Below, in pieces: positions 1 to 64,000 of a stretch of DNA of 64,000 bases. This DNA is from Halopseudomonas xinjiangensis (GTDB lineage: Bacteria; Pseudomonadota; Gammaproteobacteria; Pseudomonadales; Pseudomonadaceae), in the NCBI GenBank assembly GCA_011050525.1, contig DRFO01000020.1, positions 62,001 through 126,000 on the forward strand, written 5' to 3'. Numbering within the stretch: the first letter of the stretch is position 1; every line of letters starts with the position of its first letter. Under the pieces are notes generated by a model. The model ran no database searches and had not been told where the DNA came from. It saw nothing but the letters and a program-made list of their open reading frames with translations. The position numbers and the translations under genes are program-made.

Positions 1-1
1 C

Positions 2-829
2 ACCTTCGACAAGCTGGGGTTTTCTTCCGAAGACCAGCGGCGCTGGCAGAACATGGTGCAGCAGCCCAATGGCATCGTGCTGGTGACCGGTCCGACCGGA
101 TCGGGCAAAACCACCACGCTGTACACCACGCTGAAGCAATTGGCTACGCCAGAGGTGAATGTCTGCACTATCGAAGATCCCATCGAGATGGTTGAAGACA
201 GCTTCAACCAGATGCAGGTGCAGCATAATATCGATCTCAATTTCGCCAGCGGGATCCGGGCGCTCATGCGGCAGGACCCGGACATCATCATGATTGGTGA
301 AATTCGTGATCTGGAAACCGCCGAAATGGCGATCCAGGCTGCTCTGACCGGCCACTTGGTGCTTTCTACGCTGCACACCAACGATGCGCCAAGCTCTGTC
401 AGCCGTCTGATTGAGCTAGGGGTGCCAGCTTATCTCATCAAGGCCACGGTGCTTGGCGTTATGGCTCAGCGCCTCGTGCGTACACTATGTGTGCACTGCA
501 AAGAGCCAGCCGAGGTTGACGCGGACGCCTGGAGCGAACTGACCAAGCCCTGGAATGCGCCGTTGCCTACCCATGCGCATCGGCCGGTCGGCTGCCCGGA
601 ATGTCGCGAGACAGGTTACCGTGGGCGGGCAGGAGTCTATGAGCTGATGCCGCTTACCGACACGCTTAAACCGCTGGTGCAGGCCGATATCGATCTCAAT
701 GCGCTGCGTCGGCAGGCTTACAAGGAGGGGATGCACAGCCTGCGCCTGTCCGGCGCCCAGAAGGTAGGAGCTGGCCTGACAACCATTGAAGAAGTATTGC
801 GGGTTACGCCGACCAGTCAGCAGGCCTGA
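2..829 (+). CDS. GspE/PulE-type secretion/pilus assembly ATPase, C-terminal part (5' end outside window)
   Basis: Frame open from base 2. Walker A GPTGSGKTTTLYTTL, RQDPDIIMIGEIRDLETAEMAIQAALTGHLVLSTLHTND, and zinc-binding CxxC pairs (CVHC...CPEC). Confidence 0.92.
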   Translation, partial: TFDKLGFSSEDQRRWQNMVQQPNGIVLVTGPTGSGKTTTLYTTLKQLATPEVNVCTIEDPIEMVEDSFNQMQVQHNIDLNFASGIRALMRQDPDIIMIGEIRDLETAEMAIQAALTGHLVLSTLHTNDAPSSVSRLIELGVPAYLIKATVLGVMAQRLVRTLCVHCKEPAEVDADAWSELTKPWNAPLPTHAHRPVGCPECRETGYRGRAGVYELMPLTDTLKPLVQADIDLNALRRQAYKEGMHSLRLSGAQKVGAGLTTIEEVLRVTPTSQQA

Positions 830-892
830 GTGCGCAGTGCGCAATAGCCGAATCTTTTGCCTAGAATGCCAGCGTCCAGATAGCGAGTCCGA

Positions 893-1738
893 TTGATGAA
901 CTACCGTCACAGTTACCATGCCGGCAACCACGCCGATGTCTTCAAGCACGCCATCCTGCTGCGGCTGGCAGAGCTGTTGCAGCGTAAACCGGCACCCTAC
1001 TGTTATCTCGACAGCCACGCCGGTACGGCACTTTACGATCTGCAGGGGGAAGCCGCCGGAAAAACGGGCGAATTCCGTGATGGAATCGCTCGCTTGTGGG
1101 ACCGCGACGATTTGCCCGACATGCTGAAGCGCTACCGGGAAGCGATAGCCAGGCACAACCCTGATAGCCATCTGCGTTTTTACCCTGGCTCGCCCCAATT
1201 GGTTGGTGACGGGCTGCGTGAGCAAGACCGGATGATACTGAGCGAGCTGCATCCGGAGGACGCAGCAATTCTGCGGGCCCATTTTGCCAATGATGAACGT
1301 GTGGCTGTGCACCTGCGCGACGGCTATGAGTTGCCCAAGGCTTTTCTACCGGTTGCGGAAAAGCGCGCGCTCTGGCTGCTGGACCCACCTTTCGAGAAAC
1401 AGGACGATCTGGATCGCTGCCTGAAAGCTATGCAAGTCGCTATACAACGCATGCGGCAAACTGTTATCGCCCTCTGGTACCCGATCAAGGACGAACGATT
1501 GTTGCGGGATTTCTATCGTCAGGTGGCTGGCGCGGGGCTGCCCAAGGTTCTGCGGCTCGAGCTCAGCGTGAGGCCGGCAGACAACACGCTGGGCCTGAAC
1601 GGCTCTGGCTTGATGCTGGTCAATCCACCCTGGCCGCTTTGGGAGGAACTGGAAGGCGTTCTGCCCTGGCTGGCCACTCACCTGGCTCAGTCCGGTGATG
1701 GAACCTATCGCGTTGACTGGTTGGCCGGTTCTCCCTGA
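893..1738 (+). CDS. rlmJ: 23S rRNA (adenine(2030)-N6)-methyltransferase RlmJ
   Basis: MNYRHSYHAGNHADVFKHAILLRLAELL...YLDSHAGTALYDL and LLDPPFE match the RlmJ/YhiR family. Confidence 0.93.
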   Translation: MMNYRHSYHAGNHADVFKHAILLRLAELLQRKPAPYCYLDSHAGTALYDLQGEAAGKTGEFRDGIARLWDRDDLPDMLKRYREAIARHNPDSHLRFYPGSPQLVGDGLREQDRMILSELHPEDAAILRAHFANDERVAVHLRDGYELPKAFLPVAEKRALWLLDPPFEKQDDLDRCLKAMQVAIQRMRQTVIALWYPIKDERLLRDFYRQVAGAGLPKVLRLELSVRPADNTLGLNGSGLMLVNPPWPLWEELEGVLPWLATHLAQSGDGTYRVDWLAGSP

Positions 1739-1893
1739 TACGGGCCTGGGGGATGGCTCTCTGCTAAGGTGACTGTAACAGTGCCTTGCAAATTCATTGT
1801 TCATTCTGGGGAACAATGAAGTCTCGGAAGTGGTCAAGTTACTGTAAGGCTGATTGGCCTGATGCTAGTTCAGACTCGAATAGGAGCACGCAC

Positions 1894-2250
1894 ATGGTAG
1901 GTTCAAATAATGTCGAAGACGCGGTTGATAAGGCTAAGCAGTCCTTGAAAAATAGCCAGGACAAGTTCAAGTCTGGCGAAAGCGGCAAAGAAATCGATTC
2001 CGGAAAAGAAGCGGTAATGGCCGCTTTCGATAAACTGATGGAAGCCAAGGCGCATTTCATGCACGCCGCTGAAGCTTCGGGGTTGGATATGAAAAGCGGA
2101 GCGTCGGGTCAGATGAACAAAGGCAAGGCAAAAGCTCAGGAACTCTCCAGCCAGGCCACCACATTCGTTCACGAGAAGCCTCTGGCTGCGCTTGGCATTG
2201 CTTTTGCGGCCGGGTTTGTTGTCTCCAAGCTCTGCACTACGTCCAGATGA
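1894..2250 (+). CDS. DUF883 (ElaB/YqjD) family protein
   Basis: Start chosen at MVGSNNVED. Charged helical region followed by C-terminal hydrophobic HEKPLAALGIAFAAGFVVSKL. Confidence 0.75.
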   Translation: MVGSNNVEDAVDKAKQSLKNSQDKFKSGESGKEIDSGKEAVMAAFDKLMEAKAHFMHAAEASGLDMKSGASGQMNKGKAKAQELSSQATTFVHEKPLAALGIAFAAGFVVSKLCTTSR

Positions 2251-2693
2251 ACCCGGTCCCGGAGGAGTCCAGGCCGGGAAGTGGTGATCCGGGGGCAGTC
2301 GACCCTGATAGCCAGACCGGCATACACGAATGGTTGGATTGGGCCAAGAATGCCGGCGCGACTGCGGGTGACCTGATCAAGCTGATGTTCCTTGAACTCA
2401 AGCTGGCAATGTCTGATACCCGCCGTATTGTTGTGTTGGGTCTGGCGATGGTTCCGCTGGCGTTGCTTGCATGGATTGGTTTATCGGTCCTCCTGGCATG
2501 GTGGGCATATGTCCCCAGCGAGTCTGTTACGCTGGCTCTTTGTGTTTTTCTGGCGGTGCAGGTGGTGCCGATAATCATAATGTTGTCTATGATCAAAAAG
2601 TACAGCAAGAGCCTGTCGCTACCCTCGACGAAAAAACAGATGGCGGCTTTTAAGGAGGGATTCCAAAGTGGATCGGAAACAGCAGATCAGTGA
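2247..2693 (+). CDS. phage holin family / YqjE-like membrane protein
   Basis: Two hydrophobic segments; overlaps the upstream DUF883 gene; YqjD-YqjE style order. Confidence 0.7.
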   Translation: MNPVPEESRPGSGDPGAVDPDSQTGIHEWLDWAKNAGATAGDLIKLMFLELKLAMSDTRRIVVLGLAMVPLALLAWIGLSVLLAWWAYVPSESVTLALCVFLAVQVVPIIIMLSMIKKYSKSLSLPSTKKQMAAFKEGFQSGSETADQ

Positions 2694-2952
2694 AATCGAG
2701 AAGCTCGATGGTCAGTTGTCAGTGGAGCATGGATTGCTCAAGCTCGATGGCCGCAAACACATGGAATCGATACGGAACATTCCCCAGCTGTGGGTAGTTG
2801 GGGGTGGTCTGGCGCTTGGACTGCTTATCGGATTGGCGGATAACAAAACCCGGTTCAGCCTGTTCTCTGCCGGCTTCAAAGGCCTGCGTATCTGGCATCT
2901 TTCCCAATTGTTCGGGTCAGACCCTGGCCCGGCACTGGATGCCGATGCATGA
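2668..2952 (+). CDS. small membrane protein, YqjK-like position
   Basis: ORF overlapping both neighbours, with one hydrophobic helix (LWVVGGGLALGLLIGL). Confidence 0.6.
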   Translation: MDRKQQISEIEKLDGQLSVEHGLLKLDGRKHMESIRNIPQLWVVGGGLALGLLIGLADNKTRFSLFSAGFKGLRIWHLSQLFGSDPGPALDADA

Positions 2953-4178
2953 CGGAGGAGGACGGCATCGAGCCGTTCGTGGAAGCTCCGGAGGGTAACG
3001 ATCCAGGTTTTACCTCCTTGCCTCAGCCCAGACCATCCAAGTCGTTGGTCTGGTTGCTTGGGTTAGCGCTGTTGTACACGTTGTATTTCGCCAAGACCCT
3101 GTTGTTGCCTCTGGTTGTAGCGGTGCTTTTTGCGCTGTTGCTGGGCCCCTTGGTGACCTTGCTCAAACGCCTTTATATTCCCCGCGTTCTCTCCGCCGTG
3201 CTGATCCTGAGCGCTTTGCTTGGCCCATTCACTCTGCTGACGGTCGAGCTGGCGGAGCCTGCTCAGAAGTGGGCGAAACGTTTGCCTGAAATATCCAAGC
3301 AGCTGACTGAGGAACTGGACGTGATTACCGACTCCCTGCAGGGGGAAGTGGTGGTAATGACCGAGCCGGTTCAGCCAGTAGTAGAGGAGGCTGAAGAGCC
3401 AGAGGGGTTGAGGCTGTTCGGATGGTTTCGCAGGGATGCACCTGAAGAAGCCGAGCCGGAGCCCCCGCCTGCGCCCGCCGTCCCGGATGCAGTGTCCAGC
3501 GCAGAGCAGGTCAGCGATCGAATCAAGCAGGGTGGCATGGAGCTGCTCATATCGATATTGGGCGCCACCCCGATGGTGATCGCGCAGTTCGTTACCACGA
3601 TCATCCTCATCCTGTTCATATTGGTCTTCGGACCCAATCTTTTCAGTGCATTCGTGGATCACTTTCCACGAGTAAAAGACAAGCAGCGTAGCGTAATCCT
3701 GGTAAGCACAATACAGCGGGAGCTCTCGCGCTACATTCTTACCGTGAGCGCCATCAACGCATTGTTGGGCCTTTCTACTGGTGCTGCTCTCTGGTTGCTG
3801 GATGTAGAGGATGCCCTGCTTTGGGGCGCGTTTGTAGGCTTGGCCAACTTCGCGCCCTACATAGGACCTGTCATCGGCATCATCGTGCTTTGTCTGGCGG
3901 GTCTGGTTCAGTACGGGCCAGAACCCTCAGCGTTGGTGCCAGCGTTGGTTTTTTTCACCATAAATCTGGCTGAGTCGCAGTTTGTCACACCCATGGTACT
4001 TGGCCGCAACATGCGCCTGAATCCGCTGGTCATCATGATCTGGCTGTTGATATGGGGATGGTTGTGGGGTGCGGCTGGGGTGTTGCTTGCGGTGCCGTTA
4101 CTGGTGTGTCTCAAGCTCGCGTTTGGTCAGATGAATTATCTCCCAGATTGGGTAAAGCTGATTGAAACTCGCGCCTGA
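2949..4178 (+). CDS. AI-2E family transporter (permease)
   Basis: Multi-TM protein with ...WGAFVGLANFAPYIGPVIGIIV...FVTPMVLGRNMRLNPLVIMIWLLIWGWLWGAAGVLLAVPLL. Confidence 0.88.
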   Translation: MTEEDGIEPFVEAPEGNDPGFTSLPQPRPSKSLVWLLGLALLYTLYFAKTLLLPLVVAVLFALLLGPLVTLLKRLYIPRVLSAVLILSALLGPFTLLTVELAEPAQKWAKRLPEISKQLTEELDVITDSLQGEVVVMTEPVQPVVEEAEEPEGLRLFGWFRRDAPEEAEPEPPPAPAVPDAVSSAEQVSDRIKQGGMELLISILGATPMVIAQFVTTIILILFILVFGPNLFSAFVDHFPRVKDKQRSVILVSTIQRELSRYILTVSAINALLGLSTGAALWLLDVEDALLWGAFVGLANFAPYIGPVIGIIVLCLAGLVQYGPEPSALVPALVFFTINLAESQFVTPMVLGRNMRLNPLVIMIWLLIWGWLWGAAGVLLAVPLLVCLKLAFGQMNYLPDWVKLIETRA

Positions 4179-4191
4179 CCCGCCGCGATAG

Positions 4192-5061
4192 TCAGGCCGG
4201 TTGGGGCGCTTTTCGAACCAGGGCGAGCGCACTTATGATGAGCAGACCCCCCAGAATCATGCGCATCGTGGGTTCTTCGCCAAAGAGATACCAGGCAAAC
4301 AGAATGCCATAAACCGGCTCGAGGGCAAAAAACAGCGATGCGACGCGTGCCTTGAGTACGCTGAGGCTAGCGACGAACAGACCGTGGGCCAGACCTGTGC
4401 AAAGCAGGCCTAATAGGCCAATCCAGAGCCAATCCAGTGTCTCGATGGAGATCAGGGCACCCGCGCTGAAGGGCAAAAGACAGGCGACAATGACGATATT
4501 CTGCCAGCACGCCACCTGAACCGCGTGCAGGTCGCCGCTGGTCAGGCGGTTGCCTACCGAGACCGCAGCAAAACACAGGCCTGAAAAAGTAGCCCAGAGC
4601 AGGCCGGTAGTGGCGTCGTTCCCCAGGTCGAATGTCGGCGCCACGAGGATCAGCCCGGCGCAGATCAATGCGACTTTGAGCAGGTCCATCTTCGATGGCC
4701 GTTCCTGCCAGAAGAGCATTTCCAGAATGACGACGAAAGCCGGAAAGCTGGCAAAGCCCAGGGTAGCGATGCCGACCCCGGCGACTTTCACAGCATGGAA
4801 AAACGTCAGCCAATGTATTCCCAGAAACACGCCGCACAATGCCAGTTGCAGGAAGCGCGTCGGGGTTACGTCGCGTAGAATCGGCCTGACAAAAATTCTG
4901 GCGAAGGCCAGCAGTGCAAGCACAGCGAACACGGCGCGACCAAACACGATGACCAGCGGTCCAGTCTGGATGAGCTTGCCGAAGATGCCGGTCAGGCCGA
5001 ACATCAGCGCGGCTACGTGCATGCTGCCCAGAGCGCGGCCATGGGTCATTGTTCTGAGCAT
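4192..5061 (-). CDS. DMT/EamA family transporter
   Basis: Two EamA-like repeats in ORF 4192..5166. An internal start near MLRTMTHGRALGS is likely, so the 5' end is approximate. Confidence 0.85.
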   Translation of the reverse strand: MLRTMTHGRALGSMHVAALMFGLTGIFGKLIQTGPLVIVFGRAVFAVLALLAFARIFVRPILRDVTPTRFLQLALCGVFLGIHWLTFFHAVKVAGVGIATLGFASFPAFVVILEMLFWQERPSKMDLLKVALICAGLILVAPTFDLGNDATTGLLWATFSGLCFAAVSVGNRLTSGDLHAVQVACWQNIVIVACLLPFSAGALISIETLDWLWIGLLGLLCTGLAHGLFVASLSVLKARVASLFFALEPVYGILFAWYLFGEEPTMRMILGGLLIISALALVRKAPQPA

Positions 5062-5222
5062 CGTTGAGTTTCCGGCGCGAACAGAGTGGGTGGGCTGCAC
5101 GTGCAGCAGCCCCTCAGTGTAATGGGCTCTGCTCGTCGGGTCGACGGCAGACAGCAGACCGCTCAAGGACGGTGTGAATTGGCCGATAGCTGATGGCGAT
5201 CTGACGATTATGGAGACTTATC

Positions 5223-6704
5223 TTGAGCGAACCAACCCACGGGCTGCAGCAGTGGATCACTAAACTGAACAAGGCCGAGCTACCTGCCATGGCAGTGGTG
5301 GTGCATGATTTGCTACGTATCTCCCAATCGGAAACTGCGTCTGTCCGGCAACTGGCGGAAGTGCTGCTCCGGGATACCTCGCTTACCTCGCAGGTTCTGC
5401 GGGTGAGCAATAGTGTTTACTGCAATCCCGGACGTGAAGTAGTGCGTACTATTTCCAGGGCGGTGGTGGTTATCGGCTTTGACCAGGTACGCATGGTTGG
5501 GTTGTCCATCAGCCTGCTGGACGGACTGCTGAAAGGCGCACCGAGAGATCAATTGCAGTCACTGCTGGCCCGGTCGTTCCATGGAGCGATGCAAGCGCGC
5601 AATCTGGCCCAATACACATCGCTTGCCAACAAGGAAGAGATATTCATTGCTACTCTGCTCAAGAGCCTGGGCGAACTGGCGTTCTGGAGTCACGCCAACG
5701 GCCAGGCGGATGAGCTGATAGCGGCGTTCGCCGAGCCGGATGCTGACCGTGATCGGATCGTCAAGGATGTGTTGGGAACGAGCTTCGATCAGTTGACGCT
5801 GGGACTGCTGAAAAACTGGAATCTGGGAGAGATCGGTCAGCTGGTTCAGGCCAGTCGAGCGTCTACGGGTCCGGCTGCCAGAGCTGTCCATCTTGGGGCC
5901 GCGGTGGCGGACGCGGCGGTTGAAGGATGGGCCAGTGAATCGATGCAGGGCCTGACTCGTGAGGTGGCCGGGCTGATCGGCGTCTCGGCGGAAGAGGCCA
6001 TGCAGCAGATACTGGCCAGTGCCGACGAGGCTATTCAGGTGGCAGGTACCTGCTCCAACAGTGATCTGGGCGCCTGGATTCCACGCACGGACGAGTTGCC
6101 GTTGGACCTGTCCGTGTTGCTGGAGATCGATGCACCTGCTGCCCAGTCGGCTCGCTCCGCCGTGCAGGAACCGATACTTCAGCCAAACCTCGAAATGCTC
6201 AAATTGTCGCTGCAAAACATGTCGTTGATGATCAAGAGTCCGATCAACGTCGAAAATACGCTGAACACTGTCATGAACGGCCTGCACCTGGGTGCGGGTC
6301 TGGAGCGAGTCATGCTGGCAGTGCTGGCCGACAATCAGACGCGATTCAAGGCCAAGCGCGTCGTGGGAAAGGGAACCCAGAGCTGGCCGCAGGATTTCGA
6401 ATTGCCGAGCCCCAAACGGCAGAAGCATATATTCAGCTATGCACTGCATAGCCGTGAAGCTCTGTGGATTGGCGTGCCGAAGACCAGCAATCTGGATGAT
6501 ATGGTGACCGCCGAGATCCGTAAATTTCTCGGTAGCGGCCCGTTTTTTATCGCCCCTATAATCGCCGGGAGTCGGGAGATCGGGGTGCTTTATGGGGACA
6601 TGCGGGTCTCAGGCCGCGTAATGAGCGAAAGTCAGTTTGTCGCGTTCAAGCGGCTGACGGACCTCACCGGACGTTGCCTGGAAGCACTGAGCCGACGTAG
6701 CTGA
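5223..6704 (+). CDS. HDOD domain-containing protein (TTG start)
   Basis: N-terminal LLRDTSLTSQVLRVSNSVYCNP...SRAVVVIGFDQVRMVGLS is typical HDOD; GAF-like C-terminal region. Confidence 0.85.
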   Translation: MSEPTHGLQQWITKLNKAELPAMAVVVHDLLRISQSETASVRQLAEVLLRDTSLTSQVLRVSNSVYCNPGREVVRTISRAVVVIGFDQVRMVGLSISLLDGLLKGAPRDQLQSLLARSFHGAMQARNLAQYTSLANKEEIFIATLLKSLGELAFWSHANGQADELIAAFAEPDADRDRIVKDVLGTSFDQLTLGLLKNWNLGEIGQLVQASRASTGPAARAVHLGAAVADAAVEGWASESMQGLTREVAGLIGVSAEEAMQQILASADEAIQVAGTCSNSDLGAWIPRTDELPLDLSVLLEIDAPAAQSARSAVQEPILQPNLEMLKLSLQNMSLMIKSPINVENTLNTVMNGLHLGAGLERVMLAVLADNQTRFKAKRVVGKGTQSWPQDFELPSPKRQKHIFSYALHSREALWIGVPKTSNLDDMVTAEIRKFLGSGPFFIAPIIAGSREIGVLYGDMRVSGRVMSESQFVAFKRLTDLTGRCLEALSRRS

Positions 6705-6837
6705 GCCCAGGCTAAGAATATAAGACCATTAATTTGTATCGGCACGCCATGCATGCCTATCATGCTTAGGTTGCAGCTTGATAACAGTCAGGGTGTAAAC
6801 GCCAGGGTGACCGTCCTTCTCCTTTTGGTCTTATTGC

Positions 6838-7965
6838 ATGACTCCTATCGTTACCGATACCGCTATCGTTCGTTTGTTGCTGGTTCTCGTGTTGATCGCG
6901 GGCGTGTTTTTCTTCGTCGATTTTGTCGTACCCGTTCTGGCAGCACTGATCATCTGTTTTGCCAGCTGGCCGGTATATCAGAGGCTGCTCGCCTATTGCG
7001 CGGGCAGAGACACGGTGGCGGCCAGCATCGCGCTGCTTGTCATACTGCTGGGCCTGGTAATCCCCATCGCGCTGGTGTTTTCCTACGCCTTTCATGAAGT
7101 CAAAGGCTGGGTGGAATGGCTTCTTATAGCCAATCAGGAGGGGATCAGCGCGCCTTTGTGGATCGAGGAGTTGCCTGGGTTTGGACAGCGGCTCGGTAAT
7201 CTTTGGAATGAGCATCTTAGCGAGCCGCATGATCTGGGATACGTAGTCAGTCTCATCAGCGGTGAACACCTGGGGGGTATTTCACGCTGGGTGCTAAGCA
7301 TCAGTGGCAGCGCTGTAGGGTTGTTGCTGACGGTGCTGTTCATGCTCATCACGCTGTTCTTTCTTTACAAGGACGGAGCGTCGCTCGTGCGCCAGTTGGA
7401 TGTTGTCGGCGAACGAATTCTGCCTGTTCGCTGGAACCGGTTTTCCAGGGTGGTACCCGCGACCGTGAGCTCAACGGTGATCGGCATGGGGTTGATTGCG
7501 GTGGGTGAAGGGGTAATCCTGGGCGTCGCCTATTGGATTGCTGGTGTCCCCTCGCCAGTGGCGCTGGGCGTGTTGACGGCCTTCATGGCGCTAGTACCTG
7601 GCGGCGCGCCTCTGACCTTTTCGCTGGTGTCGCTGTACCTGGTTGGAACCGGTGACGTGACCGCCGGAATCGCACTCTTTCTGTGGGGTAGTCTTGAGCT
7701 TTTCGTGGTTGACAAAACCTTGCGCCCGCGGCTGGTAGGCGGCCCGATAAAGCTCCCCTTTCTGCCAACCTTTTTCGGGCTGATCGGTGGGGTAAAGACG
7801 ATGGGGTTGGTTGGGCTGTTCGTCGGTCCCGTGCTGATGGCCCTGCTGGTGGCGATCTGGCGCGAATGGTTGCATGCCGAAGAGCTGAAGTTTCAGCAGA
7901 CTACCGCCCTGTTGCCACCGGCCAGCGCTGGGGCGGTAGTCTCAAATCCTGACCCTGCCGATTAG
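6838..7965 (+). CDS. AI-2E family transporter (second copy in window)
   Basis: Multi-[15 protein letters not shown]...[18 protein letters not shown]...[50 protein letters not shown]. Confidence 0.87.
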
Positions 7966-8609
7966 CCTGGCGGCATACAGACGCCAGTCCCGCCCAGACC
8001 GCAATAGCCGTTGGGGTTCTTGTCGAGATACTGCTGATGGTAGCCCTCGGCGTAATAGAACGCAGGGGCAGGCAGAATTTCGGTCGTGATCGAAGCCTTG
8101 CCGGCGTTGTGCAGCGCATCGGCAAATCGTGCCTTGCTGACCTCCGCGGCCATACGCTGCATTTGATCGCTCACGTAGATGCCTGAGCGGTACTGGGTGC
8201 CACTATCATTGCCCTGGCGCATCCCCTGGGTGGGGTCGTGGGATTCCCAGAATACCTTCAGCAACGTCTCGACGTTCACCTGTTCTGGATCGAACACAAC
8301 CAGCACTACCTCGTTGTGCCCGGTCATGCCGGAACACACTTCTTCATAGGTAGGATTGGGCGTCAGACCGGCTGCATAGCCCACGGCAGTCGTATACACG
8401 CCGGGAATTTTCCAGAACACACGTTCCGCCCCCCAGAAACAACCCAGGCCGAAAACGATCTGCTGCATCTGGGCGGGGAACGGTGGCTTCAGCGGCGTAC
8501 CAAGCACCGTATGCGTCTCGCTGGTAGCGACCGGCGAGTCGCGGCCTGGTAACGCCTCCTCGGGGGTAGGCATATGTAGTTTGTGTTCGGGAATGCTGCG
8601 AGAAAACAT
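7962..8609 (-). CDS. msrA: peptide-methionine (S)-S-oxide reductase MsrA
   Basis: [13 protein letters not shown] active site and ...[32 protein letters not shown]. Confidence 0.95.
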
Positions 8610-8715
8610 GGCGGCTCCTGCTGAAAGAGGGTTTTAACTCAGACCGCTATCTTGCTCCCGGCGTTCAGGCAGTGTCCACTGCGCCGCGTGATCAACCTTT
8701 GCGGCGTATTGCCAG

Positions 8716-9519
8716 TTAGCCGAGAAGCTCTGCCAGCAAAGCCGGCGGCATGTTTCCCAGGGCGATGAAAAAGGGGTTCAGCCAGGTTTCCCGTGGCGGA
8801 TAGCTGAAACGTTGACCATCCAGCCCGATGACCAGGCCGCCCGCCCCCTCGACTACCGCCTGGGCTGCCGCAGTATCCCACTGGCTGGTGGGCCCGAAGC
8901 GTGGATACAGATCGGCTGCGCCTTCTGCCACCAGGCAGAATTTCAGCGAGCTACCCACGTTGACCCGGTTCACTGGCTGGGTGGCTTCAAGCCGAGCCAT
9001 CATCGCTTCCTGTTCAGGGCTGGTGTGACGCCGGCTGGCTACCACCGTCAGGGGCGTGCCGGCGTCACGGGCAAGGATGGGCTGTGCGGGATCGTTACCT
9101 CGCTGGCGCCAGGCTCCCAGACCTCTTCCTCCCCAATAAACGACGTTTTTCGCAGGTACTCCGACTACGCCGAGAACCACTTCTCCGTCTTCTATCAGCG
9201 CGATATTGACGGTGAATTCATCGGTGCCGGCGATAAATTCCTTGGTGCCATCCAGGGGATCAACCAGCCAGAACCGCTGCCAGTTGAGGCGCTCGCTCAG
9301 GGGAACGTCGGCAGCCTCTTCTGACAGCACCGGGATACCAGGCGTCAGCGCCTGCAACGCCTCAGTAATGAGAACGTGGGCCGCCAGGTCTGCGGCGGTG
9401 ACCGGCGAATGGTCGGGCTTGTCAATTACCTCAAGGGGCTGCTTCCACCACGCCAGGGTTTTTTCTCCGGCCTGGCGGGTGATCTGGCACAGCTCGGCAA
9501 AGGGGATCGGCAGATTCAT
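8716..9519 (-). CDS. cysQ: 3'(2'),5'-bisphosphate nucleotidase CysQ
   Basis: Inositol monophosphatase-fold motifs VDPLDGTKEFI and WDTAAAQAVVEGAGG. Confidence 0.92.
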   Translation of the reverse strand: MNLPIPFAELCQITRQAGEKTLAWWKQPLEVIDKPDHSPVTAADLAAHVLITEALQALTPGIPVLSEEAADVPLSERLNWQRFWLVDPLDGTKEFIAGTDEFTVNIALIEDGEVVLGVVGVPAKNVVYWGGRGLGAWRQRGNDPAQPILARDAGTPLTVVASRRHTSPEQEAMMARLEATQPVNRVNVGSSLKFCLVAEGAADLYPRFGPTSQWDTAAAQAVVEGAGGLVIGLDGQRFSYPPRETWLNPFFIALGNMPPALLAELLG

Positions 9520-10082
9520 CGGCTCAGTTCTCCGCGCTGCTCAAGCAGATCACGGACCAGATACAGCGCCGCCAGGGCGCGGCCCTCGCTGAAGTTTTCC
9601 AGCGTAGTCAGTTGGGACAGTTCATACAGATTCACGCTGTCGACGCGGATGGGTTCGGGCTCATCGCCAGGCAGGCGCTTTTCATACAAATCGCGGGCCA
9701 GCACCACCGCGATCGACTGGCTCATGTAGCCCGGCGACAGGGAAAGATGCGTCAGATATTCCAGTTTGTTCGCGCCAAAGCCGGCTTCTTCCATTAGTTC
9801 CCTGTTAGCGGCATCGAGCACATCTTCGCCGGGTTCGACCAGTCCCTTGGGTATGGATAACTGGTAGCTGTCCATACCGCCGCAATACTCTTCGATCAGC
9901 AGCGCAGTGCGCTCGTCCTGCATGGCCACTATCATCACCGCACCGTACCCCTGGCCCTTGTTCACCAACCGCTCATAGGTGCGTTCCACGCCGTTGCTGA
10001 AGCGCAGTTGTACCTGCTCTACGGTGAACAGCCGGCTTTTGGCAACGATCTTGGCGTCGAGGGTCTCGGGCTTCTGCGGCAT
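9516..10082 (-). CDS. nudE: ADP compounds hydrolase NudE
   Basis: Start at MPQKPETLDAK. Nudix box GLVEPGEDVLDAANRELMEEAGF; neighbours cysQ and yrfG. Confidence 0.93.
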   Translation of the reverse strand: MPQKPETLDAKIVAKSRLFTVEQVQLRFSNGVERTYERLVNKGQGYGAVMIVAMQDERTALLIEEYCGGMDSYQLSIPKGLVEPGEDVLDAANRELMEEAGFGANKLEYLTHLSLSPGYMSQSIAVVLARDLYEKRLPGDEPEPIRVDSVNLYELSQLTTLENFSEGRALAALYLVRDLLEQRGELSR

Positions 10083-10151
10083 GGGGGCTCCGTGGTGAAT
10101 GCTGGGCTGCTTCGGTATCATAACGGCACATGTCGCAAAGCCCAACCGCCG

Positions 10152-10817
10152 ATGCTTAACTGGAACGAGATAGACACCGTCCTGCTGGATATGGACGGAA
10201 CCCTGCTGGACCTGCATTTCGACAACCATTTCTGGGTGGAATATCTGCCGCAGCGCTACGCCGAGCACCACGGCCAATCCCTGGACTGGGCCAAAGGCGA
10301 GGTGTATCCGCTGATGATCGCAAAACAGGGCCAGCTCGAATGGTACTGCCTGGATTTCTGGACGCGCGAACTCGGCTTGCCAATCGTCGAGATGAAGCGC
10401 GAGATCGCTCATCTGATCAGGCTGCGGCCCGACGCAGAGGCTTTTCTCAAGGCGCTGCAGCAGAGCGCTCGGCAGGTTGTTCTCATCACCAACGCACACC
10501 GGGATTCGCTGTCGCTGAAGATGGAAAGGGTGGAGTTGCGAACGTACTTCCAGCGTCTGATCAGCTCCCACGATTTCGGCTTTCCCAAGGAAGCTCAGGC
10601 ATTCTGGCACGCGCTGCAGAACGAAGTTCCCTTCGATCCCGAGCGTACACTGTTCATCGACGACAGCCTCGGCATCCTGCGCTCGGCCCGGGAATATGGC
10701 GTGGCGCATTTACTCGCGGTGCGGCAGCCAGACAGCCAGGGCGCCAGTCGCGATACCGAAGAATTCGCTGCGGTGGAGGACTACGGCGTACTGACGCAGG
10801 CGTTGATCCAGCCTTAG
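10152..10817 (+). CDS. yrfG: GMP/IMP nucleotidase YrfG (HAD family)
   Basis: DMDGTLLDLHFDNHFWVEYLPQRYAEHHG and FIDDSLGILRSAREYG. Confidence 0.93.
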   Translation: MLNWNEIDTVLLDMDGTLLDLHFDNHFWVEYLPQRYAEHHGQSLDWAKGEVYPLMIAKQGQLEWYCLDFWTRELGLPIVEMKREIAHLIRLRPDAEAFLKALQQSARQVVLITNAHRDSLSLKMERVELRTYFQRLISSHDFGFPKEAQAFWHALQNEVPFDPERTLFIDDSLGILRSAREYGVAHLLAVRQPDSQGASRDTEEFAAVEDYGVLTQALIQP

Positions 10818-10857
10818 CTGGAACAATGGCGAGGCAGTGCCGAGAACATGTTCGCAG

Positions 10858-11763
10858 CTAGCCTTTGCCCTTGGTCCGGGTCTGGTTTGGCCGAGCGTTC
10901 TTTTCAATATATTCGATAATCAATCCTGCGACGTTCTTGCCGGTGGTGGACTCGATACCTTCCAGCCCTGGCGACGAATTGACTTCCATCACTACTGGCC
11001 CGTGGTTGGAGCGCAGAATGTCCACGCCCGCGACGTTCAAGCCCATGACCCGCGCCGCGCGCACCGCTGTCATGCGTTCTTCCGGGGTGATCTTGATCAG
11101 GCTGGCGCTGCCGCCGCGATGCAGATTGGAGCGGAACTCACCCGGCTTGGCCTGGCGTTTCATGGCGGCGATCACCTTGTCGCCGACTACCAGACAGCGA
11201 ATATCGGCGCCGCCGGCTTCCTTGATATATTCCTGAACCATGATGTTGGCTTTCAAACCCATGAAGGCCTCGAGTACCGACTCGGCTGCCTGGGATGTTT
11301 CGCACATGACTACGCCGATGCCCTGGGTGCCTTCGAGCAGCTTGATAACCAGGGGCGCGCCGCCGACCATATTGATCAGATCGGGGATGTCATCCGGAGA
11401 ATGGGCAAATCCGGTCACTGGCAAGCCAACCCCTTTGCGAGCCAGCAGCTGCAGCGAGCGCAGCTTGTCACGCGAGCGGGTAATGGCCACGGATTCGTTC
11501 AGGGGGAACACCCCCATCATCTCGAACTGCCGCAGCACTGCCGCGCCATAGAAGGTAATGGACGCGCCGATGCGCGGAATGATGGCATCGAAACCTTCCA
11601 GCACCTCACCCTTGTAGTGAATTGATGGTTTGTGGCTGGCTATGTTCATGTAGGCGCGAAGGGTATCGATGACCCGCACCTCATGGCCACGCTCGCGCCC
11701 GGCCTCTACAAGACGCCGAGTGGAATACAGATTCGGGTTGCGTGACAGCACCGCAATTTTCAT
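10858..11763 (-). CDS. rimK: 30S ribosomal protein S6--L-glutamate ligase RimK
   Basis: [44 protein letters not shown]-grasp motifs. Confidence 0.95.
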
Positions 11764-11773
11764 GGTGGTATGT

Positions 11774-12241
11774 TCAGCCTTCGACGAAATTTGATATTTG
11801 GGGTTTGTCCTGAACGAAGCGTAGCCCAGGATTGATAACTAGTTGGCCATCAAGCATCGCGGTGCAGCCGATAAGCACCCGATAGCGCATGTCCTTACGA
11901 CAGGTAAGCGTGAAATCTACCCACCAGCACCGGTCCCCTAGCACCAGGGGTGTGCGGATGACGTAACGCTCCTGCAAATGCCCGTTGGAACTCTTGATGC
12001 GCTTGATATCAACCAATGGTGCTTCGCATGGATGCTTGCGTTGCTTGCTAAGGCTGCCGACATGGGCGTTGAACCGGACCCAGGTCGCGCCGTCCTGGCT
12101 GAACGTTTCTATGTCGCTGGCATGCATGGCCGATGTTTTGGCACCGCTATCGACCTTGGCCATGAGCTGTTCGATACCCAGACCGGGAAGGCCGATCCAT
12201 TCGCGCAGACCTATGACATTCAAATGATCAAAGGTTTTCAT
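11774..12241 (-). CDS. ATP-dependent zinc protease family protein (RimB-like)
   Basis: [28 protein letters not shown]; directly upstream of rimK. Confidence 0.85.
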
Positions 12242-12344
12242 GCTTGTGGGACTCCTATATCCAGGCCGGATGCCGCGCATGATGGGGCAAGTCATCCTTA
12301 ACGACAAGCCTGTTAAACTCACTCCAAAGGGGAGATCGAACGTT

Positions 12345-12752
12345 ATGGCTGAGGCTGAAAAAGTTCGCTTGGATAAATGGCTCTGGGCCGCTCGGTTCTA
12401 TAAAACCCGGGCGTTGGCAAAAGCTGCCATTGAAGGCGGTAAGGTTCAATGCCAGGGTGAACGCTGCAAGCCCGGAAAGGAACCCAGAATAGGGGATATT
12501 TTTCAGGTGCGCCAAGGCTTCGACACCCGCACCGTGGTGGTGAAGGAGCTGAGCGGGCAGCGCCAGGGTGCGCCCCAGGCCCAGCTCTTGTATGAAGAAA
12601 CCCCAGAAAGCCTGACGCAGCGGGAGGACGCTGCGGCGAAGCGCAAGGCTCTGGGTGCCGGGGGTGTCATCAGCGAATACCGGCCGACGAAGAAACAGCG
12701 CCGCCAGATTCACCGGTTTCGCGACGAGCGCAATGGGCCTATCGATAGCTGA
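12345..12752 (+). CDS. hslR: ribosome-associated heat shock protein Hsp15
   Basis: S4 domain VRLDKWLWAARFYKTRALAKAAIEGGKVQCQGERCKPGKEPRIGD. Confidence 0.93.
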   Translation: MAEAEKVRLDKWLWAARFYKTRALAKAAIEGGKVQCQGERCKPGKEPRIGDIFQVRQGFDTRTVVVKELSGQRQGAPQAQLLYEETPESLTQREDAAAKRKALGAGGVISEYRPTKKQRRQIHRFRDERNGPIDS

Positions 12753-12787
12753 ATGGGTATAATCATCCCTTTTGAAAGGTCGAATCT

Positions 12788-13669
12788 ATGCAGCTTCAGG
12801 ATGTCACCCAGCGTTTCCTCTTCGAAGAAGCCGATGTGCGCGGCGAGCTGGTGTCGCTGGACCAGAGTTATCGTGAAGTCCTCGCCAAGCATGAGTACCC
12901 GGAGTCGGTAAAGGCGTTGCTGGGGGAAATGCTTGCAGCGGCGGTGTTGCTGTCTACGGCGATCAAGTTCGATGGTCTCCTGATCCTCCAGGCCCGGTCG
13001 TCGGGTCCGCTGTCAATGCTGATGGTGGAATGCTCCAGTGCCCAGGAAGTGCGGGGCATTGCGCGTTATGCAGACGACATCACCGGCGAGAGCCTGTCTG
13101 CCTTGATGCCCGACGGGGTATTGGCAATCACCATCGATCCGGACCAGGGGCAGCGCTACCAGGGCATCGTTGCGCTTGAAGGCGCTACGCTGGCTGATGC
13201 GCTGAACAGCTATTTTGAAAATTCCGAACAATTGCCCACGCGCTTCCGCCTGTTGGCCGACGGCAGGATCGCCCGAGGCTTCATGCTCCAGGCGTTACCC
13301 GCCGATCGCCAGCCCGATCCGCAGCAGCGGGACGCTGTCTGGCAACATCTTAATGTGTTGGCCGACACCCTGACCGCAGAAGAGCTTATGGCCCTGGATA
13401 ACCAGACGCTACTGCACCGTTTGTATCATCAGGAAGACGTCCGGCTGTTCGATCCGGTAGCGGCGATATTCAAATGTAGCTGCTCAGCGGAACGATCCGG
13501 CAATGCGCTTGTCAGTTTGGGTCGGGAAGATGCGCTGGCCCTGCTGGACGAAAGGGGCGGCGAAGTGGAAGTGGATTGCCAGTTCTGCAACGCTCGCTAC
13601 TGTTTTGACCGCGATGCGCTCGAAGGTTTATTCGAAGCGGCAGAGGAGCATGCCAGGGGTCTTCACTGA
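12788..13669 (+). CDS. hslO: Hsp33 family redox chaperone HslO
   Basis: C-terminal CSCSAER...EVDCQFCNARYCFD zinc-binding cysteines; downstream of hslR. Confidence 0.95.
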   Translation: MQLQDVTQRFLFEEADVRGELVSLDQSYREVLAKHEYPESVKALLGEMLAAAVLLSTAIKFDGLLILQARSSGPLSMLMVECSSAQEVRGIARYADDITGESLSALMPDGVLAITIDPDQGQRYQGIVALEGATLADALNSYFENSEQLPTRFRLLADGRIARGFMLQALPADRQPDPQQRDAVWQHLNVLADTLTAEELMALDNQTLLHRLYHQEDVRLFDPVAAIFKCSCSAERSGNALVSLGREDALALLDERGGEVEVDCQFCNARYCFDRDALEGLFEAAEEHARGLH

Positions 13670-13692
13670 GGCTCATGATCCGGATTTAGGAT

Positions 13693-13718
13693 AATAGCGC
13701 TTCGCTATAGGCGCTATT
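13693..13718. terminator. candidate hairpin after hslO
   Basis: Perfect 8-bp arms AATAGCGC ... GCGCTATT; no clear T tract. Confidence 0.45.
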
Positions 13719-13894
13719 TATTCATCGCCCGGATCGGATTTAGCGCACCTGAGATTTTTTTGGCATAATGGCGCGCTTGCGCATTGGCCAAGCGCTTAAT
13801 CGTGAACTGCATAACCAGATATTCCCTACGTGCGCAGGCCGATCCCATCGGTCTTTATGGAGATTTCGGTCAAAGCCGAAGAGGACGACGTTAG

Positions 13895-15439
13895 ATGACG
13901 CAAGCTACCAACACTGTTTATACCGACCTGAGTGTCGCCCACCTGATAGAGCTGGCGATTCAGCGCAACGAGGGTCGTCTGGCCGACAACGGTTCGCTGG
14001 TAGTCAAGACCGGCGAACGCACGGGCCGCTCACCGATGGACCGATTCATCGTCGAGGAGCCAAGCACAAGCAGCTCCATAGCCTGGGGGCCGATCAATCG
14101 ACCTTTCCCGGCCGCCAAGTTCGATGCGTTGTGGGATCGGGTTACCGCCTATCTCGCCGAGACGGTCAGCTTCGTTTCCCACGTCCACGTGGGCGCAGAC
14201 CCAGAGCACTACCTGCCTGTGATCATGTCCACGGAAACTGCCTGGCACAACGTATTTGGCCGTACCTTGTTCATCAATCCGCCGCGTCATAATCCGTCAG
14301 ACAAGCCGGTCTGGCAGATCCTCAATGCCCCGCATTTTGTCTGCGAACCCGAGCGAGACGGTACCAACAGCGATGGTTGTGTGATCATCAATTTTGCCCA
14401 GCGCAAGGTTTTGTTGGCGGGCATGCAGTACGCTGGTGAGATGAAGAAGGCCATGTTCTCCGTGCAGAACTTCCTGCTACCGGCCAAGGACGTGTTGCCG
14501 ATGCACTGCGCCGCAAACGTTGGCGATGACGGTGACACTACCCTGTTCTTCGGCCTTTCCGGTACCGGCAAGACTACGTTGTCTGCTGACGAGTCACGCA
14601 ATCTGATCGGCGATGACGAACACGGTTGGGCTGAGGGCAGCGTATTCAATATTGAAGGCGGGTGCTACGCCAAGTGCATTGACCTGTCGCAGAAAAACGA
14701 GCCGGTTATCTGGAACGCCATCAAGTTTGGCTCCATCGTCGAAAACGTGGTGATCGATCCCGAGACGCGCGTGGCCGATTACGCTGACGTCAGCCTGACC
14801 CAGAATACCCGGGTGGCTTATCCGCTTGAGCACGTTGAGAAACGTGTGCTGGAAAACCGTGCCGGCGAGCCCAATGCAATCATCTTCCTGACCTGCGATT
14901 TGACGGGTGTTTTGCCTCCTGTGTCGATCCTTAATAACGAGCAGGCCGCCTATCACTTCCTGTCTGGCTACACCGCGCTGGTGGGCTCCACTGAAATGGG
15001 CTCAGGCAGCGGAATCAAATCGACGTTCTCCACCTGTTTCGGCGCGCCTTTCTTCCCCCGCCCAGCTGGTGAATACGCTGAGCTGCTGATCAAGCGCATC
15101 AACGCTTTCGGTAGCAAGGTATACCTGGTGAACACCGGTTGGACTGGGGGTGCCTACGGCGAAGGCAAGCGTTTCAGTATCCCGACCACGCGGGCGATTA
15201 TCGCAGCAGTCCAGTCTGGTGCGCTGATCGACACCGAAACCGAGCATTTGCCTGTTATCAACCTGGATGTGCCTAAGGCCGTTCCGGGTGTGGATACCCA
15301 GTTGCTGAATCCACGGAACACCTGGTCGGATGCGGCTGCGTATGATGTGGCTGCCAGGGATCTGGCGCAGCTGTTCGTCGACAATTTCAAGAAATTCGAA
15401 GTCGCCGAGTCGATTGTTCAGGCTGGTCCACAGCTCTGA
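13895..15439 (+). CDS. pckA: phosphoenolpyruvate carboxykinase (ATP)
   Basis: [47 protein letters not shown]. Confidence 0.96.
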
Positions 15440-15461
15440 TCCAGATGGAAAATAGCTGAAA

Positions 15462-15489
15462 ACGAAACCCGCCATCAGGCGGGTTTCGT
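15462..15489. terminator. rho-independent terminator after pckA
   Basis: ACGAAACCCGCC-atca-GGCGGGTTTCGT followed by gatttt. Confidence 0.8.
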
Positions 15490-15539
15490 GATTTTGCAGG
15501 GCGTCCCGACCTTTGATGGCAAAAGCCGTTAATTAAGGG

Positions 15540-15567
15540 TTGACACCCCAGCGCTGGCCGGTAAAAT
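15540..15567 (+). promoter_or_regulatory. sigma-70 type promoter for the tRNA cluster
   Basis: TTGACA (15540-15545), 16-bp spacer, TAAAAT (15562-15567), upstream of the tRNAs. Confidence 0.65.
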
Positions 15568-15632
15568 GGCGCGCCTCAGCAGGGGATATGTGACGCAAGT
15601 CATTGCTTCTACTAAGGTGTTTTACAGGTAAT

Positions 15633-15708
15633 TCCGCGATAGCTCAGTTGGTAGAGCAAATGACTGTTAATCATTGGGTCCCAGGTTCGAGTCCTGGTCG
15701 CGGAGCCA
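15633..15708 (+). tRNA. tRNA-Asn (GTT)
   Basis: 76-nt cloverleaf with GTTAA anticodon region, GGTTCGAGTCC T-loop, encoded CCA. Confidence 0.95.
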
Positions 15709-15721
15709 TCTGGTAGTAAAT

Positions 15722-15798
15722 CGGGGTATAGCGCAGCCTGGTAGCGCGCCTGCTTTGGGAGCAGGATGTCGAGAGTTCGAATCCCTCTACCCCGACCA
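15722..15798 (+). tRNA. tRNA-Pro (TGG)
   Basis: 77-nt cloverleaf, CTTTGGGAG anticodon loop, GAGTTCGAATCCCTC, encoded CCA. Confidence 0.95.
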
Positions 15799-15811
15799 TT
15801 TTTTGAGCATT

Positions 15812-15887
15812 GGGTCGTTAGCTCAGTTGGTAGAGCAGTTGGCTTTTAACCAATTGGTCGTAGGTTCGAATCCTACACGACCCACCA
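15812..15887 (+). tRNA. tRNA-Lys (TTT)
   Basis: 76-nt cloverleaf, CTTTTAA anticodon loop, GGTTCGAATCC, encoded CCA. Confidence 0.95.
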
Positions 15888-16026
15888 CTCATTCGATGGA
15901 TCTTCCTCGAATCGTAATATCCCCTGAATCATCGCTTTTCCTCTTCCACTGCTTGATCCTCAGCATTGCAGCACCCGGTAATTCTGCTTATCTTGGATGT
16001 TTATTCTATCCGAGTACTTTTAGTTC

Positions 16027-17034
16027 ATGATCTCCCTCAGTCCGCAGGATTGTTCGACGCTGGTCAGTCTGACCCTGGGCCACGTTACGCGAGAGTATCC
16101 CCATTCGGAGAGTATTCGCCTTGATTCCCAGGCTGATCTGGCGACGCCTCGCGTACATCATCCGGTGTTTTTTGGCAGCTATGACTGGCACTCCTGCGTC
16201 CATAGCTACTGGCTACTTGCGCGTGCGCTGGGACAGTTTCCTGAGCTACCGGAAGCGAATGCCATTGTCACTCTGTTTGATCGGCAGCTCACTGCCGAGA
16301 ACGTAGCGGGGGAGCTGGCGTATTTTACGGCGCCTGGAAGGGGCGGCTTCGAGCGGCCCTATGGGTGGGTGTGGTTACTGCAGCTAAACCTTGCCTTGCA
16401 CCGGCTGGAACATTCTCGCGCGATGGTGTGGACTGACTCTCTGCAGCCCTTGGCGGATGAGATTGCCAGCCGACTGGCCGTCTATCTGCCCAAACTGAGC
16501 TATCCCATTCGCAGTGGAGCCCATAACAATACGGCGTTCGCACTGCTGCTGGCCTTCGACTACGCCGCGCATTTCCGGCACACGCCGTTGCAGGAGCTGA
16601 TCGGCGCCAGGGCCAGGCAGTTTTTCGCTCAAGACCGGGACTGTCAGGCGTGGGAGCCAGGGGGGGAGGATTTTCTATCGCCTGCCTGGCAGGAGGCTCT
16701 GCTGATGCAGCGAGTGTTGGGCGGTGATCAGTTCGTGAAGTGGTTCGGGGGTTTTCTGCCGGACCTGATTCAGGGCCGTCCAGCTAACCTGCTGGAGCCA
16801 GCCCTGGTTTCTGATCGCTCCGATGGGCGGCTTGCGCATCTGGATGGGCTTAATCTGAGCCGCGCCTGGTGCCTGAAACAGCTGGCCGGAAGCTTCGCCG
16901 CAAACGACCCGCGACATTCGCTCCTGAGCGCAGCGGCTGCACGCCATTTACAAGCTGGGCGCGCGCATCTGCAGGATGACTACATGGGCGAGCACTGGCT
17001 CGCCACCTTTCTGGTACTGGCGCTGGAAGCCTGA
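16027..17034 (+). CDS. DUF2891 family protein
   Basis: HPVFFGSYDWHSCVHSYWLLARAL and FLSPAWQEALLMQRVL...FAANDPRH, typical of the family. Confidence 0.85.
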   Translation: MISLSPQDCSTLVSLTLGHVTREYPHSESIRLDSQADLATPRVHHPVFFGSYDWHSCVHSYWLLARALGQFPELPEANAIVTLFDRQLTAENVAGELAYFTAPGRGGFERPYGWVWLLQLNLALHRLEHSRAMVWTDSLQPLADEIASRLAVYLPKLSYPIRSGAHNNTAFALLLAFDYAAHFRHTPLQELIGARARQFFAQDRDCQAWEPGGEDFLSPAWQEALLMQRVLGGDQFVKWFGGFLPDLIQGRPANLLEPALVSDRSDGRLAHLDGLNLSRAWCLKQLAGSFAANDPRHSLLSAAAARHLQAGRAHLQDDYMGEHWLATFLVLALEA

Positions 17035-17058
17035 CGCCACCAGCGCTGTTGGTTGCTC

Positions 17059-18378
17059 TCAATGCAACTTGAGGCGCGGCTCGGTGCTGCGGCCTATTCG
17101 GTCGCTGAGCATCAGCATCAGTGTGCGCGGTATGCCGTAAAGGGCCATCTGGTGCATCCGGTAGAGCGATATGTAAAACATCCGCGCTATCCGACCCTCC
17201 AGCATGACGTTACCCGTAACGTTACCCATGAGATTGCCTACCGCGCTGAAGCTTGCCAGGGAGATCAGCGATCCGTAATCACGATAGCTGTATTCCAGCA
17301 ATGGCTTGCCTTCCAATGTGCGTTGCAGGTTCTTGGCCAGGAGCGTTGCCTGCTGATGCGCGGCCTGAGCACGAGGCGGCACCGAACGGCCTTCATCGCC
17401 CATCGGGCAGGCAGCGCAATCGCCGAAGGCAAAAACGCGCGGGTCCTGGGAGGTCTGCAAAGTTCTGGACACTACCAACTGGTTTATCCGGTTAGTTTCC
17501 AGCCCCAGCCCGGTTAGAAATGCCGGACCACGGATACCTGCCGCCCAGACCTTGAGCGAGGCGGGTATGGTCTCACCATTGTCGAGTAGCAAACCCTCGG
17601 CAGTAACCTGCTTGACGGGAGAGCCGGTATGCAACTTGACGCCAAGGTCCTTGAGCGTTTGGGTGACCGGCTCGCTGATCCGCTCTGGCAGAGCCGGAAG
17701 GAGGCGTCCGCTAGCTTCGATCAGGTTGATATTCAGGTCCTCGGGGCGAATACGGTCAAGCCCGTAGGCCTGCAGCATTCTGGCAGCGTGCTGTAGCTCC
17801 GCCGCCAACTCTACCCCCGTGGCTCCCGCACCGATAATGGCGACATTGATCGGATCGCTCATCTCCTGTTCGCCGTTTGCCTGCGCTTTCATATATTGAT
17901 TGAGCAATAACCGATGGAAGCGTTCTGCCTGGGCGCGAGTATCGAGGAACAGACAATGCTCCGCCGCCCCCTGGGTGTTGAAGTCATTGGTCGTGCTGCC
18001 TACGGCGATGACCAGATAGTCATAACCCAGCTGACGCTCAGGAATCAGTTCCTCGCCTTGCTCGTCATTGATGGCGCCAAAGGTAACCAGGCGGCGCTCG
18101 CGATCAACCCCGGTCATGCAGCCAAGCTGGAAGCGGAAATGATTCCACTTTGCCTGGGCTACGTAATTCAGTTCGTCTTCGGTAGAGTTCAGGGAGCCAG
18201 CGGCGACCTCATGCAGCAGCGGCTTCCAGATGTGCGTCATGTTGGAGTCGGCCAGGGTAATGTGGGCACGTTTCTTTTTGCCGAGCGAGCGGCCGAGACG
18301 GGTGGCGAGTTCGAGACCGCCTGCGCCGCCTCCTATCACCAGTATGCGGGGTAGTGCTTCATTCGATTGTTGCGACAT
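17059..18378 (-). CDS. ndh: NADH dehydrogenase, type II (FAD/NAD(P)-binding)
   Basis: ILVIGGGAGGLELATRLGR, AIIGAGATGVELAAEL, FAFGDCAACP. Confidence 0.92.
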   Translation of the reverse strand: MSQQSNEALPRILVIGGGAGGLELATRLGRSLGKKKRAHITLADSNMTHIWKPLLHEVAAGSLNSTEDELNYVAQAKWNHFRFQLGCMTGVDRERRLVTFGAINDEQGEELIPERQLGYDYLVIAVGSTTNDFNTQGAAEHCLFLDTRAQAERFHRLLLNQYMKAQANGEQEMSDPINVAIIGAGATGVELAAELQHAARMLQAYGLDRIRPEDLNINLIEASGRLLPALPERISEPVTQTLKDLGVKLHTGSPVKQVTAEGLLLDNGETIPASLKVWAAGIRGPAFLTGLGLETNRINQLVVSRTLQTSQDPRVFAFGDCAACPMGDEGRSVPPRAQAAHQQATLLAKNLQRTLEGKPLLEYSYRDYGSLISLASFSAVGNLMGNVTGNVMLEGRIARMFYISLYRMHQMALYGIPRTLMLMLSDRIGRSTEPRLKLH

Positions 18379-18425
18379 GGACGAGACTCTTGCGGTAAAG
18401 GGAATCAGTCGTCAGTCGAGGGGCC

Positions 18426-18602
18426 CTATATCTGGACAAACGTAGCCAGAAAGCGCGCCAGCAAACCCATGCCAACTACCACGGCGAGAATGGCCGACAA
18501 CAGCAACCAGACCTTGAAGGGTTTGCGTTTGACCTGATGGACCGGAGAGCTCAGGTATTCATCGACCCGTTTCTGATCTTCAGGGAACAAGCGGCTTGGC
18601 AT
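18426..18602 (-). CDS. DUF3094-like small membrane protein
   Basis: Hand translation of the reverse strand gives MPSRLFPEDQKRVDEYLSSPVHQVKRKPFKVWLLLSAILAVVVGMGLLARFLATFVQI*. Too short for the supplied ORF track. Confidence 0.75.
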   Translation of the reverse strand: MPSRLFPEDQKRVDEYLSSPVHQVKRKPFKVWLLLSAILAVVVGMGLLARFLATFVQI

Positions 18603-18761
18603 GGCATGACCTTTATTGGGAGATACGCAATCTTGTGTTGCGTGTGCAGGCTTGACTGACTATGGGGGCATTCTAGTATGGAGGTGCAAATAATGCATCC
18701 GTCGTGATTGATCCTTTTGCGGTCGCCATCGCAAGACCCAGTCCTCCGAGGTTCCCAGCCA

Positions 18762-19442
18762 ATGCTTGCAGCCAGTTTACTTACCAGTATTCAGCTGATT
18801 TCGGCGCTGGTTCTGTATGCAGGCATCGTACTGTGGGCGTTGGCTTGTGTTCCTTGGGTGGAGCTGATCGCCGATGCGAGGCGGCAACATCTGCTGTTTG
18901 GCAGCGTATTCCTGCTCTGTGTGTTATGGATGGTTCGTCGGGAGTTTGACAACGGTCTGACCTTTCACTTCATTGGCGTTACGGCTGTGGCGCTGCTGCT
19001 CGATTGGCCGCTTGCGATCCTCGCCGGCACGTTGTCGCAGGTGGCGCTGGTATTGCTTGGTTTCGACGACGCGCTGGCATTCGGCATCAACGGGTGGTTG
19101 CGTGTGCTGGTCCCGGTAGCAGTGACCATGCTGATCAGCCAGACGCTGGAGCGGTTCAAGCCGACCAATCTGTTTTCCTATATCTTCGTAAGTGGCTTCC
19201 TGGCGGGCGGACTGGCCGCCATGACGACCATATTGCTGGGCATGGGGCTACTGGCATGGTCGGGTCATCTCGCGTCCCCCGACACTGCCTTCGAATTCAT
19301 CGGATACATGCTGCTCGTGCTGTTCCCCGAAGCCTTTATCAACGGCACGGTGATCACCGCGCTAGTGGTATTTTCGCCCGAATGGGTGGAAACCTTCGAC
19401 AGTGATCGCTATTTCCAGGAACCCTTTGATCCAGACCGGTGA
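18762..19442 (+). CDS. energy-coupling factor ABC transporter permease-like membrane protein
   Basis: Start at MLAASLLTSIQ. Multi-TM, CbiM-like ...FGINGWLRVLVPVAVT...LFPEAFINGTVITALVVFSPEWVETFDSDRYF. Confidence 0.7.
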   Translation: MLAASLLTSIQLISALVLYAGIVLWALACVPWVELIADARRQHLLFGSVFLLCVLWMVRREFDNGLTFHFIGVTAVALLLDWPLAILAGTLSQVALVLLGFDDALAFGINGWLRVLVPVAVTMLISQTLERFKPTNLFSYIFVSGFLAGGLAAMTTILLGMGLLAWSGHLASPDTAFEFIGYMLLVLFPEAFINGTVITALVVFSPEWVETFDSDRYFQEPFDPDR

Positions 19443-19513
19443 GCCAGCCCGCCTGCGGATAGTTCGTTGCCTTCAGGCGGCCCCGAACATGCTCACCGGT
19501 CGCACGGGGGGAT

Positions 19514-20218
19514 TTACGGAATGCTTACCTCGATCACCCCATCGGCGCTAACGGTGACATCCGCCTGACCGCCTTCAACGGAAGGCACCGACATCTCCCG
19601 GTCTGCCGCCATGCTCATTTTGCTGGCGCCGCGGAACATGACCGGTGGCTGCATGAACTGCGTGTTCAGATTCAGACTGACTATCTTGTAGCCGCTGCCG
19701 CCCAGGCTGCGGGTCGCGATATCGGATCTCGCCCTGAACGCTTCGATTGCTCTCTTGATCAACTCGTCCTCGGTGGTGCGGCGAGTTGTCGGAGACAAGC
19801 TGAACTGCATATCGCCCAGGCTCAGATCATTGAGTAGCTGAGCTGTCAGCGAGGTGAGCCTGGGGAAATCGGTGCTTTCCAGAATGATCTCTCCCCTCTC
19901 GCGCCAGGCGACGATAGTCTGGTGCTTGTCGTCATAAACGGGATGGCTGCTGCGGTTGCCGCTGGAAACTTTTACCCCATTGGTCCCACGAGCTGTTTCC
20001 AGCCCCTGGTTCAGCCGGCGGGTTATCCGTTCTGCCAGCTTGGCTGGCTCGGCGTCCTGATCTTCGGCATAAAAAGTGACCCGCAGCGTGTCATGGCTGA
20101 CTGATTGTTGGACCTCGGCTCGTAGCGAGACCTGGTTATAATGCTGCTGATCCGCCAGGGCCGGTAAGGTCAAGGTCGCAAGGCCGAATAGCAGCGCTAG
20201 TTTGGAAAGATGACGCAT
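19514..20218 (-). CDS. SIMPL (DUF541) domain periplasmic protein
   Basis: Signal peptide MRHLSKLALLFGLATLTLPALA, then VSLRAEVQQSVSHDTLRVTFYAEDQDAEPAKLAERITRRLN. Confidence 0.85.
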   Translation of the reverse strand: MRHLSKLALLFGLATLTLPALADQQHYNQVSLRAEVQQSVSHDTLRVTFYAEDQDAEPAKLAERITRRLNQGLETARGTNGVKVSSGNRSSHPVYDDKHQTIVAWRERGEIILESTDFPRLTSLTAQLLNDLSLGDMQFSLSPTTRRTTEDELIKRAIEAFRARSDIATRSLGGSGYKIVSLNLNTQFMQPPVMFRGASKMSMAADREMSVPSVEGGQADVTVSADGVIEVSIP

Positions 20219-20346
20219 TGAAGTTCTCCTGAAGAAATGGGGCTTGGCGTCGATAATGGAACAGGATCGCCTGCAAAGCACTTTTTATTCTGTGCGACGC
20301 GGTTGCCAGGTGCTATATCTATTTCTCATCTTCAGGGAGCGTTTTC

Positions 20347-21636
20347 GTGTCTCAGCGGTTTTTCATGAGCCCCAACGCCTTGGCGCTGTCGCCGTCAAGA
20401 CAGAACCTCTGGCACCTCATCCTGATTCGTCTGCTGGTGTTACTGGCACAGTCCCTCTCCGTGGCCGGAGCCTATCTGAGTGGCTGGTTTCCGCTGCCCT
20501 GGGCGCCATTGATTCTGACGCTTGGCGTGTCAGCGCTGGTCTGCGTGCTGACGCTGCTGAGGCTCTCCCGTCGCTGGCCGGTAACGAATCTGGAGTACGG
20601 CTTGCAGATGCTGTTCGACATGCTGATCCACAGCGTGCTGCTCTATTACTCCGGAGGCCCGACCAATCCCTTCGTTTCCTATTATCTGGTACCACTCACC
20701 ATAGCGGCAGCGACCTTGCCATGGCTCTACACCCTGGTGCTGGCCTGTGTGGCGGTGGTCGCCTACAGCGTGCTCCTGGTATGGTATCAGCCGCTGGATG
20801 CATTCGAGCTGCCGGTACGGAGCAATCTGATCAATCTGCACGTGATCGGCATGTGGTTGAATTTTGCCATGAGTGCCAGTTTGATCAGTCTCTTTGTGGT
20901 ACGAATGGCGGCCGCGTTGAGGCAGCATGCGGAGCGTTTGGCGGAGCGCCGCGAACAGGGTATCCGGGATGCTCAGCTGCTCGGCATCGCCAGCGTAGCT
21001 GCCGGGGCTGCGCACGAATTATCTACCCCCCTGTCGACGATGAGCGTGCTGCTCAAGGATCTGCGTACCGATTATCCCGATCCACATCTCCAGGAGGATC
21101 TGGCACTGCTGCAGCAGCAGGTCATGCAGTGCAAGGAAAGCCTCCAGCATATGGTTCGCACCGCTGAAGACAACCGTCGGCAGCCGCGTCGGGTGGAGAT
21201 GGCTGACGCTTGGCTTCAGGCGCTACTGGCCCGCTGGCACCTGATGCGACCGGAGGCCAGTTGGCAATGGAAGGCCCTGCCCAAGGGCCAGGCGCCGATG
21301 GTGGAGGCCGGTCCTGAGCTGGGGCAGGCGATTCTGAATCTGCTCAACAATGCGGCTGATGCCTGCCCCGATAACATAACCGTTGGGCTGGAGTGGGATG
21401 AGAGGCGCCTGCGACTCTGTATTCGCGATCACGGCCCGGGCGTTCCCCTGCATATTGCCGAGCAGCTAGGCACGCCTTTCTTGACGACCAAAGGCAAAAA
21501 AGGATTTGGATTGGGACTATTTCTTAGCCAGGCCGCAGTGGAGCGTCTGGGCGGGACCGTTAGGCTTTTCAACCAGGACGGTGGCGGGACCTTGACTGAG
21601 GTGCTGCTGCCTATAGCGACGCAGGTGGATGCATGA
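20347..21636 (+). CDS. RegB/PrrB/RoxS-like sensor histidine kinase
   Basis: Six-TM N-terminus, ASVAAGAAHELSTPLSTM H-box, ATP-binding GFGLGLFLSQAAVERLGG; followed by a RegA-like regulator. Confidence 0.88.
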   Translation: MSQRFFMSPNALALSPSRQNLWHLILIRLLVLLAQSLSVAGAYLSGWFPLPWAPLILTLGVSALVCVLTLLRLSRRWPVTNLEYGLQMLFDMLIHSVLLYYSGGPTNPFVSYYLVPLTIAAATLPWLYTLVLACVAVVAYSVLLVWYQPLDAFELPVRSNLINLHVIGMWLNFAMSASLISLFVVRMAAALRQHAERLAERREQGIRDAQLLGIASVAAGAAHELSTPLSTMSVLLKDLRTDYPDPHLQEDLALLQQQVMQCKESLQHMVRTAEDNRRQPRRVEMADAWLQALLARWHLMRPEASWQWKALPKGQAPMVEAGPELGQAILNLLNNAADACPDNITVGLEWDERRLRLCIRDHGPGVPLHIAEQLGTPFLTTKGKKGFGLGLFLSQAAVERLGGTVRLFNQDGGGTLTEVLLPIATQVDA

Positions 21637-22187
21637 ACGACGAACTCAACCAGGACGATCAGCCTCTTTTACTGCTGGTCGACGATGACCAGACCTTCAT
21701 TCGGGTGATGGCGCGCGCCCTGGTTCGCCGCGGATTGAGAGTCAATACGGCGAGCGACGCAGAGCAAGCCATGATTCTGGCAAGGGAGGAACGGCCGGAT
21801 TTCGCCGTACTGGATCTGAAAATGGAGGGCGATTCAGGGCTGGTTTTGCTGCCAAGGCTTCATGAGCTTTACCCTGACCTGAAGGTTGTCATACTTACCG
21901 GCTATTCCAGCATTGCCACTGCAGTAGAGGCGATCAAGCGTGGTGCCTGCAATTACCTGTGCAAGCCCGCCGACGCGGATGATGTGCTCACGGCGCTGCT
22001 ATCGGATCAGGCCGACCCAGACACCCTGGTGCCTGACCATCCGATGTCCGTTGACAGGCTCCAGTGGGAACATATTCAGCGCGTCCTGGCCGAGCATGAA
22101 GGGAATATCTCAGCCACAGCCAGGGCTCTTGGAATGCACCGCCGTACCCTGCAGCGCAAGCTGCAGAAGCGACCGGTGCGTCGCTGA
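21633..22187 (+). CDS. RegA/PrrA/RoxR-like response regulator
   Basis: Receiver LLLVDDDQTFIRVMARAL, then Fis-type HTH HEGNISATARALGMHRRTLQRKLQKRPVRR; overlaps the kinase gene. Confidence 0.92.
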   Translation: MNDELNQDDQPLLLLVDDDQTFIRVMARALVRRGLRVNTASDAEQAMILAREERPDFAVLDLKMEGDSGLVLLPRLHELYPDLKVVILTGYSSIATAVEAIKRGACNYLCKPADADDVLTALLSDQADPDTLVPDHPMSVDRLQWEHIQRVLAEHEGNISATARALGMHRRTLQRKLQKRPVRR

Positions 22188-22212
22188 TTGAATGCGCCAG
22201 AGCCCCTAACGA

Positions 22213-23079
22213 TCAAAGGTTCTGGCGTATCCCGTGAATGATCCACGGCTGGTTTTCACCGGCCGCGCGTTCCAGGCGCCAGCTCTCGTCAAACCAGGTG
22301 CCTTCATGCTCCGGTGCATCACGGTCCAGACCAGTGAAATTCACCGTTGCCACGGCCCGTCCAGCAATTTCTTCGATACCATCAAGCCGCAGGCTGAGTT
22401 GCTCGACAAAACCGTTGGGCGTAGGCGGATTCTCGCTTCTGGCCGCCAGCATTTCGTCCAGCAGCAGCGGGTCCACATATTCGGCCATGCCGGCTGTATC
22501 TCCGTCGCGCCAGTTACGCTGCAGCGTATAGAAATGTTCTTCTGCGGCGCCGAGAAAACGCTCCTCATCAAACCAGGCGGGTACCGATTTGGCTGGGCGA
22601 ACCGAAGAATAGCCTTCGGTAGCCGGAGGCGGCGCCGCGTTACCCGGAAAATGCCCCATTCCGGCTGGTTGGGCATGCGGCTGCGAAACCTGACGACGGG
22701 AAAAAAGCTTGAACAGCACGAAGGCGATAAGCCCGACGATCAGAATGTCGAACAGTTGAATGCCCTGAAAGCCGTCGCCGAACAACATCGCGGCCAGCAG
22801 TCCGCCCGCCGCGATACCCGCCAGGGGGCCCAGCCAGCGCCGTGCGCCAGAGGTTGCCGCAGCCTGTCCCGCCTGATTGCGCGGTGCGGCTTGTTGTTCC
22901 TGCTGCCGTTGGGCGGGCTGGCTTCGCTGGGCTGGCGCCGAACCAAAGCTCTTGCCGCCGCCGAATCGTCTGGCCTCCGCGTCAGGAACGCTGATCCCTA
23001 TCATCAAGAAAACCGTGAAAAATGGCAGTAACCAACGCATGGCAATCACTCCTAAATAATCAGCTGCGAATCTTGCCAA
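22213..23079 (-). CDS. Tim44-like domain membrane protein
   Basis: Signal/TM N-terminus, GLLAAMLFGDGFQG linker, Tim44-like C-terminal domain ...TWFDESWRLERAAGENQPWIIHGIRQNL. Confidence 0.85.
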   Translation of the reverse strand: MARFAADYLGVIAMRWLLPFFTVFLMIGISVPDAEARRFGGGKSFGSAPAQRSQPAQRQQEQQAAPRNQAGQAAATSGARRWLGPLAGIAAGGLLAAMLFGDGFQGIQLFDILIVGLIAFVLFKLFSRRQVSQPHAQPAGMGHFPGNAAPPPATEGYSSVRPAKSVPAWFDEERFLGAAEEHFYTLQRNWRDGDTAGMAEYVDPLLLDEMLAARSENPPTPNGFVEQLSLRLDGIEEIAGRAVATVNFTGLDRDAPEHEGTWFDESWRLERAAGENQPWIIHGIRQNL

Positions 23080-23152
23080 ACACTATTGGTCATTTGCCAG
23101 CTTTAATGTGTATCGTGGTAGGACAGTCTAGCAGCAAGGCGAGGGCTCCAGC

Positions 23153-24172
23153 ATGTTTGCAACGATGCGGTCAGACAAAATGCAGGCTTTGCATTTTTTT
23201 GCGGATGAAGCGACCGGCCTGGAAGCCATAATTGCGATTCACAACACGCGGTTGGGTCCTGCGCTGGGCGGGTGCCGGTACCAACCTTACGCGGGGCTGG
23301 ACGAGGCCGTGGCCGATGCCATGCGCCTCGCCAAGGGCATGAGTTACAAGGCTGCCTTGGCCGGACTGGAGCAGGGCGGAGGCAAGGCCGTGATCCTGCG
23401 TAAACCCCACCTGGAAAATCGAGCTGCGTTGTTCGAGGCGTTCGGCCGTTGCATAGCCTCATTGCGTGGCGGCTACATTACGGCAGTGGACAGCGGCACC
23501 AGCAGCGAAGACATGGATTGCATCGCGCAGGAAACCGGTTTCGTTACCAGCACCACCAAGGCGGGTGATCCGTCTCCGCACACCGCGTTGGGGGTGCTTG
23601 CCGGAATCCGCGCGGCGGCGCGGGCGCGCCTCAAGCAGGACGATCTCCAGGGCGTGAGGATCATGCTGCAGGGCCTGGGCAATGTAGGCTACAGCCTGGC
23701 TGAACTGCTGGTATCCGAGGGGGCTGACCTGATGGTGGCTGACATTGATCCCGGCAAGGTGCGTCTGGCTGTCGATGAGCTGGGCGTTCACCCCATTGCG
23801 CTGGGGGCTATCTACGAAGCCCCATGTGACATTTTCGCGCCCTGCGGGCTGGGCGGGATACTTAATGCTGCGACCATTGCCCAGCTGCGCTGCGCCGCGG
23901 TCGCAGGTGCAGCAAACAACCAATTGGCGAGTGACGATGCTGCTGATTTGCTGGATAGCCGCGGCATCCTCTACACGCCGGATTACGTCATCAATGCAGG
24001 TGGGTTGCTTTATGTAGCGCTTACTCACCGTGGCGTCGCGCCGGGCGAAATTGCCGGGCGGATCAGCCAGATAGGCCAAAGGTTGGACAGCATATTTGAC
24101 CAGAGCCTGGCGGAAGGCCGATCCCCAGGGGAAATCGCCGATCGCCAGGCTGAAGCGATACTGTATGGCTAG
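23153..24172 (+). CDS. Glu/Leu/Phe/Val (leucine-type) dehydrogenase
   Basis: NTRLGPALGGCRYQPYAGLDEAVADAMRLAKGMSYKAALAGLEQGGGKAVI and GLGNVGYSLAELLVSEGADL. Confidence 0.92.
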   Translation: MFATMRSDKMQALHFFADEATGLEAIIAIHNTRLGPALGGCRYQPYAGLDEAVADAMRLAKGMSYKAALAGLEQGGGKAVILRKPHLENRAALFEAFGRCIASLRGGYITAVDSGTSSEDMDCIAQETGFVTSTTKAGDPSPHTALGVLAGIRAAARARLKQDDLQGVRIMLQGLGNVGYSLAELLVSEGADLMVADIDPGKVRLAVDELGVHPIALGAIYEAPCDIFAPCGLGGILNAATIAQLRCAAVAGAANNQLASDDAADLLDSRGILYTPDYVINAGGLLYVALTHRGVAPGEIAGRISQIGQRLDSIFDQSLAEGRSPGEIADRQAEAILYG

Positions 24173-24173
24173 C

Positions 24174-25007
24174 TCAGCCCTTGTCCGGCCTGTTCAGGCC
24201 AAACCGCTTGCGCAACCTGGCGTCGAGAATAGATGTGGGCAGCCAGCGTTTGAGGCTGACCATCTTGCGGCTGTCGGTGCCTATCAATACTTCTTCGGGG
24301 CGTAGCGGGTTCTTCACGTATTTCATCAGTTCCCTGGCGAAGTCCGTTGCTGATGTCGAGCTTGCCTTCTGCGACGCCTTGGCCCTGGCTCGCACGGCTT
24401 GTTCCCATGGTTTGAACCAGGAATTGTCGGCCATGGTGATCGCCGCGCTGGCATTGTTGCCAAAATCAGAAGCGATGGCGCCAGGTTTGACGGTCAGCAC
24501 ATTGATTCCGAACGGAGCGAGTTCCAGCCGCAACGCATCCGAAAGGGAATGCAGGGCAGCCTTGGAGGCTCCGTAGACACCGGAAAAAGGCGTGGTGGTA
24601 ATACCGGATACGCTACCGATATTGATGACCAGTCCCTCGCTCGCACGCAGCAAGTCCGCGGTCAACCGCACCAGCTGCAGCGGGGCGAACACGTTGGTAT
24701 CGAACTGCCGCAGCAGCGTGTCCCGGTCGGCATCCAGCACCGGACCCATGGCGCCGTAACCTGCATTGTTTATCAGCACATCCAGCCTGCCGGCCTCGGC
24801 TTGGAGCCGCGTGGTACACGCGAGTAGTTGAGCCTCGTCGTTGACTTCCAGGGTTACCGCAATCGCTCCCCGTGCAACAAGGGGAGCCAGCGTGTCGGGA
24901 TTCCGAGCGGTGGCCCACACCTTGTACCCTTCATCAAGAAAGGTATGCGCAAGCGCCTGACCGATGCCGGAGGAGCAGCCAGTAATCAACGCGACGGGTT
25001 GGTTCAT
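24174..25007 (-). CDS. SDR family oxidoreductase
   Basis: ALITGCSSGIGQALAH, NNAGYGAMG, YGASKAALHSLSDALRLEL. Confidence 0.92.
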   Translation of the reverse strand: MNQPVALITGCSSGIGQALAHTFLDEGYKVWATARNPDTLAPLVARGAIAVTLEVNDEAQLLACTTRLQAEAGRLDVLINNAGYGAMGPVLDADRDTLLRQFDTNVFAPLQLVRLTADLLRASEGLVINIGSVSGITTTPFSGVYGASKAALHSLSDALRLELAPFGINVLTVKPGAIASDFGNNASAAITMADNSWFKPWEQAVRARAKASQKASSTSATDFARELMKYVKNPLRPEEVLIGTDSRKMVSLKRWLPTSILDARLRKRFGLNRPDKG

Positions 25008-25029
25008 CTCATGTCCTTGTCAGTTTTCA

Positions 25030-25491
25030 TCAATCGAAGTCAGCTCTTATGCGATCCGCCCGGTATTCCAGATCCGGAGCGCGGTATCCTGTTCGCAGGC
25101 GAGGCGGATCAAAGCAGCGCTCCCAGTTCTGCCCCGGCGCCAGCGCCGCGTCAACTCGGTAGGTAGCGTCCGAGCTGCTTATATCCAGCAGGTTACTGTT
25201 ATAGCCGGTTTGCGTGGCCAGCAAGCGCCAGCTGATATTTGCAGCGGTTTTGGCGCTACCGTTGTCTACTGTCACCTTCAGCGGCTTGCCGAACTCACAG
25301 TCGTCGGGTGAATAACGAACGTCGATGTCCAACTGCTGCGTCTGTCTGCTTTCGAGCCACTGGAAGAAAACGGCGCCTATGGCAAGCAGCAGGGCCAGCC
25401 CTGCGACGATAGCGCTTGCCGGCAATGTGATCCGGGGAAAGCGTACCAGCAGTACCAGCCATATCAGCAACAGGACGAGGCCAAAAAGCAT
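25030..25491 (-). CDS. conserved membrane-anchored hypothetical protein
   Basis: Two N-terminal TM helices, then a beta-rich soluble domain; tight packing between neighbours. Confidence 0.65.
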   Translation of the reverse strand: MLFGLVLLLIWLVLLVRFPRITLPASAIVAGLALLLAIGAVFFQWLESRQTQQLDIDVRYSPDDCEFGKPLKVTVDNGSAKTAANISWRLLATQTGYNSNLLDISSSDATYRVDAALAPGQNWERCFDPPRLRTGYRAPDLEYRADRIRADFD

Positions 25492-25538
25492 AGGGTTTTC
25501 CTTGGAGGATTCGGCTCAACCTTAGCAGACCGCCACCC

Positions 25539-26333
25539 TCAATACACCGCAGTGGGATCCCAGCCAAACAATTCACAGGTGTTATTAAGGCAGGCCTCAG
25601 CCAGCTGTTCCGGTGTCTCGCCGCGCAGGGTCGCCAGGATTTCGCAGATACGCGGCAGATGCACCGGGCTGTTGCGCTGGTGAGCATTGAACGCAGGCGA
25701 CATATCTGGCGCATCCGTTTCAAGTACCAGGCTCGTTGCTGGTAGCTCGGCGATGACGCGACGCAGACGCGTCGCCTGTTCCCATGTCGCCGCGCCACCC
25801 AGGCCGAGCTTGAAGCCCAGCTTGATGTATTCCCGGGCCTCTTCACGGCTCCCCGCAAAGGCATGAACGATGCCGGCCCGCGCCAGGCGATAACGTTTGA
25901 GCGTCGCAATCATTTGCGCATGAGCTCGGCGCACATGGAGCAGAACGGGGAGATTGAAGTCACTCGCCAACTTGAGCTGCGCTTCAAGCACATGCTGTTG
26001 GCGCTCGCGGTCAAGGTCGGTGAGCAGATAATCCAGGCCGATTTCGCCGACGGCGCAGCAGTGCGGGTCACCTGCCAGGCTTTCCAATCTGGCCCGCAGA
26101 AGCGCGATATGTCCAGGCCGGTGTTCATTGATAAACACCGGGTGCAGACCGAATGCCGCAAATAGACTGGGTTCAGACGAGACCATGTGCCACAAACGAT
26201 CCCAGTGGCTGCTGGTAATACCCATTACCAGTATGCGGACTACGCCCCCAGCGTGGGCGTCCGTGATGACTTTCTGACGGTCGGCGTCAAAATCCGGACA
26301 GTCGAGGTGGGTATGGGTATCAATATGACGCAT
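25539..26333 (-). CDS. TatD family hydrolase
   Basis: MRHIDTHTHLDCPDFD, VGEIGLDYL, LVLETDAPDMSP. Confidence 0.93.
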   Translation of the reverse strand: MRHIDTHTHLDCPDFDADRQKVITDAHAGGVVRILVMGITSSHWDRLWHMVSSEPSLFAAFGLHPVFINEHRPGHIALLRARLESLAGDPHCCAVGEIGLDYLLTDLDRERQQHVLEAQLKLASDFNLPVLLHVRRAHAQMIATLKRYRLARAGIVHAFAGSREEAREYIKLGFKLGLGGAATWEQATRLRRVIAELPATSLVLETDAPDMSPAFNAHQRNSPVHLPRICEILATLRGETPEQLAEACLNNTCELFGWDPTAVY

Positions 26334-26587
26334 AATTGACGCATAAGGGCTGAATAATAAATGAAGCATGGCAGTTTCCCGAAGAATCTGCCAATTGGAT
26401 GTTGTCTGGATGAGGACGGCATTTACGCGTTGCTATGAATGTTGAATGCGTTGCACGTGCTTACGCGGCGTGAAGTCCATGGAATGGTCGCCGCTACTGT
26501 TGCACGCTGACGGAACTGGCCGGTCCGCTTATGCGGCGGAGTAAGCCTTTTTAATGAGAGCTTGATCACAAACGGAGTGTGATAGGC

Positions 26588-27025
26588 ATGAAAAAGTTTT
26601 TTGGAGAAGGTGTCAGCAATTGGGTGAGCATGACCTGTGGGTTTGGCTTTCTAGTGTCTGGAGTGGGAGCGGCAGCAGGGCCAGTTGTTGCAGACGACCT
26701 GTTGAGTTCCCCACCGCTCGAAGCCCACAATAGTGGTTACTATTACGAACAGGCTCCCCGCCTGCAGCCTCTGGTTTGTCAGGTGTTAAGAGTATCCGGT
26801 GACGGCGCCAGTCAGTCGGAGTTGTATTGGGGAGTGTCGAAGCTGAGGATCGCGCAGACCTCTGAATACGGAGGGGAAGCCAGGGCGGGACTATGCAGGG
26901 CGCGCCCCGGCCAGGCGGCCGTGGCTCGACGTCCGGCGATAGCGCTCCAGCCAGATGCATCCGACCATAAGCGAATCCGGCACGGCATCGAGGCGTATCG
27001 TCGCGCCAATACGCTGACTTTTTGA
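26588..27025 (+). CDS. hypothetical protein with hydrophobic N-terminus
   Basis: Isolated ORF in otherwise empty space; MKKFFGEGVSNWVSMTCGFGFLVSGVGAAAG; no recognisable domain. Confidence 0.45.
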   Translation: MKKFFGEGVSNWVSMTCGFGFLVSGVGAAAGPVVADDLLSSPPLEAHNSGYYYEQAPRLQPLVCQVLRVSGDGASQSELYWGVSKLRIAQTSEYGGEARAGLCRARPGQAAVARRPAIALQPDASDHKRIRHGIEAYRRANTLTF

Positions 27026-27074
27026 GAACCGCATGCTCATCTGTTACCCGATGAGCATGTATTACCAGGTTTTC

Positions 27075-28661
27075 TCAGTGGTGCTCACGGGTAGCGCGGA
27101 ACTTGATCTCAGGCCAGCGCTCCGCGGTCAGATTCAGATTGACGCGGGTGGGGGCCAGGTAGGTCAGATGCCCGCCGCCATCGATGGCTAGGTTTTCCAT
27201 GGCTTTGTTTTTGAACTCTTCCAGCTTCTTTTTATCACCTGATTCAATCCAGCGCGCTGACCAGACATTCACAGGTTCATACAGACATTCGACCTTGTAT
27301 TCCTCTTTCAGGCGACTGGCTACCACGTCAAACTGGAGCACACCCACCGCCCCCAGAATGATGTCGTTGCTGCGTTGTGGGAAGAAAACCTGGGTTGCGC
27401 CTTCCTCCGCCAATTCCTGCAAGCCTTGGCGTAGTTGTTTGGACTTCAGCGGATCCTTCAGCCGGACACGACGAAACAGTTCGGGTGCGAAATGGGGGAT
27501 GCCAGTGAACCCGACACTCTCCCCCTGGGTAAAGGTATCACCAATCTGAATGGTGCCATGGTTGTGCAAGCCGATGATATCCCCGGCCCAGGCTTCTTCG
27601 AGATGCTCGCGTTCGGCGGCGAAGAAGGTCAGAGCATCCGCTATGCGGACCTCCTTGCCGGTGCGTACGTGAAAAAGCTTCATGCCCTTGTCGTAACGGC
27701 CTGAACAGATGCGCATGAAGGCAATACGGTCACGGTGCCTGGGGTCCATATTCGCCTGGATCTTGAAGACGAAGCCGGAGAAAGTCTCTTCGGTCGGCTG
27801 AACGCTACGCTCATGGGCCGGGCGTGATAGCGGCGCCGGGGCCCAATCGACTATTGCGTTAAGGACCTGCTCCACGCCGAAATTGCCCAGCGCCGTACCA
27901 AAAAATACCGGCGTCATCTCGCCCTTGAGGAAAGCCTCCCGCTCGAACTCATGACAGGCGCCCTGGACCAGCTCCAGCTCGTCGACGAAGCTGTCGTAAA
28001 GATCCTTGAGGTGTTCCCGCGCTTCATCCGAGTCGAGCTTCTGGATGATCCGCGCTTCGGTCCGCTCGTGCCCGTGGCCTGGTTCATAGACGATGATGTA
28101 ATCGTTGGCCAGATGATAGACGCCCTTGAAATCCCGATAACAGCCAATGGGCCAGGTAATCGGTGCGGCCTTGATCTTCAGCACGGCTTCGATTTCATCG
28201 AGGAGTTCAATCGGGTCGCGAATGTCACGGTCCAGCTTGTTGATGAAGCTGACGATAGGCGTATCGCGCAGGCGACAGACTTCCATCAAGGCGATGGTGC
28301 GTGGCTCGACGCCCTTGCCGCCGTCCAGCACCATCAGCGCGGAATCGACCGCTGTCAATGTCCGGTAAGTGTCTTCGGAGAAATCCTCGTGGCCCGGTGT
28401 ATCCAGCAGGTTGATCATGCTGTTGCGATAGGGGAACTGCATAACCGATGTGGTTACCGAGATGCCCCGTTGCTTTTCCATTGCCATCCAGTCGGACGTC
28501 GCATGCCGGTCGGATTTGCGCGCCTTGACCGTGCCCGCCACGCTGATTGCCTGGCCCATCAGCAGCAGCCGCTCGGTGATGGTGGTCTTGCCGGCATCAG
28601 GGTGGGAAATGATCGCAAAGGTACGGCGCTTGGCGACTTCTCTTTCGGTAACGTTGGACAT
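27075..28661 (-). CDS. prfC: peptide chain release factor 3
   Basis: [41 protein letters not shown]3-type C-terminus. Confidence 0.96.
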
Positions 28662-28784
28662 AATCTGCTGTTCGGCTTTTTCAGGCGAGAGCGCTGGCAG
28701 CGCTGAGCTGCAGAACCCTGCAAAATGGATGAAATCGGCGCATATTGTCGCGGATAAGGCAGGCCAAACAAAGCAAAAAATTGA

Positions 28785-31700
28785 TCAGCGCGCTGCGGAA
28801 GGGCCAAGCGTCAGATCGTCGATCATTACCTGTTCGCCAAGCTGGTAGCCCTGCGCATAATCGACGCCTATTTCGGTTACCGCGTCGAGAATGTCCTCGC
28901 TGGATACGTATTCGGCGATGATCTTCTTGTTAAGAAAATGGCCCATCTCGGTGATGGATCTCACCAGCGCATAATCGATGGCGTCGGTGGCAATGTTGGT
29001 CACGAAGGAGCCGTCGATCTTGATGAAATCCACCGGTAGCCGTTTCAGATAGGAGAAGGATGACTGCCCCACACCGAAATCGTCCAGGGAAAATCGACAA
29101 CCGATTCCGCGCATCTCGTTGATGAAATCGGCGGCGTCTTCCAGATTGGCCACGGCGATGGTTTCGGTAATTTCGAAAATGAGCTTCTCGCGGGGTACCT
29201 GATAGCGCACCAGGGCGTCGAAGATGAAATCAAGGAAGGACTCGTCATTGAGCGAATGCCCCGACAGGTTGATTGAAAACCCGCCGAAATATTTGAGGTC
29301 CTGCAGGTTGTCCTGCATCCATCGCAGCACGTTTTCGATTACCCAGCGATCGACTGCGCCCATTCGGTTGAATTCTTCGGCAGCCTTGATGAAATCGGCG
29401 GGGGGCAAGTGTTCGCCATTTTCATCGATTACGGTCAGCAACACCTCGTAGTGCATCAAGGCCGAACTGTTGGTGCCAACCGGTGCGATTTTCTGGCAGC
29501 GGATCTTCAGGTTGTCCTCATCCAGTGCCCGATTGATCCGGGTCACCCACGACATTACTTCGTCGCGCTCTTCCAGGCGCGTGTCGCCGGGAAAGACTAC
29601 CTGAATCTCCTTGTGCCCGGATTTCTTGCAGATCTCAGCGGCAGCCTCCACGGACCTAAGCAGTTCCATGACGCGCTCATTGGTGTGGTCGAAGCCGACG
29701 AGCGCCACCACCGTCTGGATAACGAAGCTCTGGTCGCCATGTTGGAAGCGTCTGGCCTCAATGTCGGCCTTGAGCTCGGAGGCCAGTATATAGCCGTCCT
29801 GTTCAACATCCATGGGTACCAGCAGGGCGAACTCCGCTGCGCCGATCCGGCCAACCACGGCAGCGTCATCCACAAAATTCTTGAGTCGCATCGACAGATC
29901 GCAGAGCAGCCGGTCTCCGGCTTCGTATCCACAGGTATTGTTGATGAGTTTGAATTGCAGCACGTCAATAAAAATCAGCGTATGCCGGCACTGGGTTTCC
30001 CTTGCCTTGGCTACGCTTTGGGCCAGGCAGTTGGAAAACTCCTTGCGGGTACGCAGGCCCGTGAGCTGGTCATGGGAAGCGTCGAATGCGAGCTTCTCAT
30101 AGATCCGCTGCACCAGGGTGTCGAGACCTTGCTCTACCGCAGGCAGCGCGGCCTGATCGCAAATCACCAGTGTGCCTTTCTGCAGCCTCGAAGCGACCTC
30201 CTGGAGGGACAGCTCCGCTACTTTCATCCCATGCTGGTTGGCGAAAACATACAGATTGAAGTCATCTGCGACCCAGGCCAGCTGATACAGAGAGGGGAAG
30301 GCCGGCTGGGCAAGATTCTCCAGCCACTGGCCCTTTTTCAGACTTTTTGCTCGCTTCAGCCAGCGCTGCGCGGCCTTGTCGGTCTCGTTTGCAATGTTGA
30401 CCTGGTTCGCCTCGGCGCGAATGTGCTCGGGCGTACTTTGATAAGCTACCAACGGGGCGGCAGGCGCTGTTCCGTCAATCAGCTGTTCCAGGCTGGAAAC
30501 GATAGCGTGATGATTGCCCGCGACATCATGCACCTTCGACAATCCCTTGCTGACCAGTCTCGACAGGGCATCGGTTTTCAGCAATCTTTCGACCCGGGTG
30601 TCAGCATTCGGGACGATGCGCGCGATCAACTGATCGATGATCTCGAGGGTAAGGTCCCAGGATCGGCTGTCGTCACCCTCCCGAAAAAGACACAACATCA
30701 TCAGGTCTTTCCAGCCATGCTCGATCAGGTCAATCAACGGCTGCGGTACCGGCGGTGAAACCAGGCGCTTGATCAGTTCCAGCTCAACCAGGTGGCTGGC
30801 TTGCCGGATGCGCTGTTGTCCTTCGCACGCCTCGGTTACCCGCATCAGATTGCGGTCGACCAGATGCTTTTCCTTGGCTACAAGTTGATCAAGGATCAAC
30901 AACGCCTTATTGAAGCCTTGGTCGTCACTGCTCTCGAGAATGGAAGCGATGGATTTGAGGATGGCCGCTTTGTTGCTGCTCGAATGCAGGCTATTGCGGT
31001 CGGAGAGCAGCGCAAGGTGGTTCACTGCCTGGCGAGCCGGATGAAACTCCGCCGTGAACAGGTTGGGATCTTTCAGCATGACCCGCAACAGAGGTACCTC
31101 CAGCTTGCGCAACTCTTCGCGAAGCTCATCCACAACAGTAGGGCCACGGACGATATTATCGAACAGGTTCTCGATCATATCAGCCGAATCCTGTTCGAAT
31201 TCGGACAATGGGGTGTCCGGATCGCTGGAGCGCATCAGTTGATTCTTCAGCGCGCCGGGTCGGTTGAGACCATTGCTGCCTTGCAACAACCGATGTTGCA
31301 AGGCGTGCAGCCCATGCAAGGTTGAATCGTTTACTACCGAGGCCTGGGCGGGTCCGCTGTCCAGCGCACCGAGCTGGCTGGAATCACCTGACACCACCTT
31401 TTTGTGGGCAGCCCACAGACGGGTCGCCGTGTTGAAAGCGGTACTGGTCCGCTTGGGGTCGGTTGCCTGGACGGCGGGAATGCTGGATGTCCGGTCAGTC
31501 GTATTCGGTCCGGCGGGCGCCTGGGCCGGGTCGCTGGCGCCAGGTCCGCCGGACTGTGGCGCCGATGCCTGTGGCGCCTGCGCCACGTTGGTATCCCGGC
31601 GCTGCTGTAGGGTCTGGGCCGTAAGGAACTGGGCTACGTCTATATCAGGCAGTACCCCGGCATTGATGAAAAGGCGGTTAAGCTGACCATACGCCAGATC

Positions 31701-32651
31701 CATCCGGGCCAGCACGACTTCATATAACACCTTGAACGCCACCATCTGGACTTTTCCCGTCATCCGCAGATTTTTCGCGGCTTCGGCAAACGCATAGGAC
31801 ACTGCAGCAGGGGAGTAAGGGTTATAACACTGAGAAGCCCCAGGCTGACCAAAAGCAGCATCAAATCTCAGCTGCAGCTCAATGAGGTATTCGCGCTGGA
31901 TTATTTCGGCCTTGGATATGGCTTTTCGAATAACCAGCCAGTCTTCAAACTCGTTTTTTTCAATCAACGACAGCGCCGGCCGGTCCCCCCTGTTCTTTCC
32001 AGCCTGTACATCTTCGACATAACGGTTATTCGCAACATCGGTGGCGTCGAGAAAAATTCGGGCCTTGATTGCACTCCCGATGTCGGGTTGCTGCTTTCTC
32101 AGCAATGCAAGAGTGTCGAAGAAGGGTTGCTGGGCTGTCTGGGACCTCTGTCGGTCAGCTTCATCGAGCAGGGCGCTTTTCAGCGCTTCGAAAAAAGCTG
32201 GCAGGTGATTATCCAGGAACTGGGCTATCCGGGAATTGTTTTCCTGGATGAGCTTGATCTTGCTAGCGGAATCAAGCAGCGCCTTGCCGGCAACGCTGCT
32301 CTCATTGGCGGCAGCTTTCGCTGTGGGAATAAGTCCGACTGCCTGTTGCATATCGATTACAAAATGCGGAGTCATGTGGGACAGGCGCAGGCCGAGCCCC
32401 TGCTTTGAAATATGAACGACCGTTACGTCGACCACTACTCGCCGGCCCGGAAGCTGAAAGCTGACCATGCCCAGGTTTCTCGTTTGCTCCAGCAACGACT
32501 TTATGGCGCCTGATTGACGGGCACCATTAAGCTTGATCAGCATTCCACCCTGGCTATAGTCGCTGATCACGCAGCCAAAGCTGGTTCCTGGCCCTACGCT
32601 GAAAGCACCGTCTATAGAGGCTGCCTGGCGCAGGAACTGTCTTTTTTCCAC
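28785..32651 (-). CDS. PilZ-DUF1631-GGDEF(degenerate)-EAL-like regulatory protein
   Basis: N-terminal PilZ-like segment ([15 protein letters not shown]...[13 protein letters not shown]), DUF1631-like centre, GGDEF-like [17 protein letters not shown]...[10 protein letters not shown], EAL-like YEVLL...[29 protein letters not shown]. Confidence 0.85.
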   Translation of the reverse strand: [1288 protein letters not shown]

Positions 32652-32826
32652 GGCGGCAACTTCCTCGCTCCAACCACCAATATTTATCTGCCAAGCTTAG
32701 ACGGAATGACGTCACATTGCACTGCATCAATAGTAGGAAAGCTTTGATCTTGACGCATCTGTGAGGTCGTGCGCAGTTGTGGAACCAGGGTGTTTGGAAT
32801 GTTCGATTTCTGGCCAGATTGAACGG

Positions 32827-34362
32827 CTAGGCTTGCTCGGCTTTGATTTGAGTCACCTGGGAAACGTTCAGGCTACGCAGTTCATCCATATAATCCTGCA
32901 ATGGTCGCGTGTCGGTATGCTGCAGATGAAGCCCTAGCTTGGTGCGCCGCCAGATAACGTCCTCCACCGTTTGTGCCCATTCGTGGGTTACCAGATATCT
33001 GATCTCGCAGGCATAGAGCGTGTCGCCAAACCAATTTCCCAGGTCTTCAAGTGAATGACAACCTTCAAGGATGACCTCGGTCAGCGTGCCGTAGGTGCGG
33101 ACGAAGCGGCGGATGATACTGTTCGGTAGCCAGGCGTAGCGCGCGCGGTAACGCTCCTGCAACTCGTTATGAGAGGTGAAGTCTCCACCCGGCAAGGCAT
33201 TGTGGCGAGTCCAGGCAGGGCCGGCTTTGGGAAAGAATTTGCAAAGGCTGTCGGTGGCGGCTTCAGCGAGCTTGCGATAGGTGGTTATTTTACCGCCGAA
33301 CACGGAAAGAAGGGGTGCCTTGCCGGGCTGGATGTCCATCTCGAAGGTGTAGTCGCGAGAGGCTTTCTGGGCTGACTCCGACTCGTCGTCCATCAGGGGT
33401 CGTACGCCGGAAAAGGTCCAGACGACATCTTCGGCCGAGATCTTCCTGCGGAAGTGGCTGTTGACTACCGAGATGAGGTAGTCGGTCTCCTCGGGAGAAA
33501 TGCTGACCTGGGACGGGTCGCCCTGATAATCCACGTCGGTGGTGCCCACCAGGGAAAAGTTTTCTTCGTAGGGAATCACGAAAACGATACGGCCGTCTTC
33601 GTTCTGCAAAATATACGACTCGGCTTCCCCGTGAATGCGCGGTACGACAAGATGGCTGCCCTTGACCATGCGGATCTGTTTGGGTGATTCGACCTGAATC
33701 GTTTCAGTGAGCAAACGGCTCACCCAGGGGCCGCCCGCATTGACCAGCGTGCGGCACAGGTGAACTGTCTGCTTTCGGCTTGACTGGTCTTCCAGCGTTA
33801 CCGCCCAGAACTCCTTCTGGCGAACCGCCTTGACGCAGCGCGTTCGTGTCCTGATGGACGCGCCATGTTGCTCGGCCGCCTTGGCGGTGAGCACCACCAG
33901 GCGAGCGTCATCTACCCAACCGTCTGAGTATTCGAAGCCCCTGTTGATTGAGTTGACCATCGGGCTGCCGGGACTAAAGCGGATGCTTCTGGAGCCTGGC
34001 AGCGTTTCGCGTTTGGCGAGATGGTCATAGAGGAACAGGCCGATACGGATCATCCATGCAGGTCGCAGATGGGGTTGGTGTGGCAGACGAAACCGCATCG
34101 GCCACATGATGTGCGGTGCGTTTTTCAACAGCGACTCGCGCTCGGCCAACGCTTCGCGTACCAGACGAAACTCGTAGAACTCCAGATACCTGAGCCCTCC
34201 GTGCACCAGCTTGCTGCTGCTGGATGAGGTGGCCGAGGCCAGGTCATTCATTTCGCAGAGAAGCACTTTCAACCCGCGGCCAGCGGCATCCAGAGCGATT
34301 CCCGCACCGTTCACCCCACCACCGACGACGATAAGGTCGTGAATTTCGTGACTTGAGGGCAT
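32827..34362 (-). CDS. glpD: glycerol-3-phosphate dehydrogenase
   Basis: IVVGGGVNGAGIALDAAGRGLKVLLCEMNDLASATSSSSSKLVHGGLRYLE. Confidence 0.96.
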   Translation of the reverse strand: MPSSHEIHDLIVVGGGVNGAGIALDAAGRGLKVLLCEMNDLASATSSSSSKLVHGGLRYLEFYEFRLVREALAERESLLKNAPHIMWPMRFRLPHQPHLRPAWMIRIGLFLYDHLAKRETLPGSRSIRFSPGSPMVNSINRGFEYSDGWVDDARLVVLTAKAAEQHGASIRTRTRCVKAVRQKEFWAVTLEDQSSRKQTVHLCRTLVNAGGPWVSRLLTETIQVESPKQIRMVKGSHLVVPRIHGEAESYILQNEDGRIVFVIPYEENFSLVGTTDVDYQGDPSQVSISPEETDYLISVVNSHFRRKISAEDVVWTFSGVRPLMDDESESAQKASRDYTFEMDIQPGKAPLLSVFGGKITTYRKLAEAATDSLCKFFPKAGPAWTRHNALPGGDFTSHNELQERYRARYAWLPNSIIRRFVRTYGTLTEVILEGCHSLEDLGNWFGDTLYACEIRYLVTHEWAQTVEDVIWRRTKLGLHLQHTDTRPLQDYMDELRSLNVSQVTQIKAEQA

Positions 34363-34559
34363 GCCTGGCTATCTCCTCAGCGGCTGATCGGAAGTTGCGA
34401 CTTACCCACTATAATATTCGAAAAGGAAAACAATCAATCATAAACGAAAATATTATCGAAATATCAGGCGATATTGTCCGCCAAGTCGAAAATAGTATTA
34501 ATTTACGAACGAAAGAGCGAATTCAGAAAAAGCTGCGCTCGGTGGCAATCTTGTGTGGG

Positions 34560-35318
34560 TCAGACCACGTGAAGTTCGACCTCACTGTCTCTTAGCATCT
34601 GGCGGATGTCGACGTGGGGCGCCTGGTCGGTGAAGAAATGATCCGCCTGGGTAATGTCTCCAAGTCTTACCATCGCGTTACGTCCGAACTTGGTATGGTC
34701 GGCGGCCAGTATTACCTGGCGGGAATTGGCGATGATCGTCTGTGCTACGCGCACTTCCCGGTAATCAAAATCCAGCAGTGATCCGTCGGCATGAATACCG
34801 CTGATGCCGATGATGCCAAAGTCCATCTTGAACTGATTGATGAAGTCGCGGGTTGCCTCGCCGACGATGCCGCCGTCGCGGTTCCGCACTTCACCCCCGG
34901 CGATGATGACATTGAAGTCTTCCTTGGCACTGAGGATGGTCGCAACGTGCAGGTTGTTGGTGACGATGCGCAGATTACGGTGCCCAAGCAGCGCCCTGGC
35001 GATGGTTTCGGTGGTGGTGCCGATGTTGATGAACAGCGAAGCGCCGTCGGGAATCATTTTCACCAGTTCGTTGGCGATTTTTTCCTTGGCCTCCAGGTCC
35101 ATGATCTTGCGCGCCTGGTAGGCGGTGTTGACCGTACTGGAATCAACGCCTGCGCCGCCATGGTGTCGGCGCAGCAGGTTCTGTTTGGCCAGCAGGTTCA
35201 GGTCGCGCCGGATGGTCTGTGGCGTTACATCAAAATGTTCCACCAGTTCGTCAATAGTAACGAATCCGGATTTCTGAACCAGCTCGAGTATCAGGTCCTG
35301 CCTACGTCTCTGAGTCAT
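34560..35318 (-). CDS. glpR: DeoR/GlpR family transcriptional regulator
   Basis: MTQRRRQDLILELVQKSGFVTIDELVEHFDVTPQTIRRDLNLL and a GlpR effector domain; directly upstream of glpD. Confidence 0.92.
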   Translation of the reverse strand: MTQRRRQDLILELVQKSGFVTIDELVEHFDVTPQTIRRDLNLLAKQNLLRRHHGGAGVDSSTVNTAYQARKIMDLEAKEKIANELVKMIPDGASLFINIGTTTETIARALLGHRNLRIVTNNLHVATILSAKEDFNVIIAGGEVRNRDGGIVGEATRDFINQFKMDFGIIGISGIHADGSLLDFDYREVRVAQTIIANSRQVILAADHTKFGRNAMVRLGDITQADHFFTDQAPHVDIRQMLRDSEVELHVV

Positions 35319-35526
35319 GCCCTGCACCTTCCTTAAACAAGGTCGCCGAATGCGTCCGGCCTGGCTGCCTGCCAATGGTGCGGGACATTACGCGCGGCAT
35401 AGGGTCCTTGCAACAGGGCAGGCCAAGTGCATCGAATTATTACATAGTTTATTTCTGTGAAATGCCTTCCGGAAGTGATGGGCTCTTCTGTTGATGTCGG
35501 TCAGATCGAAGTGTCCCCTCGACGTG

Positions 35527-37392
35527 TCAGCGCAGCCCGTGCTCCTTGAGGCGCTTGTAAACGGTATTGCGGCTGACGCTCAGCTCGCGGGCCACACGCG
35601 AAACGTTGCCCTGGCACTTGCGAAACAGCGAGGGCACGTCTTCCGTCGGGCTGGCGCAGATAGGAATGGCGTCTTTCGGTAACGGTGGCTGGCTGGCATG
35701 GGGGCTGGTTTCTTCCAGGTCGGTAAAGAAATCATCGGGCAGATGCCAGCGCTCCAGCGGCTGGTCTCCCGCCATGGCCAGGCCAACCTGGAGCACATTG
35801 ATCAACTGTCGGATGTTGCCGGGCCACGGGTGCTGCTCGAAGAGCCGCAAGATGCTATCTGCAAGCGCATATTTCCCAGGCGCCTCGCTGTAAAACGCAT
35901 GTAGTTGCCGGAACAGTTCGGTCTTGTCGGTGCGGTGCCGCAGGGGTGGGAGTTCAAGATTAAGCCCATTGATGCGATAGAAAAGGTCCCGCCTGAAGGC
36001 GCCTTCGGCAACCTGTTGACGCAGGCTGCGGTTGGTAGCGGTGATCAGCCTGATGTCGACCGGATACGCCTCGGTTGATCCCAGTGGGGTGACCGTGCGC
36101 TCCTGCAGAACTCGCAACAGGCGCGCCTGTGCGCTTAGCGGCATTTCGCCAATCTCATCCAGGAAAAGCGTACCCCCGTGCGCCTTGCGGATCAGACCGC
36201 TGGCGCCCTTGTTGCTCGCACCGGTGAAGGCGCCGCGCTCGTAGCCGAACAGCTCCGACTCGACCAGTTCCGCCGGTATCGCTGCGCAATTGATAGCTAC
36301 CAGTGGCGATTGGCTGCGGGAGCTGCTCGAATGCAGCGCCTTGACGAAAACCTCCTTGCCTACGCCGGTTTCCCCCTGAATCAGGATGGGAATGTCTTTC
36401 TCGATGATGCGTTCAGCCTGTTGGATGCAGCGGCTGATCCTTGCATCGCCAAATCCGATGCGGGCCAGGGTAATAGCGTTGGCGGGCGCTGCCGCGACCG
36501 GCCTGTACGGCTTCGGCGGCGCTTCGGATCCGGGCACCGGCTGGGGTTTCTTTATCACGCCATAGACCGTCTGACGTTTGTTCAGCCGCAGGACGACGGG
36601 CAATTGCTCGGGCTGATTCTTCAGCCCTGGCAACGCGCTATGGAACAGCTGCTCAATGCTGCTACCGGTAGGATTGGCACCGGCCATCAGCTCAGCGCGG
36701 CGGTTGGCCGCCACCACCGTGCCCTGCTCATCGAATACCAGCAATCCCGACCACTGACTGTCGATATTGTCGAGGTTGGTGTTGAAGGTCAGCAGAAAAT
36801 GCTGGTGCCGGTAGTGCTGGATGATCAGGCGGTTTTCGATCGACTGGGACATCAGCTTCACCATGCCCAGCGTGTGAGCCTGGGGCAGGTAGGTGTCGCT
36901 GGATACATTCAGGACGCCGAGCAGCGTCCTGTCGGTATCCAGAATTGGGGCCGCTGAGCCAATCATGAAGCGGTTGCCCTTGAGAAAGTGTTCATCCCTC
37001 AGCACTTGCACTGCCTGTCCGGTAGCAATGGTAGTGCCTATGGCGTTGGTGCCATTGGCGCGTTCCTGCCAAGTGGCGCCGTGTCGAAACAGCGCCTTGT
37101 TGCACCCGTCCAGCAGGCGTTGGTCCCCCCAGTCACTCAATACCCGGCCTTCGCAATCAGCCAGCAGTATCACGCTTTTGCTGTTCGAAAGGATGCTTTC
37201 GTAATAGGGCAGAACTTCCTGACCGGTTATGTCAATGAGCGAATGGTGCCTGTTGCGGAGCAGGGGGACGTCGACTTCCTGCACCGAGCCGCCCGCAGGT
37301 TCGCTGGCGTGATCAAGGCCAAACGCTCTGCAGCGTCGCCAGGATGCTTCGATAAGAGCGCGTCGTGCCAGGCGGTTCTCTGGGGCTTTCAT
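35527..37392 (-). CDS. sigma-54-dependent Fis family activator (AcoR-like, GAF + AAA+ + HTH)
   Basis: GETGVGKEVFVKALH, YERGAFTGASNKG (GAFTGA loop), LFLDEIGEMPLSAQARLLRVLQE, C-terminal Fis-type HTH. Confidence 0.93.
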   Translation of the reverse strand: MKAPENRLARRALIEASWRRCRAFGLDHASEPAGGSVQEVDVPLLRNRHHSLIDITGQEVLPYYESILSNSKSVILLADCEGRVLSDWGDQRLLDGCNKALFRHGATWQERANGTNAIGTTIATGQAVQVLRDEHFLKGNRFMIGSAAPILDTDRTLLGVLNVSSDTYLPQAHTLGMVKLMSQSIENRLIIQHYRHQHFLLTFNTNLDNIDSQWSGLLVFDEQGTVVAANRRAELMAGANPTGSSIEQLFHSALPGLKNQPEQLPVVLRLNKRQTVYGVIKKPQPVPGSEAPPKPYRPVAAAPANAITLARIGFGDARISRCIQQAERIIEKDIPILIQGETGVGKEVFVKALHSSSSRSQSPLVAINCAAIPAELVESELFGYERGAFTGASNKGASGLIRKAHGGTLFLDEIGEMPLSAQARLLRVLQERTVTPLGSTEAYPVDIRLITATNRSLRQQVAEGAFRRDLFYRINGLNLELPPLRHRTDKTELFRQLHAFYSEAPGKYALADSILRLFEQHPWPGNIRQLINVLQVGLAMAGDQPLERWHLPDDFFTDLEETSPHASQPPLPKDAIPICASPTEDVPSLFRKCQGNVSRVARELSVSRNTVYKRLKEHGLR

Positions 37393-37651
37393 TGTGGGGC
37401 CCTTGGATTTGTTTTGTTTGTTCGGAATTGAAAGCGTCGCGCGAACTTCGGCGAAACAATCCCGTTTGAGCTGTTCAGAAGTGTAGAAGAGCTTTGACTA
37501 ATTTGTTCATTTGCAACACAGGTCAACACATTGGATGAACAATCATTTTCGAATTTGTGCGGAATATTTATTTAGATAAACGCAATCAAAGCCGTCTTTT
37601 TGCCATTAAATTCAACGATTTGTTTGAAGCTGGAGGCTGTCGCCGGTTTCC

Positions 37652-37668
37652 TTGGCACGTGTGTTGCT
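37652..37668 (+). promoter_or_regulatory. sigma-54 (-24/-12) promoter for glpSTPQ
   Basis: tTGGCACGtgtgTTGCT matches the YTGGCACG-N4-TTGCW consensus; 82 nt upstream of the glpS-like ATG and divergent from the activator gene. Confidence 0.85.
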
Positions 37669-37750
37669 ATATCCATATTCGTAATCGAAAATTTTATTCG
37701 CGATGCCTGGAGCTTCTTGTGGGCTGCGAACAACAACAAGGAACGATTGC

Positions 37751-38845
37751 ATGTCGCTTACGTTAGAAAACGTGTCGCGTGTAGTGGATGGGGTGCCGCA
37801 TCTGTCCGACGTGAATATCACCTTCGAGCCAGGTTCCTTCAATGTGCTGCTGGGACGCACCCTGGCGGGTAAGACCTCGCTGATGCGCCTGATGGCTGGC
37901 CTCGACCGCCCCACCGCCGGCCGGCTATTGATGGATGGCGAGGACGTGACCGGCAAGCCGGTCCAGCGCCGGAACGTATCGATGGTTTATCAGCAGTTCA
38001 TCAATTTTCCGGGCATGACGGTGCGTGAAAATATTGCCTCGCCGCTGCGCATCGCGCGCATGAAGGACGCCGAAATCGGGCGGCGCGTGGCGGAGACCGC
38101 TGCCATGCTTCGTATCGAGCCGCTGCTCGACCGGTATCCTCTGGAGCTGTCGGGAGGGCAGCAGCAAAGGACGGCGATGGCCAGAGCCCTGGTAAAGGAT
38201 GCCTCACTGATTCTGTTCGATGAGCCACTAGTCAATCTGGATTACAAGCTCCGCGAAGAGCTGCGCGTCGAGCTGCGCGAACTGTTTCGCGAACGCAACG
38301 CCATCGCGGTCTACGCCTCCACCGAGCCGAACGAAGCACTGGCGCTTGGCGGTGCCACCACCTTGCTGCACGAGGGCCGGATCATCCAGTCGGGCCCCGG
38401 CAACCATGTGTACCGCCAGCCGGTGAACATTCATGCTGCCGAGTTGTTCAGCGAACCGCCGATCAATCTCATCAACGGCCGGCTGACCGAGAACGAAATC
38501 AACTTCGATGACTACGCCTTCTATTCGATGATTCCCGAACTCGCCTCGCTACCGCCAGGCAACTACAGCTTCGGCGTGCGTCCAAGTCATCTCGGTCTGG
38601 TACCGCGTGATGATGATGATCTGGAGTTTGCGATGCAGGTGGAACTCGCCGAAATCAGTGGCTCCGAGACCTTTCTGCACGTTCGCAACGAGCATTTCAA
38701 TCTGGTCCTGCAATTGTCGGGTGTGCATGCCTACCGTACCGATACGCCGATTAAGGTCTATCTGCCCATCCATAAACTGTTCGTCTTCAGCGTGGACGGC
38801 GACATGGTGCAGGCCCCAGCCATGCTGAACAGGGAGCAAGTCTGA
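37751..38845 (+). CDS. glpS: glycerol ABC transporter ATP-binding protein (GlpS-like)
   Basis: MSLTLENVSRVVDGVPHLSDVNITFEPGSFNVLLGRTLAGKTSLMRLMAGL with unusual Walker A LGRTLAGKTS and LSGGQQQRTAMARAL. Confidence 0.85.
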   Translation: MSLTLENVSRVVDGVPHLSDVNITFEPGSFNVLLGRTLAGKTSLMRLMAGLDRPTAGRLLMDGEDVTGKPVQRRNVSMVYQQFINFPGMTVRENIASPLRIARMKDAEIGRRVAETAAMLRIEPLLDRYPLELSGGQQQRTAMARALVKDASLILFDEPLVNLDYKLREELRVELRELFRERNAIAVYASTEPNEALALGGATTLLHEGRIIQSGPGNHVYRQPVNIHAAELFSEPPINLINGRLTENEINFDDYAFYSMIPELASLPPGNYSFGVRPSHLGLVPRDDDDLEFAMQVELAEISGSETFLHVRNEHFNLVLQLSGVHAYRTDTPIKVYLPIHKLFVFSVDGDMVQAPAMLNREQV

Positions 38846-39945
38846 TGGCTGAGATCCAGTTGAGCTCGCTGGCACACAGTTACCATGTCAAACCCTCCGC
38901 TTCAGGCGATTACGCCATTCGGCATATGAACCACGTCTGGCACAAGGGCGGAGCCTATGCGCTGCTAGGGCCATCCGGCTGTGGCAAAAGTACGCTGCTG
39001 AATATCATTTCCGGGTTGTTGCAGCCCTCGCAGGGAGATGTGCTGTTCGATGGTGTCAGGGTGAACGAGATGACCCCCAGGGAGCGCAATATCGCCCAGG
39101 TGTTTCAGTTTCCAGTGGTCTACGACTCCATGACCGTCTACGACAATCTGGCCTTTCCCCTGCGCAATGCCGGTACGCCCAAGGCCAAGCTACAGGCCAA
39201 GGTGCTTGAGGTCGCGGAAATCCTCGAGCTGCAAAACGTGCTGTACAACAAGGCCAGGAATCTGACCGCGGACGAAAAGCAGAAGGTGTCCATGGGACGC
39301 GGGCTGGTTCGGGATGACGTCTCGGCCATTCTCTTCGACGAACCGCTTACCGTGATTGATCCGCACCTCAAATGGAAGCTGCGGCGCAAGCTCAAGCAGA
39401 TCCATGAACAGTTCAACCTCACCATGATCTATGTCACCCATGACCAGTTGGAAGCCTCAACCTTCGCCGACAAGATCGCGGTCATGTACGGCGGTCAGAT
39501 CGTGCAGTTTGGAACGCCGCGGGAGCTGTTCGAAGCACCCAACCACACCTTTGTCGGTTACTTCATTGGCAGTCCGGGGATGAACCTGGTGTCGGTATCG
39601 CGCTGTGCTGGTGGCGTTACCTTCGACGGAATAGACCTGCCGTTGTCCGACAGGCTCAACCAGTATCTCGCCAGTCTGCAGACCGAGAACATCAAGATCG
39701 GCATACGCCCCGAGTTCGTGCAGCTCGCGGGATCTGAAATGGACGATGCGTTGCCCTGTGATGTTCAGCATATCGAGGACCTGGGCACCTACAAGATCGT
39801 GACGCTCAAACTCGGCGAGCAGATCTTCAAGGCGCGCCTGGACGAAGACCATGCCGTGCCGCAGGGCAGGGCATGGGTCAGTTTTCCACGGCAGTGGCTG
39901 ATGATCTATGTCGATGAGTTTCTGGTAGAGGAGCAAGCGTTGTGA
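38845..39945 (+). CDS. glycerol ABC transporter ATP-binding protein (GlpT-like)
   Basis: LLGPSGCGKSTLLNIISGLLQPSQGDVLFDG; signature region NLTADEKQKVSMGRGLVR. Confidence 0.85.
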   Translation: MAEIQLSSLAHSYHVKPSASGDYAIRHMNHVWHKGGAYALLGPSGCGKSTLLNIISGLLQPSQGDVLFDGVRVNEMTPRERNIAQVFQFPVVYDSMTVYDNLAFPLRNAGTPKAKLQAKVLEVAEILELQNVLYNKARNLTADEKQKVSMGRGLVRDDVSAILFDEPLTVIDPHLKWKLRRKLKQIHEQFNLTMIYVTHDQLEASTFADKIAVMYGGQIVQFGTPRELFEAPNHTFVGYFIGSPGMNLVSVSRCAGGVTFDGIDLPLSDRLNQYLASLQTENIKIGIRPEFVQLAGSEMDDALPCDVQHIEDLGTYKIVTLKLGEQIFKARLDEDHAVPQGRAWVSFPRQWLMIYVDEFLVEEQAL

Positions 39946-40808
39946 TCAAGACCGAAAACAACAAGGCGTGGTTTCTGGTTCTGCCGGTATTCCTGTTGGT
40001 GGCGTTCTCGGCGGTCATTCCATTGATGACAGTAGTGAATTACTCGGTGCAGGATATTCTGGATCCCAATACCGCCTTTTTTGTGGGCGCGGAATGGTAC
40101 CGGGAAGTGCTGCGTGACCCGCGTCTGCATGACTCGCTGCTGCGCCAGTTCATCTATTCGTTCTCCGTTCTAGCGATTGAAATCCCGCTGGGTATAGGCG
40201 TCGCGCTGATGATGCCAACGAAAGGCCGCATGGCGTCACTTTGCCTGATCCTGCTGGCCATCCCTTTGCTGATTCCGTGGAACGTGGTCGGGACCATCTG
40301 GCAGATTTTCGGACGGGCTGATATCGGGCTAATGGGTTGGGCGCTTAACAGCCTGGGTGTCGACTATAACTACGCCGCTAACCCCGGCGATGCCTGGGCC
40401 ACGGTGTTGCTCATGGACGTGTGGCACTGGACCTCGCTGGTAGCGCTTTTGTGCTATTCGGGATTGCGCGCGATTCCCGAGGCCTTCTACCAGGCGGCAG
40501 AAATCGACCGGGCATCGCGCTGGGCGGTGTTCCGCTATATTCAGCTGCCCAGGCTCAAGAGCGTGCTGGTAATTGCCGTGCTGCTGCGTTTCATGGACAG
40601 CTTCATGATCTACACCGAACCCTTTGTGCTGACCGGTGGCGGACCGGGCAGTTCCACTACCTTTCTCAGCCAGACCCTGGTGACCATGGCTATCGGTCAG
40701 TTCGATATTGGCCCGGCGGCCGCATTCTCGCTGATCTACTTCCTCATTGTGCTGCTGGTTTCGTGGTTGTTCTTCACCACGATTACGCATATGGACAAGA
40801 GCAAATAA
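39942..40808 (+). CDS. glpP: ABC transporter permease (GlpP-like, GTG start)
   Basis: MalF-type permease; EAA-like loop EAFYQAAEIDRASRWAVFRYIQLPRLK. Confidence 0.85.
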   Translation: MIKTENNKAWFLVLPVFLLVAFSAVIPLMTVVNYSVQDILDPNTAFFVGAEWYREVLRDPRLHDSLLRQFIYSFSVLAIEIPLGIGVALMMPTKGRMASLCLILLAIPLLIPWNVVGTIWQIFGRADIGLMGWALNSLGVDYNYAANPGDAWATVLLMDVWHWTSLVALLCYSGLRAIPEAFYQAAEIDRASRWAVFRYIQLPRLKSVLVIAVLLRFMDSFMIYTEPFVLTGGGPGSSTTFLSQTLVTMAIGQFDIGPAAAFSLIYFLIVLLVSWLFFTTITHMDKSK

Positions 40809-40819
40809 GGGGGCCATTC

Positions 40820-41626
40820 ATGAAAATGACAAAAGGCAAAGCCTTTGGCATCGCGCTCTACATTCTGTTCGTGCTCACGCCCATCTACTGGCTGCTGAAC
40901 ATGTCGTTCAAGACCAACTCGGAGATTCTCGGCACGCTGACCTTGTGGCCGCAGGAGTTCACCCTGGCGAACTATGCGGTGATTTTTACCGACTCGAGCT
41001 GGTATAGCGGTTACATCAATTCGATGATCTACGTCTCGTTAAACGTCGCCATTACCCTAGCCGTTGCGCTGCCAGCAGCCTATGCATTCAGTCGCTACAA
41101 ATTTGTCGGCGATAAACATCTGTTCTTCTGGCTGCTGACCAATCGCATGGCTCCGCCGGCGGTATTCTTGCTGCCGTTCTTTCAGTTGTATTCCTCCATT
41201 GGCCTGTTCGACACGCATCTGGGTGTGGCGCTGGCCCACTGCCTGTTCAACGTACCGCTGGCGGTGTGGATTCTGGAAGGTTTCATGTCGGGCGTACCGC
41301 GCGAGGTGGACGAGACGGCGTATATCGATGGCTACAGCTTCCCGCGCTTTTTTGGGCGCATTTTCCTACCCATGATCCGCTCCGGTATCGGCGTAACCGC
41401 CTTCTTCGTCTTCATGTTCTCCTGGGTCGAGCTGTTACTCGCGAGAACGCTGACTTCAGTGGACGCCAAGCCGATCGCGGCCATCATGACGCGTACCGTA
41501 GGCGCTACCGGCGTCGACTGGGGGGTGCTGGCGGCGGCGGGAGTGCTGACCATCATTCCCGGTCTGCTGGTTGTCTATTTCGTTCGTAATCACGTTGCCA
41601 AGGGCTTTGCCCTGGGCCGAGTATAG
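40820..41626 (+). CDS. ABC transporter permease (GlpQ-like)
   Basis: MalG-type permease; loop EVDETAYIDGYSFPRFFGRIFLPMIRSGI. Confidence 0.85.
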   Translation: MKMTKGKAFGIALYILFVLTPIYWLLNMSFKTNSEILGTLTLWPQEFTLANYAVIFTDSSWYSGYINSMIYVSLNVAITLAVALPAAYAFSRYKFVGDKHLFFWLLTNRMAPPAVFLLPFFQLYSSIGLFDTHLGVALAHCLFNVPLAVWILEGFMSGVPREVDETAYIDGYSFPRFFGRIFLPMIRSGIGVTAFFVFMFSWVELLLARTLTSVDAKPIAAIMTRTVGATGVDWGVLAAAGVLTIIPGLLVVYFVRNHVAKGFALGRV

Positions 41627-41635
41627 GAGCTCGCC

Positions 41636-41911
41636 ATGATCGCCTGGATGACATGGACCCTACCGACTGCGATTTTCTTCATCACCATTGGCTGCATTCT
41701 TTTCTGCATGACGGTGTATGAAGTCCGCTCACCCTGCGTCGAGCGCAAGGGTTTTCTGCCCATCGCCACGACCCGCGGGGACCGGCTGTTTATCGGCCTC
41801 CTGGTCAGCGCCTACATTCATCTGTTGTTCCTCGGGCTCAGCGATATGAGCCTGTGGATACCCCTGGGCATCTCGGTGGTATGGGTGGCTATTGCGCTGA
41901 GATGGGGTTGA
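41636..41911 (+). CDS. DUF2160 small membrane protein (GlpU position)
   Basis: Three hydrophobic helices, GFLPIATTRGDRLFIGLL; between permease and binding protein genes as in known glycerol ABC clusters. Confidence 0.8.
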   Translation: MIAWMTWTLPTAIFFITIGCILFCMTVYEVRSPCVERKGFLPIATTRGDRLFIGLLVSAYIHLLFLGLSDMSLWIPLGISVVWVAIALRWG

Positions 41912-42020
41912 ATGAGCAGATATTCGTAAACATTCGAATTCGAAAGCAGGTCGCCTTGAATTGCTTTCGGAAGCGAACTAAGGTGTTTTTCGGCAACTCA
42001 CTTAAATAGATGAGGTTGGA

Positions 42021-43769
42021 ATGAACAAGAAAAAGAAATTACCCGGCTCCCTGTCCCTCGGCTTGGCAATTGCGGCGGTCAGCATGGGGCTCAGCGTGCA
42101 GGCCGTCGCCGACCAGTATTCCGATGCGGCCAGAAAATGGATTGATTCCGAATTCGAGGAGTCGACGTTAACGCCAGAACAGCAGATGGAAGAATTTCAA
42201 TGGTTCACCAAGGCTGCCGAACCCTTCCGTGGCATGACCATCAACGTCGTCTCCGAAACCCTCACCACCCATGAATACGAGTCGCGCGTGCTGGCCAAGG
42301 CGTTCGAGGAAATCACTGGCATCCAGGTTAACCATGACGTGCTGCAGGAAGGGGCAGTGGTTGAAAAGCTGCAGACCCAGATGCAATCGGATCGGAACAT
42401 CTACGATGCCTACGTCAATGATTCGGATCTGATTGGTACGCACTTTCGCTATGGCAAGGTGGTTCCGATCTCCGACATGATCGCAGGCGACGCCAAGGAC
42501 CTCACCTTGCCGACGCTGGATCTGGATGATTTTATCGGCCTGGATTTCACCACGGGCCCCGACGGCAAGCTCTATCAGTTGCCTACTCAGCAGTTTGCCA
42601 ATCTCTACTGGTTTCGCGCTGACTGGTTTGAGCGTGAAGATTTCAAGACCCAGTTCAAGGAAATCTATGGCTACGATCTGGGCGTGCCGGTCAACTGGTC
42701 TGCCTACGAAGACATTGCCGAATTCTTCAGCGAGCACGTGAAGGAGATCGACGGTCAGCGTGTTTATGGCCACATGGATTACGGCAAGAAGGATCCCTCA
42801 CTGGGCTGGCGCTTCACTGACGCCTGGTTTTCCATGGCCGGTGCTGGCGACAAGGGGTTACCCAACGGCCTGCCCGTCGATGAATGGGGTATTCGTGTGG
42901 AAGGTTGCCGTCCGGTAGGCTCCAGCGTTACCCGTGGCGGGGCTGCCAACGGTCCTGCGGCTGTCTACGCGACTACCAAATACGTCGACTGGTTGCGTCA
43001 GTACGCTCCGCCTGAAGCCCAGGGCATGACATTTTCCGAGTCAGGCCCGGTTCCGGCTCAGGGTGCCATTGCACAGCAGATATTCTGGTACACCGCCTTC
43101 ACATCGAGCATGACCGAGCAGGGCCTGCCTGTGGTCAACGAAGACGGCACGCCAAAATGGCGTATGGCTCCTTCGCCCAAGGGGCCGTATTGGGAGGAGG
43201 GCATGAAGCTGGGTTATCAGGATACCGGTGCCTGGACCTTTCTGAATTCGACCCCCGAGAAGCAGCGCTTGGCCGCCTGGTTGTATGCACAATTCACCGT
43301 GGCCAAGGCGGTGTCGCTGAAGAAGACGCTGGTGGGGCTCACGCCGATTCGCGATTCCGACCTGGACTCAGCGGAGATGGAAGCCGCCGCGCCGAAACTG
43401 GGTGGCCTGGTTGAGTTCTATCGCAGCCCTGCGCGCAAGCAGTGGACGCCCACCGGTACCAACGTGCCGGATTACCCCCGTCTGGCTCAGCTCTGGTGGC
43501 AGTATATTTCCGAAGCTGCCAGCGGCGAGAAAACACCGCAGGAGGCGCTCGATGGTCTGGCCGAGGCGCAGGACCGCGTAATGCAGCGACTGGAGCGCGC
43601 AAATGTGCTTGGCGAGTGCGGACCCAAGCTGAACGAGCCGCGTGAGGCCGAGTACTGGCTGAACCAGCCCGGCGCACCCAAGCCCAAACTGGCCAACGAG
43701 AAGCCAAAGGGTGAAACAGTGCCCTACAACGAACTGCTGAAAACCTGGGAAGACGCCCGCGAAAGTTGA
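42021..43769 (+). CDS. glpV: glycerol ABC transporter substrate-binding protein (GlpV-like)
   Basis: Signal sequence LGLAIAAVSMGLSVQAVADQ, then a long type-1 extracellular solute-binding protein. Confidence 0.87.
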   Translation: MNKKKKLPGSLSLGLAIAAVSMGLSVQAVADQYSDAARKWIDSEFEESTLTPEQQMEEFQWFTKAAEPFRGMTINVVSETLTTHEYESRVLAKAFEEITGIQVNHDVLQEGAVVEKLQTQMQSDRNIYDAYVNDSDLIGTHFRYGKVVPISDMIAGDAKDLTLPTLDLDDFIGLDFTTGPDGKLYQLPTQQFANLYWFRADWFEREDFKTQFKEIYGYDLGVPVNWSAYEDIAEFFSEHVKEIDGQRVYGHMDYGKKDPSLGWRFTDAWFSMAGAGDKGLPNGLPVDEWGIRVEGCRPVGSSVTRGGAANGPAAVYATTKYVDWLRQYAPPEAQGMTFSESGPVPAQGAIAQQIFWYTAFTSSMTEQGLPVVNEDGTPKWRMAPSPKGPYWEEGMKLGYQDTGAWTFLNSTPEKQRLAAWLYAQFTVAKAVSLKKTLVGLTPIRDSDLDSAEMEAAAPKLGGLVEFYRSPARKQWTPTGTNVPDYPRLAQLWWQYISEAASGEKTPQEALDGLAEAQDRVMQRLERANVLGECGPKLNEPREAEYWLNQPGAPKPKLANEKPKGETVPYNELLKTWEDARES

Positions 43770-44378
43770 TCCGAGTGCTGGCAGCGGGTCGGTAGGCCCG
43801 CTGCCAGGAGCAGGAAATGCCTTGGTCGCACGCAATGGCGACAGCAAGGCGCTCGGTTGGATTCATGCCCGCTTTTCCATAGAGAACGCGCTCGCGTTAG
43901 CTCAAGCCTGGCTGAACGGGCGCGTCCAGTCATGGTCTATTGTTGGGGGTCGGTGTCCGGAACCGATCGAGATGAGCTTTAACAGCCTTGCCAGATCCCA
44001 ATATCGCCAGTGAAAACACCTGAATTGATGACTAAGTATTGACCCAGTAACCACTTGGTTTTATGGTTCGCTCCGAACGTTGAGGCTGGCACGATCCATA
44101 CGGCTCAAGTACTGACGACGAGACAGCAAGGCCGGGTTTATAACGGACTTATTGCTTTCGGCGCACGCCTTGGGAAGTAGGCGAACCAAAGTGGGGATAC
44201 TGATCAGACGTTCGCACCCCCGGGTTGTGTGTGTTGGCCATGCGTTAGAGTTGCTTTCGTCGGAAGGCGCTGCTGTTCTGGTATCCCAGGCCAAGCAGAT
44301 TGCCCGTCTGCCCTGCATTCTGATCCGCCATGTCCCCACGCGCCCCGAAACTGAATTCAAAGCTTTGGAGCCAACGCC

Positions 44379-45542
44379 ATGTCCATCAAACTCGAAGATT
44401 ATTTCGACCGCGAAACTTTCAACCGCATCAAGGACCGTGCCGACAATCACGAAACGCCTTTCCTGGTGGTTGACCTGAAAACCATCGACCGAGCCTACGA
44501 CGAACTGGTCGAGGGCTTTCCCTTCGGCAAGATCTACTACGCGGTAAAGGCTAACCCGTCCAATGAAGTGCTGAGCCTGCTCAAGAACAAGGGCTCCAAT
44601 TTCGATATAGCGTCGATCTACGAGCTGGAGAAAGTGCTCGCGCTAGGCGTCAAGCCAGAGCAGATCAGCTTCGGCAATACCATCAAAAAGTCACGGCATA
44701 TTCGTGCGTTTTACGAGAAGGGCGTGCGCATGTACGCCACTGACTCGGAGGCCGACCTGCGCAACATAGCCAAGGCGGCCCCAGGCTCGAAGATATATGT
44801 GCGTATCCTGACAGAAGGCTCAACCACCGCTGACTGGCCGTTGTCGCGCAAGTTTGGTTGTCAGACCGACATGGCGATGGACCTGCTGGTTCTGGCCCGC
44901 GAGCTGGGCCTGGACCCCTACGGGATTTCCTTCCACGTGGGCTCGCAACAGCGCGATATCGGCGCCTGGGATGCGGCTATCGGCAAGGTCAAGGTTATAT
45001 TCGAGCGTTTGAAGGAAGAAGACGGCATTGTTCTGAAGATGATCAACATGGGCGGCGGTTTTCCGGCCAACTACATCACCAAGACCAACACCTTGCAGAC
45101 CTACGCCGAAGAAATCACTCGCTTCCTGCAGGAGGATTTTGGCGACGATCTGCCGGAGATCATTCTCGAACCAGGCCGCTCACTGATTGCCAATGCCGGC
45201 ATTCTGGTCAGCGAAGTGGTGCTGGTGTCGCGTAAATCTCACACCGCTCTTGAGCGCTGGGTGTATACCGACGTCGGCAAGTTCTCCGGCCTGATCGAAA
45301 CCATGGATGAGTCCATCAAATTTCCGATCTGGACCGACAAGCAGGGCGAGCTGGAAGAAGCGGTCATTGCCGGGCCAACCTGCGACAGCGCTGACATCAT
45401 GTACGAGAATTACAAGTACGGGTTGCCGCTGAACCTGGCTATTGGTGACCGCATGTACTGGTTATCTACCGGTGCTTACACCACCAGCTACAGCGCCATC
45501 GAATTCAACGGCTTTCCGCCGTTGGAAGCGTTTTACATCTAA
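44379..45542 (+). CDS. ornithine/lysine decarboxylase, PLP fold type III
   Basis: YYAVKANPSNEVLSLL (PLP lysine), HVGSQQRD, EPGRSLIANAGILVSEV, AGPTCDSADIMYE. Confidence 0.92.
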   Translation: MSIKLEDYFDRETFNRIKDRADNHETPFLVVDLKTIDRAYDELVEGFPFGKIYYAVKANPSNEVLSLLKNKGSNFDIASIYELEKVLALGVKPEQISFGNTIKKSRHIRAFYEKGVRMYATDSEADLRNIAKAAPGSKIYVRILTEGSTTADWPLSRKFGCQTDMAMDLLVLARELGLDPYGISFHVGSQQRDIGAWDAAIGKVKVIFERLKEEDGIVLKMINMGGGFPANYITKTNTLQTYAEEITRFLQEDFGDDLPEIILEPGRSLIANAGILVSEVVLVSRKSHTALERWVYTDVGKFSGLIETMDESIKFPIWTDKQGELEEAVIAGPTCDSADIMYENYKYGLPLNLAIGDRMYWLSTGAYTTSYSAIEFNGFPPLEAFYI

Positions 45543-45640
45543 GCCGTTCCGGACTGGCGCATGGCGTCGGTCCGGATTTTGGATGGTAGTCGATGGCGGT
45601 AATGCACGGCTGTCCTTGTAGGGGCCAATACGCTATCACC

Positions 45641-45685
45641 TGTTACCTATGTGCCCGGTTTAATGTGTAACCCATGTGCCCGGTT
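45641..45685. repeat. two 20-nt direct repeats, IS-end-like
   Basis: TGTTACCTATGTGCCCGGTT (45641-45660) and TGTAACCCATGTGCCCGGTT (45666-45685); 18/20 identical, 25-bp period. Confidence 0.7.
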
Positions 45686-45700
45686 AATACCCCCAGACCC

Positions 45701-45728
45701 TGGATTCCCGCCTTCGCGGGAATGACGG
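45701..45728 (+). repeat. palindromic repeat TGGATTCCCGCCTTCGCGGGAATGACGG, copy 1
   Basis: CCCGC-CTTC-GCGGG type stem; identical to 46137-46164. Confidence 0.85.
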
Positions 45729-45895
45729 AGTGTGTAGGCTGTGTGTCATTTCGGACGGTAGCGTAGCGCGGTGTAGCTCCAGGCTAAGCGTCTCGTGAAA
45801 GCTGGGACCCACTTGAACTACTTCAGAGCGTAAAAACTCTTCTCACGTCATCCTTCGCAGGCAACTAAAACGTTATCCCGCCAAGACCACTGAAC

Positions 45896-46069
45896 GTCAG
45901 TCTTCGCGCACGCCCCAAAAACATTAGTCCTCACGCGCACCACTGAAGGTCAGTCCTCGCGCACGCCACAAAAACGTCAGTCCCCACGCACGCCACAAAA
46001 ACGTCAGTCCTCACGCGCACTACTGAAGGTCAGTCCTCTGAAGGTCAGTCCTCGCGCACGCCCCAAAAC
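45896..46069 (+). repeat. short tandem array of two alternating unit types
   Basis: 27-nt units GTCAGTCCTCGCGCACGCC(A/C)CAAAAAC at 45896, 45949, 45976 and 46044 (26 nt); 26-nt units RTYAGTCCTCACGCGCAC(C/T)ACTGAAG at 45923 and 46003; partial unit at 46029. Confidence 0.85.
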
Positions 46070-46095
46070 GTCATCCCCGCGAAGGCGGGGATCCA
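46070..46095 (-). repeat. palindromic repeat, copy 2 (inverted, GTCATCCCCGCGAAGGCGGGGATCCA)
   Basis: Near reverse complement of copies 1 and 3. Confidence 0.85.
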
Positions 46096-46136
46096 GCCTT
46101 TTCTGCATCGTGCTCGATGCGGCCGGCTGGTACCCC

Positions 46137-46164
46137 TGGATTCCCGCCTTCGCGGGAATGACGG
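46137..46164 (+). repeat. palindromic repeat, copy 3
   Basis: TGGATTCCCGCCTTCGCGGGAATGACGG. Confidence 0.85.
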
Positions 46165-46271
46165 GGGGTAGGCGGGGCGCAGCTGTAGTGTTTTGGCTGT
46201 TTTCCCCGCAAAGGTCCGTTATCCCGCGAAGGCCGTTCCCCTCGCAAAAGGTCCGGCATCCCACCAATCTC

Positions 46272-46297
46272 GTCATCCCCGCGAAGGCGGGGATCCA
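46272..46297 (-). repeat. palindromic repeat, copy 4 (inverted)
   Basis: GTCATCCCCGCGAAGGCGGGGATCCA, identical to copy 2. Confidence 0.85.
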
Positions 46298-46312
46298 TTG
46301 GTTGCCCCGCAG

Positions 46313-46357
46313 GCAGAAAAAAGGCCCACTCTGTTACCAGAGCGGGCCTTTTTTTGC
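46313..46357. terminator. bidirectional terminator downstream of the SDR gene
   Basis: AAAAAAGGCCCACTCT-gttacc-AGAGCGGGCCTTTTTTT. Confidence 0.8.
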
Positions 46358-46376
46358 CGTTTAGATCGTGCTGCTA

Positions 46377-47282
46377 TCAGCTGAACTTCTGAATATTTGC
46401 CATCAGTTCACGCAGCGCTTCGATGTTGTCCTTGGGGTGTACGGCGTTGTCGAAGTTGCACAGCTGCTCGAAGTTGGCCGCCACGTCTTCCGGCGTGAAG
46501 CCTTCGTCCGGGTTGAAGCCAATACCCAGTGACCGCTCCCAGCGCACTTTTCCCATCCAGCCGCCACCTACCTCAAATAGGCTAGAGGTTTCCTGACAGT
46601 CTTCGGAGCAGAGATATGCTACCAGCGGGCTGACCAGCTCAGGCTTGAGCTTCTCGAAGGCGCCGGGCGGAAACAGACCCTCGGTCATGCGCGTGCCGCC
46701 AGTGGGGGCAATGGCGTTGACGAAAATGTTGTTCTTGCGGCCTTCGATAGCCAGGGTGCGGGTCAAACCATACAGACCCAGCTTGGCCATGCCGTAGTTG
46801 GCCTGGCCAAAGTTGCCGTAGATGCCGGAGGTGGAAGCAGTGAAGATCACGCGGCCGAAATTCTGGTCTTTCATGTAGGGCCAGGCAGCGTGGGTGACCT
46901 TGTAGGCGCCTTCGACGTGGACCCGGTAAACCAGGTCCCAGTCAGCGTCGGTCATCTTGGCGAAGCTCTTGTCGCGCAGAATCCCGGCGTTATTGACGAC
47001 TACGTCAACGCGGCCAAAGTTGTCCATGGCGCACTGAACGATCTTTTCGCCATCGATCACGTTGTCAGGGTTCGCTACGGCGGTGCCGCCTGCGGCTTTG
47101 ATTTCTTCAACGACCTTCAGCGCCGCTTCGCTGTTGGCGCCTTCGCCCTGGGTGCTGCCACCCAGATCGTTAACAATGACCTTGGCGCCATGCTTGGCGA
47201 ACAACAGCGCGTGGGCGCGGCCAATACCGCCGCCAGCGCCGGTAACAATGACGACTTTGTCGTCGAAACGAATATCGCTCAT
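46377..47282 (-). CDS. SDR family dehydrogenase (3-hydroxyacyl-CoA dehydrogenase / HSD17B4-like)
   Basis: VVIVTGAGGGIGRAHALLFAKHGAKVIVNDLGGSTQGEG, NNAGILRDKSFAKM, YGMAKLGLYGLTRTLAIEG. Confidence 0.9.
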   Translation of the reverse strand: MSDIRFDDKVVIVTGAGGGIGRAHALLFAKHGAKVIVNDLGGSTQGEGANSEAALKVVEEIKAAGGTAVANPDNVIDGEKIVQCAMDNFGRVDVVVNNAGILRDKSFAKMTDADWDLVYRVHVEGAYKVTHAAWPYMKDQNFGRVIFTASTSGIYGNFGQANYGMAKLGLYGLTRTLAIEGRKNNIFVNAIAPTGGTRMTEGLFPPGAFEKLKPELVSPLVAYLCSEDCQETSSLFEVGGGWMGKVRWERSLGIGFNPDEGFTPEDVAANFEQLCNFDNAVHPKDNIEALRELMANIQKFS

Positions 47283-47430
47283 GGGAATCTCCGAGGTGCG
47301 TTAAAAATGGCGACCAGTGTCGAACAGCTGTTTGAAGAAGGCAAGGTGGGTGGGGGAGGTGAATGGTTGGCTATAAATCCGGCGGCAAGCCAGATGATCC
47401 ACCATCGGCTTGCCGCGCATTTGCTTGCGT

Positions 47431-48612
47431 TTACACCAGTTCTACCGCTACTGCAGTTGCTTCGCCGCCACCGATGCACAGCGCCGCCACGCCACGCTTG
47501 CCGCCAGTTTTCTGCAGCGCGTTGATCAGCGTGACGATGATGCGCGAACCGGTCGAGCCGACCGGGTGGCCCTGGGCGCAGGCGCCCCCAAAGATATTGA
47601 CCTTGGCATGGTCCAGGTTGTGCTCCCGCATCGCCAGCATCGTGACCATGGCAAAGGCTTCGTTGATTTCGAACAGGTCGACGTCATCCTTGCTCCAGCC
47701 TGTCTTGTTGAACAGGTTGGCCATGGCGCCGATGGGCGCTGTGGTGAATTCACTGGGGTCCTGGCTCTGGGTGGCATGACCGACGATGCGGGCAAGCGGC
47801 TTGAGACCGCGGCGCTCGGCTTCTGCGGCGGTCATCAATACCAGCGCACTGGCACCGTCCGAGATCGAGCTGGCGTTGGCCGCTGTGATAGTGCCGTCTT
47901 TCTTGAAGGCGGGCTTGAGGCCGGGAATCTTCTCGATATTGGCGTTATGGGGCTGCTCGTCATCTTTGACAATCGTCTCGCCCTTGCGGCTGCTGACGGT
48001 GATCGGCACGATTTCGCTGTCCAGCGAACCATTGTCGATTGCAGCCTTGGCGCGCTTGAGCGATTCAATGGCGTAGGCGTCCATGTCTTCACGGTTCAAC
48101 CCGTTCTGCCCGGCAGTATCCTGGGCGAAGGATCCCATCAAGCGACCAGTCCGTGCATCCTCAAGGCCATCAAGAAACATGTGGTCCTTGATTTCGCCGT
48201 GCCCCATGCGCAAGCCGCTGCGCGCCTTTTCCATCAGATAGGGGGCGTTGGACATGCTTTCCATGCCTCCCGCCACCATGACCTGATTGGTGCCGGCTTT
48301 CAGCATGTCATGTGCCAGCATCACGGCTTTCATGCCCGAGCCACACAGCTTGTTGATAGTGGTGCAGCCCGTTGTGGCCGGCAGACCGGCGTTAAGGCTG
48401 GCCTGACGGGCCGGGCCCTGCTTGAGCCCGGCTGGCAGCACGCATCCCATGATGACTTCCTGCACATCTTCTGGTGCCACACCGGCGCGGCTGACTGCCT
48501 CGCGAATAGCGGCAGCGCCCAGATCAACTGCTGCTACGCTGGCCAGGCTGCCCTGAAAGCCGCCCATGGGGGTACGCACGCCACTCACGATTACGATGCT
48601 GTTATCCGACAT
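47431..48612 (-). CDS. acetyl-CoA C-acyltransferase (thiolase)
   Basis: INKLCGSGMKAVMLAHD, NEAFAMVTM, GGACAQGHPVGSTGSRI, CIGGGEATA. Confidence 0.94.
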   Translation of the reverse strand: MSDNSIVIVSGVRTPMGGFQGSLASVAAVDLGAAAIREAVSRAGVAPEDVQEVIMGCVLPAGLKQGPARQASLNAGLPATTGCTTINKLCGSGMKAVMLAHDMLKAGTNQVMVAGGMESMSNAPYLMEKARSGLRMGHGEIKDHMFLDGLEDARTGRLMGSFAQDTAGQNGLNREDMDAYAIESLKRAKAAIDNGSLDSEIVPITVSSRKGETIVKDDEQPHNANIEKIPGLKPAFKKDGTITAANASSISDGASALVLMTAAEAERRGLKPLARIVGHATQSQDPSEFTTAPIGAMANLFNKTGWSKDDVDLFEINEAFAMVTMLAMREHNLDHAKVNIFGGACAQGHPVGSTGSRIIVTLINALQKTGGKRGVAALCIGGGEATAVAVELV

Positions 48613-48824
48613 TTTACCTCCTGAATCTGACTGAATGCTTATCTGTGGTCATCAAGCGACTTGATCGAAAGATTATACCCTTAATATGTTTTTCTCCCAG
48701 GAGTATGATCCAGTTCATACTTTGGAGTGATAGGTAGCTTTCCGCTGGCTTGGCTATAGTTCACTTCATGGCAGGCCAAAGAGCCTGCCCGACCCTAACA
48801 ATCCCAAGAACAGCAGGTCATCCG

Positions 48825-50507
48825 ATGTTAAATACCCGTGTCCTCAAGCCGACCGAGTCGGCGCACTCCACCCCTTTGCTGATCAAGAATCTGTTGTTAT
48901 CCGGAGTGCGCTATGAGCGCAGCCAGGAAATTGTCTACCGCGACATCAGCCGCTATGACTACGCCACGCTCAATCAGCGTATCCGCCGCCTCGCGAACGC
49001 GCTGACCAGCGCTGGTGTGAAGCCGGGCGACACCGTTGCGGTCATGGACTGGGACAGTCACCGTTATCTGGAATGCATGTTCGCCATTCCCATGATCGGA
49101 GCGGTGCTGCATACGATCAATATCCGTCTGTCGCCCGAGCAGATTCTCTACACCATGAATCACGCCGAAGATATCTTCGTATTGGTCAACAGCGAGTTCG
49201 TGCCCATCTACAAGGCTATCGAAGGGCAGTTGACTACCGTCAAGAAAACCATTCTATTGACCGACGGCCCGGAGAAGACCGCTGAACTGCCCGATCTGGT
49301 AGGTGAATACGAACAATTGCTGGCCGCAGCGGAGCCGACCTACGAGTTCGCTGATTTTGATGAAAACTCCATTGCGACCACTTTCTACACCACCGGCACA
49401 ACCGGTAACCCCAAGGGCGTGTACTTCACCCATCGTCAACTGGTGCTGCACACCCTTACCCAGGCAGGGACCATGGGCGGGCTGGATACCGTGCGCATAT
49501 TTGGCAACCGTGACGTTTATATGCCCATCACGCCGATGTTTCACGTGCACGCCTGGGGCATTCCCTATACCGCGACGCTGATGGGTGTGAAGCAGGTGTA
49601 TCCAGGCCGTTACGAGCCGGAGTTGCTCATCGAGCTGATCAGGAAGGAAAAGGTAACCTTCTCCCACTGTGTGCCGACTATCCTGCAGATGTTACTCAAC
49701 GCCAAAGGTGCCCAGGATATGGACTTCGGTGGCATGAAGATGATCATTGGCGGCAGCGCGTTGAACCGTAGCTTGTATGAAGCAGCCAAGAAAAAGGGCG
49801 TGGTACTGTCCGCAGCCTATGGCATGTCAGAAACCTGTCCGCTGATCTCGACCGGCTATATCAATCTGGAACTGGAAGCCGGCACCGAAGATGAGCGCGC
49901 GGCCTATCGCATCAAGGCGGGCGTACCCGTCCCCCTGGTGGAAGCGCGGTTGATGGATGGCAGCGGAAAGTTCCTGCCCGAAGACGGCAAGACGCAGGGT
50001 GAGTTGGTGTTGCGAGCGCCATGGTTGACCCAGGGATATTTCCGCGAGCCGGAGAAGAGTGATGAATTGTGGGCGCACGGCTGGATGCATACCGGCGATG
50101 TCGCGACTATCGACCAGATGGGCTTTATCGACATTCGCGACCGGATCAAGGATGTCATCAAGACCGGTGGTGAGTGGATTTCATCCCTGGAGTTGGAAGA
50201 CCTGATCAGCACCTGCCCTGCGGTCAGGGAAGTAGCAGTGGTCGGCGTGCCTGACCCGCAGTGGGACGAGCGACCTTTCGCCCTCATCGTGCCCTGTGAA
50301 GGTCACGAGATGAATGCCCGCCTGCTTCGCGATCATCTGAAAACCTATGTCGATGAAGGTCGGATCAACAAATGGGCCGTTCCGAGCCAGATCGCAACTG
50401 TTACCGAAATACCCAAAACCAGCGTCGGCAAACTCGACAAGAAGAAAATTCGCGGCGAGATAGCCCAGTGGCAGCAGGCTGAGGCGCCGTTCCTGTCGAC
50501 CATCTGA
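48825..50507 (+). CDS. fatty-acid--CoA ligase (AlkK-type)
   Basis: Start at MLNTRVLKPTESAHSTPLLIKNLL; TTFYTTGTTGNPKGVYFTHRQ; MHTGDVATID; GKLDKKKIRGE. Confidence 0.9.
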   Translation: MLNTRVLKPTESAHSTPLLIKNLLLSGVRYERSQEIVYRDISRYDYATLNQRIRRLANALTSAGVKPGDTVAVMDWDSHRYLECMFAIPMIGAVLHTINIRLSPEQILYTMNHAEDIFVLVNSEFVPIYKAIEGQLTTVKKTILLTDGPEKTAELPDLVGEYEQLLAAAEPTYEFADFDENSIATTFYTTGTTGNPKGVYFTHRQLVLHTLTQAGTMGGLDTVRIFGNRDVYMPITPMFHVHAWGIPYTATLMGVKQVYPGRYEPELLIELIRKEKVTFSHCVPTILQMLLNAKGAQDMDFGGMKMIIGGSALNRSLYEAAKKKGVVLSAAYGMSETCPLISTGYINLELEAGTEDERAAYRIKAGVPVPLVEARLMDGSGKFLPEDGKTQGELVLRAPWLTQGYFREPEKSDELWAHGWMHTGDVATIDQMGFIDIRDRIKDVIKTGGEWISSLELEDLISTCPAVREVAVVGVPDPQWDERPFALIVPCEGHEMNARLLRDHLKTYVDEGRINKWAVPSQIATVTEIPKTSVGKLDKKKIRGEIAQWQQAEAPFLSTI

Positions 50508-50739
50508 AGGCTGTAAAACCGAGGTTCAGCGGGCCGGGCATGAAAATGTCTGGCCTGCTGTCATTTTGACGACATTTTGTTGTCGTAAATCGTTCCCTGG
50601 GTTCTGAAAATCATACTTTCGGCTGATCCCGGCGCTCTTCGGCTTGTCTATAGTGCGCGGCCTGTACGTGGCTGTCTTTCAGCCACTGCATCGTCCACTG
50701 TGCCAGCTTCTCTGGCCCCAGCAAGGCAGACTATTCATC

Positions 50740-52098
50740 ATGCAGCCAACACTTTTGTCTTCAGCTGTTCTGGCGCTTGCCCTTGTGGCCGGTACTGCCA
50801 GCGCCGCCGTCTCCGATCAGCAAGCCGCTGAATTGGGTAACAGCCTCACGCCAGTCGGCGCAGAAAAGGCGGGTAACACCGCTGGCACCATCCCGGCCTG
50901 GACTGGCGGACTGGGCACTGACGCAGGCTCGGTCGAAAACGGCTTTCTGACCAACCCCTATGCTGCCGACAAGCCTTTATTCGTCATTACGGCGGACAAC
51001 TACGAGCAGTACGCCGAGAATCTGGCCCCCGGCCACGTAGCCATGTTCAAGCGCTACCCCGAGACCTACCGCATGCCGGTATACGAGTCTCGCCGCAGCG
51101 TTGCGATGCCTGAGGATGTATACAAGGCTACCGCTCAGAACGCGCGCAATACCCAACTGGTAGAAGGTGGCAACGGCCTGGAGAATTACAAGCTGGCCAA
51201 TGCCTTTCCGATCCCCGCCGATGGTGTGGAAGTGATCTGGAACCACATCACCCGATACCGTGGCGGCTCGCTGGAGCGCGTCGTGACCCAGGCGACTCCG
51301 CAGGTCAATGGCAGCTTCGGCATCGTGCGCTTTGTCGAACAGTATGTGTTGCCCGAGGCGCTGACCGATTACGATCCGGAGCGCATGGATAATATTCTCT
51401 ATTACTTCAAACAACGGGTAACCGATCCAGGTCGTCTGGCTGGCAACGTGTTGCTGGTTCACGAAACGGTAAATCAGGTCCAGACACCACGTATGGCCTG
51501 GATCTACAACGCAGGTCAGCGTCGCGTTCGCCGCGCGCCGCAGGTCTCTTATGATGGCCCGGGCACGGCAGCTGACGGTATGCGTACCTCCGATAATCTG
51601 GATATGTATAACGGTGCCCCCGATCGTTACGAGTGGGAACTGGTAGGCAAAAAAGAGCTTTATATCCCGTACAACAGCTACAACCTGGGCTCCCCCGAGC
51701 ACCAGTACAGCGACGTGATCAAGGCCGGCCATCTCAACCAGGACCTGACCCGCTATGAGCTGCACAGGGTGTGGGAAGTGGTTGCTACCGTGAAGCCTGA
51801 CCAGCGCCACATCTACGCCAAGCGTCAGTTCTTTATCGACGAAGACTCCTGGCAGGCTGCTCACATTGACCACTACGATGCCCGCGGCACCATGTGGCGT
51901 GTAGCAGAAGCCCATGCGCTGCATCGTTATAACGCGCAGGTACCGGGCTTTGCTGCCGAAACCTTGTACGACCTGCTCGCCGGTCGCTACCTAGCAATGG
52001 GTATGAATAACGAAGAAAGCCAGGACTACAACTACGGCTTTCGTGCCAGCGCCAACGAGTTCACCCCCGCTGCACTGCGTCAGTCTGGCGTCCGCTAA
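50740..52098 (+). CDS. DUF1329 domain-containing outer-membrane/periplasmic protein
   Basis: Signal peptide MQPTLLSSAVLALALVAGTASAA; LTPVGAEKAGNTAGTIPAWTGGL; long DUF1329-type body. Confidence 0.9.
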   Translation: MQPTLLSSAVLALALVAGTASAAVSDQQAAELGNSLTPVGAEKAGNTAGTIPAWTGGLGTDAGSVENGFLTNPYAADKPLFVITADNYEQYAENLAPGHVAMFKRYPETYRMPVYESRRSVAMPEDVYKATAQNARNTQLVEGGNGLENYKLANAFPIPADGVEVIWNHITRYRGGSLERVVTQATPQVNGSFGIVRFVEQYVLPEALTDYDPERMDNILYYFKQRVTDPGRLAGNVLLVHETVNQVQTPRMAWIYNAGQRRVRRAPQVSYDGPGTAADGMRTSDNLDMYNGAPDRYEWELVGKKELYIPYNSYNLGSPEHQYSDVIKAGHLNQDLTRYELHRVWEVVATVKPDQRHIYAKRQFFIDEDSWQAAHIDHYDARGTMWRVAEAHALHRYNAQVPGFAAETLYDLLAGRYLAMGMNNEESQDYNYGFRASANEFTPAALRQSGVR

Positions 52099-52216
52099 GA
52101 CGTGCGAGCATGACTCTCAGCCCAGCTGAGTAAATACCAGGTCGGCATAGCGCCGGCCTGGTTCTCTGTTACAAATCGACATGACCTGCATCGCATGCAG
52201 CCGATACACTGGCCGC

Positions 52217-54940
52217 ATGGCATCGTTGACTCCCTTCTACCCCGGCAAGATTTTCAGACCCCCGCTCCCCGCGGATCATTTGCCGCGTCCCGATCTGATG
52301 AGTGCGTTCAACCAGGCGGGCAGTCGAAGACTGGTTCTGGTCACCGCTCCGGCCGGTTTCGGCAAAAGCACCCTGGCGATTGAATACTGCGAACAGCTTG
52401 ATGCCGCGTGGCACTGCGTATGGATCGCGCTGGATGCGCAGGATGCTCAGCCTGGGCAATTCATGCGGTCGGTGGTTACCGGACTGCGATCAGTCTATCC
52501 GCTGCTGGGTGATGCTGAGCTGACCTTGTTGCAGCAAAGTCATAGCCAGCAACCGCTGGACATTGAGCAACTTATGCTTGCAATACTTGCAAAACTGGCC
52601 GAGCAGCATCCCGCGGATCAGCCGGCAGTGCTGGTGCTGGATGACTATCACCTGGTGCAAAGCCCTCATTGCGACCGGCTTTGCGCCCTGCTGCTCGACC
52701 ATCTCCCCGCGTCTTTTCAGCTATTGCTGACCAGCCGGCAGCGCCCTGAATGGCACCTGGCACGCCTGCGCCTGCGTAATCAGGTGCTTGAGGTCACCGA
52801 AGATCAGCTACGTCTGAGCAGTGAAGCGTCGGCCGATTTTCTGAAGCAAGCCGGAGTTGCAGCGTTAGATCCTCAATGGTCACGCCAGATTCTCCAGCGC
52901 AACGAGGGCTGGATCGCAGGGTTGAGGCTGATGGTCGTCGCAGCCGAGCACAGCATCCCGGCTCCACGGTCTTTCACGACGTCCCGGGTCAGCGGCCCCC
53001 TGATTGGCGAGTACCTGCTGGAAGAGGTCATCTACGGTCAGCCCGATCGAGTGCAGAGCTTTCTGCAGGACATTGCCTGGTTGGACCATTTTACGGCGGA
53101 CCTGTGTGACAGCGTCCGTGAAGCCGCGAATAGCGCCGAGGTTATTGCCCACCTGCTGGCGCACCGGGTTTTTCTCGTGCCCTTGGACCATGAGGGCAAG
53201 TGGTACCGTTTTCACCATCTTTTCTCCGATGTGCTGCGCGAGCGCGCGATGCAGGGGGGCGGCCAGCGTAGACGCCTGGACCTACATTGGCGGGCCTGCC
53301 AGTGGTTCAATGCCCAGGGCCGCCTGACCGAGGCGGTGGAACATGCGCTGGCCGCCGAGCGGCCGGACGAGGCGGCAAATCTCGTGCAACTGCTTCCGCT
53401 GGATCAACTGCTGGCCGAGCAACCGGTAAGCACCCTGTTGCGCTGGAAGGCTGAGTTGCCCAAGGCCTTGCAGGGGAGTTCCGAACGCCTGGTCATGGTC
53501 CATGCCTGGACGCTGGCATTGGCTTGTCAGCTGGAAGATGCCGAGGCGATGCTCGACAGATTGCAGTTTTTTCTGCCGCAGCGGGATGCCTATCGCCAGC
53601 GCGTGTTGATTGGCCAGACGATGTGCCTGAAAGGTTTTCTGGCCCGAGCGGCCGGTCGGCTGGAGGAGGCGGTGCACTATTGTCACCAGAGCCTCGCCTG
53701 CCTGGACGAGAGGGAGGCGGGCAGCCGGTTGATGGCGATGCTGACCCTGGCGGATATCGAGCTCTGTCGCCAGCGGATAGACAGCGCGCGGCAGTGGACC
53801 AGAACTGCAGTCGAACTGGCGCAGCGAGTCGGCAACCTGTATTTCGAATCCCAGGTCGTTTTGATGCGCGCCCGCCTGATGCAAGCGCGTGGGCAGGTGG
53901 AGCGTGCCACACGTGCAGTGCGGGGGCAGCTTGAGCTGATCGAGCAGGCAAGGCCGCCACAGGGGCTGGCCATACGGGGAAGATTGATCGTCTACCAAGG
54001 CTATCTGCTGAGCCTTCTCGGTAATCGAAAGATGGCGCTTGTCGCGTTGCAGGAAGGTATTGATGAGGCGCGGCGCTGCAGGGATGTGCATGTGCTGCTC
54101 GGTTACTGTCTGAAGGCCGGCCTCTTGGCGAGACAGGCCGACAGCGCCACCGAGGCATTTGACACCCTCACAGAAGCCGAGCGTCTGATGCATCAATGGG
54201 ATGTTCCGCCAGTTTATTATCTCGGATGGATCACTGCCATCAAGAGCGATCTGTGGATGACCACTGGCCGGCACGAGCTGGCTGAGCACTGGTTGCCGCG
54301 TCTGCGGCAGACGTATTCCTCAAGCAGCCCTGCGGCACCGCCGCCGTTTTTTCACGCGTTGTCGGTGGTGGTCGAGCTGGTCTATGCGCGGTTGCTCTGG
54401 TCCAAGGGGGACCAGATTGCCTGCGAAAGTCTGCTGCGTGATTTATTGAGCAGGCTGCAGCGCACCGGAGAGCGGCTTCAGCAGTTGAAGGTGCTGGTGC
54501 ATCTGGTTCACCTGTTGTACCTCACCCACCGGCCTGACGCAGCAGAGCAGGCGCTGCGCATGGCTTTGTCGCTTGCTGAAGAAGATCGCCTGGCGGGTTT
54601 GTTCATGCCGTTGATCCAGCAAGCGCCAGCGGGGCTGGTCGAGGCGTTGCAGCGAGCATCGGCCTCCGCGCTGCGTGACCAGTTGATCGAAATGCTGCCC
54701 TCTATCCATCAGCCAGGAGGGCGGTTGACTGTTGCGAGCTTGCGCGAGCCACTCAGCAATCGCGAGCTGGATGTGTTGCGCTGCATCGCCCAGGGCTACT
54801 CGAACCAGCAGATCAGCGAAGCATTGTTCATCTCGCTGCATACGGTTAAAAGCCATGCCCGGCGTATCAATCACAAGCTTGGCGTGGCGCGTCGCACCCA
54901 GGCAGTGGCGCAGGCCAAGGTAATGGGTCTACTGGCCTGA
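52217..54940 (+). CDS. MalT/AlkS-like LuxR family ATP-dependent transcriptional regulator
   Basis: Walker A VTAPAGFGKSTLAIEYC, LDDYHLV, C-terminal LuxR HTH LSNRELDVLRCIAQGYSNQQISEALFISLHTVKSHARRINHKLGV. Confidence 0.92.
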   Translation: MASLTPFYPGKIFRPPLPADHLPRPDLMSAFNQAGSRRLVLVTAPAGFGKSTLAIEYCEQLDAAWHCVWIALDAQDAQPGQFMRSVVTGLRSVYPLLGDAELTLLQQSHSQQPLDIEQLMLAILAKLAEQHPADQPAVLVLDDYHLVQSPHCDRLCALLLDHLPASFQLLLTSRQRPEWHLARLRLRNQVLEVTEDQLRLSSEASADFLKQAGVAALDPQWSRQILQRNEGWIAGLRLMVVAAEHSIPAPRSFTTSRVSGPLIGEYLLEEVIYGQPDRVQSFLQDIAWLDHFTADLCDSVREAANSAEVIAHLLAHRVFLVPLDHEGKWYRFHHLFSDVLRERAMQGGGQRRRLDLHWRACQWFNAQGRLTEAVEHALAAERPDEAANLVQLLPLDQLLAEQPVSTLLRWKAELPKALQGSSERLVMVHAWTLALACQLEDAEAMLDRLQFFLPQRDAYRQRVLIGQTMCLKGFLARAAGRLEEAVHYCHQSLACLDEREAGSRLMAMLTLADIELCRQRIDSARQWTRTAVELAQRVGNLYFESQVVLMRARLMQARGQVERATRAVRGQLELIEQARPPQGLAIRGRLIVYQGYLLSLLGNRKMALVALQEGIDEARRCRDVHVLLGYCLKAGLLARQADSATEAFDTLTEAERLMHQWDVPPVYYLGWITAIKSDLWMTTGRHELAEHWLPRLRQTYSSSSPAAPPPFFHALSVVVELVYARLLWSKGDQIACESLLRDLLSRLQRTGERLQQLKVLVHLVHLLYLTHRPDAAEQALRMALSLAEEDRLAGLFMPLIQQAPAGLVEALQRASASALRDQLIEMLPSIHQPGGRLTVASLREPLSNRELDVLRCIAQGYSNQQISEALFISLHTVKSHARRINHKLGVARRTQAVAQAKVMGLLA

Positions 54941-55055
54941 TTGCTTCCGGGAGCGCGCTTGTGCTGGTCCGGGCATGGCTTATCTGTTGTATCCTCCTGT
55001 TCTTCAACCCAATATTTGGCCGCTATCTTTAGCCCCTATCCTGGAGACTGAGCGC

Positions 55056-56294
55056 ATGCCCAGCCTGAATAGACAGATCCTCGTTGCTGCCTGCCTGGGC
55101 GTGCTTATTGGCTGGTGGGTAGGCGCACTGCCGACAGACGCAGCTTCCCGAGAGGCGGTGCTTTACGCCAGCACCCTGGCGGGCAGCGTGTTTATCGGTC
55201 TGCTGAAAATGGTGCTCATCCCGCTTATTTTTACCTCCATCGTAGTGGGGGTGTCGAACCTCCAGGCGCATCATCAGGTGCACAGGGTTTGGGTTTCGAC
55301 CTTGGTGTATTTCGTCATCACCCTTTCCCTGGCAATGCTGGTTGCGCTGATAGCCACCCACATCTTCAAGCCGGGCGCTGGGTTGTCATTGACGATGTTT
55401 GCCGAGGCGATGGAGTCCTTCGAAGCACGCCAGCTGACCCTTTCCGAGTTCTTCCTGCATTTTTTCGCCAACCTGTTCCAGAACCCCTTCGCTGCCTTTG
55501 CCAACGGCAGCATCCTGGCAGTGGTGGTTTTTGCGCTCTTTGTAGGTATCGCTTTGGTTGCGGGCGGAGAGCGTTATCGCCATATCAGTCAGCTTTTCCA
55601 GGAGTTCATGGACCTGTTGTTGCTGATTATCGGCTGGATCATGCGTCTGGCGCCGCTGGGCATCATGGCGCTGCTGATAAAGCTGGTGGCCGAGCAGGAC
55701 GCCTCGCTCCTGGTGACGATGCTTGGTTTTATAGTGTTGGTATTCGGCACCACCTTGTTCCACGGCGTGGTGGTTCTGCCCGGTATTCTGTTTCTGGTCA
55801 CAGGCAAAACACCCCTGTGGTTCTGGCGCGGGGCGCGGGAGGCTATTATCACCGCTTTCGCCACCAGTTCCAGCGCGGCCACCTTGCCGATTTCGATGCG
55901 CTGCGCCGAGCAGAACCTTCAGGTACGGCAGGGCATTGCCGGCTTTGTGCTGCCGCTGGGGGCGACCATGAATATGGACGGCACGGCGTTGTACGAAGCC
56001 GCCGCCGCGCTGTTTGTGGCCAATCTGGTGGGTATCGAGCTCAGCTTTGCTCAGCAAATGGTGGTGTTCATGACCGCCATGATTGCCTCGACCGGCGCGC
56101 CAGGCATACCCAGCGCGGGAATGGTGACAATGGTGATGGTGCTGCAGTCTGTAGGCTTGCCCGCCGAGGCCATCGCCATCCTGCTGCCGATAGATAGATT
56201 GCTGGACACTATACGCACCGCAGTCAATGTGGAGGGGGATATCGTGGGTAGCGTGGTGGTGCAGAAGCTGGCGGACCGCAGCCGGGATAGATAA
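55056..56294 (+). CDS. dicarboxylate/amino acid:cation symporter (DAACS family)
   Basis: LLKMVLIPLIFTSIVVGVSNL, AFATSSSAATLPISMRCAEQNLQV, PLGATMNMDGTALYEAAAALFVA. Confidence 0.93.
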   Translation: MPSLNRQILVAACLGVLIGWWVGALPTDAASREAVLYASTLAGSVFIGLLKMVLIPLIFTSIVVGVSNLQAHHQVHRVWVSTLVYFVITLSLAMLVALIATHIFKPGAGLSLTMFAEAMESFEARQLTLSEFFLHFFANLFQNPFAAFANGSILAVVVFALFVGIALVAGGERYRHISQLFQEFMDLLLLIIGWIMRLAPLGIMALLIKLVAEQDASLLVTMLGFIVLVFGTTLFHGVVVLPGILFLVTGKTPLWFWRGAREAIITAFATSSSAATLPISMRCAEQNLQVRQGIAGFVLPLGATMNMDGTALYEAAAALFVANLVGIELSFAQQMVVFMTAMIASTGAPGIPSAGMVTMVMVLQSVGLPAEAIAILLPIDRLLDTIRTAVNVEGDIVGSVVVQKLADRSRDR

Positions 56295-56650
56295 ATGGGA
56301 CAACCTGGAGATGCAGTGCAGCCCTACGTTCCAGTTCCCGCCCCGGACCAGTTGCTGCAGGATGACGAAGAGCTGGCTTGCGGATGCGGCGTGGCCCTAC
56401 ATACCCTGGGCATACTCCCGGTTCGATGAGCTTCTGGTTTGCCCAGGATAAATTGCTCATAGCAGGTGATACGCTGTTTCGGCGGGGCGTAGGTCGCATG
56501 GACTTAAGGGGTGGAGACTACAAGGCTATCGAGCGATCCATTCGGCAGCGCTTGTACAGCCTGGATGAAGAGGCAATAGTAGCTACTGGGCACGGTCCGG
56601 ACACGCTCCTGGCCGAAAAAATGTGTGAGCATCCTTTCATACGCGCCTAG
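56295..56650 (+). pseudogene. MBL-fold metallo-hydrolase remnant, N-terminally truncated and frameshifted
   Basis: Frame 1 reads ...DEELACGCGVALHTLG then shifts. The second frame reads GHTPGSMSFWFAQDKLLIAGDTLFRRGVGRMDLRGGDYKAIERSIRQRLYSLDEEAIVATGHGPDTLL. Adding one C near 56402 restores LHTPGHTPGS. Confidence 0.75.
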
Positions 56651-56757
56651 GTAGTTCGCGGGCCGTGAATCAGGTACTTGTGTCCTGCATCTCGGTGAAT
56701 CCCCTTTGTATGCTGTAATGTAGCGACGAACAAATTACTGGAATCAAGGAAAAACGC

Positions 56758-57411
56758 ATGAAAATTCAAGGTTTGATGGCTGCGGGTTTGTGCTCGGTAT
56801 TGCTGGCTGGTTGTACTACCAATCCCTATACCGGTGAACAGCAAACGGGCAAATCGTCTATCTATGGAATTGGTGGCGCTGCGGCTGGCGCGATAATTGG
56901 CGCGGCGACTTCCAGCAAGAAAGACCGTGGCAAGGGCGCGCTGATTGGCGCAACCGTGGGCGGCGCTGCCGGTGCAGGTTACGGGTATTATGTGGACCAG
57001 CAGGAAGCCCGTTTGCGTCAGGAGCTGCAAGGATCAGGTGTTCAGGTGATCCGCAACGGTGACAATCTGCAACTGGTCATGCCTGGCAATATTACCTTCG
57101 CCAGCAACTCTTCCGACGTTTCCAGCAGTTTCTATCCGACGCTGAATTCGCTGGTTAAGGTGTTCAATGAGTTTGACCGCAACGGTATCGACATCGTCGG
57201 CCACACCGACAGCACCGGTTCGCAGGAGCTCAATAATCGACTATCACAGCAGCGCGCCAGCAGCGTTGCGTCCTATCTGACTGGCCAGGGCGTTGCTGGC
57301 TCGCGCATCAGCAGCCGCGGCGTGGGCCCTAGCCAGCCGATCGCGACCAACGATACCCAGGCCGGTCGCGCCCAGAACCGTCGGGTAGAGATCAACCTGC
57401 GTCCCCTATAA
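56758..57411 (+). CDS. OmpA family lipoprotein with glycine-zipper domain
   Basis: Lipobox-like LLAGC, glycine zipper [11 protein letters not shown], OmpA_C motif [33 protein letters not shown]. Confidence 0.92.
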
Positions 57412-57429
57412 CCTGCGGCGAGTCGTTAA

Positions 57430-57461
57430 CCAAAAAGGCGTGCATCGGCACGCCTTTTTGG
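57430..57461. terminator. bidirectional terminator
   Basis: CCAAAAAGGCGTGC-atcg-GCACGCCTTTTTGG, perfect 14-bp stem between convergent genes. Confidence 0.92.
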
Positions 57462-57470
57462 TTGCTCGGA

Positions 57471-58385
57471 TCATTTCTTTGGCGGTGGGTAGTCCCGATA
57501 CAGCTGCGCAAGCAACTCGTCTTTTTCCTGCCACAGCTGGTTGATCCAGCCCTGAAAGGCTTCGCGGAACTGCAGGTCATGATGGTAGTTCTGGCCAAGG
57601 AATTCAGTCGGTATCGGCCTGATCTGACAACGCATTACTACCCGCCGGATCCGCCCGCTCAGCAGGTCCCAGAAACTCGGGCTGCCGTCGGGATAGTGGA
57701 TGGTAATGTCTACGATGGAGCGCAGCTGCTGACCCATGGCGTCCAGAACAAACGCGACGCCCCCTGATTTGGGGCGCAACAGATGACGGTAAGGTGAGTT
57801 TTGCTGCGCGTGTTTTGACGGTGTCAGGCGCGTGCCCTCAAGGAAATTGAAGACCGCGACCGGCGTGGTCTTGAATTTTTCACAGGCCTTGCGCGTGGCA
57901 GCTACATCCAGGCCCGCTTTTTCAGGATACCGGTCAAGGTAAGCCTTGGTGTAACGCTTCATGAAAGGAAAATCCAGGGCCCACCAGCAGATCCCGATTA
58001 TCGGCACCCAGATCAATTCTTGCTTGAGGAAGAATTTGAGCATCGGCATGCGGCGATTGAGATTATGCTGCAGCACCAGGATATCTACCCAGCTCTGGTG
58101 ATTGCTTGCCACCAGATACCAGCCGTCATGATCAAGCTTTTCCCGGCCCTGAATATCCCACTCGATATTGCCTGTGAGCTTCATCCACCCGCTGTTGCAC
58201 AGCATCCAGAACTCCGCGATGCGAATCAGCGCGCGGGTGCAGGCTGCCTGGAGCGGCTTATAGGGCAACAGCTTGAGCATCGCCAGGGGAAAGAGAACGC
58301 TAAAGCACAGCAGTGTATTGAGGATCAGCAAGATTGCGGACAATGCTCCGCGAACGGATGCAGGTAGAAAGCTCAGCATTTTCAT
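57471..58385 (-). CDS. 1-acyl-sn-glycerol-3-phosphate acyltransferase family (YihG-like)
   Basis: VASNHQSWVDILVLQ (NHxxxxD) and VFNFLEGTRLTPSKH. Confidence 0.9.
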   Translation of the reverse strand: MKMLSFLPASVRGALSAILLILNTLLCFSVLFPLAMLKLLPYKPLQAACTRALIRIAEFWMLCNSGWMKLTGNIEWDIQGREKLDHDGWYLVASNHQSWVDILVLQHNLNRRMPMLKFFLKQELIWVPIIGICWWALDFPFMKRYTKAYLDRYPEKAGLDVAATRKACEKFKTTPVAVFNFLEGTRLTPSKHAQQNSPYRHLLRPKSGGVAFVLDAMGQQLRSIVDITIHYPDGSPSFWDLLSGRIRRVVMRCQIRPIPTEFLGQNYHHDLQFREAFQGWINQLWQEKDELLAQLYRDYPPPKK

Positions 58386-58425
58386 ACTCGGTCATGACGT
58401 CCCGGCTTGGCTACCAGGCGTCGGA

Positions 58426-60558
58426 TCATTTGTTATTGTCGGCCTGAATGGCGGTCAGGGCGATGGTAAAGACGATGTCATCCACCAACGCGCCGCGGGA
58501 CAGGTCGTTAACCGGCTTGCGCAGGCCTTGCAGCATCGGACCGACGCTAATGACATTGGCGCTGCGCTGGACGGCTTTGTAAGTGGTGTTGCCAGTATTC
58601 AGATCAGGGAACACGAATACAGTGGCCTTGCCGGCCACCGGGCTGTCCGGCGCTTTTTGCAGGCCGACGCTGGCGATGGCAGCCGCATCATACTGGAGCG
58701 GACCGTCGATCAACAGTGTCGGTTCGCGCTCTTTGGCGATACGCGTCGCCTCGCGCACCTTTTCCACATCCAGCCCCGTGCCTGATTCGCCTGTGGAATA
58801 ACTGATCATGGCAACCCGAGCCGGGATGCCGAACGCTACCGCCGAGCGGGCGCTCTGAATCGCGATCTCGGCCAGGTCTTCGGCGTTCGGGTCAGGATTT
58901 ACCGCACAATCGCCGTATACCAGCACCTGTTCCGGCAACAGCATGAAGAAAATCGACGACACCAGATTGTAGCCAGGAGCGGTCTTGATCAGCTGAAAGG
59001 CGGGGCGAATGGTGTTGGCGGTGGTATGAATGGCGCCGGACACCAGGCCGTCCACCTCATCCAGCGCCAGCATCATGGTGCCAAGCACGACGTTATCCTC
59101 AAGCTGCTGCAGGGCCATGGGCGCGTTCAGGCCGCGCCCCTTGCGCAGCTCTACCATGCGATCCACGTATTGCTCGCGTACGCTGTCTGGATCGATGATC
59201 TGCAGCCCGTCGGGCAGGGTTATATGCTGGGCTCGGGCGACCGCTTCCACCGACTCAGGCTTGGCCAGCAATACACATTGCGCAATGCCGCGGCGCTGGC
59301 AGATGGCAGCGGCCTGGACTGTTCTGGGTTCATCGCCTTCAGGCAGAACAATGCGCTTCTTGGCGAGCTGCGCGCGACGCACCAGTTCATAGCGAAATGC
59401 CGGTGGCGACATGCGCAGCTCACGGGGCGTACCGCAACGTTGCTGCAGCCACGTGTGGTCGATATGCGAGGCCGCATAATCGGTCACCATTTCCGCCCGC
59501 TCACGATCATCGACGGGGATTTCCCGATTCATGCGGTCCAGCTGCGTGGCCGTGTTGAAACTGTTGCTGGTTACGGTCAGCACCGGCATGCCGCTATCGA
59601 GGGCCGGCTGGCAAAGCTGCATGACACGTTCGTCCGGCGTGATGCCGCCAGTAAGCAGAAGGCCGGCGAGCGGCGTCCCCGACAGCGACGCCAGGCTGCT
59701 GGCGATGATGATATCGTCCCGGTCTCCGGGCGTAACAATCAGGGTGCCGGGCTTGAGCCGCTGGATGATGTTCGGCACGGTACGGGCGCATAGTGATATT
59801 TCCAGCATCCGCCGGCTGGTCATGTCACCGGCGTTGAGCGTTTGCGCGCCGAGCAGGGCGGCGACATCCGAGGTGCGCGGAGCGTTGAGTTCGTCCTGCC
59901 AGGGAATACAACCGATCAGTCGGAAACCGTCGGTATCCAGGCCCTGGGATTGCTGCTTCAACGCCAAAGCGTATTCCTTGAGGGTTCGCTTAAGCTCGCC
60001 CCGATCGGCTGGAGGGTCGTCACTGGTATCCAGCCCTCGGACCTTGTTGACTATCACCCCTACGACCTTGGGGTCAGTCGGCCCGCCAAACGTCTGCGCA
60101 TGGATCTCGATACGGTTAGCCAGGCTATTCATCTCTTCGCCATCCGGCGCGGTAACCAGAATCACATCTGCATCCAGACCTTTTGCCAGATGGTTGTTGA
60201 TCCTCGCCGCATAGCTGGCCTGTCGGGTCGGGACCATGCCTTCAACAACTACGACATCTGCGCCTTGGGCGGCTTGCTGAAAGCGACTGATAATGTCTTC
60301 AAGAACGTCGTTCAGCTCACCGTTTGCCAGGCGCTGTTCGACCTCGTCCAGCGCCAGGGACCTGGGCGGTTGCAGCCCCAGGGTGCGGGAAATCAACTCG
60401 CTGGAACGCTCCGGACCCTTGTCGCCAGGGTGTGGTTGAGCGATGGGCTTGAGAAAATGCACACGTAAACCGGTGCGTTGAAGTGCGCGGATCAGACCCA
60501 GACTGATCGAAGTCAGGCCAACGCCAAAGCCGGTCGGAGCAATGAAGAATGTGTGCAT
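58426..60558 (-). CDS. pta: phosphate acetyltransferase
   Basis: N-terminal DRTGG-like P-loop region (TFFIAPTGFGVGLTSISLGL) and PTA_PTB domain ...VYGDCAVNPDPNAEDLAEIAIQSA. Confidence 0.95.
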   Translation of the reverse strand: MHTFFIAPTGFGVGLTSISLGLIRALQRTGLRVHFLKPIAQPHPGDKGPERSSELISRTLGLQPPRSLALDEVEQRLANGELNDVLEDIISRFQQAAQGADVVVVEGMVPTRQASYAARINNHLAKGLDADVILVTAPDGEEMNSLANRIEIHAQTFGGPTDPKVVGVIVNKVRGLDTSDDPPADRGELKRTLKEYALALKQQSQGLDTDGFRLIGCIPWQDELNAPRTSDVAALLGAQTLNAGDMTSRRMLEISLCARTVPNIIQRLKPGTLIVTPGDRDDIIIASSLASLSGTPLAGLLLTGGITPDERVMQLCQPALDSGMPVLTVTSNSFNTATQLDRMNREIPVDDRERAEMVTDYAASHIDHTWLQQRCGTPRELRMSPPAFRYELVRRAQLAKKRIVLPEGDEPRTVQAAAICQRRGIAQCVLLAKPESVEAVARAQHITLPDGLQIIDPDSVREQYVDRMVELRKGRGLNAPMALQQLEDNVVLGTMMLALDEVDGLVSGAIHTTANTIRPAFQLIKTAPGYNLVSSIFFMLLPEQVLVYGDCAVNPDPNAEDLAEIAIQSARSAVAFGIPARVAMISYSTGESGTGLDVEKVREATRIAKEREPTLLIDGPLQYDAAAIASVGLQKAPDSPVAGKATVFVFPDLNTGNTTYKAVQRSANVISVGPMLQGLRKPVNDLSRGALVDDIVFTIALTAIQADNNK

Positions 60559-60571
60559 GGAACTCCTCTGT

Positions 60572-61768
60572 TCAGCTAGTGGGCGCGTCAAGTAGCGCCA
60601 GACTTTCTTCGGCGATCTGGCGCTCTTCGTCGGTGGGTATCACCAGAATAGCGGGTGAACCAATGTTCTGAATCGCGCCGGCTATGCCACGCGGCAAACT
60701 GGTATTAGCCTCGGCGTTCAGTTTGAGCCCCAGAATCGCCAGATGGTTTACCGTCAAAGCGCGTACAAGCGCAGAATTCTCGCCAATGCCTCCAGTAAAA
60801 ATGAGACCGTCGAGGCGGGGCAGGGCGACGGCTAGGCCAGCCAGTGACCTTGCCAGACGATAGCAGAAAACCTCCACGGCCAGGTGGGCACCGCTATGAC
60901 CCTCCGCACGCGCCTGTTCCAGCTGGCGCATATCGTTGCTCAGGCCCGACAAGCCCAACAGCCCGCTTTCACGGTTGAGCAGTTGCTCGATTCGTGGGAT
61001 ATCCCATCCCAGCGTGCGTGCCAGGTGGGCGTGTAGGTTAGGGTCCACATCACCGCTGCGTGTGCCCATCACCAGGCCTTCGAGCGGCGTCAATCCCATG
61101 CTGGTATCCAGGCTTTTACCGTCTAACACCACGCAACTGGAGCAACCATTGCCCAGATGTGCGCTTAGCCAGGCACCTTCGCCCATCGCCAGACCCGTCA
61201 TCAGGCTGGCCTGGTTGGTTACGTATTGATGGCTGGTGCCGTGAAAGCCGTAGCGACGCACTCCATGCACGCTGTACAGCTCATTGGGCAGCGCATAACG
61301 ATAAGCGTGGGCTGGCATGCTCTGATGAAAAGCTGTATCGAAGATTGCCACGTGTGGAATGCTGGCGAAGACCTGCCTGGCTGCCCGAATACCGTTCAGG
61401 TTCGCTGGATTGTGCAAGGGCGCCAGCGGCGCGTTGGCCTGGATAGCGTCCATCACACCGGCGTCAATGATGCTCGCGCCGGTGAAATGTTCGCCTCCAT
61501 GCACCACTCGGTGGCCGACCGCGCTGAGGGGCTGATCTGCGAACTGCTCGATCAGCGCAAGCAATGCAGCCATGGCCGAGCGATGCTCGCCATCGGCGAG
61601 GGCGCTCTCCTGCTGTTGTTCGCCGGCACGCCATTTCAGGCTCGCCTGAGGGGTAGCCAACCGCTCAGCCATACCGCTTGCGAGCGGTAGGCTCTGGCCT
61701 TCCTGACGCAACGCAAACTTGATCGAGGAACTGCCGCAGTTGATTACCAGTACCAGTCTGTTTTCCAT
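60572..61768 (-). CDS. ackA: acetate kinase
   Basis: [50 protein letters not shown]. Confidence 0.96.
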
Positions 61769-61912
61769 GGAACACCGTTATAGCTGACCGTGGCGCTTTG
61801 GGCCACCTGTAAACCTTCATGTTCGTAGTCTGCCAGGCGTCGGTCAATCCGTGCGTTCCGGTGCCAACCGGCGTAGACTTACGGGTTTATTGAAAAAGAC
61901 AGAGGTCCCACT

Positions 61913-62398
61913 ATGCAGATTGCTGCCAATAAAGCTGTTTCGATTGACTACACTTTGACCAACGATGAGGGTGAAGTTCTCGATTCTTCCGCTGGCGGTG
62001 CTCCGCTGGTTTACCTGCATGGTGCAGGTAACATTATTTCGGGTCTCGAGCAGGCTCTTGAAGGCAAGCAGTCCGGTGACGAGCTGAAAGTATCGGTCGA
62101 GCCGGAAAATGCCTACGGTGAATTCAGCCCTGAGCTGGTGGCAGTGCTGGGGCGCAACATGTTTGAAGGCGTGGACGAACTCGAAGTGGGAATGCAGTTT
62201 CATGCTTCCGGTCCGGACGGTGGTATGCAGATAGTCACAATCACTGCGCTGGAAGGCGATGAAGTGACCGTTGACGGCAATCACCCCCTCGCAGGCCAGC
62301 GTCTCACCTTTGAAGTCAAGGTAGTGGACATCCGCGATGCCAGCGAAGAAGAAATGGCCCATGGCCATGTTCACGGTGACGGTGGCGTGGAGCACTAA
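61913..62398 (+). CDS. FKBP-type peptidyl-prolyl cis-trans isomerase (SlyD-like)
   Basis: NKAVSIDYTLTNDEGEVLDSSAGGAPLVYLHGAGNIISGLEQALEGKQSGDELKVSVEPENAYGE; His-containing C-terminus. Confidence 0.93.
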   Translation: MQIAANKAVSIDYTLTNDEGEVLDSSAGGAPLVYLHGAGNIISGLEQALEGKQSGDELKVSVEPENAYGEFSPELVAVLGRNMFEGVDELEVGMQFHASGPDGGMQIVTITALEGDEVTVDGNHPLAGQRLTFEVKVVDIRDASEEEMAHGHVHGDGGVEH

Positions 62399-62420
62399 GC
62401 TTCGGTCAGCTACAAGCTAC

Positions 62421-62457
62421 AAGCCAGGCCGTTTAGGTCTGGCTTTTTGTAGTTCCG
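62421..62457 (+). terminator. terminator after the SlyD-like gene
   Basis: AAGCCAGgCC-gttta-GGtCTGGCTTTTT. Confidence 0.75.
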
Positions 62458-62693
62458 AGCGAAAGCCATCGGCTTTCAAGTGAGAGCGTAAGGTCGGCTC
62501 CTTCATTGGCATCGGGGAGCCAAGAGGGATAACAGAATCAGCTCGGTCTTCTCGGATGCAGTCGGCAAGGGCCGGTGATCCCTGATGAAATACTGACCAG
62601 CGGCCATGGCCGACGCGATGAATATTCCGATATTAATACCGGCATCTCCTTCCAGATCCAGCAGTACAAACTTACCCTCCCTTGCACATTAAG

Positions 62694-63215
62694 TTATTTT
62701 TCCAGAAGCTTTCTCACGCTGCTTAATACTTGGACTGCTCTTTCATATTCCCGACTCAAGTCCTGACTGCCCGGGTAATTTGGGTCAACGCCCTCGCAAA
62801 TTACAAATTGATTGATGCTTATCGAGGCAATTTTGGAGTCAGGAAAATAGATAGGTGCCGTATAGCGATAATCAGACAGCTCGACAAGATACTGCCCATT
62901 GTCGCCACCAGGGCCGAAATAGTAGTCGATTTCCGCTTTGCCGGTTTCAGCCAGAAAAACAGTCTTGATTGCAGCGACCTCGCCGCGCATTAAATAGATT
63001 GCGATATCCCCCCCTTCGGAGGAGCCTTCCAACGGTTTTACCTCCACCTTAGCCGTCTTGGACAGATCCACATGCCGCCAAGGCAACGATCCCTCAACCG
63101 TACAGGATGTCTTTGAAGAGTTGGCAGCATGAGACATGCTGCCATTCACAAACAATGATGATAAAAAACAAAAAAACAAAAACAGGCGACTCGTCAAAGA
63201 AAACATCTTCGTCAT
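62694..63215 (-). CDS. hypothetical secreted protein, candidate effector immunity protein
   Basis: Signal peptide SRLFLFFCFLSSLFVNGSMSHA; stop-start overlap (63212-63215) with the upstream PAAR-M15 gene; AT-rich 5' end. Confidence 0.7.
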   Translation of the reverse strand: MTKMFSLTSRLFLFFCFLSSLFVNGSMSHAANSSKTSCTVEGSLPWRHVDLSKTAKVEVKPLEGSSEGGDIAIYLMRGEVAAIKTVFLAETGKAEIDYYFGPGGDNGQYLVELSDYRYTAPIYFPDSKIASISINQFVICEGVDPNYPGSQDLSREYERAVQVLSSVRKLLEK

Positions 63216-64000
63216 GGTCTATGGTCCTGCTGCAATTGTCTGATAGATAGCCCAAAGTCCATCTGAAAGTGGGGTTTATCCGGAGTCGTCCAGTTGCCAC
63301 CCCATGAAAACCCATGACTGACGCCAACTTTCGCTATAGCAGTCCAGTCCGTATTCCAGATAGCCTTACCATCTCTGATCTCAACCACATCAATTGCAAG
63401 ACCATAGTTGTGATAGCTTTCCCCACCTCTGGCGTTTGTGACAACTCTTCCAGAAGCTGTTCTGCCCTGCGCATATAATGCATCTTGCTCTGCGCTCGTT
63501 CTCAGTGCTTGCGTCACTCGGAGTCTAATTCCCAGCGTTGACTCAACTTCGTTGACAAAACCGGTCGCAGCTCCTTGAACTTGGGAGTCTAACGTCGAGA
63601 TTCTCGTGTTTGTCACATTATCCCAGGTTCTTGCAGAACTCTCTTGTACAGTATCAGACGCCATATCACCCGTAAGGTCCCTGGTGGGGATTTGGGTGCT
63701 GGCGCCTTCCTGGTTGATGTCTGTTGGTTCATCTGAAAGATAGCCGGTCGTTTCCATATGCGGGTTAGAGTCCACACGGAGTCTGGACGCACCAGGAAAG
63801 GGAGGGATGCTGACAGAAAGCGCACTACCCATATGCTCATTGCCGATGCTGACAGTGCCTTCCCCGAGGAGCATATTGGCGCCGAGCGGACAGCCGCAGG
63901 CCACATAGTCGCCGGATCTTGCCGCGGGCCCTGCCGGGAGATCTACCGTCCTGCTTCCCACAGCTACGATCTCACCTATCCCTTTCTTGCAGGCTGGACA
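63212..64000 (-). CDS. PAAR-like / M15 (VanY-type) peptidase fusion, candidate T6SS effector; 5' end outside window
   Basis: Reverse frame is open to the edge (CPACKKGIGEIVAVGSRTVDLPAGPAARSGDYVACGCPLGANMLLGEGTVSIG). C-terminal M15 motifs SYHNYGLAIDVVEI and TPDKPHFQMD. Confidence 0.85.
   Translation of the reverse strand, partial: CPACKKGIGEIVAVGSRTVDLPAGPAARSGDYVACGCPLGANMLLGEGTVSIGNEHMGSALSVSIPPFPGASRLRVDSNPHMETTGYLSDEPTDINQEGASTQIPTRDLTGDMASDTVQESSARTWDNVTNTRISTLDSQVQGAATGFVNEVESTLGIRLRVTQALRTSAEQDALYAQGRTASGRVVTNARGGESYHNYGLAIDVVEIRDGKAIWNTDWTAIAKVGVSHGFSWGGNWTTPDKPHFQMDFGLSIRQLQQDHRP

Follow-up and report, generated by a model that had tools for sequence, protein, structure and literature searches.

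MalT and AlkS are both activators. MalT activates the maltose regulon of E. coli, and the MalT box is of the GGGGAT/GAGG type. AlkS is the alkane-responsive LAL activator of alkBFGHJKL in P. putida GPo1. The gene groups PA3921-PA3924 of P. aeruginosa and PP_0763-PP_0767 of P. putida, which we take to comprise genes for a thiolase, AlkK/FadD6, a DUF1302 protein, a DUF1329 protein and a LuxR-type regulator, apparently represent the same locus as the one studied here; the order we assume for them matches the gene order in related genomes.

Phenotypes have been reported for several of these genes. In P. putida, mutants in PP_0763 (alkK) are severely impaired on fatty acids of C5-C6 and moderately on those of C7-C10 (PMC9744835). 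On Tween 20, P. putida cannot do without PP_0765 (DUF1302) and PP_0766 (DUF1329), which have been proposed to be part of a transport system for a hydrophobic substrate (PMC10866462). PA3924 (FadD6) of P. aeruginosa complements a fadD mutant of E. coli (PMC3667196), and its expression rises with cis-2-decenoic acid (PMC4412052). A reanalysis of 73 studies found changed expression of PA3923 (DUF1302) in more than half of them (PMC8547006). Literature searches that included the orthologues PA3921 and PP_0767 found no published study of the regulator or its operator, and PA3921 is not mentioned in the main text of the HT-SELEX and ChIP-seq atlases of P. aeruginosa (PMC8041468, PMC13086498).

A conserved box at the alkK and DUF1329 promoters

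The window analysed is a stretch of 64,000 nt from Halopseudomonas xinjiangensis (contig DRFO01000020.1, positions 62,001-126,000 of the forward strand; genome 3.97 Mb). Its relevant features are given below in window coordinates. Box positions are relative to the predicted transcription start, which was taken to lie ~7 nt past TATAGT (near 48767 for alkK and 50661 for DUF1329).

46377-47282, - strand: SDR dehydrogenase gene
47431-48612, - strand: thiolase gene (acetyl-CoA acyltransferase families), divergent from alkK and its conserved neighbour in the genus
48702-48721, no strand assigned: inverted repeat AGTATGA-N6-TCATACT, the right arm of which is part of box 1; partly conserved in the genus
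48715-48735, + strand: predicted operator box 1, TCATACTTTGGAGTGATAGGT, upstream of alkK at about -52 to -32; a related box is found at alkK family-wide
48755-48760, + strand: -10 hexamer TATAGT of the alkK promoter, invariant in the genus
48825-50507, + strand: AlkK-type medium-chain acyl-CoA ligase gene (AMP-binding domains; best NCBIfam model PRK06187, fatty-acid-CoA ligase)
50527-50560, + strand: terminator-like stem-loop of 15 pairs, 3' of alkK (consensus match only)
50611-50630, + strand: predicted operator box 2, TCATACTTTCGGCTGATCCC, upstream of DUF1329 at about -50 to -31
50649-50654, + strand: -10 hexamer TATAGT of the DUF1329 promoter, conserved
50740-52098, + strand: DUF1329 gene (PF07044, E 2e-148; weak LolA_like match)
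52136-52162, + strand: terminator-like stem-loop between DUF1329 and the regulator gene (consensus match only)
52217-54940, + strand: MalT-like LAL-type LuxR regulator gene (AAA ATPase, TPR_MalT, GerE HTH; listed open reading frame from 52181)

The AlkK-type ligase gene occupies a position orthologous to that of PA3924/FadD6 and PP_0763, and the DUF1329 protein is probably secreted and LolA-like. The terminator-like hairpins behind alkK and behind DUF1329 fit separate transcription of the two genes and, because one of them follows alkK, DUF1329 probably needs a promoter of its own. For the regulator gene, 52217 is a more probable start than 52181, since homology begins at residue 12-13; a dicarboxylate symporter gene lies downstream of it. 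Elsewhere in the window (46060-46300), repeated palindromic, REP-like elements of the CCCCGCGAAGGCGGGGATCC type are present between genes.

The preliminary description had proposed that the two promoters share a composite motif, formed by TCATACTTT (48715-48723 and 50611-50619), a spacer of 21-23 nt and GGCTTG(G/T)CTATAGT. Re-reading of the window returned exactly these coordinates, with right-hand parts GGCTTGGCTATAGT at 48747-48760 and GGCTTGTCTATAGT at 50641-50654, spacers of 23 nt (alkK) and 21 nt (DUF1329), and gaps of 64 and 85 nt, respectively, between TATAGT and the start codon. Within the window, the composite pattern matches at these two places only, and 100 dinucleotide shuffles yielded no match. 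Searched against the 3.97 Mb genome for its frequency by chance, it again gave two matches, both at this locus, and the reversed-pattern control gave none; a relaxed form of the pattern added a single, unrelated match in the whole genome. The likeness of the two promoters is not due to chance.

The division of the motif into these two halves had to be revised. TCATACTTT is indeed shared by both promoters, but promoter alignments show one long conserved block each, and it is therefore only the left part of the true site, which extends past it through nGAnnGAT(AGGT/CMC). The resulting box of 17-21 bp, TCAYnCYTTnGRnnGAT, is followed by the -10 hexamer TATAGT. In Halopseudomonas the box reads TTCATACTTTgGAnnGATAGGT before alkK and ATCATACTTTgGAnnGATCMC before DUF1329, and is followed in the genus alignments by a variable spacer and then the -10 region, usually (G)CTTGnCTATAGT. 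The GGCTTG sequence proved to be less conserved -10 context; it varies among promoters and genera, whereas the -10 itself varies much less, and we rejected it as a protein-binding motif. At the alkK promoters (n=14), 18 of the 21 box positions are invariant versus 21 of 184 positions elsewhere (Fisher p about 2e-12); the corresponding numbers for the DUF1329 promoters (n=13, leaving out locus L056, whose DUF1329 box is lost) are 14/21 and 12/204 (p about 1e-10).

The distance from the TCA of the box to the -10 is near-constant (38-40 nt). No recognisable -35 hexamer is present at the expected distance from either TATAGT, nor does the sigma-70 promoter listing hold a -35/-10 pair for either of them. 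The most conserved positions of the box form a weak dyad, TCAnnC-N4-GnnTGA (4/8 pairs), which is only suggestive of a site that might suit a dimeric GerE HTH, and the inverted repeat at 48702-48721 is a possible auxiliary half-site. A conserved A-rich element, ACAAnCCCAAnAA, is located at 48797-48815, just 5' of the alkK ribosome-binding site. It is found at the same place in relatives, including genomes without the regulator, and resembles a Crc/Hfq catabolite-repression target.

The box co-occurs with the regulator gene

The gene behind DUF1329 had been described as MalT/AlkS-like, and its domain matches are those of a MalT-like protein. Its product contains an N-terminal NTPase (AAA_16 and AAA_22 matches) with the P-loop APAG(F/Y)GK(S/T) in all aligned orthologues, a TPR sensor region (TPR_MalT, PF17874, E 4e-25) and a C-terminal GerE (LuxR) HTH (PF00196, residues 857-910, E 1e-18), and thus has all three domains of a LAL or MalT-like LuxR-type regulator. 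It scores 315 bits with the MalT equivalog model PRK04841, below the curated cut-off of 537. The HTH is near-invariant among the genus orthologues.

The genus set comprised 37 genomes, the window's own included, and regulator orthologues (at least 52% identity) are present in 15 of them; a sixteenth match, in genome G026, is only 33% identical. In all 13 loci of relatives that are long enough to show it, the gene order is thiolase-alkK-DUF1329-regulator. With at most one mismatch, TCATACTTTnGAnnGAT is found at the locus in all 15 genomes with the regulator, as two copies in 13 of them and as a single copy in G031 (an incomplete assembly) and G036; one genome (G016) has one further, weaker match away from the locus. 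The 22 regulator-less genomes contain just three one-mismatch sites, identical in sequence and none of them next to alkK. Hence, the box is found in 15/15 genomes with the regulator versus 0/22 without it (Fisher p 1e-10, in a test that ignores shared ancestry), so that box and regulator are present or absent together in the genus.

Nearly all 22 regulator-less congeners retain alkK (76-82% identical). The alkK upstream region was inspected in 16 cases: the same thiolase gene adjoins and no box is present. Ten of these regulator-less loci were read over a wider region. DUF1329 is kept in eight, with no box upstream of it, and in the other two (L125 and L126) both DUF1329 and the regulator gene are lost, which places alkK directly upstream of the dicarboxylate symporter gene. 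Genome-wide scans detected no further box elsewhere in the own genome, and none of its seven DUF1302 paralogues has a box with a matching promoter layout around it, so a genome-wide regulon was rejected; the predicted operator is shared by the two targets and absent from the rest of the genome.

The association extends through the Pseudomonadaceae. Pseudomonas petrae contains alkK, DUF1302, DUF1329 and a regulator that is 43% identical, with TCATCCCTTCGGCTGAT before alkK and TCACACTTTAGAGGGAT before DUF1302, each followed by a -10. Twenty further loci were sampled in other genera of the family: 17 share this box layout, and in the other three no target genes adjoin the regulator. The consensus of the sampled loci is TCAYNCYTTnGRNTGAT at alkK and TCACNCTTTnGRGSGATC at DUF1302. 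Scanning 299 genomes with TCAYNCYTTNGRNNGATN14-24TANAGT gave matches in 165, at most two per genome, and none in reversed controls. Box plus -10 is present in 163 of 166 genomes with a close orthologue versus 2 of 83 without (Fisher p about 4e-59, ancestry again being ignored), a comparison that sets apart 50 genomes of genera g16 and g19 with more distant homologues. In the three genomes that were missed, both promoters carry a box or a -10 hexamer that has diverged slightly. Two genomes without a close orthologue gave a match. In one of them, G222, a true alkK box is present and the regulator is absent. The match in the other, G005, which precedes an unrelated, probable minor-pilin gene, was taken as chance.

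The operator thus co-occurs with the regulator also when the two are unlinked: in genus g10 and in G067 the regulator gene is located 27-40 kb from the targets or on another contig, and the box is still present before DUF1302, so that close linkage alone cannot explain the association. The exception, which speaks against a simple rule, is formed by the ~50 genomes of g16 (~39% identity) and g19 (55-56%), in which a regulator homologue is present and a box match absent. At the loci examined in these two genera (L227 and L230-L233), the g16 homologues adjoin a DUF1329 gene, and in the neighbourhood of the g19 homologues neither alkK nor a DUF gene is present.

An order scan found the box in further families of the Pseudomonadales. 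Family f20 has it at two unlinked places: before DUF1302-DUF1329-LAL, with a thiolase gene adjoining and a LAL protein that is 28-30% identical, and before a gene whose product is a lipoprotein of ~950 residues. A gene for a similar lipoprotein comes after the box in family f39 and is itself followed by DUF1302 and DUF1329; in 2 of the 4 f39 loci read, a LAL gene is next. In family f2 the box lies between alkK and DUF1302. Three of four lipoproteins scanned match Lipase_bact_N. Two were scanned against NCBIfam, and both hit the VolA/Pla-1 phospholipase family with scores under the curated cut-off. The adjacent MalT-like gene in these other families is 28-38% identical overall. Thus, the box goes with genes for the hydrolysis of lipids, passage through the outer membrane and the activation of fatty acids. 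Matches of the family and order scans were also obtained in G595 and G396, and one in G668, which precedes a probable XRE-type regulator gene, was taken as chance.

Distantly related cassettes were seen as well. That of G026 (L057; LAL-DUF1302-DUF1329) has a perfect 12-bp inverted repeat, CCTTAAGTATGA-N12-TCATACTTAAGG, before DUF1302 on the - strand. This repeat is possibly the operator of a paralogous regulator using the same half-site, hinting that TCATACTT may be the half-site for this HTH subfamily. The own genome contains a second MalT-like gene (contig C2:9327-15149; 25% identical), ~1.5 kb from a DUF1302 gene whose product is 54% identical to that of the G026 cassette, and may therefore hold a paralogous LAL/DUF1302 cassette on contig C2.

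Proposed regulon and competing explanations

The shared box is very probably the operator of the adjacent MalT-like LAL activator, which would control an inducer-driven regulon for uptake and activation of fatty acids and lipid esters. The regulator would respond to an inducer (probably a fatty acid of medium chain length or a compound derived from it, for instance the acyl-CoA), and the ATP-bound protein would bind TCAYnCYTTnGRnnGAT over the -35 region and contact RNA polymerase at a promoter with a -10 and without a -35. Two separate units would be switched on: alkK, whose product converts fatty acids into acyl-CoAs, and DUF1329. The second unit would in most relatives be a DUF1302-DUF1329 operon, encoding an outer-membrane barrel and its periplasmic partner. 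Such a two-unit regulon would couple the entry of fatty acids or lipid esters from outside the cell with the activation that feeds them into beta-oxidation.

The co-occurrence data, including the unlinked cases, strongly support the initial proposal of a local regulon controlled by this regulator. The suggestion that it responds to a fatty-acid or hydrophobic substrate fits the target genes and the phenotypes of the orthologues, from which an inducer derived from medium-chain fatty acids would naturally be expected; we infer the identity of the inducer, as we do direct binding by the regulator and activation rather than repression.

The box might instead be bound by a different transcription factor, such as a global regulator of fatty-acid metabolism or stress, and the MalT-like gene might correlate with the box only through a shared locus that is gained or lost. 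The alkK box of G222, present without a regulator, and the box-less homologues of g16 and g19 would be in line with this. So would the HTH sequences, which do not discriminate: the motif ISLHTVK(S/T)H is common to the HTHs, some paralogues without a box included, and an HTH comparison did not separate box-linked regulators from box-less paralogues, so that the protein sequences do not by themselves establish the pairing of regulator and box. We nevertheless consider such a factor unlikely, because congeners that keep alkK, several of them also DUF1329, lack the box along with the regulator, because the box persists where the regulator is unlinked, and because it occurs almost nowhere else in the genomes, unlike the sites of a global regulator.

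If the MalT-like protein does bind the box, it could still act mainly as a repressor, or both repress in its ligand-free form and activate, as a site overlapping the -35 region would suit a repressor too. However, there is no -35 hexamer to occlude, the box is centred near -43, a typical activator placement, and both model proteins for this architecture, MalT and AlkS, activate their targets; a mainly repressing or a dual role is quite improbable. The absence of a -35, together with these known activators of the same architecture, argues for activation from a site covering the -35 region. Finally, the TATAGT hexamer and GCTTG context common to both promoters might suggest that they are alike only through recent segment duplication or ordinary sigma-70 promoter sequence, an explanation of negligible probability that is already contradicted by a box far more conserved than its surroundings, next to a spacer to the -10 that diverges freely, and maintained independently at the two promoters in different genera and even in different families.

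Significance and comparison with known systems

If activation by the MalT-like protein through the box is correct, a specific operator and regulon would be assigned to a regulator found in most Pseudomonas species. DUF1302 and DUF1329, two widespread protein families without an assigned function, would gain a link to the activation of fatty acids and, in other bacterial families, also to a lipase at the cell surface. The box is a candidate explanation for the expression changes of PA3923, which have no known regulator, and a box promoter would serve as a ready fatty-acid biosensor. We see an even chance that the operator and its LAL activator are ancient and form an order-wide lipid-acquisition regulon of the Pseudomonadales, comprising a VolA-type lipase on the surface, the DUF1302 barrel in the outer membrane, the DUF1329 carrier in the periplasm and the acyl-CoA ligase. 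DUF1302/DUF1329 would then constitute a dedicated import route for fatty acids or lipids, with the LAL protein sensing the inducer.

The regulator is of a known kind; what appears to be new is the regulon and its operator, conserved well beyond the own genome. As in MalT of E. coli, an AAA/NTPase domain is combined with a MalT-type TPR region and a C-terminal GerE HTH, and, by analogy, activation is presumed to depend on ATP and inducer and to occur from sites covering or adjoining the -35. Unlike those of MalT, its targets would be fatty-acid genes and not the maltose regulon, and TCAYnCYTTnGRnnGAT differs from the MalT box, which is of the GGGGAT/GAGG type. With AlkS, the system has in common a LAL regulator, an AlkK-type acyl-CoA ligase as predicted target and a hydrophobic-substrate context. 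In contrast to the AlkS system, the regulon is a chromosomal fatty-acid locus, and no alkB or alkane hydroxylase gene was found among the box-bearing genes, neither in the own genome (alkK and DUF1329 only) nor among those identified in relatives. Compared with PA3921-PA3924 and PP_0763-PP_0767, the Halopseudomonas locus is without DUF1302, and the box directly precedes DUF1329.
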